A DNA stretch of 64,000 bases. Origin: Liolophura sinensis (taxonomy: Eukaryota; Mollusca; Polyplacophora; Chitonida; Chitonidae). Of this stretch, positions 1 through 64,000 are shown piece after piece. A program made the translations under genes and the position numbers. How positions within the stretch are numbered: position 1 is the stretch's first letter; every line of letters starts with the position of its first letter. The notes beneath the pieces were generated by a model. The model did not search any database, was not told the origin of the DNA, and was given only the letters and a program-made list of their open reading frames with translations. The stretch spans positions 15,733,717 through 15,797,716 of the forward strand of contig NC_088305.1 of assembly GCF_032854445.1 (NCBI RefSeq). Direction: 5' to 3'.

Positions 1-663
1 AGGGCCGTTTTCTTCATCAGTAGCAAAATTTAATATACTTACAAGCAGCACAGCCGTTGTTTGACTAGATTAGAGAAAATATCACAGAAATCTTTGTGGC
101 GTTCGTGAAGGCTAAAAGCTCGCTCTTCCTTGTACGTCAGACTGCAAATGAAAGATGCATTTCCTGAGACATTCGTCAATTCGGAAGTATTATAACGGTT
201 CTAATTTGATTGTACAAAATTCACTAAGACTGGCTTTGATATACCATACCTTTTCCAGAATTCAGTAGAGGAGTTTTGATTTTATACTCTTTTATCAGTG
301 AAGATAAAAAAAGCCCTACTGTATCATGTGACCTGTGAGAAATGTTAGGCAACTATCTATGATTACATTAATGATAAAATATGTAAAAAGTTATCCATAG
401 TGTACACATTCGTTGGAGGACATTGAGGAGCAGAGCATTCATGAAGTTCGTAAAGAAAAGAGGTGTCATTCGTACCTTTATAACATGTGATCAGTATTAT
501 CATCAACAAAACTTTCTGAACATGTTTGACAAGTCACATAATACAGTAGGACTTTTCTTACCTTTAGCAACCAAAACAGTTCGATTTTCCCCTATTAATC
601 TACATTATGTAGCTATCCAAGAATACCATTAAAACATGACTTTGGTTAACATGTACAATTCAT
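1..663. other. Gene-less stretch, nothing recognised
   Basis: AT-rich DNA with only short open frames that show no codon-like pattern, no splice-flanked exon and no obvious repeat. It ends at the target-site duplication of the first SINE. Confidence 0.5.
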
Positions 664-675
664 TCATATGTGCTA

Positions 676-917
676 GGGGCCTCCGTGGCTCAGTCGGTTA
701 GCGCGCTAGCGCAGCGTAATGACCCAGGAGTCTCTCACCAATGCCGTCGCCGTGAGTTCAAGTCCAGCTCATGCTGGCTTCCTCTCCGGCCGTATGTGAG
801 AAGGCCTGTCAGCAACCTGCAGATGGTCGTGGGTTTCCCCCGGGCTCTGCCCGGTTTCCGCCCACCATAATGCTGGCCGCCGTCGTATAAGTGAAATATT
901 CTTGAGTAACACCAATC

Positions 918-943
<26 letters not shown>
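676..943 (+). mobile_element. Full-length tRNA-derived SINE (family 1), young copy
   Basis: Starts with a tRNA-like head (ggggcctccgtggctcag, A-box-like, and gagttcaagtcc, B-box-like). It continues through a GC-rich body and ends with 'tgaaatattcttgagt' and a long A tail. It is bounded by a perfect 12-bp target-site duplication, TCATATGTGCTA, at 664-675 and 944-955, so both ends and a recent LINE-type insertion are seen directly. This copy is a good reference for the other copies in the window. It is not a functional tRNA gene: the cloverleaf is not maintained. Confidence 0.93.
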
Positions 944-948
<5 letters not shown>

Positions 949-955
949 TGTGCTA

Positions 956-1797
956 TATTCCTGGTCAATCATTTTTTGTGCTAATCCAAATCCATGGATT
1001 GGCTTATTTTGAACTAGGTGTATAAAAGCTTAAAGTGTGAGGAGTTTGAATGCAGCTCCTCACACTGGTGAATCAGTTGTGGCTTTAATATGGATGGTGT
1101 GTCAAATGTTACAACCTAGCCAAGTTTGGCAGTTTTCTCTCGGTCCCACTCAGTTTTCTCCAGCCATAAACCAAACTGATTATATCAAAATAAAAAATAT
1201 TCTTGAGTTTTGTGTTCAATCTCAATCAAAGAAATAAATTTGCCAATACATGCATGGATTTATACCCATCATATTTTACGAACCGACATTCAGTTGGCAA
1301 AAATGAGTTTAAAACTTAATTTTGTCGTCGAAAACTGAAAGTTTTCAGTTTAAAAAATCAATTTTAACAACAGATATATAATCATACTCAATGGGGGTGT
1401 CAAAAACGGAATCTTTAAAGAGCATGGCACATTATTTTCCACCTTTGGCTTTGAAAAAATCAATTTATTTCAGCTGTCACTCTTGTTCTACTGAAAATAG
1501 GAAGTCATTCATTTGCCTCGTTTTGAGAACACAAACGGCAATAAGTTTCGCACAAAAAAGACACAGAAGTATAGATAATTATACATTTTACGATAGAATT
1601 TGCCTTGGTTTGTAAAAAATGTCAGTTTAGCCCCTACCAGGAGATAACCACATTATTGACAGGTGGGTACATGAATAACCTGGGTAATACTTCCCTCTGG
1701 AGAGACATTACTTCTGTGTACAGGCCGACATGCCGTAACGGAGTTCCCAGTGTCAAGAGATACATGGCTATATGCACATGCTTGTAGTCTACTGTAC
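956..1797. other. Gene-less stretch with a decayed SINE tail
   Basis: No gene recognised. Positions about 1120-1230 resemble the 3' half of SINE family 1 (ctcggtccca, a degraded ccaccataa region, aatattcttgag, caatcaaagaaataaa), so this is probably an old, heavily mutated copy. The rest is AT-rich and featureless. Confidence 0.4.
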
Positions 1798-1876
1798 CTG
1801 AACTGTTCCAAGGCGAGCGTCTCGGTGGAGGGCCGGCGCCCTGCCTTGGGCTGAGGGATGGGCCACTGGAGGGAAC
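1798..1876 (-). CDS. Candidate internal exon, gene unknown
   Basis: On the minus strand a 79-bp GC-rich block stands out from AT-rich surroundings. It is preceded by a pyrimidine-rich acceptor (cttactgcccag) and followed by a good donor (ttcag|gtaca). One frame is open throughout and reads SLQWPIPQPKAG followed by RRPSTETLALEQF, which looks protein-like. I do not recognise the protein. No partner exon with matching phase was found nearby, so this may be one exon of a gene lying mostly outside or thinly spread across the window, or a chance match. Confidence 0.3.
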
Positions 1877-2532
1877 CTGGGCAGTAAGAACATCTGTACT
1901 CTATGGATGGGAGCTGCAAGCAGACACACGCAGAGAAATGGCATAGAGTAAGAGTTACACAGAGTAAGGGCATGCATTTTAAACTTTTAATATGTCAGAT
2001 GCTGTATCAAGGCATACATTTGGTCCAGTATTGTTTGTACTGTTCATATTAACACCTACATACATGTAATAAATCATAAACCAGATACCAGATATACAAC
2101 CATTTACCAGATATAAGCGTATATGTATATATGTGCATACTGTACCTGTTGCTTACTAACAGGTGTCCGTATGAGATCCAACAACCTGTGTAAATCTTTC
2201 TCCTCTCTGAAAAATTATTCAAAGAATGTTTAAAGGAGAACTCCAGAATAGAATTCTGCCAAACATACCCAAGGTCATTGTAAAAACACTTCATCTGAGA
2301 CCTTAACTTTATACCCAGAACCCACTGTACGAAAAAGTTTGTAATCTGCCCAACGTGTCCATCAATATATTCTCTCAAGCCGCTATTAAAGCCAAAATTA
2401 AGACATCATGCCATGACATGCACATGTATTACGTCTTCTTACACACTTCACAATGCTGTATGTGTGGCCAAGGTTTGCAAAACATGATTTTTTCTATTTG
2501 GCTCCAGAACACTGAATATTTTTATTCTAATT

Positions 2533-3250
2533 TAAAGGTAAAGAAAACACTAAAATGAAGTATATATCAGATGAAAGACCATTAAATACAATCTAAGAAA
2601 AAAGTTTGATTTATTTCCTTAAAATGGTTTCAAAATATCAGATTCTTAGGTAGTTGGTTGTGAACGAGAGGATTTCAGTGGCTTCACATCCACATAGTTG
2701 GCTTGAAACGGGACATTTCAAGATAGATTTGATTTTATTTATTTATTTGATTGGTGTCTTAAGCTGCACTAAAGAATATTTTACTTATACGACGGCGGCC
2801 AGCATTATGGTGGGAGGAAACCGGAAAGAGCGCGGGGGAAACCCACGACCATCCGCAGATTGCTGAAAGACCTTCCCACGTACGGCCGGAGAGGAAGCCA
2901 GCATGAACTGGATTTAACTCACAGCGACCGCATTGGTGAGAGACTCCTGAGTCATTACGCTGTGCTAGTGCGCTAACCAACTGAGCCACGGAGGCTCCAG
3001 GTAGATTTGAAGAATGTCTATACATGTTCAATGATGAAATGCAGCAGTCTATGTGTGTTAAGTGGAAAAAATTTGATGACATCACTGGTCCCAAAATTGT
3101 CGGAAAATGCCACAGTCCAAACTAAAATCCAAACTTTCAAATGCATTTTACTTATTGAAAAAAAAATATATATTTTTATGGACAATGTTTAATGGTTGTT
3201 CATCTGACATATATTTCAGGCTAATATAGTGTTTTCTTTGCCTTTAATAT
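2533..3250. mobile_element. Foldback element with inverted arms, interrupted by a SINE
   Basis: The stretch near 2533-2620 (aaaacactaaaatgaagtat, atcagatgaaagaccatta) returns as its reverse complement near 3163-3250 (taatggttgttcatctgaca, tagtgttttctttgccttta), with scattered differences. The interior holds the SINE at 2733-3001. A related inverted pair sharing the atcagatga-agacca core flanks 12569-13003. I infer a non-autonomous inverted-repeat DNA element; no transposase is present. Confidence 0.5.
2733..3001 (-). mobile_element. Full-length SINE family 1 (minus)
   Basis: Reads in reverse from the (AAAT)n tail (tttatttatttgattggtgt) to the tRNA-like head (gctaaccaactgagccacgg). It is flanked by a 9-bp target-site duplication, TAGATTTGA, at 2724-2732 and 3002-3010. 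It is more diverged from the consensus than the 676-943 copy. Confidence 0.9.
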
Positions 3251-3571
3251 ATAGCACTTGAACATTGCATGCACTCAGGCATTTTTGTCAAGAGCCTCAT
3301 GGCTATCGGTCCATCATAATGTCAACCTCCACTCAATTAATTTTGATTATACCTTATTTGAATAAAAAAATTCTGTTTTCTGTTACTTATGCAAGAACTT
3401 GAGTATAAATGCTTTTCAATTACGTTTTTATATCTTAACGAGTGTATGGAACTCTCCTTTAAGTAGAGTCTAAATTTCTGACTTTCACACCAAGCACTGA
3501 TCAGATAAAAATTCCAATAAATTTAATGGAGTAAATGAAGAAAAAAACTTTTTCCAGGTCATGAAAGCTTG

Positions 3572-3908
3572 TGAGTGAGTGAGTGCTTGGGTTACAACAT
3601 CGTACTCAACAATTTTTCAGTCATATGATGACGAAGGAATCCTTAGAGTATATGTGATGTGCCTCCTTGTTGCAGGGCGGATTTCCTTTTATCTAGTGCT
3701 GCTTCACTGAGACGCCTTACCGAAGACAAGTAAGACGCCCCGCCTGAGCCATTATACTGGTATGGGTTAACCAGTCGTTGCATTATCCCCTTCATGCTGA
3801 TCGCCAAGCGAGGAAGTTACAATTTCCTCTTTAGAAGTCTTAGGTGTGACTCGACCCAGGATTGATCCTGGATCTACTGCTCCTGAAGTGGACGCTCTAC
3901 CAACTGTG
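3572..3908 (-). mobile_element. SINE family 2 (minus)
   Basis: Reverse-oriented copy of the element at 4267-4599. It ends (5' on the plus strand) in gtgagtgagtgagtgcttgg, the complement of the ccaagcactcactcactcac tail, and contains the shared gtcatatgatgacgaaggaa block. Possible imperfect target duplication TGAAAGCTTG/TGAAAGTTTG at 3562-3571 and 3909-3918. Confidence 0.75.
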
Positions 3909-4266
3909 TGAAAGTTTGCCAACTGTATGCTAATAAGTGCAACTTCTTATTATAAACCCTAAATGACTTAAAATTTCGTCCACAAAAGTGAATTTTTAAA
4001 AGCACAAATAAATGTCACAAAATATTATTTTCGGTGTGCTGAAACTTATAATTTTCCATGTAGAATATCATGTCATGTTCCAAACAAATGTCAAAAAACA
4101 CCTTTCTAAAATCAATGGAGCTCAGTCACACAAAATGGGCAGGTTGGTCATGGACAAAATTTATGGCCATTTAGGGTGTATGTTTCAACAGGAGTAGGTC
4201 CAGCCATGCTGGTACCTTATGTACAACAAGTACATGTAGTCCAATGTAGTCATATAAGCAGCTTTA

Positions 4267-4599
4267 GCGTCTGCTTCAGGAGTAGTCGATCCAGGGTCAA
4301 TCCTGGGTTGAGTCACAACTAAGACTTTAAAAGAGGAAGTTGTAACTTCCTCGCCTGTGTTCAGCATGAAGGGGATATTGCAATGACTGGTTGATCCGTA
4401 TCAGTGTAATGGCTCGGGCGGAACGGCTTACTTGCCTTCAGTAAGGCATCTCAGTGAAGCAGCACTACATAAAAGAGCGGTGGAAATCCATCCTGCAACA
4501 AGGAGGCACATTACATGCACCCTAAAGATTCCTTCATCGTCATATGACTGAAAAATTGTTAAGTACGATGTTAAACCCCAAGCACTCACTCACTCACTA
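4267..4599 (+). mobile_element. SINE family 2 (plus), intact target duplication
   Basis: About 333 bp. The 5' part carries a tRNA-like B-box region (ggtcaatcctggg), the 3' part the block cgtcatatgactgaaaaatt, and the end is a (CACT)n tail. A perfect 11-bp duplication, AAGCAGCTTTA, occurs at 4256-4266 and 4600-4610. It is unrelated in body sequence to SINE family 1. The inverted copy about 700 bp upstream makes this locus a potential hairpin. Confidence 0.85.
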
Positions 4600-4610
4600 A
4601 AAGCAGCTTT

Positions 4611-5224
4611 AAATCTACTAAAACCAATATTGGATTCACACAATGCTACGTGTGCATCTTTTATACACTTAAAACTTTATGTCAACACTGGCACAGATTC
4701 ACAGCAAATACCATAGTGAAGAAAAAATTGCAATATGTTACATGGAGTATGTGTACATAGAAACAATGTGTAAGAAAATGAACTTTCATAAGAGCTACAT
4801 ACATTGTAGCTTCCGCAGATCCTACAGGTACCATGTACCAGCACTACAAAGTCTTAAGTAAAAGGCTCTAATGCAAGTCAAGCTGGTCTGAAGCTTGATG
4901 TAAATATGAGACACACAAGTTGTTAAGTTGTCTCCTACTACGGTAAACCCCTGGATTTAACCAAATTACTAGCAATAATCACAGAATTGAATCGGGATAT
5001 TGCACATGTAGAATTTATCTTTTTTTTTCTGACCTGCTCACATTAGAGAGTTCCATGATAACACTCTTAAGAGTCATTACACTGGTGAGTCACCATTTCT
5101 GTGTTCATGCCTTGAGAATAGCTACAAGCTGATATGTCAGTATCATGGCTTTCTGTGGTGAACTGACTGTGAAAAGTGAGACTGTGTTGTCGTCGTCATG
5201 TTGAGTTGTTCTAACACTGTGAAA
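4611..5224. other. Gene-less stretch, nothing recognised
   Basis: AT-rich DNA with no splice-flanked open frame and no recognised repeat before the 72-bp array begins. Confidence 0.4.
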
Positions 5225-5560
5225 TGCAGTGCTGTCAAAGAGCATCATGATTTCCTGGACAATGAACTGACCTGACTGTGTGATGGTGAAAAGTCAGTCT
5301 GTATTGTCAGCCAGCATCACAGTTTCCTGGATAATGAACTGACTTGACTGTGTGGTGGTGAAAAGTGAGTCTGTGTTGTCAGCCAGCATTGTGATTTCCT
5401 GGATGACGAATTGACTTGACTGTGTGACAGTGAAAAGTGAGTCTGTGTTGTCAGCGAGCATCAAGGTTTCCGGGACAATGAATTGACTTGACTGTGATAC
5501 TGAAATGTCATTTAGCATGATGATTTCCAAGGTTATGTGGAGAATGAATTGCCTTGATTG
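5225..5560. repeat. Tandem repeat, about 72-bp unit, 4-5 copies
   Basis: Repeats of gtgaaaagtgagtctgtgtt, gtcagccagcat and ttcctggataatgaa recur every 72 bp. Because 72 is a multiple of three and units lack stops in one minus frame, an apparent 78-aa open frame results (TQSSQFVIQEITMLADNTDS type units). I regard that frame as a by-product of the repeat, not a gene. Confidence 0.8.
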
Positions 5561-5904
5561 TGTGAAAAGAGTCTGAATAGGTCAGGAATGAACAATATGC
5601 TACTCACCGCCCTGGGTGTGTCGCGCAGCCATTTTTGCCCTGGCTGGGCATTCTCTCTGGACGGATTGGGTGGAGATAAGGGCGAATTTTATCACATCCT
5701 CACCTACATTGCTGCTCGATCACGTCCTGCTGTCACCTACCTGAACAAACAGAACATATAGAGTGTTCAATAACATTTGGAGGTATATAAGTTGTACAAA
5801 ATATTGGTCAAATTATCATTAATTTGTTTTAACTACTGTGAAATGTCAGAGTGATATAGACATACACTACAACTGTAAAATTCCCAGCCATTACAACCAC
5901 TAAA

Positions 5905-6024
5905 GCCCTTTTTAATATGGAATTCAGGCACACAATTATTATGAAAATTACTGTAAACAAACTATTTCTACTCCGAATGTTTCAAAATATTTGCAGCAGA
6001 GGCAGTTGAAAAAGTTGAAGAATT
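5905..6024 (-). mobile_element. MITE-like element family A, internally deleted copy
   Basis: Its plus-strand right end (gttgaaaaagttgaagaatt) matches the complement of the left terminal repeat of the 7243-7463 copy. It shares the ttgaaacattcgga and attttcataataattgt blocks in reverse. Shorter than the other copies, so part of the middle is missing. Confidence 0.55.
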
Positions 6025-6282
6025 ACTTGTAAGGCATTCAGTAAATATACATGTGCATAGCTGCACAAAATATCTGCTCATTAATTAGTTTATTTTAACT
6101 ACAAAACATTCTTGTATATATAGCTAAACAATATACCCAGCTATAATTTTGTCACTTATATTAAAAGAGGAGTTGAATTTCTAGTATTGATGAAATCTCA
6201 CAATTCCATGGACAGGGGCCATCATGTTGAAGGAACTGATTCATATTTTAAACATCTGACCATTCACTTATTTAATTTGAGA

Positions 6283-6330
6283 TTTATACCTTACTCAAGA
6301 ATATTTCACATTTACGGCAGCGCGATACAT
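6283..6330 (-). repeat. Possible decayed SINE family 1 fragment
   Basis: The phrase taccttactcaagaatattt followed by cacatttacggcagc resembles the reverse of the SINE 3' body. Too short to be sure. Confidence 0.3.
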
Positions 6331-6437
6331 TATTAAATTTATTTATTTGAATGGCTTCTGATTAAAGTATGCCATTACACTGTAAACACAAAACCCAACC
6401 TGTGCTCGAGCTACTTTTAATACATCATGACATACCG

Positions 6438-6657
6438 TAAATCTTTGACCTTTTCAAACATCGTAAGCAGATTTTTTCCAGTGGAATGTATGCACAGATG
6501 ATACAATTATGAAAATGATTTGCTTGTGTCACTAAAGATGCAAAGTTTCATAAAGCTGTGCAAAATTATTTCTCTACACCTCAAAGTTCTCTAAGAATGT
6601 TTTTTGAAATATTGATTGCACAAGTGGTGGAAACTCAAAAGGTTGAAAAATTAGGGT
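6438..6657 (-). mobile_element. MITE-like element family A (minus)
   Basis: Bounded by taaatctttgaccttttcaa on the left and ggttgaaaaattagggt on the right, which are imperfect inverted repeats of each other. Inside are the reverse forms of the family blocks (attatgaaaatgatttg, cataaagctgtgcaaaatta). No coding capacity. Confidence 0.65.
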
Positions 6658-7242
6658 AGACATGTGCACATAACCCTTATATAACCTGACACAAAGCTTT
6701 ATAATATAGCAACTTTTATCATGCTCTGTTTGTATAAAGAGACTGAAAATACCTGATGAATTCCCTTTTACATTTATATCGTTAATTTGAAAAAAAAAAT
6801 GAGCTCTCCCACTTCTACACGAGCTCCTTTGATTCCCATAATGGCAGGGAGTGTATATTTACCAGAAATGGATCTATGATTCATACTGACTGTCAATTAG
6901 GACCCGGTAATAGATACGATAAATTAACTGCATCTAAGATCGCATGTACATGTGTGCCTTTCAAACTCTTGAACCTGTATATAAACACATGCAATCTCTC
7001 AGATCATAACATGATTTATTAGGCTGTATAGGGATCAATTACAGCTGCTATTGTCCACAATGCCAACATGCCGGCAGTCATGAACTCAGATTATGGAACT
7101 TTGCCAACTGTAGTTCAAAATACATACGTGTATAAATGTACATAAAAGACGGCTAACGCTGGGGAATTTCATCCCTTTATTACCTGTTTAGAACCACTTT
7201 ACTAACAACATGTATCATGTATGAGTATGTATGTACATAAAC

Positions 7243-7463
7243 CCTAATTCTTCAACCTTTTCAACTGCTTCTGCGACCAACACTTTGAAACATGCCGAGA
7301 GAACTATGAGGTGTACAGAAATAATTTGTACAGTTTTATAAAGTTGGAAAAGAATATTGGCACAAATAATTCATTTTTAGCATCATTTACATAATAACTG
7401 CATGCATGCATAAATTACACTGAAAAACCTGTCTCCACGGTTGAAAAGGTTGAAGATTTACAG
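7243..7463 (+). mobile_element. MITE-like element family A, best-preserved copy
   Basis: About 220 bp. The left end TTCTTCAACCTTTTCAAC (7248-7265) and right end GTTGAAAAGGTTGAAGAT (7440-7457) are inverted repeats matching at 17 of 18 positions. Internal blocks gaaacatgccgagagaacta and gtacagttttataaagttgg recur in the other copies. No target duplication could be fixed with confidence and no ORF is present, so this is a short non-autonomous inverted-repeat element whose superfamily I cannot assign. Confidence 0.75.
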
Positions 7464-7469
7464 CATATG

Positions 7470-8708
7470 CCAAGTGTACATGTAAGCCACGTAGGTTTAG
7501 TATATATACAGAACTGTACATGATACATACAATCTCTTGCGTCTTAGTAACGATATATGAAGTGTCTTCAATTGTGGCAATATTTCACCATCTGATAGTT
7601 GATGCATGTCATACTGATGTGAATGGACGTACATGGAATCACTACCTGTGCATGTATCTCATCCTCATCCCATCATTTAACATGGGTCATTAACTGACAC
7701 ACATGTAACTTTAAGACCAACGTCGGAATCAGGCCAAGACAGCCAATTTCATCACCTTTTTGGGGGGATGGTCTTAAAATGTGTTGCTAACTTGCCCTTG
7801 TTTATGAACTACTAGTATGTAGCCAAGCTAGTAATTTGATAATAGGACATATGTAGACATGCCAGTCGTTTGCTACTGAAAGTAGCCAATTAGCACATAT
7901 GTAGAAATAACGTGACCCTTTTAAGGCAAGTGGCCTGGCTAAAATGGTGGCACCAAAAGCGAAAGAGAGAAACTGGTCTCACGATGAGCCATTTTCATTG
8001 ATACAGGAGTATGAAAAATACCTTGGCCCGTACAACACTCTCTCCTTCTGTCTCATGCATTGAAAAGAAAGATGGAAATTTCCCTCCGATTAATCAAAAA
8101 AAACAAAAAAAAAAACCCCAAAAAACAGCTGAACACAGTTCAGCACACAACAACAGTGTTGAACAATGATGACCCATCTGATTTTTAGTGTGGACGGGAC
8201 ATTCAACTTACCTCAACAGCATTCAACTTGCTGTTGAGTCAGATGTTGGCTATAGTCTGGACGAGGCATTAGGCTATAAATCCTGGCTGATGGCTATGCA
8301 AGAGGCCAATGTTAATACAAAAGCTGCCAGAGTTTAAAAACCCAGCTGGCAGATACTGCCAGAGTGTGTGACCACACAGCTGGACAAAATCAATGCGGTT
8401 CAAAGACAGAGAAAACCTTGAACCAGCAGGTGTATTGATTCTGCCTGGGCAAAGGTAGAACAGCCATTACAGTATCCTGCGGTGTGTTAGAGTCTCCTGA
8501 CAAACTGGGTTAGGTTATGACTGATTCTCGCAGTCATTTTACCTTTACATGAGATCACCGCACAAATACAAGAGGATGATGTGTTACACTTGATAAAGCT
8601 TGCTGGCTTTCCTGATAATAAAAGATCATTTTTAAAAGTGCCAAGGCGTTCCTTTCTGATTTAAATGTCATTTACATGTATATACAACCATCATTGTACA
8701 TAACATTT
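7470..8708. other. Gene-less stretch, nothing recognised
   Basis: AT-rich sequence with an A-rich low-complexity patch near 8094-8128. No convincing exon, RNA gene or repeat family. Confidence 0.4.
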
Positions 8709-8719
8709 ATATTAATGCA

Positions 8720-8878
8720 CGTACGTGGGAAGGTCTGCCAGCAGCCTGCGGATGGTCGTGGGTTTCCCCCGGGCTCTGCTCGGTTTCCTTTCACCATAAT
8801 GCTGGCCGCGGTCGTATAAGTGAAATATTCTTGAGTATGGCGTAAAACACCAATCAAATAAATAAATAAATAAATAAA
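8720..8878 (+). mobile_element. 5'-truncated SINE family 1
   Basis: Begins inside the body (gtacgtgggaaggtctgcca) and ends in (AAAT)n. A perfect 11-bp target duplication, ATATTAATGCA, at 8709-8719 and 8879-8889 shows that it inserted already truncated rather than losing its head later. Confidence 0.9.
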
Positions 8879-9221
8879 ATATTAATGCAGTCTTGCTCTA
8901 GCCCAAAGCCTGCTAGTACCTTAATTAATATAGGAGTAAAAAGAAGAGCAAAACCTAGGCTTCATCACCACCAAGAAATACGTGTAATTAATCAGTACCA
9001 TTTTCAAAGTTAACAGTTTTTAAATTCAGATTTTAATTGTTTACATTCACACTGATTTCCGTTCCCAACAAGGTTCTAAGACAACTACAGGTGCCCATCT
9101 GGTTTTAATCGATTCAATCTAGTTGTGTATAAAATTAAACCACTTGTTTTAAAAAAAAACTGATATAATGGGTCACTCATTGTATCCTCTATAAATATTA
9201 TTTTCTTTCATATTCTCTCCA

Positions 9222-9374
9222 GCCGTACGTGGGAAGGTCTGCCAGCAATCTGCAGATGGCTGTGGGCTCCTCACAAGGTTTCCTCCCAATATAATGCTGG
9301 TCACCATCACATAAAGTGAAATATTCTTCAGTATGGCATAAAACACTAGTAAAATACATAAATAGATAGATAAA
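9222..9374 (+). mobile_element. 5'-truncated SINE family 1, diverged
   Basis: Starts at gccgtacgtgggaaggtctg, almost the same internal point as the 8720 copy, and ends with caaa/aatacataaatagata-type tail. More diverged; no clear target duplication. Confidence 0.8.
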
Positions 9375-9379
9375 CTCAT

Positions 9380-10918
9380 ATTCAGTTCTTCAAAAAATCA
9401 TATTACCTATTAACAGCAGAAAGAATGGATGTGTGGGACATGCACCCACACAGCATATGACATTTCAGTTTTCAAGCATTACGGAAAATGCCACACCTCT
9501 TTTACACCAAGCACTCAGGCTATATATATCTATACAGAACTGTTGCCCAGGTTAATGGGAGAGAACAAAGACTGGGCGATCAATGGATGCCCCAAGGGAG
9601 TTCCACCAACGTCAGTCCATTACAGAGCCCGTGAATACCTGAGAGCCCGTGAACACCTGAACTCCCAGCTCATCAATCATACGCGAGTTTACATGATTGA
9701 TTGAAGACAAAATGCTGGTTAGAAGTTCTGCTTAGGAGATGTAGATCATTCTGACAGCTATGTACGTGTACATGTTGTAAACCAATTAAAATGATTAGTA
9801 CAAATAATTACATCTGTTACCAGATTATACAACAAATGTCAGGAAAAAAATGCACTGTACCCTTTAATGACTGCATGATATACTAGATATTCATTATCAT
9901 GCACAACTGTACACTGTAAAAGTTTACAGTGTGCATGATGTATTATTTAAATAATGAATATATACCTGTACTTAGACAATGCCCATCATCCACTGATTGC
10001 CCATCATCCACTGATCACTGATCACAATGTAATAAATACTCGGCATGGTGGAAGGTCTCAATTTGGTACACGTGACTGATGATAGTGTAAACACAGATAC
10101 TGTGCATACAAGAAACAAAATTAAATCTGAGAGAGAATATACACAATCTACATGTAATACCCACATGTCTTGTAAATTTAAAATACTGGTGCGTGTATAC
10201 AGTGACAATCAGCAAGTGTAATGATCAACACATGCATGCAAAATATACAGGAAGATTCAAGTACATATGACCCAATCATTATCGACCATTATTGGCCCCT
10301 ATCAGGTTCTAACTACAAGGGTAATTTAGTTCCCTCAAAGGCCCTTAATCAACAACTTGAAAAATGGCCAATTTTCAAATTCATCTCTCGCTGATTTGGT
10401 CACAGCTTTACGTCAGGAGGTCAGTGTTACGCCCATAATTCATGGTCTCCTCTACTCATAAATCTGAGACCAGGGCCTGTATTTATCAAGCAACTAACGA
10501 CTGAAGTCACAAATTGCAAGTCCTTCAAAAGCCAAAAGTCAGAAAAGGATTTTATAGCTCAAATTGTGGTTAGTGTGCATTGTTCCCCAGTAAAAGAGTC
10601 AGTGCACAAATTTTAAAGTTTCTGGAGCACAGCACTTTATTTGTAGCTGTGTTTGAATATATAACTTAAGCCTTCAGTCATCAGATAAATACAGACCCAG
10701 TTCTTTTACATACTATAAAACAGCAATTAAATATCGGTATATTGAACATAGTTCAAACATTCCCTTTTCAAAATGGTTCTGAATTAAGGAATCTGAATGT
10801 CAAAATATATTTGTTCCTCTGATTAACATACATCAGGTACATCTAGCATGAAAAAAATGCTCTTCTTAAAGGCCACAATATTCTCCAAATAAATAGTCTT
10901 ATTTTACTTCCACTAACT
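9380..10918. other. Gene-less stretch
   Basis: No gene recognised. Positions 9540-9704 contain a slightly GC-richer open frame ending in SQLINHTRVYMID, preceded by an acceptor-like tgttgcccag, but no donor or partner exon supports it. Positions 9979-10016 hold two copies of gcccatcatccactgat. Confidence 0.35.
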
Positions 10919-11376
10919 TGTTCAACCACCAATGTTGGCTGTGACAAATATTTGGAAACATTCTGAGAGAAAATTGGGATGTAGAGGAATATAATTTGCA
11001 AACTTTTAGGAAAGATCAGATCTTTTGTGACACTGAGGCCTCTGTGGCCGAGGTCAGGTTATTACGCCAGTGTGGTGGCAATGACCCCAGAGCTTCTCAA
11101 CAATGCAGTTGCTGTGAGTTCAAGTCCAGCTCATACTGGCCACCTCTGCTTTCATCAACCTGCAAATGGTCGTGGGTTTTCTCCAAACTCTGCTTAGTTT
11201 TCTCCCACCATAATGCCGATCTATGTTGTATAAGTGAAATATTCTTGAGTCTATAAGATATAAAGCAATAATCAAACAAACAAATAAATCTTCTGTGACA
11301 CAAACAAGTCATTTTTGCCACCATTTTCATAATAATTATAGGCATAAATATCACTGAAAAGGTTGAAGATTTACAG
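10919..11376 (+). mobile_element. MITE-like element family A split by a SINE
   Basis: The left part (10919-11032: ttgttcaaccacc, ttggaaacattctgagag, tttgcaaacttttagg) and right part (11288-11376: attttcataataattatagg, gaaaaggttgaagatttaca) together match the 7243 copy. The SINE at 11033-11287 sits in between, so family A was in place before that SINE arrived. Confidence 0.7.
11033..11287 (+). mobile_element. SINE family 1 (plus), old copy
   Basis: Full-length but diverged (ggcctctgtggccgaggtca head, tgaaatattcttgagtctat body end, caaacaaacaaataaa tail). Flanked by a 13-bp duplication with one mismatch, ATCTTTTGTGACA at 11020-11032 and ATCTTCTGTGACA at 11288-11300. It lies inside a family A element. 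Confidence 0.85.
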
Positions 11377-12012
11377 TAAAGTAAAACTTTAACATACCAT
11401 AAACATGTAAAATAACTCAACAACCATAAAATATGCAGGTATTGCTATAAAAATTGTATTTGTGCCATATTTATGTAGAATATCTCACGTATATGATGGT
11501 CACCATACAGAAATACAGCACGTGCATGATTCAAGAAACAGCTATAAAGGTAATTAAACCTTCTGATTAAAGCCAAAGTATTTACTGTAACCGTACACGT
11601 ACAATATCATGATCCAACAGGACAAAACCACACTGCATGTATATTAATTATTAACTACATCAATACTAAGATAACACATGTACTCACACCTTACAGACTG
11701 TCTAATTTAGTATATATTGAGTCCATCGCCCTCCATTACGTGTTCTGTAGAATTCATCAAGGTGTCGGAATATCAAAACTTCTTCCGACCTTTCCGGAAA
11801 TGTAAACACAATTAGAAGGCCAGTACTTATATACTGTACATGCACATCGAGCAGTACAAGTTCCAGTGATTGGATAGAAGTGGTCTGACAGAGCTGATTT
11901 CATAGACTGACCTAATTCTGACAGCTCTGACAATTATCATAAGAATATAAGGGCTCAAGTACTGACAGACCTCCTGGTGAGAAACTCCTGCATTCCAGAC
12001 GCCTGGACTTGC

Positions 12013-12124
12013 CTGTATGAGACGGCGGTCATGAGGGTACAGTCCTGAGCCTTGGAATCACCTGTCTCCTGGTCTAATAACACACACAGCCAAATGGAAC
12101 CAAACTTTACATATACAGCCTCTC
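12013..12124 (-). CDS. Candidate internal exon, gene unknown
   Basis: On the minus strand, 112 bp follow a good acceptor (cttgattgccacag) and end at a GC-type donor (tacag|gcaag). The open frame reads EAVYVKFGSIWLCVLLDQ then ETGDSKAQDCTLMTAVSYR and is continuous with an upstream open stretch. Base composition is richer than the surroundings. GC donors are a minor but real class, which lowers confidence. I do not recognise the product and cannot link it in phase to the candidate at 1798-1876. Confidence 0.3.
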
Positions 12125-12568
12125 CTGTGGCAATCAAGCCATGGAAGAACCACAGGTGCAGATTTGTGACAGTCATTATAAAAGGGATGTAGCAAATCAG
12201 CCTTTAAAAGAATTTTGACTGAACAAAATACTTGTAGTACATATTCAGACCTGTGTTGCCTAAATATATTGCTAATCACTGCACTGTAAAACTGCCAAAA
12301 CATCATCATATTACCACTCGATTTCTATATCAAACATTTTATTTTTTTTTTTTGTGAAAGTAAATATGTGAATCTATGGAGAAGTGAGTCAGATCAATTT
12401 AGAACTGACATAAAAATAGCATGCCATTACATAAATCATACATATATGTAAAAATGGAAGACAATAACCGGATACTAGTAAATTACTTACTATATTTTGT
12501 CTCTGTTGACTGTACAACATGCAGTCCTGCAAGCCTCTGGTTAAAAGCAAAGACCGCTCTAAAACTAT

Positions 12569-13003
12569 GTACGTATCAGATGACAGACCAATAAAAAAAA
12601 ACTGTCCAGGAAAATCGAATAAATAGAAAATACAATTTGTTTAACCAAATAAAGTGTATTTGAATATTTGATTCTATGGTGGTCTTTTCTGAAGCACAAT
12701 GGGATCAGAGATGTCACATTAGGTGTTTGCTACTTAACACAGATTAGACTACTACTTTTCATCGTTAAAAATGTATATGCACAGAGATCTGTGAACGCAT
12801 TCACCTATTTGACCTTGAAACGAGTTATTTCAGGCAAAAACTATAGATGTGAAATAAACGATACCTTCTGGATCACAACAGGCCCGAAGTTGAATCTAAT
12901 CTTTTAACACAATTTTACCCGGTTGGAATAAATTCTAAAAAAAAAAATAAATTCAACTATTTTCCTGGACAGTTCTGAATGGTCTTTCATCTGAAATACC
13001 ACT
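12569..13003. mobile_element. Foldback element, second copy
   Basis: Left arm near 12569-12617 (atcagatgacagaccaataa, aactgtccaggaaaatcg) and right arm near 12955-13003 (attttcctggacagttctga, atggtctttcatctgaaata) are inverted repeats of each other and share their outer core with the 2533-3250 element. The interior has no convincing gene. Confidence 0.55.
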
Positions 13004-13144
13004 TTCCATCTTGTCCATCCGTCAACATTTTCAAGAATAAAATAAAGAAAACTAACAAAACATTTAAAGAATTTACAGGACATCATGTTGCTTACATGTA
13101 GTTTGGCTTCATACAGACTGTTTTTTTCATGGGCCATTTGTGGC

Positions 13145-13486
13145 ATGCATTGATTGCAGTACTGGTACATCCAGTCTGAGTGGAGAAATGTAGCAATCAG
13201 AAGTGCACTGATTGCACTACTGGTACAGAGTGGAGAAATGTAGCAATCAGAAGTGCATTGATTGCACTACTGGTACATCCAGTCTGAATGGAAAAATGTA
13301 GCAATCAGAAGTGCATTGATTGCACTACTGGTACATCCAGTCTGAATGGAAAAATGTAGCAATCAGAAGTGCATTGATTGCACTACTGGTACATCCAGTC
13401 TGAATGGAGAAATGTAGCAATCAGAAGTGCATTGATTGCACTACTGGTACATCCAGTTTGAATGGAGAAATGTAGCAATCAGAACA
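13145..13486. repeat. Minisatellite, 58-bp unit, six copies
   Basis: Units of gtgcattgattgcactactg, gtacatccagtctgaatgga and gaaatgtagcaatcagaa recur almost unchanged. One unit has lost about 10 bp (the catccagtct portion). High unit identity suggests recent expansion or ongoing homogenisation. Confidence 0.92.
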
Positions 13487-13489
13487 GAA

Positions 13490-15143
13490 TATATACAGCT
13501 GGAATTATTTGTGTATGGTTAGAACTGGTCATTACGCAGAAATCCAATGTTCTAAGTTCTAAACAACATAAATGAAAATGAAAATAATAATAAAAAACCA
13601 AACTCTCAGACTGCATGTAAGCTTTAATACAAATGATATGTTTACATGCTTATGGTATCGTTTAAGTGTTAAGCTTTGCTATGGCTATATGCTTGTATTA
13701 AATGTTATGTTCAATAGTTAACATTTGCTATGTTTATTCTTATGCTTTATATGATTAGGCTTATTCTTGTTGTTTTTAAGCCAAGTTTAAGCATAACCAT
13801 AACAACATGAAAGAAGTTGTTGATTCGTTAGGTTTCCTCTTTATTAAGTAGGTACTCGAAATGTTAGGCACTTGCAAAACTTTGCTTCATTTTTTACTGT
13901 CATTATTATTAATCATGTAAATGTTTTGTGATAAGATTACATAAAGGTTCAGGGAAATTGATACATTACTTAAGCAAGAATTGCACAGACAAAATCTGTG
14001 TACAGTAAAATCCATTTTGTACAAAGTGCCTGACCGGAAGTAATTATGAAAATAATTACCCGATTGTAATTAAACTTAAGCATAAACATGTTTAGATGAT
14101 TAAAAAAGAATGTATACAAAGTTTTGTGGAAATAGATTCAGTACTCTTCCAAGAGTTACATGGTCAAAATCTGAATACATGGAAAAGCACTATTACACAA
14201 GCCCTAAATGCGGGTAATTATCAAAATAATTGCCGCTGATTGCCATTAAGCTTACGCATGCACAAGTTTAGATGATAGGCAAGATGTGTGGTAAGTTTTG
14301 GTCATCAAAATCTGTTTGAGAGAAGATGCATGGTCAAAGTCGGGTCTTCAGACAGACGCACAGACATAGTGATTCCTAGGGATATACTGTTTATAGCACT
14401 TGAATGTGTCACCTATATCCGTCTTTAAAAAACAGGACAACCTGAAATTATTGCCTGTCATGTATACCTATAGATGTCCCCTTTGTGAAGATAACCCAAA
14501 GATTTCCGCTGAAGACACAAAAACACAGACAGAATCAAGGGAAACGGAAACAACTGACAACACTTATCAAAATGTTATCATAACGGAAACATATAACACT
14601 GTCTGATAAAGACTGAGCCCTTGTATTGAGTACCTCACACTCATAGACTGTGGATGACACTGTACAAAGCTGTCAGGACACCAAATTTAATATTCGACAT
14701 ATTAGTGCTCAGAGTAAACACACGCTTATAGAGTGTAAAAACACATAATAAATAAATGAGGACTTCTAGATGACATATACGGTATAATGTATAAATAATA
14801 CAATGAAGCTAAAAATCTTCAATTTTCCCACTGACATGAATGCACATGGGCATGTAGACATGATGTATGGGTACAACAAATGCATGGCAGTTTTAGGTGT
14901 TAGCTAAATCTGTAATCTAATATATAGACCTTCATCAACACGCTGCCCACCCTCCCCCTAAATCAATTCCCCTTCAACCACTCCGCCCCCACCCACCTCA
15001 CCCCCCCTCAAACATGAATATTTTATGTACATGTGATGGCTATACAGATCTGACCATGCATTTCCTAAGGGCATCCTCCTTGATGAGGGCACATCTTTGA
15101 GGCTTAAGCCCACCTGTACATGTAGCTGACAATTACACTATAT
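13490..15143. other. Gene-less stretch, nothing recognised
   Basis: AT-rich DNA. A C-rich patch lies at about 14942-15010. The open frame at 14400-14606 has no splice or codon support. Confidence 0.4.
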
Positions 15144-15356
15144 ACCCTAATTCTCCAAACCCCTCTGCGCCCAATATTTTGAAACATTCTGATAGAGCTG
15201 TGAGGTGCAGAAAAATAGTTTGCACAGTTTTATGAAGCTTGTATCTCTATTGACACAAACAAACTATTTTTATCCTCATTTTCATAATAACCGTATGCAA
15301 AAATTTTCCTGAAAAAAATACTTCAGTGGTTTTAAAGGTTGAGGATTAATTTACAG
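15144..15356 (+). mobile_element. MITE-like element family A (plus)
   Basis: Begins accctaattctccaaacccc and ends ttaaaggttgaggattaatt, with internal blocks tttgaaacattctgatagag and cacagttttatgaagctt shared with the other copies. Terminal repeats are more eroded than in the 7243 copy. Confidence 0.65.
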
Positions 15357-15671
15357 AATAAATTGTACCGGTATCCAAAAAGCTCAAATAATAGACATTT
15401 TAAAAATATTTCACAAATACAGCTAACTACTGAAGCAAACTAATCTAAGTATAAATAATTTTCAATATTTTTTTATGAATACCTCATGCAAGCGTTCAGG
15501 TAAAAAAAGAAGGAACTAAGAAAGTTCATTCCTTCTTTAACAATGTACATGTACATAACAGTAAAACATAAATAAAGAACATTTGATACTTGCTCAAACT
15601 GTTCGAGACTTCATGGCAACATGGCTGACCACGCCGGGCATTTGACCAGACAAGATGGTCTAACATTAAGT

Positions 15672-15872
15672 TTGAGACCACTTATATCATCCACCAATAT
15701 GACATACAATTACACTTATATCATCCACCAAAGTGACATACAATTACACTTATGTCATCCACCAGTGTGACAGACAATTACACTTATGTCATCCACCAGT
15801 ATGACATATAATTACACTTATGTCATCCACCAGTATGACATACCATTACACTTATGTCATCCACCAGTATGA
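15672..15872. repeat. Minisatellite, 34-bp unit, six copies
   Basis: Units of acttatgtcatccaccagta followed by tgacatacaattac. The array resumes for a partial unit after the inserted SINE (16145-16172). Confidence 0.9.
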
Positions 15873-16144
15873 TTTACTTATTTATTTATTTATTTGATTG
15901 GTATTTTACGCCGTTCTCAAGAATATTTCACTTATACGACGGCGGCCATCATTATGGTGGGTGGAAACCGGGCAGAGCTCGAGGGAAACCCACGACCATC
16001 CGCAGGTTGCAGGCAGACCTTCCCACTTACGGCCGGAGAGGAAGCCAGCATGAGCTGGACTTCAACTCGCAGCGACCGCATTGGTGAGAGGCTCCTGGGT
16101 CATTACGCTGCACTAGCGCGCTAGCCGACTAAGCCACCGAGGCC
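15873..16144 (-). mobile_element. SINE family 1 inserted into a minisatellite
   Basis: Full-length reverse copy with a clean tRNA-like head (agccgactaagccaccgagg). The flanks CCACCAGTATGA at 15861-15872 and 16145-16156 are the target duplication. Because the target is itself a tandem repeat, the duplication alone is not proof, but the SINE ends fit exactly. Confidence 0.88.
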
Positions 16145-16823
16145 CCACCAGTATGACATATAACTACACTTAACATGTAGGAAAGTTTGTCATAGCGTGA
16201 AAATACGAGAAATGGGAGCTCACCTATTACAGCACACAGTATTCAGCTTATGTCACAACAGACGAATATTTTCCAGGCAAAAGATCAATATAAAACATGA
16301 TATCAGCCTTTGAGAATCGCAGAAAAATGTCAAGAGATCTTAAACAAAGTTGATGTTTTCTGCTTAAAAGTTCGCCAAAGATATCTACTGTATTTAATTT
16401 AGGGCCAGGGTATTAAAATTACCTGCGAATGAATTAAAAAGTATACAAGGTTTACCCAGGGCTTTCCAAAAAAATTTACGAAATTAAAATCTGCTTTAAA
16501 GCTACATGTAGGTCATCAACTAATTTATAAAATGCTACTTTAACACGGACATTTGCCACTAGACGTTCCCGAGTTCCCACCTAACCACAGCTTAATCCTA
16601 AAAATGCACATATTAAACAGGGAGGTAATTGAGAGCGGTCCTATTATGAGGGACATGGAGGTGGTTTTGGAACAGGAATAAATGAGACATGGCATTATCT
16701 GATTCTGTGTCAAGTCAGAAGTACAATACACAGTCATTAGTCTGAGTACACGGACTGTTGAGAAGCCATGAACATGATGGCATATAGCCTGGAGCCATTT
16801 TTCATGTGAAACGATACTTTATT

Positions 16824-17093
16824 TATTTATTTATTTCATTGGTGTTTTACACCCTACTCAAGAATATTCCACTTATATAACAGTGGCCAGCATTATGGTG
16901 AGAGGAAACCAGGTATAGCCTGGGGGAAACCCACGACCACCTGCAGGTTGCTGCCAGACCTTCCCACATACACCCGGAGAGGAAGCTGGCCAGCATGAGC
17001 TGCACTTGAACTCACAGCGACTGCATTTGTGAGAGGCTCCTGGGTCATTACGCTGCGCTAGCACGCTAACCAACTGAGCCACGGAGGCCCCCA
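16824..17093 (-). mobile_element. SINE family 1 (minus)
   Basis: Full-length reverse copy ending in gctaaccaactgagccacgg. Flanked by ATACTTTATT (16814-16823 and 17094-17103), a likely 10-bp target duplication overlapping the tail. Confidence 0.88.
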
Positions 17094-17103
17094 ATACTTT
17101 ATT

Positions 17104-19017
17104 GGATACCATTACAAAATTGTGTGTGGCAATTGGAGGGGGAGAAGTTACAATGTGGGTTGGACCAGCTAGACGTAATGAACTAGAGTATGTGCTTATT
17201 CGGGCCGCGACATGTTCCCAACCATGTCACAGAGGTTGTTGGCTTCTGACTCTTGGTTAAGCAGAAATGGCGTATTCAAGTATTCTTCACCCAAGTCAGT
17301 GTACTTGGACTAACAGAGCCAATAGTCTGCACACTCTTTGGCCACATGGCTATAACATACTGGACATGAAAACAACTGAAGAAGTGTTAGCAACAAAAAC
17401 TTTGGGAATCAGCAAAAAATCAGTATTTCGTCCATGTTATTTATCACCTCCTCCTCTATGTCAGGAATGCGGGCGCTCAAAACTTAGCCACACGTGTGTG
17501 GCTCAACTGATCTGATGATGTACTAACATACCAAGCAGTACAGAGCCACACTCAAACCTGGCAGAAATCAAACGGACTAAGTAGCCCGTTCTTGCCGTCA
17601 AATGACTTAGGGATTCCCATGAGATATGTCATCAGCTATCCTGCTATAAATACATATAAGTTCTGTAGCAGCTCGTACAATACAGGCTATAAATACACTC
17701 TCAAGTGGAAACGCTTTTGGGAATAACTTGGAAAATTTTGAAATATTATGTAGATGAAGCGACTCGGTTAGAACTGGCAGCAGTACAACTTTCCAAGCTT
17801 GGTCATTTGCAGACACCTTCATTCCTCTGCGAGTTCTGTGTGCAGAATTAGGCTTCCCCTATGTGGGAAAACTTGCAAGCACATGTTACCTCACATTACA
17901 GGACATTTTGCGGTTATATCAAATAGAAACAAGGCCTTCAATCCCGCAGATGGAGACTCCGGCAGTGAAAAGACATGGATTTAGTGTATGTAGGCCTATG
18001 TGACTGGAACCTACGAAACAGACACAGAAATGGTCAGATAGGTTTGATCTCGTCGTTGAAAAATGAATATACCAGGTCATTCATTGTTGTACTGCATTTC
18101 GGGAGCTTTCCGTCAGGAAGCAAGTTTTTCTGCTTCCAACACCCGCGATTTCATGGGGGGAGTGAGTGAAACCGACCTGCTCGGTGCGCTGATTCAGGTG
18201 TCAACTGCACTCGTGGAGCTACTCGACTATATGAATACTGTCTTACCAACATCACCCCACAACCATGATGCATTCAATATACTTCCCTTCAACGACAAAG
18301 GCCGTAATCTTTAGCACAGAGCTAGATTAATTGTGAACTTTTTTGCCCGTACGTATGACCAATGTTGTTGTTGTAGCGTCAAAATACGCCCTGGCTTGAA
18401 GGTGCTTACTGCAAGATTAAGGCCGAGTTCTATATTAGATTATACAAACACAGATTTCGCAACTAAAAGAAAGCTAGTCTTACCTAAGTCAAAAATACCT
18501 TCCATGTCGTTGCGGAAAGAAGCTGCGATAGACAGGTATTTGTCCGGTAAATTCTGCTTTTATCAGAGCTAACAGCGTCGTGTTTTCACACCTGAAGGAG
18601 AATTAATTTACTGTCAATGATCTTCTGTCATTCCGCCATCACGCAGGTAAACTAACCGAACAACCAATCATGGAGCGCTTCGCATATCCCGATTGACCAA
18701 TGAAAAAAGTTGCAGACTGCTAATAGGAGCAGATAACCCGTACACACATTCACTAGTGTTGAAAATTGAGGATATTGCCTCCCCTGAACAGTTCTTGTAC
18801 AGGAACAACCTGAAACTGGCAGGGGTGCAGGATACACTTGACGGATTTTTTGGCTCGTGCAGACAAATTTTCATCGAATTCTAAAAATCCGCCTAGGCCT
18901 AGTAGGCCTATGTCCCTGTCGTCGACGGCGTGTTTTGCAGGCGATCTTGTCATCTGGATGGCTTCTTGTAGTATTCGTTTTTTTTTTTTTCCAGTGTGAC
19001 TAATTAATGTTCAGTGT
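17104..19017. other. Gene-less stretch with moderate GC
   Basis: Several open frames of 60-83 aa occur at 17.3-18.9 kb on both strands, but none has flanking splice sites or recognisable motifs. Composition is less AT-rich than to the left, so undetected short exons or old mobile-element debris are possible. Confidence 0.35.
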
Positions 19018-19420
19018 CTTGACAGTGTTCCAGTTGATGGTGTGGGATGGGTTTCCTGGATATGGTCAGCTATGGCAGATTTGGAGTCAAGTTTTTGGAC
19101 GGATGATTTGTGTTCCTTCATTTGGTATACAAATAGAATGTAACTGCAATAAATCCTACATAGTTGAAACAGGAAGACCCCTAGAAACTCGCATGAACAC
19201 AAATCATCCGTTCAAAAAACTTGACTCCAAATCTGCCATAGCTGACCATATCCAGGAAAACCAATCCCACACCATCTACTGGAACACAGTTAAGACATGA
19301 AACATTAATAAACCCCACTGGAGAAAACGAAAACCACAAGAAGCCATGCAGATCAAAAGACTGAATCCCAACCTGACCAGAGATCAAGGCTCAAGGCGTC
19401 AATCTCCCTTCAGCCTACGA
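19018..19420 (+). mobile_element. Penelope-like element remnant (GIY-YIG end), folded back
   Basis: Positions 19120-19300 read ECNCNKSYIVETGRPLETRM and then SKSAIADHIQENQSHTIYW. This resembles the C-x-C-x-YIGETGRPLETR and SAIAEH signatures of the GIY-YIG endonuclease of Penelope-like retroelements. Downstream, QEAMQIKRLNPNLTRDQG (19340-19400) fits the C-terminal end of the same proteins. The right part (19195-19294) is also present as an inverted copy at 19018-19115, giving arms of about 98 bp around a 79-bp spacer. It is a broken fragment with no reverse transcriptase domain visible. Confidence 0.7.
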
Positions 19421-19599
19421 CTTCCTAATCCTCCAAGCCGACCAGGAACCCCACCGAGCTTAACTAGTACCCCCCCTTATCTTACAAACAAAACCGCTTC
19501 GCTATTTAAACATACAAGAACTATCTTATATATTTGTTTTCTTTATTTGTTTTCACAGGAACAAAAAACAATGATGAACATTTAAATTATCGGCAGGAG

Positions 19600-20337
19600 T
19601 TATGTTCTTAGGCTGGAGAATAGCCAGAAACTGTTCTACAAGTCAATGAAACGTGCTGTCTCCGCCGCCAAGGAAGGCCAAGAATAAAAACTGGAAACAG
19701 AAAAGGAAATCAACCAAAGAAGAAGACAGGAAAACAATAAGAAGACCCACGGGACCAAAGAAAATTAACACCAAAGAAACGAAGACCAGAAACTTGAAGA
19801 CTTCATAACAATAGGACTATCTCTTGCTTCAACTAAGTGGATGAGGCCTGACATCCTTGCTCCTCAATTATACTTGTCGCACCTGTTACAGGCACAGGTT
19901 TCCAGTACGCAGGTGTTTCTTGGATGGCGTGCGGTATAAGTGGCGGGAGCACCAGAACTCCACGTCACAGAGGAGGAAGCAAGAGAACAAAACTGTTATC
20001 CAATAAATAAAAGCACTACTGCTGTTTTCTGTCTGTGTAAAGTCCTTTATAGGCAACTCAATGTAAGTCTGTAATGTACATCTATGTATTTCTGATGTTA
20101 AGAGAACGTAAATCTCTGTAAATAGCTTACTATTTATCTCCTTTCTGTTAAATAACCATGGCAGCTTTTGAACCTATACAATAAGCTATATACATACTAC
20201 CACAAAAAGGATTATTCCAATAATTGACTCATGTACATATGTAATTAGTATACGTTAAAAAAATAAAACACTGATTTGATGGGCTATGATATCCGCCCGA
20301 AAAGTGACGCTAAAACCAGTATATATATATATAGATC
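19600..20337. other. Gene-less stretch, nothing recognised
   Basis: A-rich sequence around 19650-19810 (aag/aac-rich) may be part of the decayed retroelement next to it. No exon or RNA gene recognised. Confidence 0.35.
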
Positions 20338-20351
20338 AAAAAAAAAAGAAT

Positions 20352-20445
<94 letters not shown>

Positions 20446-20459
20446 ATTCTTTTTTTTTT
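20338..20459. repeat. Perfect 122-bp palindrome with a TA core
   Basis: The outer arms are A10-gaatcacatttta and its exact complement taaaatgtgattc-T10, enclosing an uninterrupted (TA)n tract. The whole block reads the same on both strands. Confidence 0.92.
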
Positions 20460-20959
20460 GGGGGTCTCAAAGATCAGGCCTTGTACATCAAACTAAGCCA
20501 TCCATCGTGTAAAAGTAGAAATTAAAAAAAAGAGATGTTTTGAAGGGTAAGTATTGCGAATTCGAAAATTGTCTTACTTATATTTCAGCGGATTTTTCAT
20601 AAACGCGTAGGCTTACCATTATGAAAGTGAAAAAATCTCCACTTGAACAATCAAGTTATCAAATATATAGGACAGGCCATGTAAAACTGGTTAGCCCAGT
20701 CTTAGTGTACTGGAAGTGGGTGGGACTGCTTTATGTATGTGGTGTGTTTGGTATTGGAATGAGGCAGCAGTTGTTCTGTAATCTATTACCACTTGAACTT
20801 GTTTGACATCACCAACCACTCTGCTATAAGTGAAACGACTTCCAGTATGAACTTCATGTTTGTCAATATACATTTGTATATATTTTATCGATGTGATGAA
20901 CGAAAAAGATGCAGACAAGAAGGTGAAGGTGCTGTTTGCCTAATGTGGGAATATACGTT

Positions 20960-21245
20960 TATACGACCATGTGAAGGGGGGAATGGTAGCCCCCACCGTT
21001 CGTAGTCGCCTTTGTTGTATATCGAAGTTGTTCAAGTATAACAGAAGTACCTTTCTCTCTCTATTTCAATGTTCTTATAATTCTGTAAGTTGGTGCGAGG
21101 TTTACATCGGACAGACCAACGGCAAGATACGAAGACGTGAGTGTAGGGGTGAATCGAAGTCCCCACCGTTCGTAGTCGTCTGTGTTGTATGTCGAAGTTG
21201 TTAAAGTATGGCAGAAGAACTTTCCCCTCTCTATTTCAATGTTCT
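20960..21245 (+). repeat. Direct duplication, about 170-bp period
   Basis: The block ccccaccgttcgtagtcg, then tatcgaagttgtt and ctatttcaatgttct, appears at about 20991-21073 and again at about 21160-21245 with roughly a dozen differences. Between them 21098-21135 reads EVYIGQTNGKIRRRE, which is reminiscent of a GIY-YIG motif, so the duplication may also derive from a Penelope-like element. That last point is weak. Confidence 0.55.
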
Positions 21246-21803
21246 AAATTTTTCTGTGTTTATTTCAAACACAGGTAGTGGCGAAGGCCCTGATCAGCAA
21301 CAAAGCATTAGAAACTAAAATGATCAATACCTTCTCCAGTCCCTATACTTAACCCGCGGCCTTGCATTTGGGGCCGGTAACACCAAGCGTGTGTCATATA
21401 GGCTTACACGCGGACAATTTAAAAAAAAAACCCGGCTCGAACCCTACTTTATGTTTGCTCTTCACCGATTCCCTAAAACGCCCGAAATGTAATATGTCGA
21501 AGGCAGCATTGGTAAACCATCATTCAACAGTAATCCAGTCGTTTAAACTTTCAAATAGGGCAACTCAAATCGTCTGCTATGTTTGGAATTTTTTTGTCAA
21601 CTTCCCACACTAATATACACGCCCTGTGTAGGGAAATGCACGCAGTGTCGTATTGAACTATCTATTATGAAACACATCCTACATTCAACTAAAAAGTTTA
21701 CAGTCGTTTATGAAAATAATGTTGAATAGATGAAATAGTCAGTTAACTTATGTCGCAAATTAGTTCACATGTCAAGAATGCATAAAATATTTCAAAATGT
21801 ATT

Positions 21804-23402
21804 TTAATTTTCGTTCAGTAGATCCCTTGCACGTGTTGGCAGCATTGCCTTTGCTCCTGGCTTTGGTCGCGTTGTTATCCGAAATTGGAAACCGCCTTTG
21901 CCTTCCAGTAAGTGGCGCTCGTGCTGCCAGCTGAATAGGGCGCCATCTGTCGTTTCCAGGTATGGGTTTATTTCAATGACCCAGAGTTTCTCGTTCGGTG
22001 TCCCTGAAAACGACACGATTACATATAGCATGGCATTACATAGTTCACGTTTCACCTACCATCGTTTAGAATAATTTTTTTCTTCGTTAGTATAGCTTTT
22101 CGTTTCGAACGTTGCCTCAATCTTAAAAGGATAATAATTTGATGTTGTAAACCTATAGGCGCATATATATATATATAGCAATTTACCGTTTGGGGCCTGG
22201 CAGCACAGTTCCTACAAAGAGATCGAATGCCAGCTAGATTATAACTCTCACGGCCACACATGTTTATGCCATGTTGCCATGATCGTTGCAAACAATTCAA
22301 TAATAGCTCACGGTGGCTTTGTAGAACAAGACGTTGGTACCTCTGTATATACTCCTAACCATACAGGTCCTTCCTTACCGCTAATAATACGATTCATGCC
22401 CGTAATCCCTGTGGATTATTGGTTCTTTGGATAAAATGTCAGCATTCGTTTAGTTGCATAAGTCATCCCAAAGATTTTACTTGTGCGTTTATTTACTTTT
22501 TAAGACCTACCATTCTGGGAAATGGCGAAGTCAATGATGAAGTTGCTTGAGAATGCCTCAGACATTAGACGTGTTCTGACTTCGGTTTCAAAGAACTTAA
22601 TAAGTTTTTGCTCAATGCCACCCTGCTGCTCAAGTAGCCGTTGAGAGAAGATCAAGTAGTTGTACTGTGAGAGAGCCACTAGATCATGATTGTACACAAA
22701 ACCCCGAAATTCCATGTCAACGTCGATGGGAACAAACTGTCGGATCACGAAATTCTCGTGGAATCTATCAGGAACCGCTAAGGCCAGAAGCATATCTTGA
22801 TAAATCCGTTCACTTCTCATGAACAAGTCCATCACTTCTTCGGCACTTTTGACCATCATGGCGTCAAAGCAAACTTGCAAAAGAGTGGTGAGTTTTGTGT
22901 TTTCTTTTGAACGGTCTTCTTCTGGAAAACTCGACAATCTTTGGCGATACAAATGTTCCAAACGTTCCTGAGCCAACGGACCATCTTTTGGACTTCGACT
23001 GGAGGTTTTGACAAAAACATAACCTTCTTTGACGTACTCATTCATTGCTATGGCTAACTCTGTGCGCATACCTTCCAAAATGACGTTCTCTTCCGGTAAC
23101 AATTTGTCCTCCCATGAAAGACGACAGATGCTTCTGTGGTCAAGATTTTTATAGATTCGTTCATAAACATTGACAAAAAGTCTAGCTTGCTCAATGGAGA
23201 TTGAACTGTAGCAAGTTGTAAAAGTCACATCCTTAAGTAGATCGAGCCACTTCTCTGTGTTCACATCTAAAACCTTGCCCTGATATTCATCTATATCTGC
23301 TTGTTTTATGAACCCCGCCATTTTAGGGCTCGAGAAATCCTTCATAGGCTCTGGGCTAGGTTTGAGTTTTTGCTTGAGCAATTGTTCTTTAAAGCTCGCC
23401 AT
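21804..23402 (-). CDS. CDC123/D123-family ATP-grasp protein, two exons
   Basis: Exon 1 is 23402-22511 and exon 2 is 22003-21804 (minus strand). The intron has a cagaatG|GTAGGT donor and gttttcag acceptor in phase 1. The joined product is 363 aa. Seen: VKTSSRSPKD at residues 131-140 matches the KxxWSAPRDA nucleotide-binding segment of CDC123. EFRGFVYNHDLVALSQYNYL (221-240) matches the FRCFV-KLIGISQRDY strand. FIIDFAISQ (288-296) and LWVIEINPYLETTDGALFSW (304-323) match the C-terminal D-x-N metal-binding and TDSLLFSW motifs. CDC123 proteins use this fold to help assemble translation factor eIF2. This protein differs enough from CDC123 itself (for example E-I-N instead of D-F-N) that I infer a related paralogue whose partner is unknown. 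The start ATG has a good context (aagATGG). A possible 5' UTR acceptor lies near 23464. Confidence 0.85.
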
Positions 23403-23464
23403 CTTGACCGTCGATGTTATATGGTACTCTTTACAATGATAGAACCTCCGTCTGCGCTTTGCCT

Positions 23465-26400
23465 ACAAACAAAGTATTACAGAGAATAAGAAATTATGGG
23501 AAAATCTGTGTGCTGCCGAGATTCTGCACTGCAGTTATTTATTTCGTTGGCTTAACGCCATACTGGGAACTTTTCACTAACATCAGTCTGGTCATTTTTA
23601 TGAGTGGAAGAAACCGGAATGTCCGGGGTGAGCCATGCATTGGACCAATGGCGAATTACTGATGAACTCCTCGCGTCACGCGGCCACAAGCTTGCACGCA
23701 ATATTCGACTAGTGATGTATATTGTGAGAGTATAAACATCTACTCACTACAATTACACCATTTATATAAGAACAAATATAACTTATATAACAGGATATCT
23801 AGTTCTAATTTTACGGAAATGACATACATACATCTAGATGAACTCTCTTGTATTTCTGTTGTTTCCTTGTGCCTATATTATTATTATTAACGTTCTGAAC
23901 TCAGCTCTGATGGCGTTTTGGTACAATAAAAATCTGAATGTGAGTTAACTATCGTAAAACTGTACAAACAGCTCAAAGCTGGCCATCAGCCGCATATTAT
24001 CAACATGGCCCCACGAACAAGGAAAGCGAATATGTTTAAAAGTTCTATGCCCAGGGCGAGGATTGAACGTTGCATGCCTCCTAAAAGGAGTCGCGCAACT
24101 TGTGCTATTCTTCTTTTTTTCACACACTTGTGATATAAACAGTAATCTAAAAGACATTTTTTGCCTAGGGAGTGAAATGGTTATGGTTAAGCCCTCGCTG
24201 TTAACTTCATTCGTGATACAAACAGCTGCATATAACAATTAATCGTCACAAAAATAATCTTTGGTGCTTTTTGTAAAATGTATAAGAATAAATTTTAAAT
24301 CAAGGCTGTCGGTGCATATCCAAATTAAAAATCATTACACTAAACTCAATAAGTAATTATACTATCAGACCTTTCAACTTGTTTAACCTAGCTGATTTAA
24401 TCCCAGCTGAGAAACTAACATTTTTTTTTAACATTAATATTTATTTTTCTCGTCGGCTTGAGCTTTGTCTTTATCCCGAAGTGGTAAAAGTTGTTCTGTT
24501 AAAAAGAGATGCTTGGTATGTTCAAAAAGAACATTTGTCTCAGTACAACACTTCTGAGCCACGGGTGTATCATGTACATTCGTACAACAATGGCGTCTAT
24601 GACCAGTCCACTTTCATACGACAAATGCCTCAACGTGCTTGGTGATACCAATAGCCTTTATCGTTAGAGACGCATGAGACGGTCACATTAAATGAAGAGC
24701 TTGTTTCTTCCCATCAGCGTTGAAAAGTAAGCCTATAACAGACAGTAACGCTGTCCTTGATTAAGAACATAAAATATGGAACTTGTAACACTTTACTTAC
24801 GAAGTTATCCGGCTTACTCGGTCTGTCTGGGCATCTTCCGTGTTTAGCGCTTTCCAAGTTGTCTCCCCTTCTCTAGTAGTCTCGTTGCTCAGCCTTTGTC
24901 CCTGTGACCTGGTCAACAAATATGTCAAGCGCTTCCCCTGGCAATATGTGACATATTGGCAGGTGGGTCGTGAATAGCTTGTCGATTCAATATAGACAAC
25001 GTACTTTATCCGGAGATAAATGCTCACTAGTCGTCCATATTTTTCATTATAAATTTCAATCGTTCTGCGTATAAAGTCTTTGGGAGGCTCATTTTATATA
25101 CAAACATTGGTTGACACTAACAAATAGCCGGCATGAATTTAGTATAACCACATCCAATTAAATCACCGTGGATGACTATCAACTTTATTGCAGATTTTTG
25201 GAAGCCTGTTAAGAATTAGAACTCCTGCCAGCATGAGGTAAAACGTATTCTACCAAAGATTGAAGGTTGATCACGATATAAATGGTTTTCTTGGAACATA
25301 CGAATAATAGAGACATACAATATCAACAAGCCGGTACTTGTTATTCTTTTGGATAAACGATCTGCAATGACATATCCTTCACACATGCTACTTAAAAGAA
25401 AAAGACCGCTCAAAAACTGATGGAAGCGCGCCAAAACAGACAGCAGAAAACTATATATCTGAATATTTTTATTCACATTTCTGAATATTTAAAATACGTT
25501 TACATTGAATGGTTGAATGCTAAAGTGGGCTGTATGGATAACTGTGCCAGTAGAAGCTGACTTTGGCGTCACCATTCCCTAAGTGTCTTTTATATTTTCC
25601 AATTAGGCGAATCTTTTGTGGGGATTGTTTTAATCTTTCATTCGTGGGTATTAAGATCCATGCTAACATCAATTAAAAGTTGTGTTCATTTGTACTTTAA
25701 CACCAGTTATAAATACATAATGAACATCATAGTATCCCAACGCTGCCATAGATTTAACCCTTTGACAGATTTCTAAAAAACAACATCTGGTAATTAAACA
25801 AACAAACAAACAATAAATAAATAAATAACGGTAATGAGTTTCTACATAGTTTGCAGTTGTCCATGTAGTGTCCGTTGTACCTTGTGATAAGTTCACTTTT
25901 TTAGTTTTCTGAATCCCTTTAAATAACTACGACAGTCTTGGCTCTGGTATGATAGCCTGTTTAGTGCTGAGGGTGGAATTAAAAGTGCATGAACAGGCTG
26001 GAAGGTGTATGGACAGGCTGGGAGGTGTATGAACAAGCCGGAATGTGTATGAACACGCTGGGAGGTGTATGAACACGCTGGGAGGTGTATGAACACGCTG
26101 GGGTGCATGCAGACGCAGGGAGGTTTATGAACAGGCTGGAAGGTGTATGAACAGGTTGGAAGGTGTATTAACAGGCTGTTAGGTGTATGAGCAGTCTAGA
26201 AGGTGAATGAACAGTCTGGGAGGTGTATGATCAGGCTAGAAGGTGAATGAACAGTCTGGGAGGTGTATGATCAGGCTAGAAGATGAATGAACAGGCTGGG
26301 AGGTGTATGAAGAGGCTGGAATTAACATAAACATCGTTTCTATGTCCTTATCTGTACTAGTAAAACTGAGGTAAAAAATATATGATTGCACTGAGTGAAA

Positions 26401-27174
26401 ATGGAGTCTGTTATTGCTAGACAGGGGACGTGATCAAGGATTGTCGATCACGCCTGACCTCTCATATAAGGACCCAGCCTCACACAACTGGATAAAAACA
26501 GCAGCAGGTTAATTTATACGTCTAGAGAGTGACTTGTTTAATTCACAAATCATGTCAGGCTGCTGCCATATGTGCTGCCAGACACTGGATAACGGTGCAG
26601 CAAATCGCTGCAAAGCGCCAAATATACACTTTGTTACAGATTTGAGAAAACAATACATATACTCGGATGCAATGGGCCTTGTTTTTTAGTTCGTGGTACT
26701 GTATATACGTTGTATTTTATTCTCAGTCATGAAGTGTATTTCTTTTAACAAGTTGCATGCATGATAAAATATTCTAGCTATTTAACTACCTTTTTTTGTA
26801 AGGTCAAGTGAAATTTAAAAATAATTGAAACGTTACTTAAAGCTTTAGTTGATTGTTAATAATTGATAGTCGTTAATTGAAGTTTGTGAAGCGAGCCGAG
26901 GTACATATGTAATTGTTTCTGTTTTTTCACTAGCGGGAGTAAAAACGTTCTCTGGGTAGGCTAATATATTTTCATCCTACACATACAACCATAGTTGTAA
27001 ATAAATCATTTATTGTGCAATCATTTTTGTGAAACTGTATGGAAAAATATATCACACACGGCAAAATGTATATTAAAAAAAACATTATGCATTTATCTCT
27101 TGTACATGTAGGTGACACTTATCTCATGTATGTGGTTTGTGGGAACCGGGTAACTGCGCCCCGGCGGAAGCGGT
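23465..27174. other. Intergenic region upstream of two genes
   Basis: Lies between the minus-strand CDC123-like gene and plus-strand RBM45, so it should hold both promoters. No TATA box or other promoter element could be fixed. Apart from the array at 25985-26325 and a few AT-rich patches, nothing is recognised. Confidence 0.4.
25985..26325. repeat. Minisatellite, about 20-bp unit, 16 or so copies
   Basis: Units of aggtgtatgaacaggctggg with frequent single-base variants (acgctggg, agtctggg, aggctaga). The middle shows an alternating aggtgaatga/aggtgtatga pattern, suggesting a 40-bp higher-order step. Confidence 0.85.
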
Positions 27175-30100
27175 ATGGCCATTGAGCCTAGGGTTGTTGA
27201 CGTAACAATAGCAATGGCGGCGTACAGGGAACAACTTCGTGACACACCGAACGATATTCCGCCAAATAGTCGGTTATTTGTGATCGCCGGGAGAGGAATC
27301 AAGGAGGATGAGTACCGAGAATGTTTTTCCAAATATGGCCAGGTGGAAGACATTTGGATTGTGAAAGATCGACGCACAAATGAAGAAAAAGGTGTGCATG
27401 TATTTATTTTGCAACAACAACGGTGGGACAATCGGAAAAATTGCAGGTCGTCATTTATTGGGACTGGCAATGAAGGGGCTTCTGTTGTGGCAGTGTCAAG
27501 AAAATACAATGCCATTGAAATATATACAGCATATATATATATATATATTCCCTTTTGAAATGTTGAAGTTACAGCCAATTTTATTTGTTTGCAATATACA
27601 TGTAATTCGGTTATTTGCTTTTTATTTTGTTTATCTTGTTTAGGGGTCGGCCAAAATGACGGTCTGAGGGACGGTCTAGGCATTATTTTGCAGACGGCTC
27701 ATTCCAGCAATAATTTGACTATCCTAAGTAATGAGGTGGTTGGCATGAATGCAGCTCATGTTAGTTTGTGGTTTGCCTTGCTAAGAGCAAAGGTATACTT
27801 ACCACACATTACTCTGTCTAGATAAATTCAGCGTGTTATTTTTTAAATTCTGATATTCATCGTACCAGTAACACTGAGTCCATCCCCACAAACATGGTGC
27901 AGATTTCAAAGACTAGGGTCATATTTACGTGTTGATTTCCACATGCATTCTGACATCATGTTTACTGCTTAAATTTAGATGTTTGTTATTCTAGTTTTTG
28001 TCATGTGTCACTGTCATATATGTGATCTCTGCTTTGCATATTTCACAGGTCATACATTTCTGAAAGGTTTTATTTTGTTTCTTGTGAAATGCTAGGGATT
28101 CGAACTTCCATCAGATAGCGTGTCGGGCCCGTAGCCAGATTCTTGTATCGCTACACCACTCGAGTTGATGTGATAGCGGCTTTTAAACGTCTTTAAGACA
28201 GTGTGCGTGTGTCACATGCTTTTGTCACATGGACAACATCTGAAAAGGGTCTCCTCCATACTAGCCAGTTTGTAGAGAGGCAGGGAATGACTAGGTGTTA
28301 CACTGAATGCCAGAATTTTAAAATAGCACACTGTGCCCATCTAGATTTACTACTGGTAACTGCACACCACAAATAATCAGGACTTACCTTTGTTGTGAAC
28401 TTTGACAGTTATTGAGATGGGCGTTTGTCAGTGAGCTGACCATAGCATCACAATGCAGATCTCTCCTTTGTATAAAAATAAAAAATAAAAAAAAGCACTA
28501 GCATGATTTGTTGTAGTCTTCTTGCCGCTGGCTGATAGTTTAATATTTTTCTTTTAGTATTAATTTCCTCAAAATTCATATCTTTTCAATGGCAGAAATA
28601 AAGAAAATATCTACTGATGTACCTTATTTTTCCTATATGGTTGGGTGTAACCCGACAAAGAACTTTATTATAGATGGCCTGGACTGTTGGTTGTATTCTG
28701 ATGAATACAATACATAATAAACAACTTAAAACAGATATATAAGCAAAGAAATATGTATTTGATTTTTTAGGTATAACCTATGTGAAGTTTTCAAGGGCAT
28801 CAGAAGCAGCCCTAGCTATGGAGGAAGTCAATGGCCGAACCATAGGCAGCCATCCCAAACCTGTCAAGGTATTCTCCTCTAATTGACTGATAGATGTGGT
28901 AAAGATTGTACAACAGAGTATGGGGGCTCACAGTTGGGTAACATTTTTGGCTGCACATTGGTGTAATATGAGTAAAAATTGAATTGAATAATGATGTAAG
29001 TATCAGTGAACTGAAAAAAATTTATTTGCCATTTTCAGCAGAAGAACAAACTGTTAATGCAGTTGCTCTTAATGATTTTGTGAGGATTTTTTGTGTATAT
29101 CATATGTATTTAATTTATCACTGATCAAGGTGTCATTGTAGTACGGTGCCATGTTGAAAGTCACATTGCTATGTTGGTTACTGAATGAGTACAAGAAAGG
29201 TTTAGAAACTAATAATAATACAGGTGATGTGTTCAAAAATTGTACACTTTTCCATAAAAGCGTGGATCTTGGCAGAAGTGTAAATTATGTTTCCTGGAGA
29301 CTTTCAGATGTAGAGCAATCTCAGGTATGCTTTCAGTCATTTTATTTCCGCCATTGCCGAAAAAGACATTTTCTTAAATATCGTTGCTACTGAGCTGCCC
29401 AGTCCAGATTCTAGCAACCGTGTTTTTATCAATGTTGGGTCTCAATACACTGGTATTTACTGTGCGCACAGTAACACTGTGCCATGACATCTGCTGTGAG
29501 CAGAAACATAAGGGTGCTGCAAAGAGTAAGTTGATATTTGTCTTGTGGTTGAGTGCACAAAATACTGACTCCAGATGCTGAGACTGTTTTTCTGTCATAA
29601 TCTGTAGAAATGGGCTGTGGTGTAGTGATTACAGGCTTTTCTCATTAAAATAATGGTTCCACACGATGCCCACTGGGTTAGCCCTTTAACGTTGTCTCCT
29701 CTGTTGGTTAGTGTGCTAGCGCAGTGTAATGACCCAGGAGCCTCTTACGAATGCAGTCGCTGTGAGTTTAAGTCCAGCTCATGCTCTGCCTGGTTTCCTC
29801 CCACCATAATGCTGTCCGCTGTCGTATAAGTGAAGTATTCTTGAGTATGGCATAAAACACCAATCAAATAAGTAAATAAATGAACATTGGCTCCTAATAT
29901 ATTTGCTACAGGGACCCTTTAGTACAATTCTTTTCTGAGGCTTAATTTGCCACGAAAGTGTTGATGGGTATGCATGCTTCTTTAATGCATTCATGTAACT
30001 GAAAAAAAAATTCACGAAGATTGTCACATGTGTCTTCCAGGTGGGTGACAGAACAGCAGGACTTTATGGATCTTCATTGGATCAGAAATCAGATCCTTAA

Positions 30101-33100
30101 AATACAGTCTCTTGCTTGTGCACGTTGGTTTCGTCCTAAATACTGTTGACTTTTCTCTGCCTAACCAACTACGGTTTTTAAGCCATTTATTTCGTATCTA
30201 GTTTAAACAGGTTCTTTTTTTCCCTTGTGAAAGGGTTGCCCATGTTTTCCATTACATAGACCAATGATTTGACCTATTGATGCGGTGGTGTGTACGCTGT
30301 CATACTACTCAAGATTATCTATTGGTAGAACTTTGTTACCTCAAACTTTGCGTTCATGTTAAACCAACAGCACCACTAGCTCCCGCCTCTGTTGTCATCA
30401 CTAACAGTGCACAGGAAAAGTTATCTAGATACAGTATTCCAGAATAGAAACTGGAACTACGCCCATCCCTCGTGGCCCATGAAGCTTAAATCATAGCTTG
30501 TATGCTTTCTTTGTCTATATGTGAAACAGTACTGGAGGTTAATTGATGCACGTGTCTGGTATGAGCGTTATGGAACACTTTCAGGAAGGGTCCTGCAGAG
30601 TCCTGGGAGGTTGCTTAGATTCCAGCTGAAGCTTTCTCCCAGACACTGTCCTATAAGTGATCATCAGTGATCTGTGTAGCACCTTTCTCAGTTTTACACT
30701 GTATCTTGTGGTGTGAAGGGGTTGATCTGTTACATGGACGTGACATTAATAGCATCGATAAAGTCATCAAGTATATGCATTCTATTTTCCATTGAATTCA
30801 GCCGTCTTCCTATCTTAATGCCTCTTAGACAGCAATTCCATTTCCTTGTAATGGACCAAGACACTTCATGTGACATACATGGATGTCTTGTTGTGTTTGA
30901 AAAGGGTAAAGGTTTATGACAGACGATTCCCATCTGTGTTCCTCCTATTCTTTGATCAGTTTGGGTTTTTGATCCATGGGTTTTTCCCATCCAAAGAAAT
31001 TACCTGGAGGCACATGTGGAGCTGGGGTTGTGGTCTTTGTTATCCAGAGGTACTGTTATGAACATAGTAAGCTACCACAGAAATTTACTGAACAACTTTT
31101 TTTCCTTGCTTGTTATGATTCATGCAGGCACACTGTAACCCAAGGATGTAATGATTCATGCAGGCACACTTAACCCAAGGCTGTAATGATTGACATGGGC
31201 ACACTGAAACCCAGGGATGTAATGATTCACGCGGGCACTCAGGCACACTGTAACCCAAGGCTGTAATGATTCACGCGGGCACACTAACCCAGGGATGTAA
31301 TGAATTGCACGGGCACACTGAAACCCAGGGATGTAATAATTCACACAGGCACACTGAAACCCAGGGATGTAATGAATCATGCAGGCACACTGTAACCCAA
31401 GGATGTAATAAATCAGGCAGGCACACTGTAACCCAGGGATGTAATGAATCACGCAGGCACACTGAAACCCAAGGATGTAATGAATCACGCAGGCACACTG
31501 AAACCCAAGGATGTAATGATTTACACGGGCACACTGTAACCAAAGGATGTAATGATTCACATGGGCACACTGTAACCCAAGGATGTAATGAATCACGCAG
31601 GCACACTGTAACCCAAGGATGTAATGATTTACACGGGCACACTGTAACCAAAGGATGTAATGATTCACATGGGCACACTGTAACCCAAGGATGTAATGAA
31701 TCACGCAGGCACACTGTAACCCAAGGATGTAATGATTTACACGGGCACACTGTAACCAAAGGATGTAATGATTCACATGGGCACACTGTAACCCAAGGAT
31801 GTAATGAATCACGCAGGCACACTGTAACCCACGGATGTCATGATGTCCAACACCTTGTCACATGATATGGAAAACCAGAGTTTCTTGGCTTAATGTAAAT
31901 TGTTAGTCTTCTAGAGATTGGCAACACTTGGTGCTTATCAATTCTTAATAGCATAATTTGCTGGGAACTAGGAATTTTCAATGTATCTCTGTTGTAGCTG
32001 CTGCTGTGCAACAGTTACTGTGATGCTAATGGTTGATTTCTTCAGTGCACACAGTGGTTAGAGACATTAGCATGCATTTTACAGTGTCCAAGGTGTCTAC
32101 ATTTGTTAGCTTAGCCATCAAGACAGACATTGGTACTTCAAGTCCTATATTATACAACCTCTACAAATATATTGTAACTGGTTTTTCTAAAAGGGCAGCC
32201 TTAATTTGCATATTACAGAGTATTACATGTAAGAACATTTGGTTGGCGTTGTTCTAAATGGAATCCTAGTAAATATGGACCATCAAACCATGGGTGCACA
32301 GTTACCAAATCTCGTCCACATAAGGAAGTGAAGAAAATACATATTTGTATAATGGCAGCAACAAAATGGCTGCTGTTGTCGAAAGAGGTCATTTTTTGCA
32401 ATGGCTCTACATCTGAAAAATGGTCATCAGGTCTTAATCATGCAGTGTACCAAGTTTCATGCTATTATGATAAAATGGACAACTCCCTCATACTTCTTCA
32501 TATTTGACTATAACTGTTTTTTTCTGCAGGTAATTATTGCAAGTAACAGGAAAGATGGGAATGTGAGGGACCCGCGGGAAGAAGAGAAGCTTGTCAGGCT
32601 CTTTGTTGTTTGCCCCAAAAAGTTTTCAGAGGACGACTTGAAACAAGAGTTCAAAGTAATTATGTTTTGCTTTTGCAGGATATATTTTGATTTTTTCTGA
32701 GAATGATGGGTAGCAGTTGTTATTATTTTCTTGTGTATAAAGATTTTGCAAATATTGGCATGCTGTATTTCACCTAAATGTTGGAATTTAAAAATGCACT
32801 TTCAGAAGCACATGAAGATATTAAAATGATAATTTTAACGGCAACACTTAAGTTTTTCTTATTCAAACTATCAAAATACCCTGTAAGGCAGGTGATTCAA
32901 TAAGAATCAAGCAAAATTTGTCCCTTCAAAAATGCTCAACTTGAGTTAAAATGCGGTACTTAATATTATATGTTGATGACACTTTTGATATATTCTGAAT
33001 TTTTTTATTCTGTAGTTAAATCCTAATTAATTAAATAAATAGATAATCAAATTAATGTAAATGTGTTTGGCTATTTTTTCCACAGCAATATGGCGACATT

Positions 33101-36100
33101 GAATATACCCAGGTGGTAAGGGACAGAAGCTCTGGTGAGAACAAAGGATTCGGCTACGTCAAGTTCCATCGTCCTTACCACGCTGCTGTGGCTTTAGAAA
33201 GCTGTGACCCCTGTAAGGAACAGACATTTTTGTTCAATGGGTATTATTATTAAAAAATACTTATTCTTAAAAAATGCTCTGTCTTCAAAATAACCATACA
33301 ATGTGGCAATATTTCATTTAAATTTCTCCCACACCCATTGTTGTTGTTGTTCTTTTTTTATAAGAGCGAAGTCTTAGCTGTCTTGTGAAAGGTCAGTTTT
33401 TATTGCCATATTTCTCAGGTTTATATAATACTGTCAGATATGGCAAGGTCCACAATTTTTTTTTATCAAGAAAAAAAATAATGACTGTCAGATTGACTAC
33501 CAGTGTACATGTTTCCAGTGGCTGTTATGTTTTTTTTTTTTTCTGAGATACCCAGAACTAGGGATAATTCCTGTATATCTATCTATCTATTTATTTGAGT
33601 GTTGTTTTATGCTGTACTCTAGAATACTTCACTTATACAGTGGAAGCCCGCATTATGATAGGAGAAACCCATGACCATTTGCAGGTTGCTGCCAGACCTT
33701 CTCACGAATGGAATTCATGTACTGGTATAGGATAATTTTATGACATGTTGTGATACATGTATTTTGTAACTTTCACAGCATTTAAGCCCAAGTTTGCAGA
33801 ACCAAAGACGCGTAAATCCGACCGTGAGCGGGAAGAGAGGGATGATTACGACTTCAGATATGATAGGCACGAAAGAGGTGAGCGATATGACAAGGGAGGG
33901 AATTTTATGCAGTTAAGTCTCCGATTTGTTTATGTTGCACCATAGGGTAATTCAGGAGTGCAGGGTGGGGCTCTGTTGTTACTTGAGTGCTCAAGGTATT
34001 GTAATCTAGTCCGGTTTAGTGGATGAAATGAAACATGAAGATTTAAGAATGAAGGTATATGAGTGGCAAAAAAAAAATCTTATCTACATACCTCTCTTGT
34101 ATGTAGTCATAGGGTTGTTATTTTCAAAACCCGATTGACTTTAAAGGATTAGTGTCCAGATTCATTATTTATTCACAGTTAGCTACCCCTGTGTATATTG
34201 TTAAATTGAGTGTAAGAAATATTGAGAAAAGATTCATTAATCTGAGAAATGTGGCACTTAAAATCATTTGATAATGAGGCTGGTTTTATGCATTTTTTTC
34301 GCCAACAGTAGTCTCCCCAGAATTACGTCACAGAAATCTGTCCCTATTTGAGCCCAAGCATCCTTTGAGCACGTAATGTTAATCATGTAACCATCTGTGT
34401 TCAGCAAACCGGGTAATGCTAATCACGTAATCATCTGTGTTCAGCAAACGGGTAATGCTAATCACGTAACCATCTGTGTTCAGCAAACCGGGTAATGCTA
34501 ATCACGTAACCATCTGTGTTCAGCAAACCGGGTAATGCTAATCACGTAATCATCTGTGTTCAGCAAACCGGGTAATGCTAATCACGTAACCATCTGTGTT
34601 CAGCAAACCGGGTAATGCTAATCACGTAACCATCTGTGTTCAGCAAACCGGGTAATGCTAATCACGTAACCATCTGTGTTCAGCAAACCGGGTAATGCTA
34701 ATCACGTAACCATCTGTGTTCAGCAAACCGGGTAATGCTAATCATGTAACCATCTGTGTTCAGCGAACGTTATGGTCAGCCCAACAAAATCACATCAATC
34801 TTGCTGCCTCATTAAATCCGTGTGTTGACCTTCATAACCCAGTAGAAGCACAGAGCCTTGTCTGCTCAGCATATTGAATGCAAATTAAATATTGTCGTAT
34901 TTAAGATGTATGTATTCTTTGCTGTCGAAAAACTACAGTGTACACTATAAAATACTTATATAACTGTAAAAAGCTGGCACATGCATCGGTTTTATATAGG
35001 GAGCTGCCAGCTGTTTGAAAATAAGTTACTGAATCTACTATATGAATTTGCTATTTGTGAATTAAATTAGTTCAGTGATTGACAGGTGTGGGCCATGTAA
35101 TCATCATTTAGCGCTTAAATTTTGTAGTAACAACCTCAAAACAATATTTTTATTTTAAATCTACATGGTCACAAAATCCTCAAGAGTTCTCGCTTTTATG
35201 GTGGCATAAGCCATTACGTTCTTCTATGTTCTTCAAAAAGGATAATTTTTGTCTCAGAAAAGTTTGTCCGGATCATATAATTGGCATGATTTGACAAGCT
35301 GTCAGTGACAGTCACCAACCCAATGATGCCAAGGAAACTTTGGTGGATAGAAAATATATCCTTTTACAGATACATTGTTCCAGCATACACATAACTGCAT
35401 TATTTCACTTCATACCTGCCTGATTCATTGCCACATAAGGGATATTATTATGTCAAATGAGGACATTTTATGATAACTAGTAATGATTTTGTTTTTTAGG
35501 ATTCCTGGTTTATCTTCAGACTGGAGTAGCTCTTTAAGTTTCGAGTGATTGTGTCTTCTTATTTTTCTAACCGATATATAAACTGTTTAATTCGTCATCA
35601 GACTCACGATCAGGGTTTGGAGGCATGCAGTCATCTAAGAGGATGTTCCCGGACACATCAGTGTATGATGATTACCCCATGATGGATGATAGACGCGCGC
35701 CACAGTACGGCTTGGGCCACATGCCCATGGTGGCTCACCAGATGCCCGCCCCAGTGCAGAGTGGTAAGATTTAATTATTTGTCTATGTATTTAAGGGGGC
35801 CTCCTTGTCTTAGTTGGTTAGCGCGCTAGTGCAGCGTAATGACCCAGGAGTCTCTCACCAATGCGTTCGCTGTGAGTTCAAGTTCATCTCATGCTGGCTT
35901 CCTCTCCGGACGTATGTGGGAAGGTCTTTCAGCAAGCTGCGAAAGGTCGAGGGTTTCCCCCAGGCTCTTCCCAGTTTTCACCCACTATAATGCTGGCTGC
36001 TGACGTGTAAGTGAAATATTCTTGAGTACGGCATAAAACACCAATCAGATAAATAAAATAAATAAATTTATTTGAGTGGTGCTTTGCGCCATACTCAAGG

Positions 36101-39100
36101 ATATTTCTCTTATACAATGTTGACCAGCAATATTGAGATACAAAACCAGACAGTCCTATCTGGTCTTATGTAGGAAGATCTGCCAGCAACCTGCGGATGG
36201 TCGTGGGATTCCCAAAGATGCTGCCTAGTTTCTACCCACCATAATGCTGGCCGCTGTGGTATAAGTGAAATATTCCTGAGTACGGCGTAAAACACCCAAA
36301 AAAATAAATAAATAATTAAAACCAGACAGAGCCTGGAAGAAAATCATGACTATCTGCAGGTTCAGGTTTGTACATTGTAAGAGGGTCTCATTATGCTAAC
36401 AGTATATATACGATAAATCCTGTAAAGTTTCACCCATAAATCTCATTTTTAGGAGAAAATAGATCTTTCCAGTGGCATGTCTTACCTCACAAAGAAACCT
36501 GAAAACACCTTTCGAAGATAAACAGAAGTCTTGAAATCAGACAAAATGTGCAGCTTAGACATTGACAAAACTTTAGGACATTTACCGTAATCGTCATTAT
36601 TTGAGGATGCAATAATCAACATTTTTTTTTTTTGTTTCGGAACATTTTCTTCCCGTACTGTGTCCGGTGCTTTGCTCTGGGCACTCCCGTTTCCTCTGTC
36701 AGTAAATCAGATGGCCACGTTAACATTTTAGAGTATGAGGTTAGGCACCAATGATGTAAATAAATGCAATGATTAATGTATTTGAGAAGTAATGAAACAT
36801 GTTGTCCTGTGTTGTTGTTCAGGAGGAATGGGCCCAGCAGAGATGCTACAGCAGTATCCTAACTCCGGTTGTCAGAGATTACACATCACTGCTCCGCTGG
36901 GCATGACCCAGAGCTACCTGAGCAGGTTGTTCAACCTCATCCCCGGCCTGGAGTACTGCGATCTTAATGAGCAAACAGGTGTTGCTTATGCGCGGTACCA
37001 GACCTCACAGTGCGCTGCATACGCCCACGATAAACTGGATGGTTTTGAGTATCCTATTGGCAGCCGTCTGATCGTCAGATACGCAGATTCGCAGCCTCCA
37101 CCCGATCTAGCCTCTTCATCCATGTCAGGGTAGGTCACTCTCTTATGTCAGGGTAGGTAACTCTCAGATGTCAGGGAAGGTTGCCCTCTGATGCCAGGGA
37201 AGGTTGCCCTCTGATGCCAGGGTTGGTAACCCTCTGATGTCAGGGAAGGTAACCCTGTGATGTCATGGTAGGTAACCCAGTGATATCAGAGTAGGTTACT
37301 CTCAGATGTCAGAGTAGGTAACCCTGTGATGTCAGGGTAGGTAACCCGGTGATGTCAGAGTAGGTTAATCTCGGATATCAGAGTACGTAACCCTCTGATG
37401 TCAGGATAGGTAACTCTCTGATGTCAGGGTAGTTAACTCTTTGATGTCAGAGTAAGTAGCCCTCTTATGTCAGGGTAAGTAACCCTCTGATGTCAGGGTA
37501 GGTCACTCTCTGATGTCAGAGTAGGTAACCCTTTCTTGGCAGCAGATCGCAAAATGTAAAAAATCATACAACAGCAAATTTGTCTTAGATATATGGTGTT
37601 TTTTACTAATGCAGTTTCGCATTCAGTATAGGGTTATGTCCCTTGTTTTCTGTCAGTAAGATTTGTGGGAATGATTAAAGAAAGCACAACACAGCTGCAT
37701 AGCCAAAGTGCATGTAAGCTATTTTTTTGACTGAAATAAACAAAATAAAGACAGTTTAGTGAACTGATTGATTATCAGAAGTCAGAATAGCTGTTAATCA
37801 GAAAACTGTATATTTTAGTAATATATCTGGAGGATTAGTAATATATCTGGAGGATTAGAACATTAGTATAGTTTCTTGTAGTTGCATTGTAATAATGTGT
37901 GAACTGTTCTGATCTTTCCTTAGGTATGGCTCTATGGGGGGACAGTCCACATCACCTATGTCTGCTGGGGGTGGGACTCTCCAAAGGGTAAGGCACAAAT
38001 ACACAGCATCATTATGTCCTATTGTTCTAACCTTGGTGGCCATGACGTCATAGCTAAGCTTGCCATGTGACATTTCCAAGACATAAATTACGAATTTTTA
38101 CACATCTGCCAAATGGGTACTACACAGAGAATAGGGACGTCAACTGCATATATCGGACTGTATATGCAGCGAATTTTTTCAAGCGACCCAGGACTGTTGT
38201 CAAAGAGTGACATCATAGTGTTCAGTGGGGTTGTTCCAACCGCAGGGATGATAGGATGGCACGGCTGAGAAAACAAGCTATATGACGTCATCAGCATGAA
38301 GCCGTGTAATCTGTATGTAGGTCAACATGTATGTAGGTCAACATGTATGTAGGTCAACATGTATGTAGGTCAACATGTATGTAGGTCAACATATTTGTAG
38401 GTCAACTTGTTAAACTTGGGAGCTGATTACACTCGTTGACGGACCTATGTACACTTAGCAACTACGAAGTATAAACAACGAAAAACAACAGCAATTCTAC
38501 GTACACATGTTAATTTATTTATTTTAATTTTCCATCGAAATTTTGATGATCATCTCCAGTCCAAATTGTCCAGTCTTTATCACTTCATGTGGCAAATAAA
38601 ATTTTCCAGCGCCCACATAAAAACCCTACCTCTTTTCCCGATGTTTGCATTGCACGCTGGGCGCTTGATTATCTGGTGACAAGGGCAAGTAAGTTTGACA
38701 GAGGCATTACTTATGGATAACAACCCCTGGATTTATTGTGTTGGTGACATTTCGATGTAGGTTCTTACATCGTTATCAAACCATATGAAAGAAGTCATAT
38801 GGTTTGATAACGATGTAAGAACCTACATCAAAACGTCACCAACACAATAAATCCAGGAGTTGTTATCCATAAGTAATGCCTCTGTCAATCTATACCATCC
38901 CAATTCCTAAATGCCTCTGAAAGAAGGGCAAGTAAGTGTTCGGAAATACCAAAGCCTGCAGGCCGACATCCTCCCTACATGTAGACAGTTTACGAAGTGC
39001 ATTCATTGCTGCTGACTGTCATAGCTTCGTGTATAGTGTTTGTCACCTTGTTAGCTAAATATCCCACTCATGCATGATTGCCGTCTTTCAGTCTCTTAGT

Positions 39101-42100
39101 TTTATTTCCGTATTTTAACACTGATTGAAGCCTTTGCACAAAGACTTACTTTAGGGAATGTCTCAAACAATTAGCGTGGACATATCATGTGTGAAATGCG
39201 GTGTTTTTATTGGTTCTCGATGTGTGGACATTGTGGCTGTTTAAACTAGACTCTTCCATGGAGCGATCTACACATGAGAAGTATAATCCAAATAAAGGGG
39301 TGAATCGAAGGTATCTGAAAATGGAAAGGTAGTAAAAACTTAAAATTAGGGTAAAATATTTGTGAACGGGTGATGTGTTAGAATGGAAATAAAAGCTTCA
39401 TTCACTGTGTATATGCTGTGATAACTGCAGTGAAAAAGGAAGCGCATATTGTCTGTGTGACTAGTTACGTAACAGTTGCAGTACATTTCATTGGCTGAAA
39501 GTGTGGGAACGATATTAATATGCGTGATGTAAATATGTAACGAAATTGATAAAACTTATTTTTTACTACCGTGTTGAAGAAATGGCGACGGTTTTGCATT
39601 TTGACTGTTTTGTCAGTATTGATGGTAGAGGAAAGGCAGAGAAAACTAATATATATAAAGAAAGGGGAGAAAAGTATTTCATAGTCAACACTGACGGCAT
39701 TGACATTCAAGTTGACTTATCTGCACAGCAGCTCCAGGTCATACCGGCAACAACAAATGTATCACACTCAGATATTCGGCCACAAGAATATTCAGTCTAT
39801 CAATAAATTCAGCCATATGCTGTAAAACACTGCTCAGCATAGAAGTATTTCTGAGCTTCTCAATTCAACTGTTTCTGCAAAACATCTTTATGTCTTGTTG
39901 TTCTAACCTTTGTGGCCATGACATCATTTCTAAGCTTACCCTGTGACATCTCTTGAACAGAAATAACAAAACATCTTTATGTCCTGTTGTTCTAACCTTC
40001 GTGGCCATGACGTCATTTCTAAGCTTACCCTGTGACATCTCTTGGACACAAATTACAAAACATCTTTATGTCCTGTTGTTCTAACCTTCGTGGCCATGAC
40101 GTCATTTCTAAGCTTGCCCTGTGACAGCTCTTCGACACAAATTACAAAACATCTTTATCTTGTGTTGTTCTAACCTTTGTGGCCATGATGTCATTTCTAA
40201 GCTTACCCTGTGGCATTTCTTTGATTTGGATTACATATATTATAGCTAAAGAATATTCACAAAGTTCACATTTTCACAAGTAGACATTTGCTGAACACCA
40301 CTGCAAACTAGTTCTAAACCTTGCACCAGGTGAGGCATAGCTCATGTCATACCTGAGCAGAGGCGGTGCCAGTGTTAGCATCAGTGTTCAATTACAGGAA
40401 AAGTGATGTTAAAGTAAATGTTGGGGATGTAAAGTAAATGTTAAGGATGTAAAGTAAATGTTAAGGATGTAAAGTAAATGTAAATGTTGGGGATGTAAAG
40501 TAAATGTTGGGGATGTAAAGTAAGGGATTTAAAGTAAATGTTGAGGATGTAAAGTAATGGATGTAAAGTAAATGTTGGGGATGTAAAGTAAATGTTGGAG
40601 ATGTAAAGTAAATGTTGGGGATGTAAAATGAGGGATGTAAAGTAAATGTTGGGGATGTAAAATGAGGGATGTAAAGTAAATGTTGGGGATGGGATATTGA
40701 GCTGAAGATTTACATATATGACATTTTCCATCATTGATGCTCTGCGTGCATATTAATTATTGTAAATTACCAATTTCACAACTTAAGTACATTATGTATT
40801 GAGCTGAAGTTTTGCAGTCATCTGTCTCTAGATGAGCTCAAACCTAAATTAGTCCTCTACCATTATTGACAAAAATTGCCAGTTTGTGTTCCATTGTTGA
40901 CATTGTCATACATGTGCATATAGTCTGATGGCTCTGCTGGGTAGTGAATGCGTTATGTAAGTATTTGTTTGGATTCATTTTTGTCTGAATAACATGAATA
41001 GAACCAAACAGTCCACAAATACTCTGAACAATTAGTTTTCCACTTTCATTTACGCAATGAGAAAACTTCAATTGAAAAAAAACAATTGTCCTTATTAGCC
41101 AAATATGGACTGAATTGTAGGCTGCCTCGTTACTGGAAAGGGCTGGCATTGACCCCGGGGAGGTGCTCGCCTGTGGGGTTGAGCGTGTGCGTTACTGTAA
41201 CTTGGTCCTGCCTATTCCCCAGCCTCTGAGGTCAGAGGGCACAGAGTGTAAGGTCAGGCTGTTTGTGGTCTGTCAACCGCTGCCCATCCCCGAGAAGATC
41301 CTGAGAGATGCCTTCTGCCGCTTCGGGGACCTCATTGATGTCTTCCTTCTGTCAGGTGAGTGTAAGAAGCACCTTCTGTCAGGTGAGTGTAAGAAGCACC
41401 TTCTGTCAGGTGAGTGTAAGAAGCACCTTCTGTCAGGTGAGTGTAAGAAGCACCTTCTGTCAGGTGAGTGTAAGAAGCACCTTCTGTCAGGTGAGTGTAA
41501 GCAGCACCTTCTATTAGGTGAGTGTAAAAAGCAGGCAAGGAACAGCGGCGCAGAAGAAAACTATTGTGACGCTATGTCTAAAACCAAAATGTTTAGGTTG
41601 TGAGTGAAGTTGTACATTTGCCTGATTCTATTGCTCTTAGAAAGGTGTTTTGAGATTCGTTAGTTAGGTAATATCCTAATCTACAACACAAAATGTGAGT
41701 TTCAACACCAAACATCATATCTTGTGGCATTTATTGGTTCTAAAAAATACACTTTATGGGGCAAAATGTTAGGTCTTTTGCCATATTTGTGCATAAAAAT
41801 AGGACAAGGTTTACCTTCTCAGAGGTGAGAAAAAAAGCTATCAAATTGTCTTTATTGGAAAGCTGTGTGAGCGGACATTTTATCAGTGGGTTATCGTGAT
41901 GGGCCTGAGCTCTTCAATACCACAGATAAATCCTTGAGCCCCATGGCCTCCTAAGAATTCCAGAGTTAAAATTAGGCTATGGAGTTGCCCAGCACATCAG
42001 AAAAAAATAGCTGTGGCTGTTTCGGTTTGTTTCCGCACCTCTTCATCATATCTCAGGTTATATTATGTGTTGTCTGTGCTAACACAAAATTGCCAGTTGT

Positions 42101-42518
42101 GACTTTTAAGATATTTGCGTAACCTTTGCGTTTTTCTCAATCAGGAATATGAATATGATTATTTATAGCACTTTTGATCAGTATAATACAGATATTGTTA
42201 TCATCATTATCACTTGATGAATGAATTATTCCCACTCCTAGAGAACGTGATGCTGATGAAACGTGCAGAATTTCAAAATTACTTTGTTGTGATTAATATT
42301 TGCTTCTGGTTGTAGGTCGAAATTACGGCTACGCAAAATATGCAGATAAGTCTGCAGCTGAAAAAGCCATGTCTACTCTCCATGGCCAAACTCTGGCGGG
42401 AAACCGACTGAAAGTGTTGGAGGCGGACCCACCGAAGGAAGATCACCGTAGAGATGATAACCATAGAGATGAACATCACCGCGAAGAACAGACACCCAAC
42501 AAGAAACAGCGAACTTGA
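27175..42518 (+). CDS. RNA-binding protein RBM45 (four RRMs), ten coding exons
   Basis: Exons: 27175-27391, 28771-28868, 32530-32655, 33086-33212, 33779-33877, 35602-35763, 36823-37129, 37924-37987, 41121-41355, 42316-42518. All junctions are GT-AG and phases agree, giving 545 aa (human RBM45 is about 476). RRM1 is residues 33-105 (RLFVIA; KGITYVKF), RRM2 128-190 plus (RLFVVC; KGFGYVKF), RRM3 about 294-366 (RLHITAP; LIPGLEYCDLN) and RRM4 about 446-515 (RLFVVC; RNYGYAKY). The C-terminus KKQRT resembles the human nuclear-localisation tail KRQRTY. RBM45 is known as a nuclear RNA-binding protein of neural development that can aggregate in neurodegeneration; the mollusc role is inferred. Both ATGs (27175 and 27214) have good contexts. 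Linkers (residues 200-290) are longer than in vertebrates. The stop lies 9 nt before a strong donor (ctgGTAAGA), implying an intron in the 3' UTR. Confidence 0.93.
28092..28175 (-). mobile_element. Possible tRNA-derived SINE head (third family)
   Basis: Within RBM45 intron 1, gggattcgaacttccatc resembles the reverse of a tRNA B box and tacaccactcgagttg the reverse of an A box. No tail or target duplication was found. Confidence 0.35.
29702..29883 (+). mobile_element. SINE family 1 with internal deletion
   Basis: Head ggttagtgtgctagcgcagt through ccagctcatgc is joined directly to tctgcctggtttcctcccac, skipping roughly 75 bp of the body. Tail caatcaaataagtaaataaa. Lies in RBM45 intron 2. Confidence 0.85.
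31107..31845. repeat. 36-bp minisatellite with 108-bp higher-order repeat (RBM45 intron 2)
   Basis: Monomer: gatgtaatgaatcacgcagg plus cacactgtaacccaag. From about 31500 three monomer types (atttacacgggc, attcacatgggc, aatcacgcaggc) alternate as a 108-bp trimer repeated three times. Since 36 is divisible by three, long open frames appear in several frames on both strands (199, 218 and 183 aa). These are by-products. Confidence 0.93.
32767..32952 (+). mobile_element. MITE-like element family B (RBM45 intron 3)
   Basis: Starts atttcacctaaatgttgg and ends gagttaaaat. It shares the blocks attaaaatgataattttaa and gaatcaagcaaaat with the better-preserved copy at 42639-42844. Non-coding. Confidence 0.5.
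33580..33705 (-). mobile_element. SINE family 1 fragment (minus), RBM45 intron 4
   Basis: Reverse tail (tctatttatttgagtgttgt) and 3' body (gaatacttcacttatacag, acccatgaccatttgcaggt). The head is missing. Confidence 0.75.
34365..34765. repeat. Minisatellite, 40-bp unit, ten copies (RBM45 intron 5)
   Basis: Units of gggtaatgctaatcacgtaa and ccatctgtgttcagcaaacc are nearly identical over 400 bp. Sequence alternation of 'taatcat' and 'taaccat' marks variant units. Confidence 0.93.
35796..36060 (+). mobile_element. SINE family 1 (plus), RBM45 intron 6
   Basis: Near full length: head ggcctccttgtcttagttgg, body ctcatgctggcttcctctcc, tail caccaatcagataaataaaa. It abuts a second, reverse-oriented SINE at its 3' end. 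Confidence 0.88.
36061..36365 (-). mobile_element. SINE family 1 (minus) interrupted by another SINE
   Basis: Outer reverse copy at 36061-36153 (atttatttgagtggtgcttt, actcaaggatatttctctta) resumes at 36330-36365 (gcctggaagaaaatcatgac). The gap is filled by the truncated plus copy at 36154-36317. Confidence 0.8.
36154..36317 (+). mobile_element. 5'-truncated SINE family 1 nested in another SINE
   Basis: Starts within the body (tcttatgtaggaagatctgc) and ends caaaaaaataaataaataat. A perfect 12-bp duplication of the host SINE, AAAACCAGACAG, lies at 36142-36153 and 36318-36329. Confidence 0.88.
37123..37536 (+). repeat. 23-bp minisatellite that repeats the exon 7 donor (RBM45 intron 7)
   Basis: The end of exon 7 (atgtcagg) and the donor (gtaggt) form the first unit of a tandem array, tgtcagggtaggtaactctc plus tga, of about 18 copies. 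Many later units keep CAG-GGTAGGT and could serve as decoy donors. The unit is not a multiple of three, and the exonic frame meets TAG immediately after the true donor, so use of a downstream site would end the protein before RRM4. Confidence 0.88.
38006..38092 (+). repeat. Single diverged copy of the 89-bp repeat, with a CRE octamer
   Basis: Matches the units of the 39881-40236 array (tgttctaaccttggtggcca, taagcttgccatgtgacat). Contains TGACGTCA at 38043-38050. Confidence 0.75.
38311..38410. repeat. 16-bp minisatellite (RBM45 intron 8)
   Basis: About six copies of gtatgtaggtcaacat. Confidence 0.9.
38695..38888. repeat. Near-perfect palindrome, 94-bp arms, 6-bp spacer
   Basis: Left arm 38695-38788 and right arm 38795-38888 are complementary except for three positions, around spacer aagaag. 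Each arm contains the short hairpin gatgtaggttcttacatc. Its motif with aacgtcaccaacacaataaa resembles 3' ends of some retroelements such as Penelope-like elements; this assignment is tentative. Confidence 0.9.
39456..39880 (+). repeat. 425-bp duplication, copy 1, with a 74-aa open frame
   Basis: Almost identical to 43281-43706. Inside, ATG at 39582 opens a 74-codon frame (MATVLHFDCFVSIDGRGKAE at the start, RPQEYSVYQ at the end), whose TAA is part of an AATAAA signal (39802-39807). Upstream lie an inverted CCAAT-type attggctga and the palindrome gttacgtaac. I do not recognise the product. It sits in RBM45 intron 8. Confidence 0.85.
39582..39806 (+). CDS. Hypothetical 74-aa ORF, copy 1
   Basis: Good start context (gaagaaATGG). 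No signal peptide, membrane segment or known motif; charged middle (GRGKAEKTNIYKERGEKYF). Compared with copy 2, only three residues differ by my reading (H/C, N/S, G/V). The duplication is too recent for that to prove coding constraint. It may be a small gene, a retro-derived fragment or an accidental frame. Confidence 0.3.
   Translation: MATVLHFDCFVSIDGRGKAEKTNIYKERGEKYFIVNTDGIDIQVDLSAQQLQVIPATTNVSHSDIRPQEYSVYQ
39881..40236 (+). repeat. Tandem repeat, 89-bp unit, four copies, with CRE octamers
   Basis: Units begin aacatctttatgtcctgttg and contain gtggccatgacgtcatttct. The middle two units keep a perfect TGACGTCA (40008-40015 and 40097-40104); the outer two have one change. The array starts directly at the right edge of the 425-bp duplication. 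Confidence 0.9.
40400..40690. repeat. Minisatellite, about 20-bp unit (RBM45 intron 8)
   Basis: About 14 irregular units of ggatgtaaagtaaatgttgg, some shortened to ggatgtaaagta. Confidence 0.88.
41346..41534 (+). repeat. 27-bp minisatellite of in-frame 5' splice sites (RBM45 exon 9/intron 9)
   Basis: Unit: cttctgtcag|gtgagtgtaa plus gaagcac. The first cag|GTGAGT at 41355/41356 is the canonical exon 9 end. Further copies of the same donor start at 41383, 41410, 41437, 41464, 41491 and, with attag before it, 41518. All lie in the same phase, and the exon frame stays open through every unit, encoding GECKKHLLS per repeat. Use of donor n would add 9n residues at position 479, in the loop between strands 2 and 3 of RRM4, just before RNP1 RNYGYAKY. 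Confidence 0.95.
41625..41790 (+). repeat. Dispersed repeat, copy in RBM45 intron 9
   Basis: Blocks tctattgctcttagaaaggt and gtgagtttcaacaccaaaca correspond to 62038-62160 (tctattgatcttagaaaggt, gtcagtttcaacaccaaaag). Unclassified family. Confidence 0.6.
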
Positions 42519-42638
42519 GCAGTGCTGGTAAGAGTTTCCCTAACTCCTCTTTCCTATATACCATTAACCATTTTTGAAAGCAGTGTGGATGAAAATCCCA
42601 CCATTCTCTCTTCTGTTACATGAACCTCTAGGAATTGA

Positions 42639-42844
42639 ATTTCACCTAAAGTTTACCCTGGAAAAACACATTTTGAGAACTTACCACATATAGGCATTAA
42701 AATGATACTTTTGATGCCAAATCTTAAGATTTTCGGATAAGAAATTCATCAAACTTCACAAAATAACTCTGACGTCTGAGGTGGATGAATCAATCAAAAT
42801 CAAGCAAAATGTGTCACTTAAGAAAGGCAAGCTTCAGGTGAAAT
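42639..42844 (+). mobile_element. MITE-like element family B (RBM45 3' UTR intron)
   Basis: Ends ATTTCACCT and AGGTGAAAT are perfect 9-bp inverted repeats. Internal blocks cattaaaatgatacttttga and caatcaaaatcaagcaaaat match 32767-32952. About 206 bp, no ORF. Confidence 0.6.
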
Positions 42845-43280
42845 ACCGTACATCTTTGAAATAAGTGTTCATAAAAGACAGTATACTTCATCTCCCCGAC
42901 CACTGACTGTCTTGGAAAGCAGTTTTTCGTAAAAATCAACTGCTGTTGGCACTAACTGTCAATGTTAGGTTAGGTTACTACTAATTTCCTTTGCTTTTTG
43001 TTGTGTTTTTGCGCAAACAGAGCTGTAGATTTCCTCAGATTTGGCCAGCTTGGAATTTCATTTTGTGTCGGTAACAGGAAAAACAGCCAAATGGCATTAC
43101 TTCCTAAAATCTTAATGCATTTTGAACTTCACATGCGGGATTGGCAGTTGTAGCCTCAGACAGGACCAGACCGCTTAATTTTGTGAGGTTGAGTCTCGCT
43201 TGTCTTGTGGTGAGATAAATTCGTTTGTCACATAACTGAAGTGTTTTGCATTGACATAAAACCATGACATATTTTTCGTA

Positions 43281-43706
43281 TGTGACTAGTTACGTAACAG
43301 TTGCAGTACATTTCATTGGCTGAAAGTGTTGGGAACGATATTAATACGCGTGATGTAAATATGTAACGAAATTGATGGAACTTTTTTTTTACTACCGTGT
43401 TGAAGAAATGGCGACGGTTTTGTGTTTTGACTGTTTTGTCAGTATTGATGGTAGAGGAAAGGCAGAGAAAACTAATATATATAAAGAAAGGGGAGAAAAG
43501 TATTTCATAGTCAGCACTGACGTCATTGACATTCAAGTTGACTTATCTGCACAGCAGCTCCAGGTCATACCGGCAACAACAAATGTATCACACTCAGATA
43601 TTCGGCCACAAGAATATTCAGTCTATCAATAAATTCAGCCATATGCTGTAAAACACTGCTCAGCATAGAAGTATTTCTTAGCTTCTCAATTCAACTGTTT
43701 CTGCAA
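43281..43706 (+). repeat. 425-bp duplication, copy 2
   Basis: Starts tgtgactagttacgtaacag and ends caattcaactgtttctgcaa, like copy 1 at 39456-39880, at roughly 97-98 percent identity by eye. Carries the same open frame (ATG 43408 to TAA 43632) and the same overlap of TAA with AATAAA. Confidence 0.85.
43408..43632 (+). CDS. Hypothetical 74-aa ORF, copy 2
   Basis: MATVLCFDCFVSIDGRGKAE at the start; otherwise as copy 1. It is followed at 43807-44040 by another unsupported frame (MANNISVRKNHQLPVSDC start). The two together might be part of the parent locus of the duplication, but nothing confirms this. Confidence 0.3.
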   Translation: MATVLCFDCFVSIDGRGKAEKTNIYKERGEKYFIVSTDVIDIQVDLSAQQLQVIPATTNVSHSDIRPQEYSVYQ

Positions 43707-44910
43707 GCCTTGTACATGGAGGAAACTTTGATTTTTCATTCAAAACAATGCACGCTGCAACAACATCGCACTGTTCAGATCTGCAAATTGCAGCAACTTC
43801 AACTTCATGGCAAATAACATATCTGTGAGGAAGAATCACCAGCTGCCCGTATCAGATTGTATGGTGTTCAAACACACTTTTCCGGAGACATATCAGGTGG
43901 ACAGCTCCGCATCCTTGTTCACAGTGATGCTCCGGTTACTGAAACTATACAACCATCCCTGGCTGATCAACGTGGTGATCACTCGTGATAGGCATGACAC
44001 CGGTCACTCGGTGCAGACGACATATTTCCTCGTCTGTTAACAATTTTTGGCCTTCTTGACTTGAATTTTCGTGTTTTTATATCATTTTTATTTTCAAACT
44101 GTTTTTCACAAGTTCGCTGTTTACATCATACATGTACGTTATTAAAGCAGGTGGTATTGTCATGGAACTACATGTTCACCGCGTAGTCATGTTACTGTAG
44201 CCAGCAGCGCTTCGTCTGAGCCAGGCTGTCGTTTGTTAACATTTATAAAATGTGTCCGAGCTTGAACTTACAAAGTGTTGGGTTTTACCTCGTTTAGCAG
44301 TTTTCAGTTATGTGATAAACAGAATTTAATACTCGTGTTTATTTCACATGAAAGTTATGAAACCCTTTGAATTAATTTTGCATATGTTTCAAGCTTTAGC
44401 GAACAACATATGCATAATTTCCTCAACTCATTTCATAACATTCATATGAAATGAACAATGGTGTCAGATCCTCTAGGTACAAAACTTTCATGTGGATCTG
44501 TATGGAAATAATGTAATCCCATTTAATGCAGCTGACAAAAGGGAAGATAATTATGTGACAATTTGACAGTCTGGACCTGCTCCTGGTTACTGGTTACTCG
44601 GTTCTACTCATTGCCACTGCTGCAAATGCATTGCTTAGTTAACCATGGTTTCAATCACCTTGTTTTATCATACATTGCCAGTTTTCACTCGCAGTTTCAA
44701 ATACATGTACTTGACACTTCATTTGACCAAGTTGTACTATTTTATGAACATTTGCCCTTGTGTACTGAATGTTCAAGTGTTTTCGTTTCTTGAGCTTACC
44801 TTTTTGGCATGCCTGTTCTGCACAGTACACTTTCTGCTGTTGTCTCAGTGTATTTACCCAGCACTCATTGCGATTGCCTTCTCTTACCAAACATTTCACT
44901 GTTTCCAGGG

Positions 44911-45043
44911 ACTTGAGCTAACAGAAGACTTCCACGACAAAGATACAATGAACATTCAGTGGACTGTTAGCAGAACCTTTGTTACTGGACTTTCACACAG
45001 AGGACAGTCTCTCTACTTCCTTTTAATCTTTTTTTTTGTCTAA
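44911..45043 (+). other. Candidate terminal exon: RBM45 3' UTR or separate coding exon
   Basis: Preceded by a strong acceptor (atttcactgtttccag). One frame is open for 44 codons (GLELTEDFHDKDTMNIQW start) to a TAA. It may be the 3' UTR exon joined to the donor at 42528, with an AATAAA at 45179. Another acceptor candidate for the UTR lies at 43020. Confidence 0.35.
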
Positions 45044-45199
45044 TGCTTCTGTGGATGTGTGTCATCTGCAGAAGATTTTTGTTGTGGACTGTTTTTTTTT
45101 CCAGTTTATGGGAACATTTCTGTGACTATTTAAATGTATTAAAGGAAAGGTAGAAATAATGGAAAAAACCGTAGCTGTAATAAAACGTAAGATGATCAT

Positions 45200-47687
45200 T
45201 TTAAAAATATTATTTTGTAGTGATTTTGACTGACAAATGGAAACAGATCAGTAATGTGTTTTAAAAAAGTTTTCTAACTAATATTTTTTTTTATATATAT
45301 ATTTTATTTTGCTTTACTGATATCTGCATTGTAAAAACTGCTTTTAGCTATTTCTGCTTTTTGACTCTTCCCCCAAAACGAGGACCAAAATACAGTACAT
45401 GTAACAAGACACTTTAGATGCTGCCAGCAGACTTGCCAAGTTGTTTCGGACCTATTATGTGTTTGAACTACTGTATGGCTTGACCAAACATAAGACACCT
45501 CAACTTTGAAACTGAGACTTCAACATGAACACATGGGAAGAAAATGAACAGGTCTCAATCTGACCCTCCAAGCAAAAGTGTTTAAATATGTAATATTTGT
45601 GTATGAGTTGTTTTTGTTCGCAAGAAGCTATTCTTTTCTTCTTTTTTTATAACCATCATTTTATTGCTGAAAATCAAAATATCGTAGTTTTAATACATAG
45701 TTATGTGGTATGCAGATTTTCACTTTGTAAATATTTTCTCATGCTTGGTGCATTTAGCATTTCGTGCTTTCTGATGTGAGAGAGAAGGTACTATCATGTA
45801 GCTCAAGTTAAAATTTGATCTAACGACAGTTTTGAATACACCATGTCATATGTATTATATGTTGTATTTCGATCAATACTAAGAAAATCAGTGTCATGTA
45901 ATTTCATAGGAAATCAGACATCTCTTTATAATAAGCAACCATTTTTGTTTTTGTCTGCAACTTTATCAATAAACCAGCAAATTTGTGAGAGAAAAAAAAC
46001 TGCACAGCTTTACACATTTTACTCTTGGAAGAAATCCTCTCAATCTGTTGGAATCGATTAGGCACACATCTGTGCTTAAAACACTATAGATTATGATAAA
46101 GCTGGTGTTTTCTAATCATTCATGTCATTATGCATGAAGGATATACCGACATCTGATAGCATTGAACTTGTTATGAGAAATCTTTCATAGCAGTTCTTGT
46201 CATAGCAGTTCCAGTTTTATGTTACCTTAAAAGAAGTGGTGTTGCTCCTGATAAAAAAGTTTCATGAATATTCGTGTCATGGTACATGAGGTTATGCCAT
46301 ACAGGAGCAATGAAGACTTAATAATCTTGATCCATATACATGTAGATGCATGAGGAGTATGTTTGAATATAGCCTGTGCAAATGAACAGTTTAGTGCAAG
46401 ACAATTATACAACTCTATGGAATAATGTCTTGTGTGTGGAATTCCGATTATATTTTCAATTTTGTGACACTAGCAAGGCTTTATTATAGTCAACAAAATG
46501 TTGAAAGTTTTCACAGAATGACTCTTTGGTGAATCATAAACTACCTGACATTTCAAAATGATCTACTGGACAGACTGATGAACTCATTGGTGTAAGTCTG
46601 ACAGTCACAAAATGCAGATCATAGACAGGAGTATGAGACAAAAGGGGTGAGTAATGAGCCTGTAATGGACATTAACCATTTTTGTGACAAAGGAATACTG
46701 ACGTGGTGGACTTGCAGTCATTAACTGTAATGCTTGATATGTAAAAGGTATGCTGGTCTGATCAATGAAGACTCTGTGAACAATGGAAATACATCATACA
46801 TTGTGTAAAAGATGGACACATGGCCAGGGTTGATCAAAAGTATATCAAATGATACAGGTATCAAGTCGGATTATATATTTACAATTTCAACAATTCCCAG
46901 CAACCAATGCCAAATGGAACAGCATCAGATTTAGTTAATAATGGAACATACTGTTGTACACTTACTCTGAGCCAAATACAAAAGTGTAGACTTCACTAGA
47001 CTCAGCTATTTATACGTCTTAAAGGATACATAAAAAAAACTTTGGTTTTATTTCTTAATATGCAGATTATCATGAATAATAACATGTAACAGTACAAACA
47101 AATTTTTCAACTTTCACTTTGGGGGGTAAAAAAGGTTTTAAAGTACAGTTTTCTGAAGGCCCCAATGTACTCAGTCCCGAGATTAAGTAGCTTGCAGGGT
47201 TGATGTCAATGGTGATCCCTGTTTAAAAAGGGGGACAGACCAAACGGGACAAGCCAAACATGGGCAAAGGTGTGGGGAACAGACTGAATGGGGGACAGGT
47301 GTAGGGGCACGGAGGGGGCGCTAAACTGGCCCAAAGAAGCCATGCAGTATCTGTGCACATGTCAAAATTGCCCACACAGTAGTGACACGGTTCACCAGTT
47401 CACATTGTGTTCTGAGCAAGATCAACAATGATGTAATTTCTGAAAAAAATTTGACTGTTGATGAAAAATATGCATAATATAGAGGGGTAATTAACAGGTG
47501 TAAAAGTACCCCCAAAATGATTTTTTTTTTTTTTTTTGCAAAAATTCAGGGGCATAATTTTCTTCATTTGGCATAGAAACATAATATTTGTTTTGCAGTT
47601 ACTTTTCATGTATCCTGTAAGACAGTTTTGAACAACAGGGTCCTATCCACAAGTGAACGTTAAACTGGTGAACATTACGGCATATTT
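45200..47687. other. Gene-less stretch
   Basis: AT-rich DNA that may include the RBM45 3' UTR (AATAAA near 45179 and 45968). No exon, RNA gene or repeat family recognised. Confidence 0.4.
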
Positions 47688-47803
47688 GATTGATTTATTT
47701 TTTGATTTAAGAATATTTCACTTACACAACAACAGCCAGCATTGTAGTGGGAGGAAACTGAGCAGAGCCTGGGGAAAACCAAAGACCATCCGCAGATTGC
47801 TGT
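47688..47803 (-). mobile_element. SINE family 1 fragment (minus)
   Basis: Reverse tail and body (tgatttattttttgatttaa, cacttacacaacaacagcca, accatccgcagattgctg). Head missing. Confidence 0.75.
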
Positions 47804-49473
47804 ACTGAATAATTTGGACACTTGGACATGTTTACTAAGAGATGATAATGCTGTGGTGAATGGACGTACATTGTGCTTTTGCGAACAGTTGGATGTAATT
47901 GAAGAACTGGGGGATGTACATCTATGTAGAATTGAACTACTGGACACAATGCTGATGAACAGGTGGAAATACTTTGCTTGACAGGTGGACATTTGTGAAC
48001 AAGGGGATGTAAAACAGGAGAGCTGCAAAACATGTGCTTCTGATTGAGTGGACATCTGTGTGTAGTTTTGAACAAATAGACGGGCTTATTTTTACTTGTG
48101 GAAATGCATTTTTGATGAGAGCAAAGTGTGCTTAGCTTCTAGCAGCCCTCAGAAGTTCTGTGCCAGAATCAAATTGCAAAACAGGGTAAAGTGGGGGTAG
48201 AGGTTGGGGTAGAGGGGAGTTGTGATTGCTGGAGTTATCTCAGCACTTGTATTCTTAGGAAATTCCCTGGGGGACATAAACTCTAAGGGAATTTCCACGA
48301 GAAGTTAATCCCAGCAAAACTTGGTTAAAATCTGAGGAATATTAAATGGTGAGAAAAAAATCACTGTTACTGTTGCACATGGTTTAAAAAAGTATGGGTG
48401 GGACCGACAGACCAAGCTTTTGATGTGACCAGAAAATGTGACGAGGATTCAACGTAACTTACGTGTACATGAAACCAACTGACCCCTGGAGGATGAGACA
48501 AGGTCTGGGACTGTGAGACAACATCTGGGACTGTGAGACACAGAAACACAAGAGAAAAGGTTCTTGTAGAAAAGTAAACCAACATAAGACATCTGAAGGG
48601 AGGCAACTCCTCAGATCCTGACCCAAATGCAATGGTGTGTACATACATTTGTGTAGTCACCATGGCAAGACAGTGCTGTCTGTATGAATTGCCATGGTGA
48701 TTACATGTTTGTGCATCACACCGTGTGACATGGGTGGAGACAAGATGAGACAGAATGGATCCTAGGTAACCAATGCAACGTAACCAGACAATGTCATGTG
48801 ACTAAGACCATGATCTGACAGGTAAGACCTGTGACTGGTGAGTGTGATGTGTTTGTGTTCAACCACCTTTTTGATTGGCTAGTTATGGTCAAGTGACACC
48901 TGTCATTCATTTCACAAGTATAAATGGACCTGACTTGTATATTTCAACTGAGGACATGTGACGAAAACTTGAACTTAGCAAGTAGCAAGTATGGAGTTTT
49001 GCCAAAAAATTTCTGGCATAGCCTCTTTAACAAGGGAATTAACTCTGGCTATTCTCATTTAAGTCAGTCTACAAACTGTTAAGAAAAACAGCAATATTCA
49101 GGCAGCACATGAGGCTTGCTGTTCAAATCAGACTGGAGTCAAGCTTCTATTTGGAGAGAGGCTACAATATTTGCTGAAGTATTGCTGACGTGACCTTATG
49201 TCATGATCATTCATTCCATTTGAAGGAAGACTGGAGACTCTTGATTGGCATAAATGTTAAGCTCTTCATTTCTGTATTTCTCTTTATAACTATTCTTTTC
49301 TGTTCTTTTTCAAAGATATTACCTCTGTGGTAGTAATCAGGGCTCTAATATCACATCCTGCATCCATGGCTGATAGGACTGGTGTTTGAAGCAGAACGGC
49401 ACTTCCAGGTCAGTATTTATTACAGGCAGTGCACAACGATGCATGCCTTACAGCACTATGCAGGCTACGCTCA
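47804..49473. other. Gene-less stretch
   Basis: Scattered short direct repeats (for example ctgggactgtgagaca at 48507-48541). A short open piece ending LVFEAERHFQ before a gtcagt donor at 49409 could belong to the unrecognised gene to the right, but is too short to call. Confidence 0.35.
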
Positions 49474-49668
49474 CTATGAGTTCAAGTCCAGGTCATGCTG
49501 GATTCCGCTCCGGCCGTACGTGGGAAGGTCTGCCAGCAACCTGCAGATGGTTGTGGGTTTCCCCCGGGCTCTGCCCGGTTTCCTCCCACCATAATGCCGG
49601 CCGCTGTCAGATAAGTGCAATATTCTTGAGTACGGCGTAAAACACCAATCAAATAAATAAATAGATAA
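49474..49668 (+). mobile_element. SINE family 1, 5'-truncated
   Basis: Begins at the B-box-like tatgagttcaagtccaggtc and runs through a well-preserved body to caatcaaataaataaataga. No clear target duplication. Confidence 0.85.
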
Positions 49669-50065
49669 ACTATACAGGCTGGTCAGTTTCTCCACGACAG
49701 CAGAGCACATGTATGAGCTGTGCAGTAATTTGTTACATATATATTTTGCGGAATTTCTATTTCATGTTTGATTAGAAGTTCGTGGACATTTAGAGACTCA
49801 ATTCAGGAAGAGACAAGGAATTTCAGATATGAGATGAAAATTTAGCATTCTGAGCCAGTATGTGCCAGTTGATGCACACCAGCACTCTGTTTTGTACGTG
49901 TTTATTTCAAATGCTCATGTTACAAGTATCAAGGTACCAGTGTACAAATTTGGGAAGGGTACCAGTCAGGTTAGGCTATTCCCATGTGGTATCTCTTACT
50001 TTGGTAGAGGGTGTGATTTCTTTTCTTTCAATACTGTAATAACTTGTTTCCTTTTCCTGTTACAG

Positions 50066-50169
50066 GTGGTACTGACCTGAATGTGAGGCCCTTTGAGTCA
50101 TGTTGGGTTGGCATACAGACGTGTGAAGATGCTCTGTATATACCTGTACACTGGCTACAGCCTAGTCAG
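50066..50169 (+). CDS. Probable exon of an unrecognised plus-strand gene
   Basis: Acceptor cttttcctgttacag and donor cctagtcag|gttagt flank 104 bp open in one frame: GTDLNVRPFESCWVGIQT then CEDALYIPVHWLQPSQ. The composition is protein-like. It begins with 2 nt of a split codon and ends in phase 0. Neighbouring exon candidates are at 52386, 54467 and 55597; the next one does not match in phase, so exons are missing from this model. I do not recognise the protein. Confidence 0.45.
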
Positions 50170-50251
50170 GTTAGTGTGTCAAATACAAGTTAAGTGTATT
50201 TCAGTGTTGGCAAATGATTTGAAAATTTGTCCTAAAACATGCATTTTTACA

Positions 50252-50286
50252 GACACACACACACGCACACGCACACGCGCACGCAC
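50252..50286. repeat. Short (CA/CG)n tract
   Basis: Alternating purine-pyrimidine run cacacacacgcacacgcaca, prone to Z-DNA. Confidence 0.8.
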
Positions 50287-50374
50287 TTTTACCCCTGGTG
50301 ATGAAGCTTACATTTTACCTGTAGGCTATTATCCTACCTTCAAAACACCTTTCTAAGGTGAATTAAACTATCAG

Positions 50375-50920
50375 CATTTGGCAAAATGTGTGGCTCAGTT
50401 AGGACAAAATGTGCAGCTCAGTTAGGACAAAATGTGCAGCTCAGTTAGGACAAAATGTGCAGCTCAGTTAAGACAAGATGTGCAGCTAAGTAAGGACAAG
50501 ATGTGCAGCTCAGTTAGGACAAGATGTGCAGCTCAGTTAGGACAAGATGTGCAGCTCAGTTAGGACAAAATGTGCAGCGCAGTCAGGACAAAATGTGCAG
50601 CTCAGTTAGGACAAGATGTGCAGCTCAGTTAGGACAAAATGTGCAGCGCAGTCAGGACAAAATGTGCAGCTTAGTTAGGACAAAATGTGCAGCGCAGTCA
50701 GGACAAAATGTGCAGCTCAGTTAGGACAAGATGTGCAGCTCAGTTAGGACAAAATGTGCAGCGCAGTCAGGACAAAATGTGCAGCTCAGTTAGGACAAGA
50801 TGTGCAGCTCAGTTAGGACAAAATGTGCAGCGCAGTCAGGACAAAATGTGCAGCTCAGTTAGGACAAGATGTGCAGCTTAGTTAGGGCAAAATGTGAAGC
50901 TCAGTTAGGACAAAATTTCA
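50375..50920. repeat. 23-bp minisatellite, about 24 copies
   Basis: Units of aggacaaaatgtgcagctca plus gtt, with variants gcgcagtca and aagatg. Variant order repeats every few units, suggesting duplicated blocks. Open frames here (QDKMCSSVRTRCAAQLGQNV type) are by-products. Confidence 0.93.
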
Positions 50921-51057
50921 GGTCATTTATTGTGGAATGGGAACTGCATAAGCATATGTACATGTCTGAAGCAAAGAGCTCAAAAATGTCAGGCCACAAT
51001 CAATGTTTGGGCAGTGTTTATGGTGTTGTTACAGGATACTCGAGAACTGTCACTTAC

Positions 51058-51838
51058 CCCTGCAGTTGCGGCCAAAGTGATTAGCATGCCAGCACGGCGC
51101 AATGACTTAGGGGCCTCCATGGCCAAAGTGGTTAGCACGCCAGCATGGCGCAATGACCCATGGACCTCCGTGGCAAAAGTGGTTGGCACGCCAGCGCAGC
51201 GTAATGACCCAGAGGCCTCCGTGGCCAAAGTGGTTAGCGCGCCAGCACGGCGCAATGACCTAGTGGCCTCTGTGGCCAAAGTGGTTAGCACGCCAGCACG
51301 GCGCAATGACCCAGCGGCCTCTGTGGCCAAAGTGGTTAGCACACCAGTGCAGCGCAAGGATCCAGGAGTTTCTGTGGCCAAAGTGGTGAGCACGCCATCA
51401 CAGCGCAATGATCCAGGGGCTTCTGTGGCCAAAGTGGTGAGCACGCCATCACGGCGCAATGACCCAGAGGCCTCCGTGGCCAAAGTGACGAGTGCGCAAT
51501 GACCCAGGGGCTTCTGTGGCCAAAGTGGTTAGCACACCAGTGCAGCGCAATGATCCAGGGGTTCCTGTGGCCAAAGTGGTGAGCACACCATCACAGCGCA
51601 ATAACCCAGGGGCTTCTGTGGCCAAAGTGGTGAGCACGCCATCACAGCGCTATGACCCAGGGGCTTCTGTGGCCAAAGTGGTGAGCACGCAATGATCCAG
51701 AGGCCTCCATGGCCAAAGTGACGAGTGCGCCAGCACAGCGCAATGACCCAGCGACCTCTGTGGCCAAAATGGTGAGCACGCCATCACAGCGCAATGACCC
51801 AGGGGCTTCTGTGGCCATCACAGTCAAATAAATAAATA
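51058..51838 (+). repeat. 51-bp tandem array made from the SINE head
   Basis: About 14-15 units of ggcctctgtggccaaagtgg, ttagcacgccagcacggcgc, aatgacccag. Each is clearly the A-box half of SINE family 1 (ggcctccgtggctcagtcgg, ttagcgcgctagcgcagcgt, aatgacccag). The last unit runs into the SINE tail (cagtcaaataaataaatata). Two units are shortened. Because 51 is divisible by three, 17-residue periodic frames (ASVAKVVSTPARRNDPA) are open on both strands. No evidence that they are genes. Confidence 0.92.
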
Positions 51839-52385
51839 TAATAAAACTTGCCATTCGGTGATATACCTTGGGCACTCTGATTTTCTGTTCCCTGGTTTAC
51901 CTCAGTCACTCAGGTTTCTTACACTCATAAACCTGACAGCGATTGCGTAGGTGAAAAATTTGTTAGACGTTAAACAAAACGCAAATGAATTAAAAAAAGA
52001 AAACAACTTGTATATAAATAATGGTACTCAGTTTAGCTAGTATGATTTCGAACCTCATTCCCTCATTGCCAGTGAAGGAGTGAAAGACGCTCAGTACAAT
52101 AGGTCTCCTAGCCTCCTGTCCGGTCAGTAGGCCACAAATATTCCTTCGTGATTTACGTCCAGAAAACGTTCTTCATAGTAATGATGCCTCAACTTCTTTA
52201 TTGTCACATAAATGTAGAAGATACCCTGACTTCTTCACTAGTATTCCACATATGATTGTAAGCCTTAAAGCAGCCCCTAAGATTCTTCGACTCTCTACCT
52301 CAACTTGACCGGAGTGACTATTTAAATACTGCAGGTATTTCATTTGCTCTGTTGCGGCTTTCAAATTCATGAATTTTTGTTTCAG

Positions 52386-52447
52386 TGCAGAAGTTCTACA
52401 GGAACTGGTGTACCGGTACTTTACCCGTGAACTGGAGGCTTACATAG
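52386..52447 (+). CDS. Probable exon of the unrecognised plus-strand gene
   Basis: Acceptor gaatttttgtttcag, then 62 bp open as AEVLQELVYRYFTRELEAYI, then acatag|gttgtc, a weak donor. Helical, charged, protein-like. Starts after two bases of a split codon and ends in phase 1, so it does not join directly to the exons at 50066 or 54467 as I modelled them. Confidence 0.4.
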
Positions 52448-52487
52448 GTTGTCCATGCTGTGGACTGATGAGCCTAGTCTAGGCTAA

Positions 52488-53435
52488 TGTGTTTATGTGT
52501 ATCAGGCAGTACCTCTGTGTGTATCAGGCAGTACCAGAATGTGTATCAGGCGGGACCAATATGTGTACTAGGCAATAGCAGTATGTGTATCAAGCAGTAA
52601 CAATATGTGTATCAGGCAGTACCAACATGTCTATCAGGCAGTAACAGTATGTGTATCAGGCAGTACCAGTATGTGCATCAGGCAGTACCAATATGTGTAC
52701 CAAGCAGTAACAGTATATGTATCAGGCAGTACAAGTATGTGTATCAGACAGGACGAATATGTGTACCAGTCAATAGCACTTTGTACATCAGGCAGTACCA
52801 GTATGTGTATCAGGCAGTACCAGTATATGTATCAGGCAGTACCAATGTGTGTATCAGGCGGTACAAGTATGTGTATCAGGCAGTACCAATATGTGTATCA
52901 GGCAGTACCAATGTGTATCAGGTAGTACCAGTTTGTGTATCAGGCAATAACAGTATGTGTATCAGGCAGAACCAGTATATGTATCAGGCAGTACCAACGT
53001 GTATCAGGCAGTACCAATGTGTATCAGGCAATAACAGTATGTGTATCATGCTGAACCAGTATGTGTATCAGGCAGTACCAGTATATGTATCAGGCAGTAC
53101 CAATGTGTGTATCAGGCAGTACAAGTATGTGTATTAGATAGTACCAGTATGTGTATCAGGCAATACCAATATGTGTATCAGGCAGTACAAGTATGTGTAT
53201 CAGATAGTACCAGTATGTGTATCAGGCAGTACCAATATGTGTATCAGGCAGTACCAACGTGTATCAGGCAGTACAAGTATGTGTATCAGGCAGTACCAAT
53301 ATGTGTATCAGGCAGTACCAACGTGTATCAGGCAGTACCAGTTTGTGTATCAGGCAATAACAGTATGTGTGTCAGGCAGTACCAGTATATGTATCAGGCA
53401 GTACCAGTTTGTGTATCGGGCAATAGCAGTGAATT
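52488..53435. repeat. 22-bp minisatellite, about 43 copies
   Basis: Units of tgtgtatcaggcagtaccaa plus ta, with variants aacag, gaacc and shortened units. Since three units make 66 bp, 22-residue periodic frames (for example YQAVPICVSGSTNMCIRQ) run up to 176 codons. These are artefacts of the repeat. Confidence 0.95.
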
Positions 53436-53616
53436 TTACTGAGAATATGTGACCAACTTGAATATCTTTGTCCCACAAAGTTGTTTTGACAGTTGTCACT
53501 GTTGATGTCACCATTGTAGGCTACTTAGTTTCTAAACCAAACCGCTGGGCACAAAGAAAAACTGTTGTTAAGTACGATTTTTATGTCCCAAGAAGGAGGC
53601 TGACAAGGCTTTTTTT

Positions 53617-53895
53617 GTATTTCTGTATGTTAGGACATATCCTATTCCTGTATGTTAGGACATATCCTATTCCTGTATGTTAGGACATATCCTATTTCTG
53701 TATGTTAGGACATATCCTATTTCTGTATGTTAGGACATATTCTATTCCTGTATGTTAGGACATATCCTAGTTCTGTATGTTAGGGACATATCCTAGTTCT
53801 GTATGGTAGGACATATCCTATTCCTGTATGTTAGGACATATCCTATTCCTGTATGTTAGGGCATATCCTATTTCTGTATGTCAGGACATATCCTA
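53617..53895. repeat. 25-bp minisatellite, 11 copies
   Basis: Units of gtatgttaggacatatccta plus ttcct, with small variants (tttct, gttct). Confidence 0.93.
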
Positions 53896-54466
53896 AGCTG
53901 TGTATTAAGAAACCATTCCTTTCATGTATCCTATACATTAGGATTGTATGAAAGCACTGTCTCTGGTCTGCTCTAATCTGATCAGAAATTTTTTGATTAA
54001 AAAATATTTTGTTTGTTCTGAACATGGAGCCATGTTGGCATGAAGATATAGGAGGCATACATGTACATGCATTTAGCCAGGTAAGGAATGAAGAATAAAA
54101 GAGTGGAAAATAAGGAACAGTCTTTGGTGTGTTTGCTTTTTTTGCATGTTTGGGGGTTTTGTGGGTGAGGTTTATCTTTTATTCCAATCCATTTCTTGAG
54201 GCCTTAAGAGGCAGTACATGATTAAAGGTGCTGTCTTGTTTAGTCTCGCTCAAAGTTCACTGAACACTTGTCTTCCACCAATATGATGTATGTATGAAGG
54301 TTTGCCAGTTCTTGGTCAAAGGTTAGTGGTTTACTCCAGTTCCTCCACCTTTAAAACATGTCTAATCATAAAAGTAAAAAATCTTTACAATGGTACCAAA
54401 AACCTTTCACCTTCAGCAGCGGTATGTTCACATCTAGACAGTGTCTCCTTGCAGGCATATTTATAG

Positions 54467-54583
54467 TGTTGCCTTGCTGTGGAGTGGTACTATGAACACC
54501 TGATGTATTGCTCTACACGGTCACTGTGGTCATCCATCACAGGGGCCAAATATATCCCAGCCAATCCTCGTTATCATGAGAAT
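54467..54583 (+). CDS. Penultimate exon of the unrecognised gene (probable)
   Basis: 117 bp, 39 codons, open: CCLAVEWYYEHLMYCSTR, then SLWSSITGAKYIPANPRYHEN. Ends gagaat|gtgagt, a good donor, in phase 0. The acceptor tttatag is weaker. It joins in phase to the exon at 55597, which strengthens both. Aromatic-rich; no domain recognised. Confidence 0.5.
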
Positions 54584-54834
54584 GTGAGTTTTGTTCCAAT
54601 TTCACAAAGTTGTTTTTGACCTTCACACAGGTCAGAAAAAATGAAAATTCCATTCTGATGCATGATTTTTGTCGCTAGACATTCAGATTTGCAGACATTT
54701 GTGTTAACATTATGTGTCCGATTATTCACATTTTCAGTTTTTCCTGTCAAAAATCAGTTTTGAAAATCAGTTTAGTATTTTGTCCAAATGTGGCTGTTTG
54801 GCCTTGGAGCCCCAAACACACCCTGTATGTACAT

Positions 54835-54950
54835 GTCATGACCGTGTGGTTAAAGTGCTTGCTTTTCAGTTGCTAGGTAACCCAAGGTGGGAGCTTAGCG
54901 TTCAATGCCATTCTCAGACAGACTGAGATTTTTGCGAAATTTGTATGGAA
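54835..54950 (+). mobile_element. Possible tRNA-derived SINE remnant
   Basis: gaccgtgtggttaaagtgct and gcgttcaatgccattc resemble an A box and B box. No tail or duplication found. Confidence 0.35.
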
Positions 54951-55596
54951 GCTGCATTTAAAGCTGAAATCTTTGTACTTTGCTGAAACTACCGAGCTGT
55001 CCACCAATGATGTCACATCTTCAAAATGACAATGTTGTAACGGGAACTTCAAAGTCAGGCTATACCCAGAGCTGTGCGAAGTTGCAATTTGAATAGAGTC
55101 AGTCAGTTATAGACAGACACCTCCTCCCTGAAATTTCCACACAGTGAATGCTGTTCATTAGAGCCTATATGTTTGTAAAGTGTGAAGACGCATGTGTGTT
55201 CTCATGCAAATAAACTGGGTGAAAATGGATTTTCTTATAACAGCAAACGTAATAATACCCAGCCTAATTTCGGTAAGTCAGAGCAGTACAGTGCTCATGT
55301 TTGACTATGTTTTGTTCAACGTGCGGAAAGGCAAATAAAATTCTTAGAATCCCCCCAAAAAGTTTGTCAGATCAATTATGGCGGGTTGGTCAGGATACCC
55401 ACATTTAACCTCTTTTTATTGATGGACTAAAGACAAACCTCCCCTCCCTTCCCACGCTGTCACCCTCTTACAAAGTTCTCCCTAGGTGAGGTGTACCCAG
55501 CCGGGGTTTAGGCAACATTTCTTATTAAAGGGTAAGTAAAGACCGAATAGGTATCTTTCAAATTATGATTCTTTTGTTTTTCTTTTTGTGAGCCAG

Positions 55597-55665
55597 AACT
55601 ACTTATCTGGCGAGCAACAGAATTTTAGACAAGAAGGAAATGTTTTTATTCCGGTGCGATTCTGA
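55597..55665 (+). CDS. Last exon of the unrecognised gene (probable)
   Basis: Acceptor tttttctttttgtgagccag, then 22 codons NYLSGEQQNFRQEGNVFIPV-RF and TGA at 55663-55665. In phase with the exon ending at 54583. An AATAAA lies at 55669-55674, too close to the stop to be certain as the polyadenylation signal. Confidence 0.5.
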   Translation, partial: NYLSGEQQNFRQEGNVFIPVRF

Positions 55666-55699
55666 CAAAATAAAATTTTCATTGGTCCATATGTAGGAT

Positions 55700-56900
55700 T
55701 CAGCGGTCCGTCTATGATAAGTATTTTGATTGTCTGGCGGTCGCAGCTGTGCACATCTCTGACCCAGTCAAGTGTGAAGTTTCTCACATATGGAGGCGAG
55801 GCTTTGATGTTGAGTTAGCCCTGAAAAAGGATTACCCATTCCCTCATTTCACACCCCCAACCCTCATAGGGACGTAAACATATATAAAAAGCGCAGTAAT
55901 CAACTGGATCGATTTAATCACAACAAACACTTGTTCTGTCAAAACATGGATTTATATCCATCGTTATACATGGATTTATTTTCATTTACATTGTGGTGAT
56001 TGGTGAGTAAAATAACATGCTCTGCTCATGAAATTAGTGTATACTTCATATAGAATGGAATATCCCATTTTTTCCCAGAAGAAAATATATTGTACATGTA
56101 CATCTGTTGGATATAATGTAAAATGTGCACGTTATGCTTTTAACATGCATAACATAATCTGTAGGTGCAATGATTACATTCAGAGCTTGTATTGCTTTAT
56201 GATGTACAATTCGTGGCATGTTTGCACCATTACCAGTTCAACATTTGATGAAAAATAAGGTAGATGTACATAATTTAAGACACATCACTGTATAATAAAC
56301 ACCAGAGTTATAACAAGAGAACCTTTTCAGTAATTCACACCTAAACAGCATATTCTGTTGTTCAATCCAGTCTTTGCAATGGTGTAAGGAAACCTTTAAT
56401 GTATTACTCAAACATTGCCAGAGAAGAATGGCCAATCCAGCTTGGACCCGAGTTGCCATTGCACAGGAAATGGTACCGTATCCCATAAAGCTTTCGGTAA
56501 TATAACTACCACCTATATTTACACTATGTATAGTGTGATGGCAAGTGTATCCAATATTTGACAAGCACGCAAGAATATGGCAAGTACAGCTATTGGTGAC
56601 TATGTTGAACATTACACATTATTGTACAAACTCTTAACATCACTGAAAATGAACAGCGTAATGATGTGGTTTCATAATCTGCTAATGTGCAATACACAAC
56701 TGAATAAAAGACTAACCGATTTGTAAATATTTATCATTAAGCCAATAAAATATGAGCCTAGCGAAATGTCCTTGCGTGAACTAGAATTTGTTACCTCCAA
56801 ATCCAAACCTGAGAATTACCTGGGACAATCGATAAATCAGTCCACCTGTATAACTGAGATTTAGTTGCTAAGCAAACTAAAGAGCTTGCAGGCTGTGTCA
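55700..56900. other. Gene-less stretch, nothing recognised
   Basis: AT-rich intergenic DNA between the unrecognised plus-strand gene and the golgin gene on the minus strand. Confidence 0.4.
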
Positions 56901-57262
56901 GTTAGAGAGTAAGAGAGTTAGAGGGGTTAGAGCATCAGCCTCGAAGTCAAGAGACCTGGCACTGAACCCGGGTCATACCAATGACTAAAAATGGCCCGTT
57001 TTATTGCCTTGCTAGGTGCTGAGTACTGAGAGGTTAGAGCAAGGAAACTGGACTGGTAGGCCCAGTGTCACTACAATGTAACTAGGTTGGGTGTCTTCGT
57101 CATGATACTTCAGCAGAGGAAACACTTTGACGACTTGGACTCGCACTACCACAAGAAGTCACAGTACATGTACACACACACTTAGTGACTCCTCCTCGTC
57201 ATATGACTGAAGAATTGTTAGGTACATGTATGACGTAAAGCCCCAAGCATACATACCAAAAA
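56901..57262 (+). mobile_element. tRNA-derived SINE sharing the family 2 tail
   Basis: Head ggttagagcatcagcctcga and cactgaacccgggtcatacc look like tRNA A and B boxes. The 3' end gtcatatgactgaagaattg then gccccaagcatacatacc matches the tail of the SINE at 4267-4599, but the middle differs. Likely a relative with the same LINE-recognised tail. Confidence 0.65.
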
Positions 57263-57264
57263 AA

Positions 57265-59630
57265 CGCACTTGTAGGAGACACATGAATCCCTCTTGTGTC
57301 ACTATGCTTTACGTAAAACTTCAGGTCAATACATGAAGTACTTCTTGAAATACCACCTCTAGCATTTACTTTAACATTGATTCTAATATACATTACAACA
57401 AAGTCAAGGATTTTGTAATTTATGGTAATAACCATTCACACAAGGAATCAACGATGGAACATCTCCCTCACGCTGATGATCAGGGTGTGACATACATGCA
57501 AGATACGCCACCCTCTACAGGTGAGCTAAAAACTTCTATAAAATACTTTACCTCCTGTGAGATGAAAACTGATGTATCAACTCTGGCACCAAAAATGGTA
57601 AATGTTCCTTAACCAAAGTTGAGTTTATGACTAACCAGTTACAGTGGCACTGCCCTGCATGGACCTGTACAATGTATCACCATCAGCTGTGGCATGCACT
57701 TTTATAATGTAAGCTTCTATCTTCATGAATTGTCATTTCAGTGAGGGGGGGGGGGGGGGGTTAGGCAACAATTTTTTTTATCACACTGGTCTATAGAAAA
57801 TCACTCACGAGCTTGCTCAACCATAACAAGATGTATGAGTGTTGTGTAACAAAAATTGGTGAAAACAAAGATATTTGAGAGGAAACACCTTTCCATAGAT
57901 AACTTCTTGAATTTATTTAGAGAACTCAATTTCCTTGTATGTCTGAAGACCATTAAGAAATAAATAACCGTTCACCAAAACAAGTGTTTAGATTCAACTC
58001 TTCTGCAGAGTAAATCAACTGAAGAAGTTGACATCCAGGAAAAAGTGTTACATCCAATGACCTCCCAAGTTCTAAATGTCACAAACTGCAGTAATCAATT
58101 ACAGTACAAATCTCAATTTGTCTTCAAACAAAACTTCCAAGCCAAACTATTTCACTGTACATAATAAAAAATTCTCGTACTTTCATGCCACTCATGAATA
58201 ACATAATGGTATAGCACACAACTGATATGTAATATTAGAAAACAAAAAAGAAAAAAAAACTATAATGTTCATGTCAATACAGCAAAAAGAAAGCAAAAAC
58301 GAGCTTATGAACAAAAAAAAAAAAAAATTCAATGAATGAAGTCTTACATTAAAATGCTAAACTCACTGTTTCAAACAAAACCGACGTGTACAACAAAACT
58401 ACATGCATCATAAAAGAAGGCTTAGTTGATTGTAACTACATGTACCATCCAAGGCATACATGTATCTGTTACCATGGAAACGACTAAATGTAGTTACAAT
58501 CAACTTCCATGACTGGTTTGTGACTTTAGTAATTACAGTAGTTACACATGTGTATGTAACTGAAAAGGCCTTGACATACAGTTGTACAGTTTACTGTTTT
58601 CAATACAAAACCTTCTTATAAACGTCACCATCCTGTATCTATCTGTGGTGCAAATGACAACAATTGTGAACAAGAACAAAAACAAAAACTTCTGTAGAAA
58701 AGACAGGTACAGACATGTATATTTACATGTAAGAAAGGTTCTGCTGCTCATTATGGTGTTTTATTAAGGTGAAAATGTACAAGATGATCCTCTGCATTTA
58801 GCATGTTAAGCAAATGATATGGATGACAAAGCTGTGATCTTTTCACACACCTCTCAATACAATGGTCAGGAAAATATGGAAAGTAAAAATAAAACTATAC
58901 AATGCACCATGTTTTTAAATGCAAATTACGTGTGTGTCTAGTCATGTTGCCCAGCACTCTTTTAATACATGTTTGTTGCCTTTTTGCAGTAAAATATTAA
59001 CTATGTAACAATTATTCTACTTTGCCTAGTCCCACTAAAATTTTTACAGCACAAATACTGGAATAAATAAATTTGCAGATTTACGTAGTATTTATACAAG
59101 CAACAAGAATTAGCAGTTGCAAATTGCAAAACATCTGGAAATTGCATCTACACACACACTGCTCCCACACACATCACAGGTTTTCGCTTGACATCACATG
59201 AGCATTACTTACTGACTGATTTAAGTCGAATTCCAAACATACCCTGAACACAAAGACCCCTCCTCGACCGAAGAGCCTGATATGCAGGGACACGCCCACA
59301 ATGGACAAAACAGTGAGCTGTCAGGTTACATCTGCAATAATCTGCAGTTTGCTCAGAAAACAGTTAACAGTCGGTAGTCAGTGGCAGCCAACAAGATCTT
59401 GGACTTCAGTGGTTTTCAGACAGTGTTGTAAGATCAATGGTTGGTATATTATGCGGTATGATAATAAAGTATTCATTATAAGTTGCCTGATTTCTAATTT
59501 CTGACATACATGTTACAAGCTTTGCATTTTCATCTTTGACACTGTTTCTAACTGCCAACAGAAGGTAATTTCATGGTGGACATCTTCATTGCCTTCTACA
59601 TGCGGGTTCATGTCCTTCTTGTGTTCACAT
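57265..59630. other. Gene-less stretch, AT-rich
   Basis: Contains a G16 homopolymer at 57745-57760 and A-rich tracts near 58245-58327. Could be intron or 3' UTR of the minus-strand golgin gene. No exon recognised. Confidence 0.4.
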
Positions 59631-59639
59631 CTTTATTCC

Positions 59640-59900
59640 ACATCCTTCATCTCTTCACATCTTCATTTCAAATCCTTCACCTCTTCACATCATAATGTCT
59701 CATCCTTCACATCTTCATGTCACATTCTTCATCTCTTCACATCATCATGTCACATCCTTCACCTCTTCACATCATAATGTCTCATCCTTCACATCTTCAC
59801 ATCATCATGTCTCATCCTTCACATCTTCACATCTTCACATCATCATGTCTCATCCTTCACATCTTCATATCGTCATGTCTCATCCTTCACATCTCATCTT
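59640..59900. repeat. Tandem repeat, irregular 27-45-bp units
   Basis: Repeats built from tcatccttcacatcttcaca and tcatcatgtc in changing order. Open frames here (HPSHLHIIMS type) are by-products. Confidence 0.88.
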
Positions 59901-60639
59901 GGGGATTCATCTGTTCCCTGTGTATTCCAGTGTTAACCAGCCCTGGAAAGGAGCATAAATTTTCAAAGTTATTAAACACAGACATTTTTACCCACAACAT
60001 TTACACCTTTTCCTTTTTTCTTATGGAGAGAACTAGAGGTATTCAGAAATACTGTTTGGTTTTCTCATGGAGACACTGACTTTAATACACAAATATAGAT
60101 TTTTCTGTCTCTGTCTTTGTAGATATCTCTTGAACGTGAACAGAGGAGCGACTATTGTATATGTAAACAGTTGTTGCTCAAAGAGTCTCACTTAATATTT
60201 ACGTGTATTTGCTTTAAACTCTAAAATTTAACAATGGACAGGCAAATTTGCAAAATTAGTGATGCTAGACCACAGCTGGTCTAAAAAAAAGATGCCTTGG
60301 TGTGATAAAAAGATACCAGTGTGTAACACAAAGTGTTAGTGATTTGTTCAAGAAGACAACCCCGTAAAAACAAAACCTGTTACCTCAAGAAATTGTCCCA
60401 TGTCCAAACAAAACATAAAAACTGGCACAGCATGGGAAATGAGGAAAGAAATGAAGGGAACTGTTTACAAAAACATGTCAAGGAATAGGGATACAAAATG
60501 ATACGGAGGATAAGTGTGTGATTCACTACAGCTTCTGATGTACATCTGTGTACTATAGATTGGATTGACTGTCGTGTGGACAGGGAAATCACTGAGTGTT
60601 CTCGTAAGCTAGTACACTACAACTCCTGGGTGCTCACGC

Positions 60640-61025
60640 AGGTTCTACACTACCACCCTTGGGTGTTCTCACTGATTTGTGCAAGTACTGCAATTGGCTG
60701 TTTTCAGAGATAGGTACAGTACTACTTTTGGGTGTTCTCACAAATTTGTACAGTCCTGCAATTGGCTGTTTTCAGAGATAGGTACAGTACTACTTTTGGG
60801 TGTTCTAACAAATTTGTACAGTCCTGAAATTGGCTGTTTTCAGAGATAGGTAGAGTACTACTTTGGGGTTTTCTCACAAATTTGTACAGTCCGGCCCAGG
60901 GTTATTCTCAGATTTGCACACAACTCCTTTGGGTTTTTCTCACAAATTTGTACAGTCTGGCCCAGGGTTATTCTCAGATTTGCACACAACTCCTTTGGAG
61001 TTTTCTCACAAATTTGTACAGTACT
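60640..61025. repeat. Tandem repeat in two blocks, about 71 and 66 bp
   Basis: First block: tttgggtgttctcacaaatt, tgtacagtcctgcaattggc, tgttttcagagataggtaca, about 3.5 copies. Second block: cacaaatttgtacagtccgg, cccagggttattctcagatt, tgcacacaactcctttgggt, about 2.5 copies. Both share the cacaaatttgtacagt core. Confidence 0.88.
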
Positions 61026-61440
61026 ACTCTAAGGGAAATGTGTGACAAAAACTGGAATGGCCTTAAATCAATTAGCATTTAAAAATTCAAAAGATGTGTA
61101 TGACCCTGTTGTGGCAGGTGTGGTGTGACGACTATGAAGTGCTACCGGCATAATAAACCCACTGGTATTACATGTATCTGGCTATCTCCTCCTCTGTAAC
61201 AACCAGGTATGCAGTTGGTAGAAAAGGTGAAAAAAATGAATGTAACTTAAATACAACATAATCAAAATCAGACATTAGTTCAATGTTACTATTTGACAGG
61301 TTATGATGGAGTTACTTCCCATGTGTCAAAAGAGTCACATCAAAAATAAAGGTAAATGTAACTGTTACATGAAATGTTATATGTTGTGATATATGTACAC
61401 ATACTGTGTCATATGATGCTGCAAATTCTTCTCTACTCAG

Positions 61441-61514
61441 CTCTGTTTACACCTCCAGAATCACAGAAAAACACAACCACAGTATATACCGACGAGAAAA
61501 CACATAACATACAG
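61441..61514 (+). other. Splice-flanked open block, doubtful exon
   Basis: ctctactcag acceptor and atacag|gtaagt donor flank 74 bp with one open frame (LFTPPESQKNTTTVYTDEKT). It is on the opposite strand to the nearby golgin exon, which argues against it; splice consensus by itself is common by chance. Confidence 0.2.
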
Positions 61515-62034
61515 GTAAGTATAAAGGAAGACTCTTTCAGAGAAAATACAATATTGATCTGTTGTGGAACCTAGCAATGCACATTTACGGCTTAATGACT
61601 CTTGGGCAACATTACAGCCATATTGTGGCGACAATACATCATGACCTTCTGCTCTGGCATTCGTTCACCGCACAGCTAACTTTCCACACTGAGGCAATGG
61701 GGTATATTTAACACTCATCTTACAAAGAGAGTAGGGGCAAGGGAACAGAAAAGTTGCTAAGTACATTAAAATTACCTTCTGACTAGAAAGTAGCCTCTAC
61801 AAAGCTACATCTGAAATAAGTCAACAGAAAGCAATATGTATGTGGTGTCCAGAAATGGAATTCTGCATGATTTAGATAAGTATACATCTACAATGGATTT
61901 ATCAGTGAATTTTAAGTTTGAGGCTTCTGGTGGAACAAATGTACAAGTCTACTTAAATAGCTCTCTTCAAGCATGGTACATGTACATAACCTAAAATTTC
62001 TCCCCTGACTCAGCTGCACGTTACCCATTTCAGA

Positions 62035-62160
62035 CAGTTCTATTGATCTTAGAAAGGTGTCCTGTGGTGTGTTTAGAAGATAATATGATAGCCTACTGGA
62101 AAAATGTCAGTTTCAACACCAAAAGTAACATTTATAATACATTTACTTGCCATTTTTGGG
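62035..62160 (+). repeat. Dispersed repeat, second copy
   Basis: Partner of the copy at 41625-41790. Confidence 0.55.
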
Positions 62161-62227
62161 TGATATTTGCTGGGTCATTTAGCATATGAAGAGAGTGTGC
62201 ATACTATGTTGTGGCTTGACCACTCAC

Positions 62228-62314
62228 CCCAGCTTTACTGTCCTGACATGAGAGAATCTTGGCCGTCTGGTCATCTGTGAACTTCATCACTGTGGCGATG
62301 ACCTTAGCCAGCGT
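62228..62314 (-). CDS. Golgin-245 (GOLGA4)-type GRIP domain exon, partial gene
   Basis: Minus-strand exon of 87 bp (29 codons) with acceptor attctttacccag and donor gctggg|gtgagt. It reads TLAKVIATVMKFTDDQTAKI then LSCQDSKAG. The first part closely follows the second half of the GRIP domain of golgin-245/p230 as I recall it (TMAKVITTVLKFPDDQTQKI), which targets trans-Golgi golgins to membranes through Arl1. The first half of GRIP and the long coiled coil should lie beyond the right edge. After KIL, the vertebrate EREDARLM is replaced by SCQDSKAG. A possible last exon is at about 61692-61670 (cattgcctcag, then CGKLAVR and a stop); this is unsupported. Confidence 0.7.
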
Positions 62315-62319
62315 CTGGG

Positions 62320-62749
62320 TAAAGAATAAAACAATTTATACTTTTTAATTCAATAAGAAAAGGAAAATTTGTCCTGATGACTTGTTCAATGATATCACAT
62401 CTTTGATTGATAAAGAAGGTTCTTTTGAGGAAACATGAGAATGTCTTGATTGCCATTATCCTGACTATATGAAAAAGTTGTTCCCAATCAGAGAATCATG
62501 AATTAAGATCATGTACAAGCAATCAAGTAAAAATTCCTTTTTTCCCCACACAGAACAACTCAAAAAAAAAGGTTGTCATACTCTGCGGCTGTTCAGTGGA
62601 ACAGTCGGCCTGCCTACATGCAATCTGCCTCCTCAGCTAAAACGTTTAAAAATGCGCACGAAAAGTGGCAGAAAGTTCCAAACACATAGCATAGCAAAGC
62701 CTTGTATCTCTGTATGTATATATATATATATATACATAAATATATATGT

Positions 62750-62791
<42 letters not shown>

Positions 62792-63344
62792 CTTTGAACT
62801 TTTTAATGTTTAGTGTAATTTTTTTTTTAATAACTCGTGTGACTGCCGCTTGGTTGTGTCAGTGAATGAAGGGCCTCAGGGAAGATCATTACTGTTATAT
62901 TGACTGAGTCTGTTACCCTCTGAAAATAAAGATATTATTATTATTACTATTCTTAGAGGAAAAAAGCAGACAAACTACCATAAATTAGGTGTAGCAGGTG
63001 AACCTGGGTAGGTTCATTTTCCTGTAAGTTCTCAGTGAACATCAACACACATACGCTGGCAATCAGTTCATGATACTTTATATCCTACTTTCATCTACAG
63101 AAGCAAAATATGGATCAGATTTTAAAACGTGACTTTAGACAGCAAGTAAACTGTCAAATCTTTGTACTATTCCACCTCAATCTCTATTAACATGCTGGTC
63201 ACTGACCCGGCAGTGCTGATTGATGTTCCTCAGCATGTTATGGGTGACAGAAGCCGTGTATGATCTCCAAATTATGGAAACATGACTGTTTTGAAAGAGA
63301 GGATTTCATTGGCTTGGGACAATGGCCCGTATGGCTAATGTGCA
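62320..63344. other. Probable intron of the golgin gene
   Basis: No exon found upstream of the GRIP exon before the SINE at 63345. Contains the (TA)n tract at 62716-62790. Confidence 0.4.
62716..62790. repeat. (TA)n microsatellite with interruptions
   Basis: Mostly ta dinucleotides with tacataaatatatatgtata interruptions. Confidence 0.9.
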
Positions 63345-63557
63345 TTATTTATTTATTTATTTATTTGATTGGTGTTCAAGAATGCCGTATGCTGTAGTCA
63401 AGAATATTTCACTTATACAACGGGGGCCAGCATTATGATAGGGTGAAGCAACCCACGACCATCCGCAGGTTGCTGGCTGGACTTGAACTCACAGGGACTG
63501 CACGGGTGAGAGGCTCCTGGATTATTGCGGACGTGTTAACCCCCTTGGCCACCCTAA
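63345..63557 (-). mobile_element. SINE family 1 (minus), body deletion
   Basis: Reverse tail tatttatttatttgattggt, body cacttatacaacgggggcca, and a diverged head (gaggctcctggattattgcg, cccccttggccaccc). Part of the middle between ggttgctgg and ctggacttgaactc is missing. Confidence 0.82.
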
Positions 63558-63799
63558 TGCACGTAATGGATATCACTAAACAATTTTCCTCCTGCTGTGC
63601 GTATAAAAAGCGCAACAGTTTTTTTTAATCATATAAACACGAAAGGCACGCTTTGCGATTTTCACATCTATGTGTGTGTAATATTGTTTGCATTCTGCTT
63701 TTCTTGCTTCAGAATTGCAACTCCTAAATTACAAAATTCCATTCTGCTTTTGTCTTATCGCTTTTGATGTCAAACTGACTTCAGGTTGCAGTGTAGACA

Positions 63800-63876
63800 G
63801 ATTTATTTATTTCTTGTTTTATGCTATTTATCTAGAATATTTCATTTTTGCGACGGCAGCCACCATTATGGTGGGA
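63800..63876 (-). mobile_element. SINE family 1 3' fragment (minus), diverged
   Basis: gatttatttatttcttgttt, tagaatatttcatttttgcg and caccattatggtgggagg match the reverse of the SINE 3' body. Confidence 0.65.
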
Positions 63877-64000
63877 GGATACTATAAACATAAAGTTCAA
63901 GAAATAAATAAGCACAAATATTTGTCTTATTACAGCTTATTAAAGATTGGAAGGTCACTCAAGAATGCCAAGCCATGTAATACATTTCTACACTATGTCC

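What the first reader, a model, noticed from the sequence alone, without database searches (positions are those of the whole stretch)
41346..41534. RBM45 exon 9 ends in a minisatellite of seven identical in-frame 5' splice sites
The exon-intron boundary itself has been tandemly copied: six extra 27-bp units each carry GTGAGT in the same phase, and the frame is open across all of them. Seven donors could compete, giving isoforms with 0-6 copies of GECKKHLLS placed in the beta2-beta3 loop of RRM4, next to RNP1. Copy number is likely to vary between individuals, so this would be a length-variable, splice-controlled tuner of an RNA-binding surface. I know of tandem donors a few bases apart, but not of a satellite made of donors.
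Basis: partly seen in the sequence, partly recalled or inferred. Interest (0 to 1): 0.88.

Follow-up and report, generated by a model that had tools for sequence, protein, structure and literature searches.

The report
Repeated splice donors ending chiton exons
In a chiton's RBM45 gene the signal that ends an exon has been copied seven times in a row, and the same kind of repeat sits at exon ends of several other genes in this animal; it is probably a by-product of repeat-prone DNA with the first signal doing the work, and it resembles structures already reported in amphioxus and in a human gene.

Summary
The array is real: seven 27-bp units (41345-41533), each with AG|GTGAGT, starting in the last 11 bases of RBM45 coding exon 9. 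The genome is the chiton Liolophura sinensis. Its annotated protein matches the window over ten exons and uses donor 1, so it has no GECKKHLLS copy. (1) Exon 7 ends in a second donor array (23 bp x 18); any later GT donor there gives a stop. (2) Genome-wide, triple AGGTGAGT gives 906 hits against 272 for the reversed control. Of 17 distinct arrays listed on contig C1, 6 begin at the end of a homology-supported coding exon. (3) The kind is in print: amphioxus 'mirage' minisatellites and the human CBS exon 13-intron 13 VNTR. Over eight exon-end arrays, later-donor use shifts the frame or meets a stop in five. So the first donor probably wins as a rule, and the open frame in exon 9 is luck, not a selected tuner. 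No RNA reads were available; minor use of later donors remains possible. The wider pattern, 5' splice sites as recurrent seeds of minisatellites in a mollusc, is the interesting part.

The parts
41121..41355 (+). RBM45 coding exon 9 (part of RRM4 up to DVFLLS+G); its last 11 bases are unit 1 of the array
   Evidence: exact codon-by-codon mapping of P0001 with GT-AG introns
41345..41533 (+). 27-bp minisatellite, 7.0 copies; unit = 11 exon bases + 16 intron bases
41354..41361 (+). donor 1, AG|GTGAGT, last exon base 41355, U1 duplex -14.1 kcal/mol; the one used in the annotated protein
41381..41388 (+). donor 2 (last exon base 41382), -14.1
41408..41415 (+). donor 3 (41409), -14.1
41435..41442 (+). 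donor 4 (41436), -14.1
41462..41469 (+). donor 5 (41463), -14.1
41489..41496 (+). donor 6 (41490), -14.1
41516..41523 (+). donor 7 (41517), TAG|GTGAGT, -12.5
42316..42518 (+). RBM45 coding exon 10 (acceptor partner) to stop codon
36823..37129 (+). RBM45 coding exon 7 (RRM3); its last 8 bases are unit 1 of a second donor array
37122..37532 (+). second donor array, 23 bp x 17.9 copies; GT kept at the donor position in 14 of 18 units; each of the 13 later GT donors gives a stop after residue 366
27214..42518 (+). RBM45 coding region, 10 exons, 532 aa, equal to L. sinensis P0001

Best explanation
A 'mirage' minisatellite: a short tandem duplication that straddled the exon 9 / intron 9 boundary and then expanded, copying the 5' splice site with it. 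Shown: the array begins inside the exon, every unit carries a full donor, a second array of the same build but other sequence begins at the exon 7 donor, and the same build recurs at coding-exon ends of other genes in this genome. Inferred: duplications across a donor survive because the authentic, exon-bound first donor keeps working. The downstream copies become intron and behave as silent or rarely used decoys, and the array grows and shrinks like any minisatellite. Selection does not hold the extra copies for the GECKKHLLS peptide.
For: Array anatomy. Annotated L. sinensis protein uses donor 1 of both RBM45 arrays. Second array at the exon 7 donor; 2 of 7 arrays in the gene span begin at donors, against about 0.0018 under random intronic placement (test chosen after seeing the data). 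Of the other 7 donors and 9 acceptors none shows a convincing repeat of its own boundary (lowest 0.021, exon 3 donor). Whole genome: 388+518 hits for AGGTGAGT x3 against 128+144 for the reversed control. 6 of 17 distinct arrays on C1 start at homology-supported coding-exon ends: ankyrin, a PDB 'Helicase-like protein' (Mot1/BTAF1 by recall), alpha-L-fucosidase, Fe-hydrogenase-like, 7tm_1 receptor, SPT3 homologue; in five the called array overlaps the exon end, in the receptor it is called from 26 bp after the donor, with a repeat-like exon end. Later-donor use shifts frame or meets a stop in 5 of 8. Amphioxus mirages are reported not to disturb splicing (PMC3087553, passages).
Against: No RNA reads were examined, so donor 1 dominance rests on one gene model. 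All seven donors pair strongly with U1 and some later array-2 donors pair better than the first (up to -11.6 against -9.7), which leaves dominance of the first donor unexplained; predicted RNA folding does not single out donor 1. 11 of 17 inspected arrays were not shown to start at an exon. Hit counts are overlapping hits, not arrays, and the listing covers part of C1 only. In the 144 kb around RBM45 strong donors in array units are not in clear excess over shuffled units (2 of 41 at -9 or better, shuffles 1.2 on average, at most 3; at -11 or better 2 against 0.2, at most 2).
Confidence: 0.78

Rival explanations
1. Length-variable splice tuner: the seven donors compete and give functional RBM45 isoforms with 0-6 nine-residue inserts in the RRM4 beta2-beta3 loop.
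For: All seven donors are strong, 27 is a multiple of three and no stop arises, and the site is a loop.
Against: Annotated protein has no insert and no isoform label; no insert in 133 aligned homologues; 5 of 8 exon-end arrays would break the protein, so an open frame is not a rule; units 1-5 are identical in DNA, which points to recent expansion rather than a long-kept peptide.
Confidence: 0.1
2. The extra donors have an RNA-level role, e.g. spare U1 sites that make exon 9 recognition robust or guard the intron against premature polyadenylation; copies need not be used for splicing.
For: Seven strong U1 sites in 189 bases; none of the 4 substitutions in array 1 falls in AG|GTGAGT.
Against: No test of function; in array 2 the donor GT is lost in 4 of 18 units; arrays at several unrelated genes fit a mutational bias more simply.
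Confidence: 0.08
3. Assembly error: the true locus has one donor, or another copy number.
For: Tandem arrays are where copy number goes wrong.
Against: Assembly made with hifiasm from PacBio HiFi reads averaging 8,347 bp (PMC11068029, passages), far longer than 189 bp (inference); unit 6 and 7 variants make the array non-uniform; same build at other loci. Coverage was 14x, and no reads were seen here.
Confidence: 0.03
4. The RBM45 array is an offshoot of a 27-bp satellite (contig C2, 17.885-17.974 Mb) that shares GTGAGTGTAAGRAGCA.
For: Same period and 69-77% identity at 12 places.
Against: Unit 1 of the RBM45 array is conserved coding sequence (DVYLLxGRNYGYAKYA in the homologue consensus) and the two C2 loci opened have no AGGTGAGT; with many minisatellites in the genome a chance match is plausible.
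Confidence: 0.04

Closest known systems
'Mirage' minisatellites of amphioxus Adh3 and globin genes BflGb6 and BflGb9 (PMC3087553, passages seen; the original Adh paper PMC117041 is not held)
   Same: Minisatellite-like tandem duplications spanning an exon-intron boundary, many units with AG/GT, several genes of one genome, reported not to interfere with regular splicing.
   Different: Amphioxus examples occur at both exon ends; units there 10-72 bp (Adh3) or 150-160 bp. Length and somatic instability reported there, not testable here. Here a mollusc, donor side only (acceptors outside RBM45 were not searched), two arrays in one gene, and a motif enrichment across the whole genome.
Human CBS 31-bp VNTR, c.1444_1467+7(16_21), exon 13-intron 13 (PMC2630376 and PMC1395315, passages)
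   Same: By its notation the unit is 24 exon bases + 7 intron bases, so each copy carries the donor; 16-21 copies.
   Different: 31 bp is not a multiple of three; polymorphism is documented there. Reduced CBS activity is known to me from the title of Lievers 2001 in reference lists; its splicing results are recalled, the paper is not held.
Intron gain by tandem duplication of an AGGT-containing segment (potato RdRp, PMC4974935, listing and start of abstract only; discussed for mirages in PMC3087553)
   Same: Each unit holds AG|GT, the raw material of that model.
   Different: No new intron is seen here; the intron after LLSG is old (open frames P0129 and P0130 leave homology at the same residue).
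Tandem alternative donors a few bases apart (recalled)
   Same: Several donors for one acceptor.
   Different: Copies here are 27 bp apart and arose by array expansion.

Membership tests
Mirage minisatellite (exon-intron boundary repeat) | Tandem repeat spanning an exon-intron boundary | tested here: met
   11 exon + 16 intron bases per unit at exon 9; 8 + 15 at exon 7
Mirage minisatellite (exon-intron boundary repeat) | Units carry AG/GT splice signals | tested here: met
   7 of 7 units in array 1; GT at donor position in 14 of 18 units in array 2
Mirage minisatellite (exon-intron boundary repeat) | Recurs at several genes of the genome | tested here: met
   6 of 17 inspected AGGTGAGT arrays on C1 at homology-supported exon ends, plus two in RBM45
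Mirage minisatellite (exon-intron boundary repeat) | Regular splicing undisturbed | tested here: inconclusive
   annotated protein uses donor 1 at both RBM45 arrays; no RNA reads
Mirage minisatellite (exon-intron boundary repeat) | Inner units homogenised, edge units divergent | tested here: inconclusive
   units 1-5 identical, 6 and 7 divergent, but the exon-side edge is not divergent
Mirage minisatellite (exon-intron boundary repeat) | Length differs between haplotypes or cells | not testable with these tools
   one haploid assembly only
CBS-type donor VNTR | Copy number polymorphism in the population | not testable with these tools
   no reads or second individual
Tandem alternative donors (a few bases apart) | Donors separated by a few bases | tested here: not met
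   spacing 27 bp
Recursive (zero-length exon) splice sites | Strong acceptor fused to donor, used stepwise | not tested
   each of units 1-6 reads CCTTCTGTCAG|GTGAGT, so AG|GT is present, but the pyrimidine run is short; no lariat or junction data

The most novel reading that the evidence does not exclude
In this chiton, 5' splice sites are recurrent birthplaces of minisatellites, in dozens of genes or more. The genome would then hold a natural series of exons followed by a few to over forty repeat units with near-identical donors, in which the spliceosome as a rule picks the first, exon-bound one even when later ones pair equally well or better with U1.
Probability: 0.55. Interest if true: 0.7.

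Novelty: new member of a known kind. Interest (0 to 1): 0.52.

Why it matters
Exon-boundary minisatellites are known to me from amphioxus and one human gene; finding them as a recurrent feature in a mollusc suggests that donors can seed minisatellites in distant animal lineages. Such arrays are ready-made tests of how one donor is chosen among many equal ones, and they supply the AG|GT duplications that tandem-duplication models of intron gain need. Public RNA-seq of five tissues exists for this species, so the main question can be answered at once.

Tried and rejected
RNA structure as the reason for donor 1 use: each extra donor can pair with CACCU just upstream, donor 1 less so, but opening energies over the contexts tried do not single out donor 1. 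Rejected as an explanation.

Repeats at the other RBM45 splice sites: no convincing degenerate copies at 7 other donors and 9 acceptors; the exon 3 donor is lowest at 0.021 in 18 tests in all.

Donor-rich units as a general property of minisatellites here: of 41 arrays in 144 kb only the two RBM45 ones reach -9 kcal/mol, but shuffled units reach it 1.2 times on average (at most 3), so this sample shows no clear excess; units over 120 bp were not scored.

The 12 weaker matches to the array lie on C2; the two loci opened are a 27-bp satellite without AGGTGAGT.

Fold search of the RBM45 model against PDB: the 50 rows listed are led by RBM45 RRM1-2 and otherwise RRM proteins or complexes holding them; PDB entries 8wq3 and 8wq5, named RNA-binding protein 45, match residues 415-521.

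Arrays on C1 with no exon shown: C1:4275462, 4536027, 4657856, 6950333, 13102028, 38360061, 46380878, 46388555, 49738429, 49776747, 51876031 (11 of 17). Of these, 6950333 and 49738429 have exon-like open frames without a Pfam or PDB match; 49776747 is an inverted copy of 49738429; the start of 4536027 was not reached; the extra open-frame look at 4275462 failed because its motif was not found. 13102028 and 38360061 were judged from the printed sequence and open frames only, and 4657856 and 4275462.

A second pattern search (AGGTAAGT x3) was asked repeatedly and never answered, so that donor sequence is untested.

Full report
What is there. The window holds RBM45 in ten coding exons. The protein P0001, named by its source 'RNA-binding protein 45-like [Liolophura sinensis]', maps onto the window codon by codon with GT-AG introns. 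The window lies on a contig of 32,819,725 bases in a genome of 609,464,459 bases and 632 contigs (contig length). That contig length is also printed beside P0001, and the published assembly has 609.5 Mb and 632 scaffolds (PMC11068029, passages; species name corrected to L. sinensis in PMC12441733, whole short text). So this is a chiton.

The array. Coding exon 9 ends at 41355. A 27-bp repeat of seven copies runs from 41345 to 41533. Each unit is 11 bases of exon end plus 16 bases of intron start, so each carries the 5' splice site. All seven GTGAGT are intact. U1 pairing is -14.1 kcal/mol for six and -12.5 for the seventh; the other eight annotated donors of the gene score -3.2 to -9.7 (U1 5' end from recall). 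Joining exon 10 to each donor gives open proteins of 532, 541, 550, 559, 568, 577 and 586 residues. The insertion point lies between two predicted strands of RRM4.

Exon 7 of the same gene ends at 37129 inside a second minisatellite, 37122-37532, 23 bp, about 18 units, with TCAGG|GTAGGT at its head. Here each of the 13 later GT donors gives a stop after residue 366. Several later donors pair better with U1 than the first. Yet the annotated protein uses the first. This is an internal control, at the level of a gene model: first-donor use is compatible with strong competitors.

A whole-genome search for three AGGTGAGT 16-45 bases apart gave 388 forward and 518 reverse hits; the built-in control, the same pattern read backwards, gave 128 and 144. 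These are overlapping hits and long arrays weigh heavily. The rows listed cover contig C1 up to about 51.9 Mb and fall, by my grouping, into 17 distinct arrays, two of which are copies of one another. I looked at all 17 (loci L017-L057). In 6 of 17 the array begins at the end of an exon whose homology runs up to, or within two residues of, the first donor: ankyrin repeats (Ank_2 2.8e-11), a protein matching PDB 6g7e 'Helicase-like protein' (3.8e-11, aligned to the last residue), alpha-L-fucosidase (PDB 7pls 2.6e-11, to the last residue), an Fe-only-hydrogenase-like protein (Fe_hyd_lg_C 1.8e-12), a rhodopsin-type receptor (7tm_1 8e-25) and an SPT3 homologue (PDB 8h7g 1.7e-6, to the last residue). 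The names Mot1/BTAF1 and CIAO3/NARFL for two of these are my recall. In five of the six the called array overlaps the exon end. In the receptor it is called from 26 bases after the donor, and the exon end resembles a later unit over about 19 bases by a lenient measure. In the fucosidase the exon share of the unit is only about 3 bases. The other 11 were not shown to start at an exon and may be ordinary arrays.

A nearer sample is less telling. Of 41 arrays in the 144 kb around RBM45 only its own two carry a consensus donor at -9 kcal/mol or better, but shuffled units reach that 1.2 times on average; at -11 it is 2 against 0.2 (at most 2 in 20 shuffles).

Is frame preserved as a rule? No. Over the eight exon-end arrays, the next matching donor stays in frame and open in three (RBM45 exon 9, the 6g7e-like protein, fucosidase) and shifts the frame or meets a stop in five (RBM45 exon 7, ankyrin, Fe-hydrogenase-like, receptor, SPT3). 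For the fucosidase, receptor and SPT3 loci the script took the best-matching later copy, not the adjacent one. An open frame in exon 9 is therefore within what chance gives.

Other evidence. In an alignment of 133 proteins (120 listed of 359 hits, and 13), 131 have the same 12-residue segment at LLSG|RNYGYAKY and none is longer; some are fragments, so the alignment is forced there. Open frames P0128-P0130, apparently read-through from exon 9 into the intron in other molluscs, show no repeated unit (that they are genomic is inference). P0001 carries no isoform label and stands for one sequence, a weak hint that the annotation found one coding isoform. Random placement of the seven arrays of the gene span in its introns, allowing 12 bases of intrusion, gives two or more at donors with frequency about 0.0018, a test chosen after seeing the data.

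Closest known. Tandem repeats spanning exon-intron boundaries were called 'mirages' in amphioxus Adh3 and found in two globin genes; the authors report many units with AG/GT, no disturbance of regular splicing, length instability, and a model of intron gain (PMC3087553, passages). The human CBS 31-bp VNTR, c.1444_1467+7(16_21), has by its notation 24 exon and 7 intron bases per unit (PMC2630376, passages; exon 13-intron 13 in PMC1395315, passages). So a satellite made of donors is not new. A search for minisatellites at splice sites in molluscs found nothing relevant (two papers, one read by passages, the other without the term in its main text); other literature searches are. The library holds open-licence papers only.

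Judgement. What remains unexplained is why the first donor should win against equal or stronger copies, and whether donors cause the arrays or merely tolerate them.

Noticed in passing
C2:17885627-17887153 and 17973207-17974763 (L002-L008): A large 27-bp satellite, in both orientations, with GTGAGTGTAAGGAGCA in its unit; 69-77% like the RBM45 array; the two loci opened hold no AGGTGAGT.
   Followed up: partly
window 1-64000 and L009-L016: The region is dense in minisatellites: 41 non-overlapping arrays covering 20,238 of 144,000 bases.
   Followed up: partly
window 22509-23402 (-) and 21807-22037 (-): Two-exon CDC123/D123-like gene; exon 1 is 100% equal to L. sinensis P0134 and exon 2 equal from residue 298 on; its donor (ATG|GTAGGT) has no array called at it.
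   Followed up: partly
window 39528-39806 and 43354-43632: Two near-identical open frames (VEEMATVL...FDCFVSIDGRGKAEKTNIYKERGEKYFIV), one in RBM45 intron 8 and one after the gene; the second, the only one tested, has no Pfam match. Possibly a dispersed element.
   Followed up: no
window 38702-38881: Long imperfect inverted repeat seen by eye in the sequence printed, like a short hairpin transposon.
   Followed up: no
C1:49738429 (L054) and C1:49776747 (L055): An exon-like stretch with its 26-bp donor array is present twice, in opposite orientation, 38 kb apart.
   Followed up: partly
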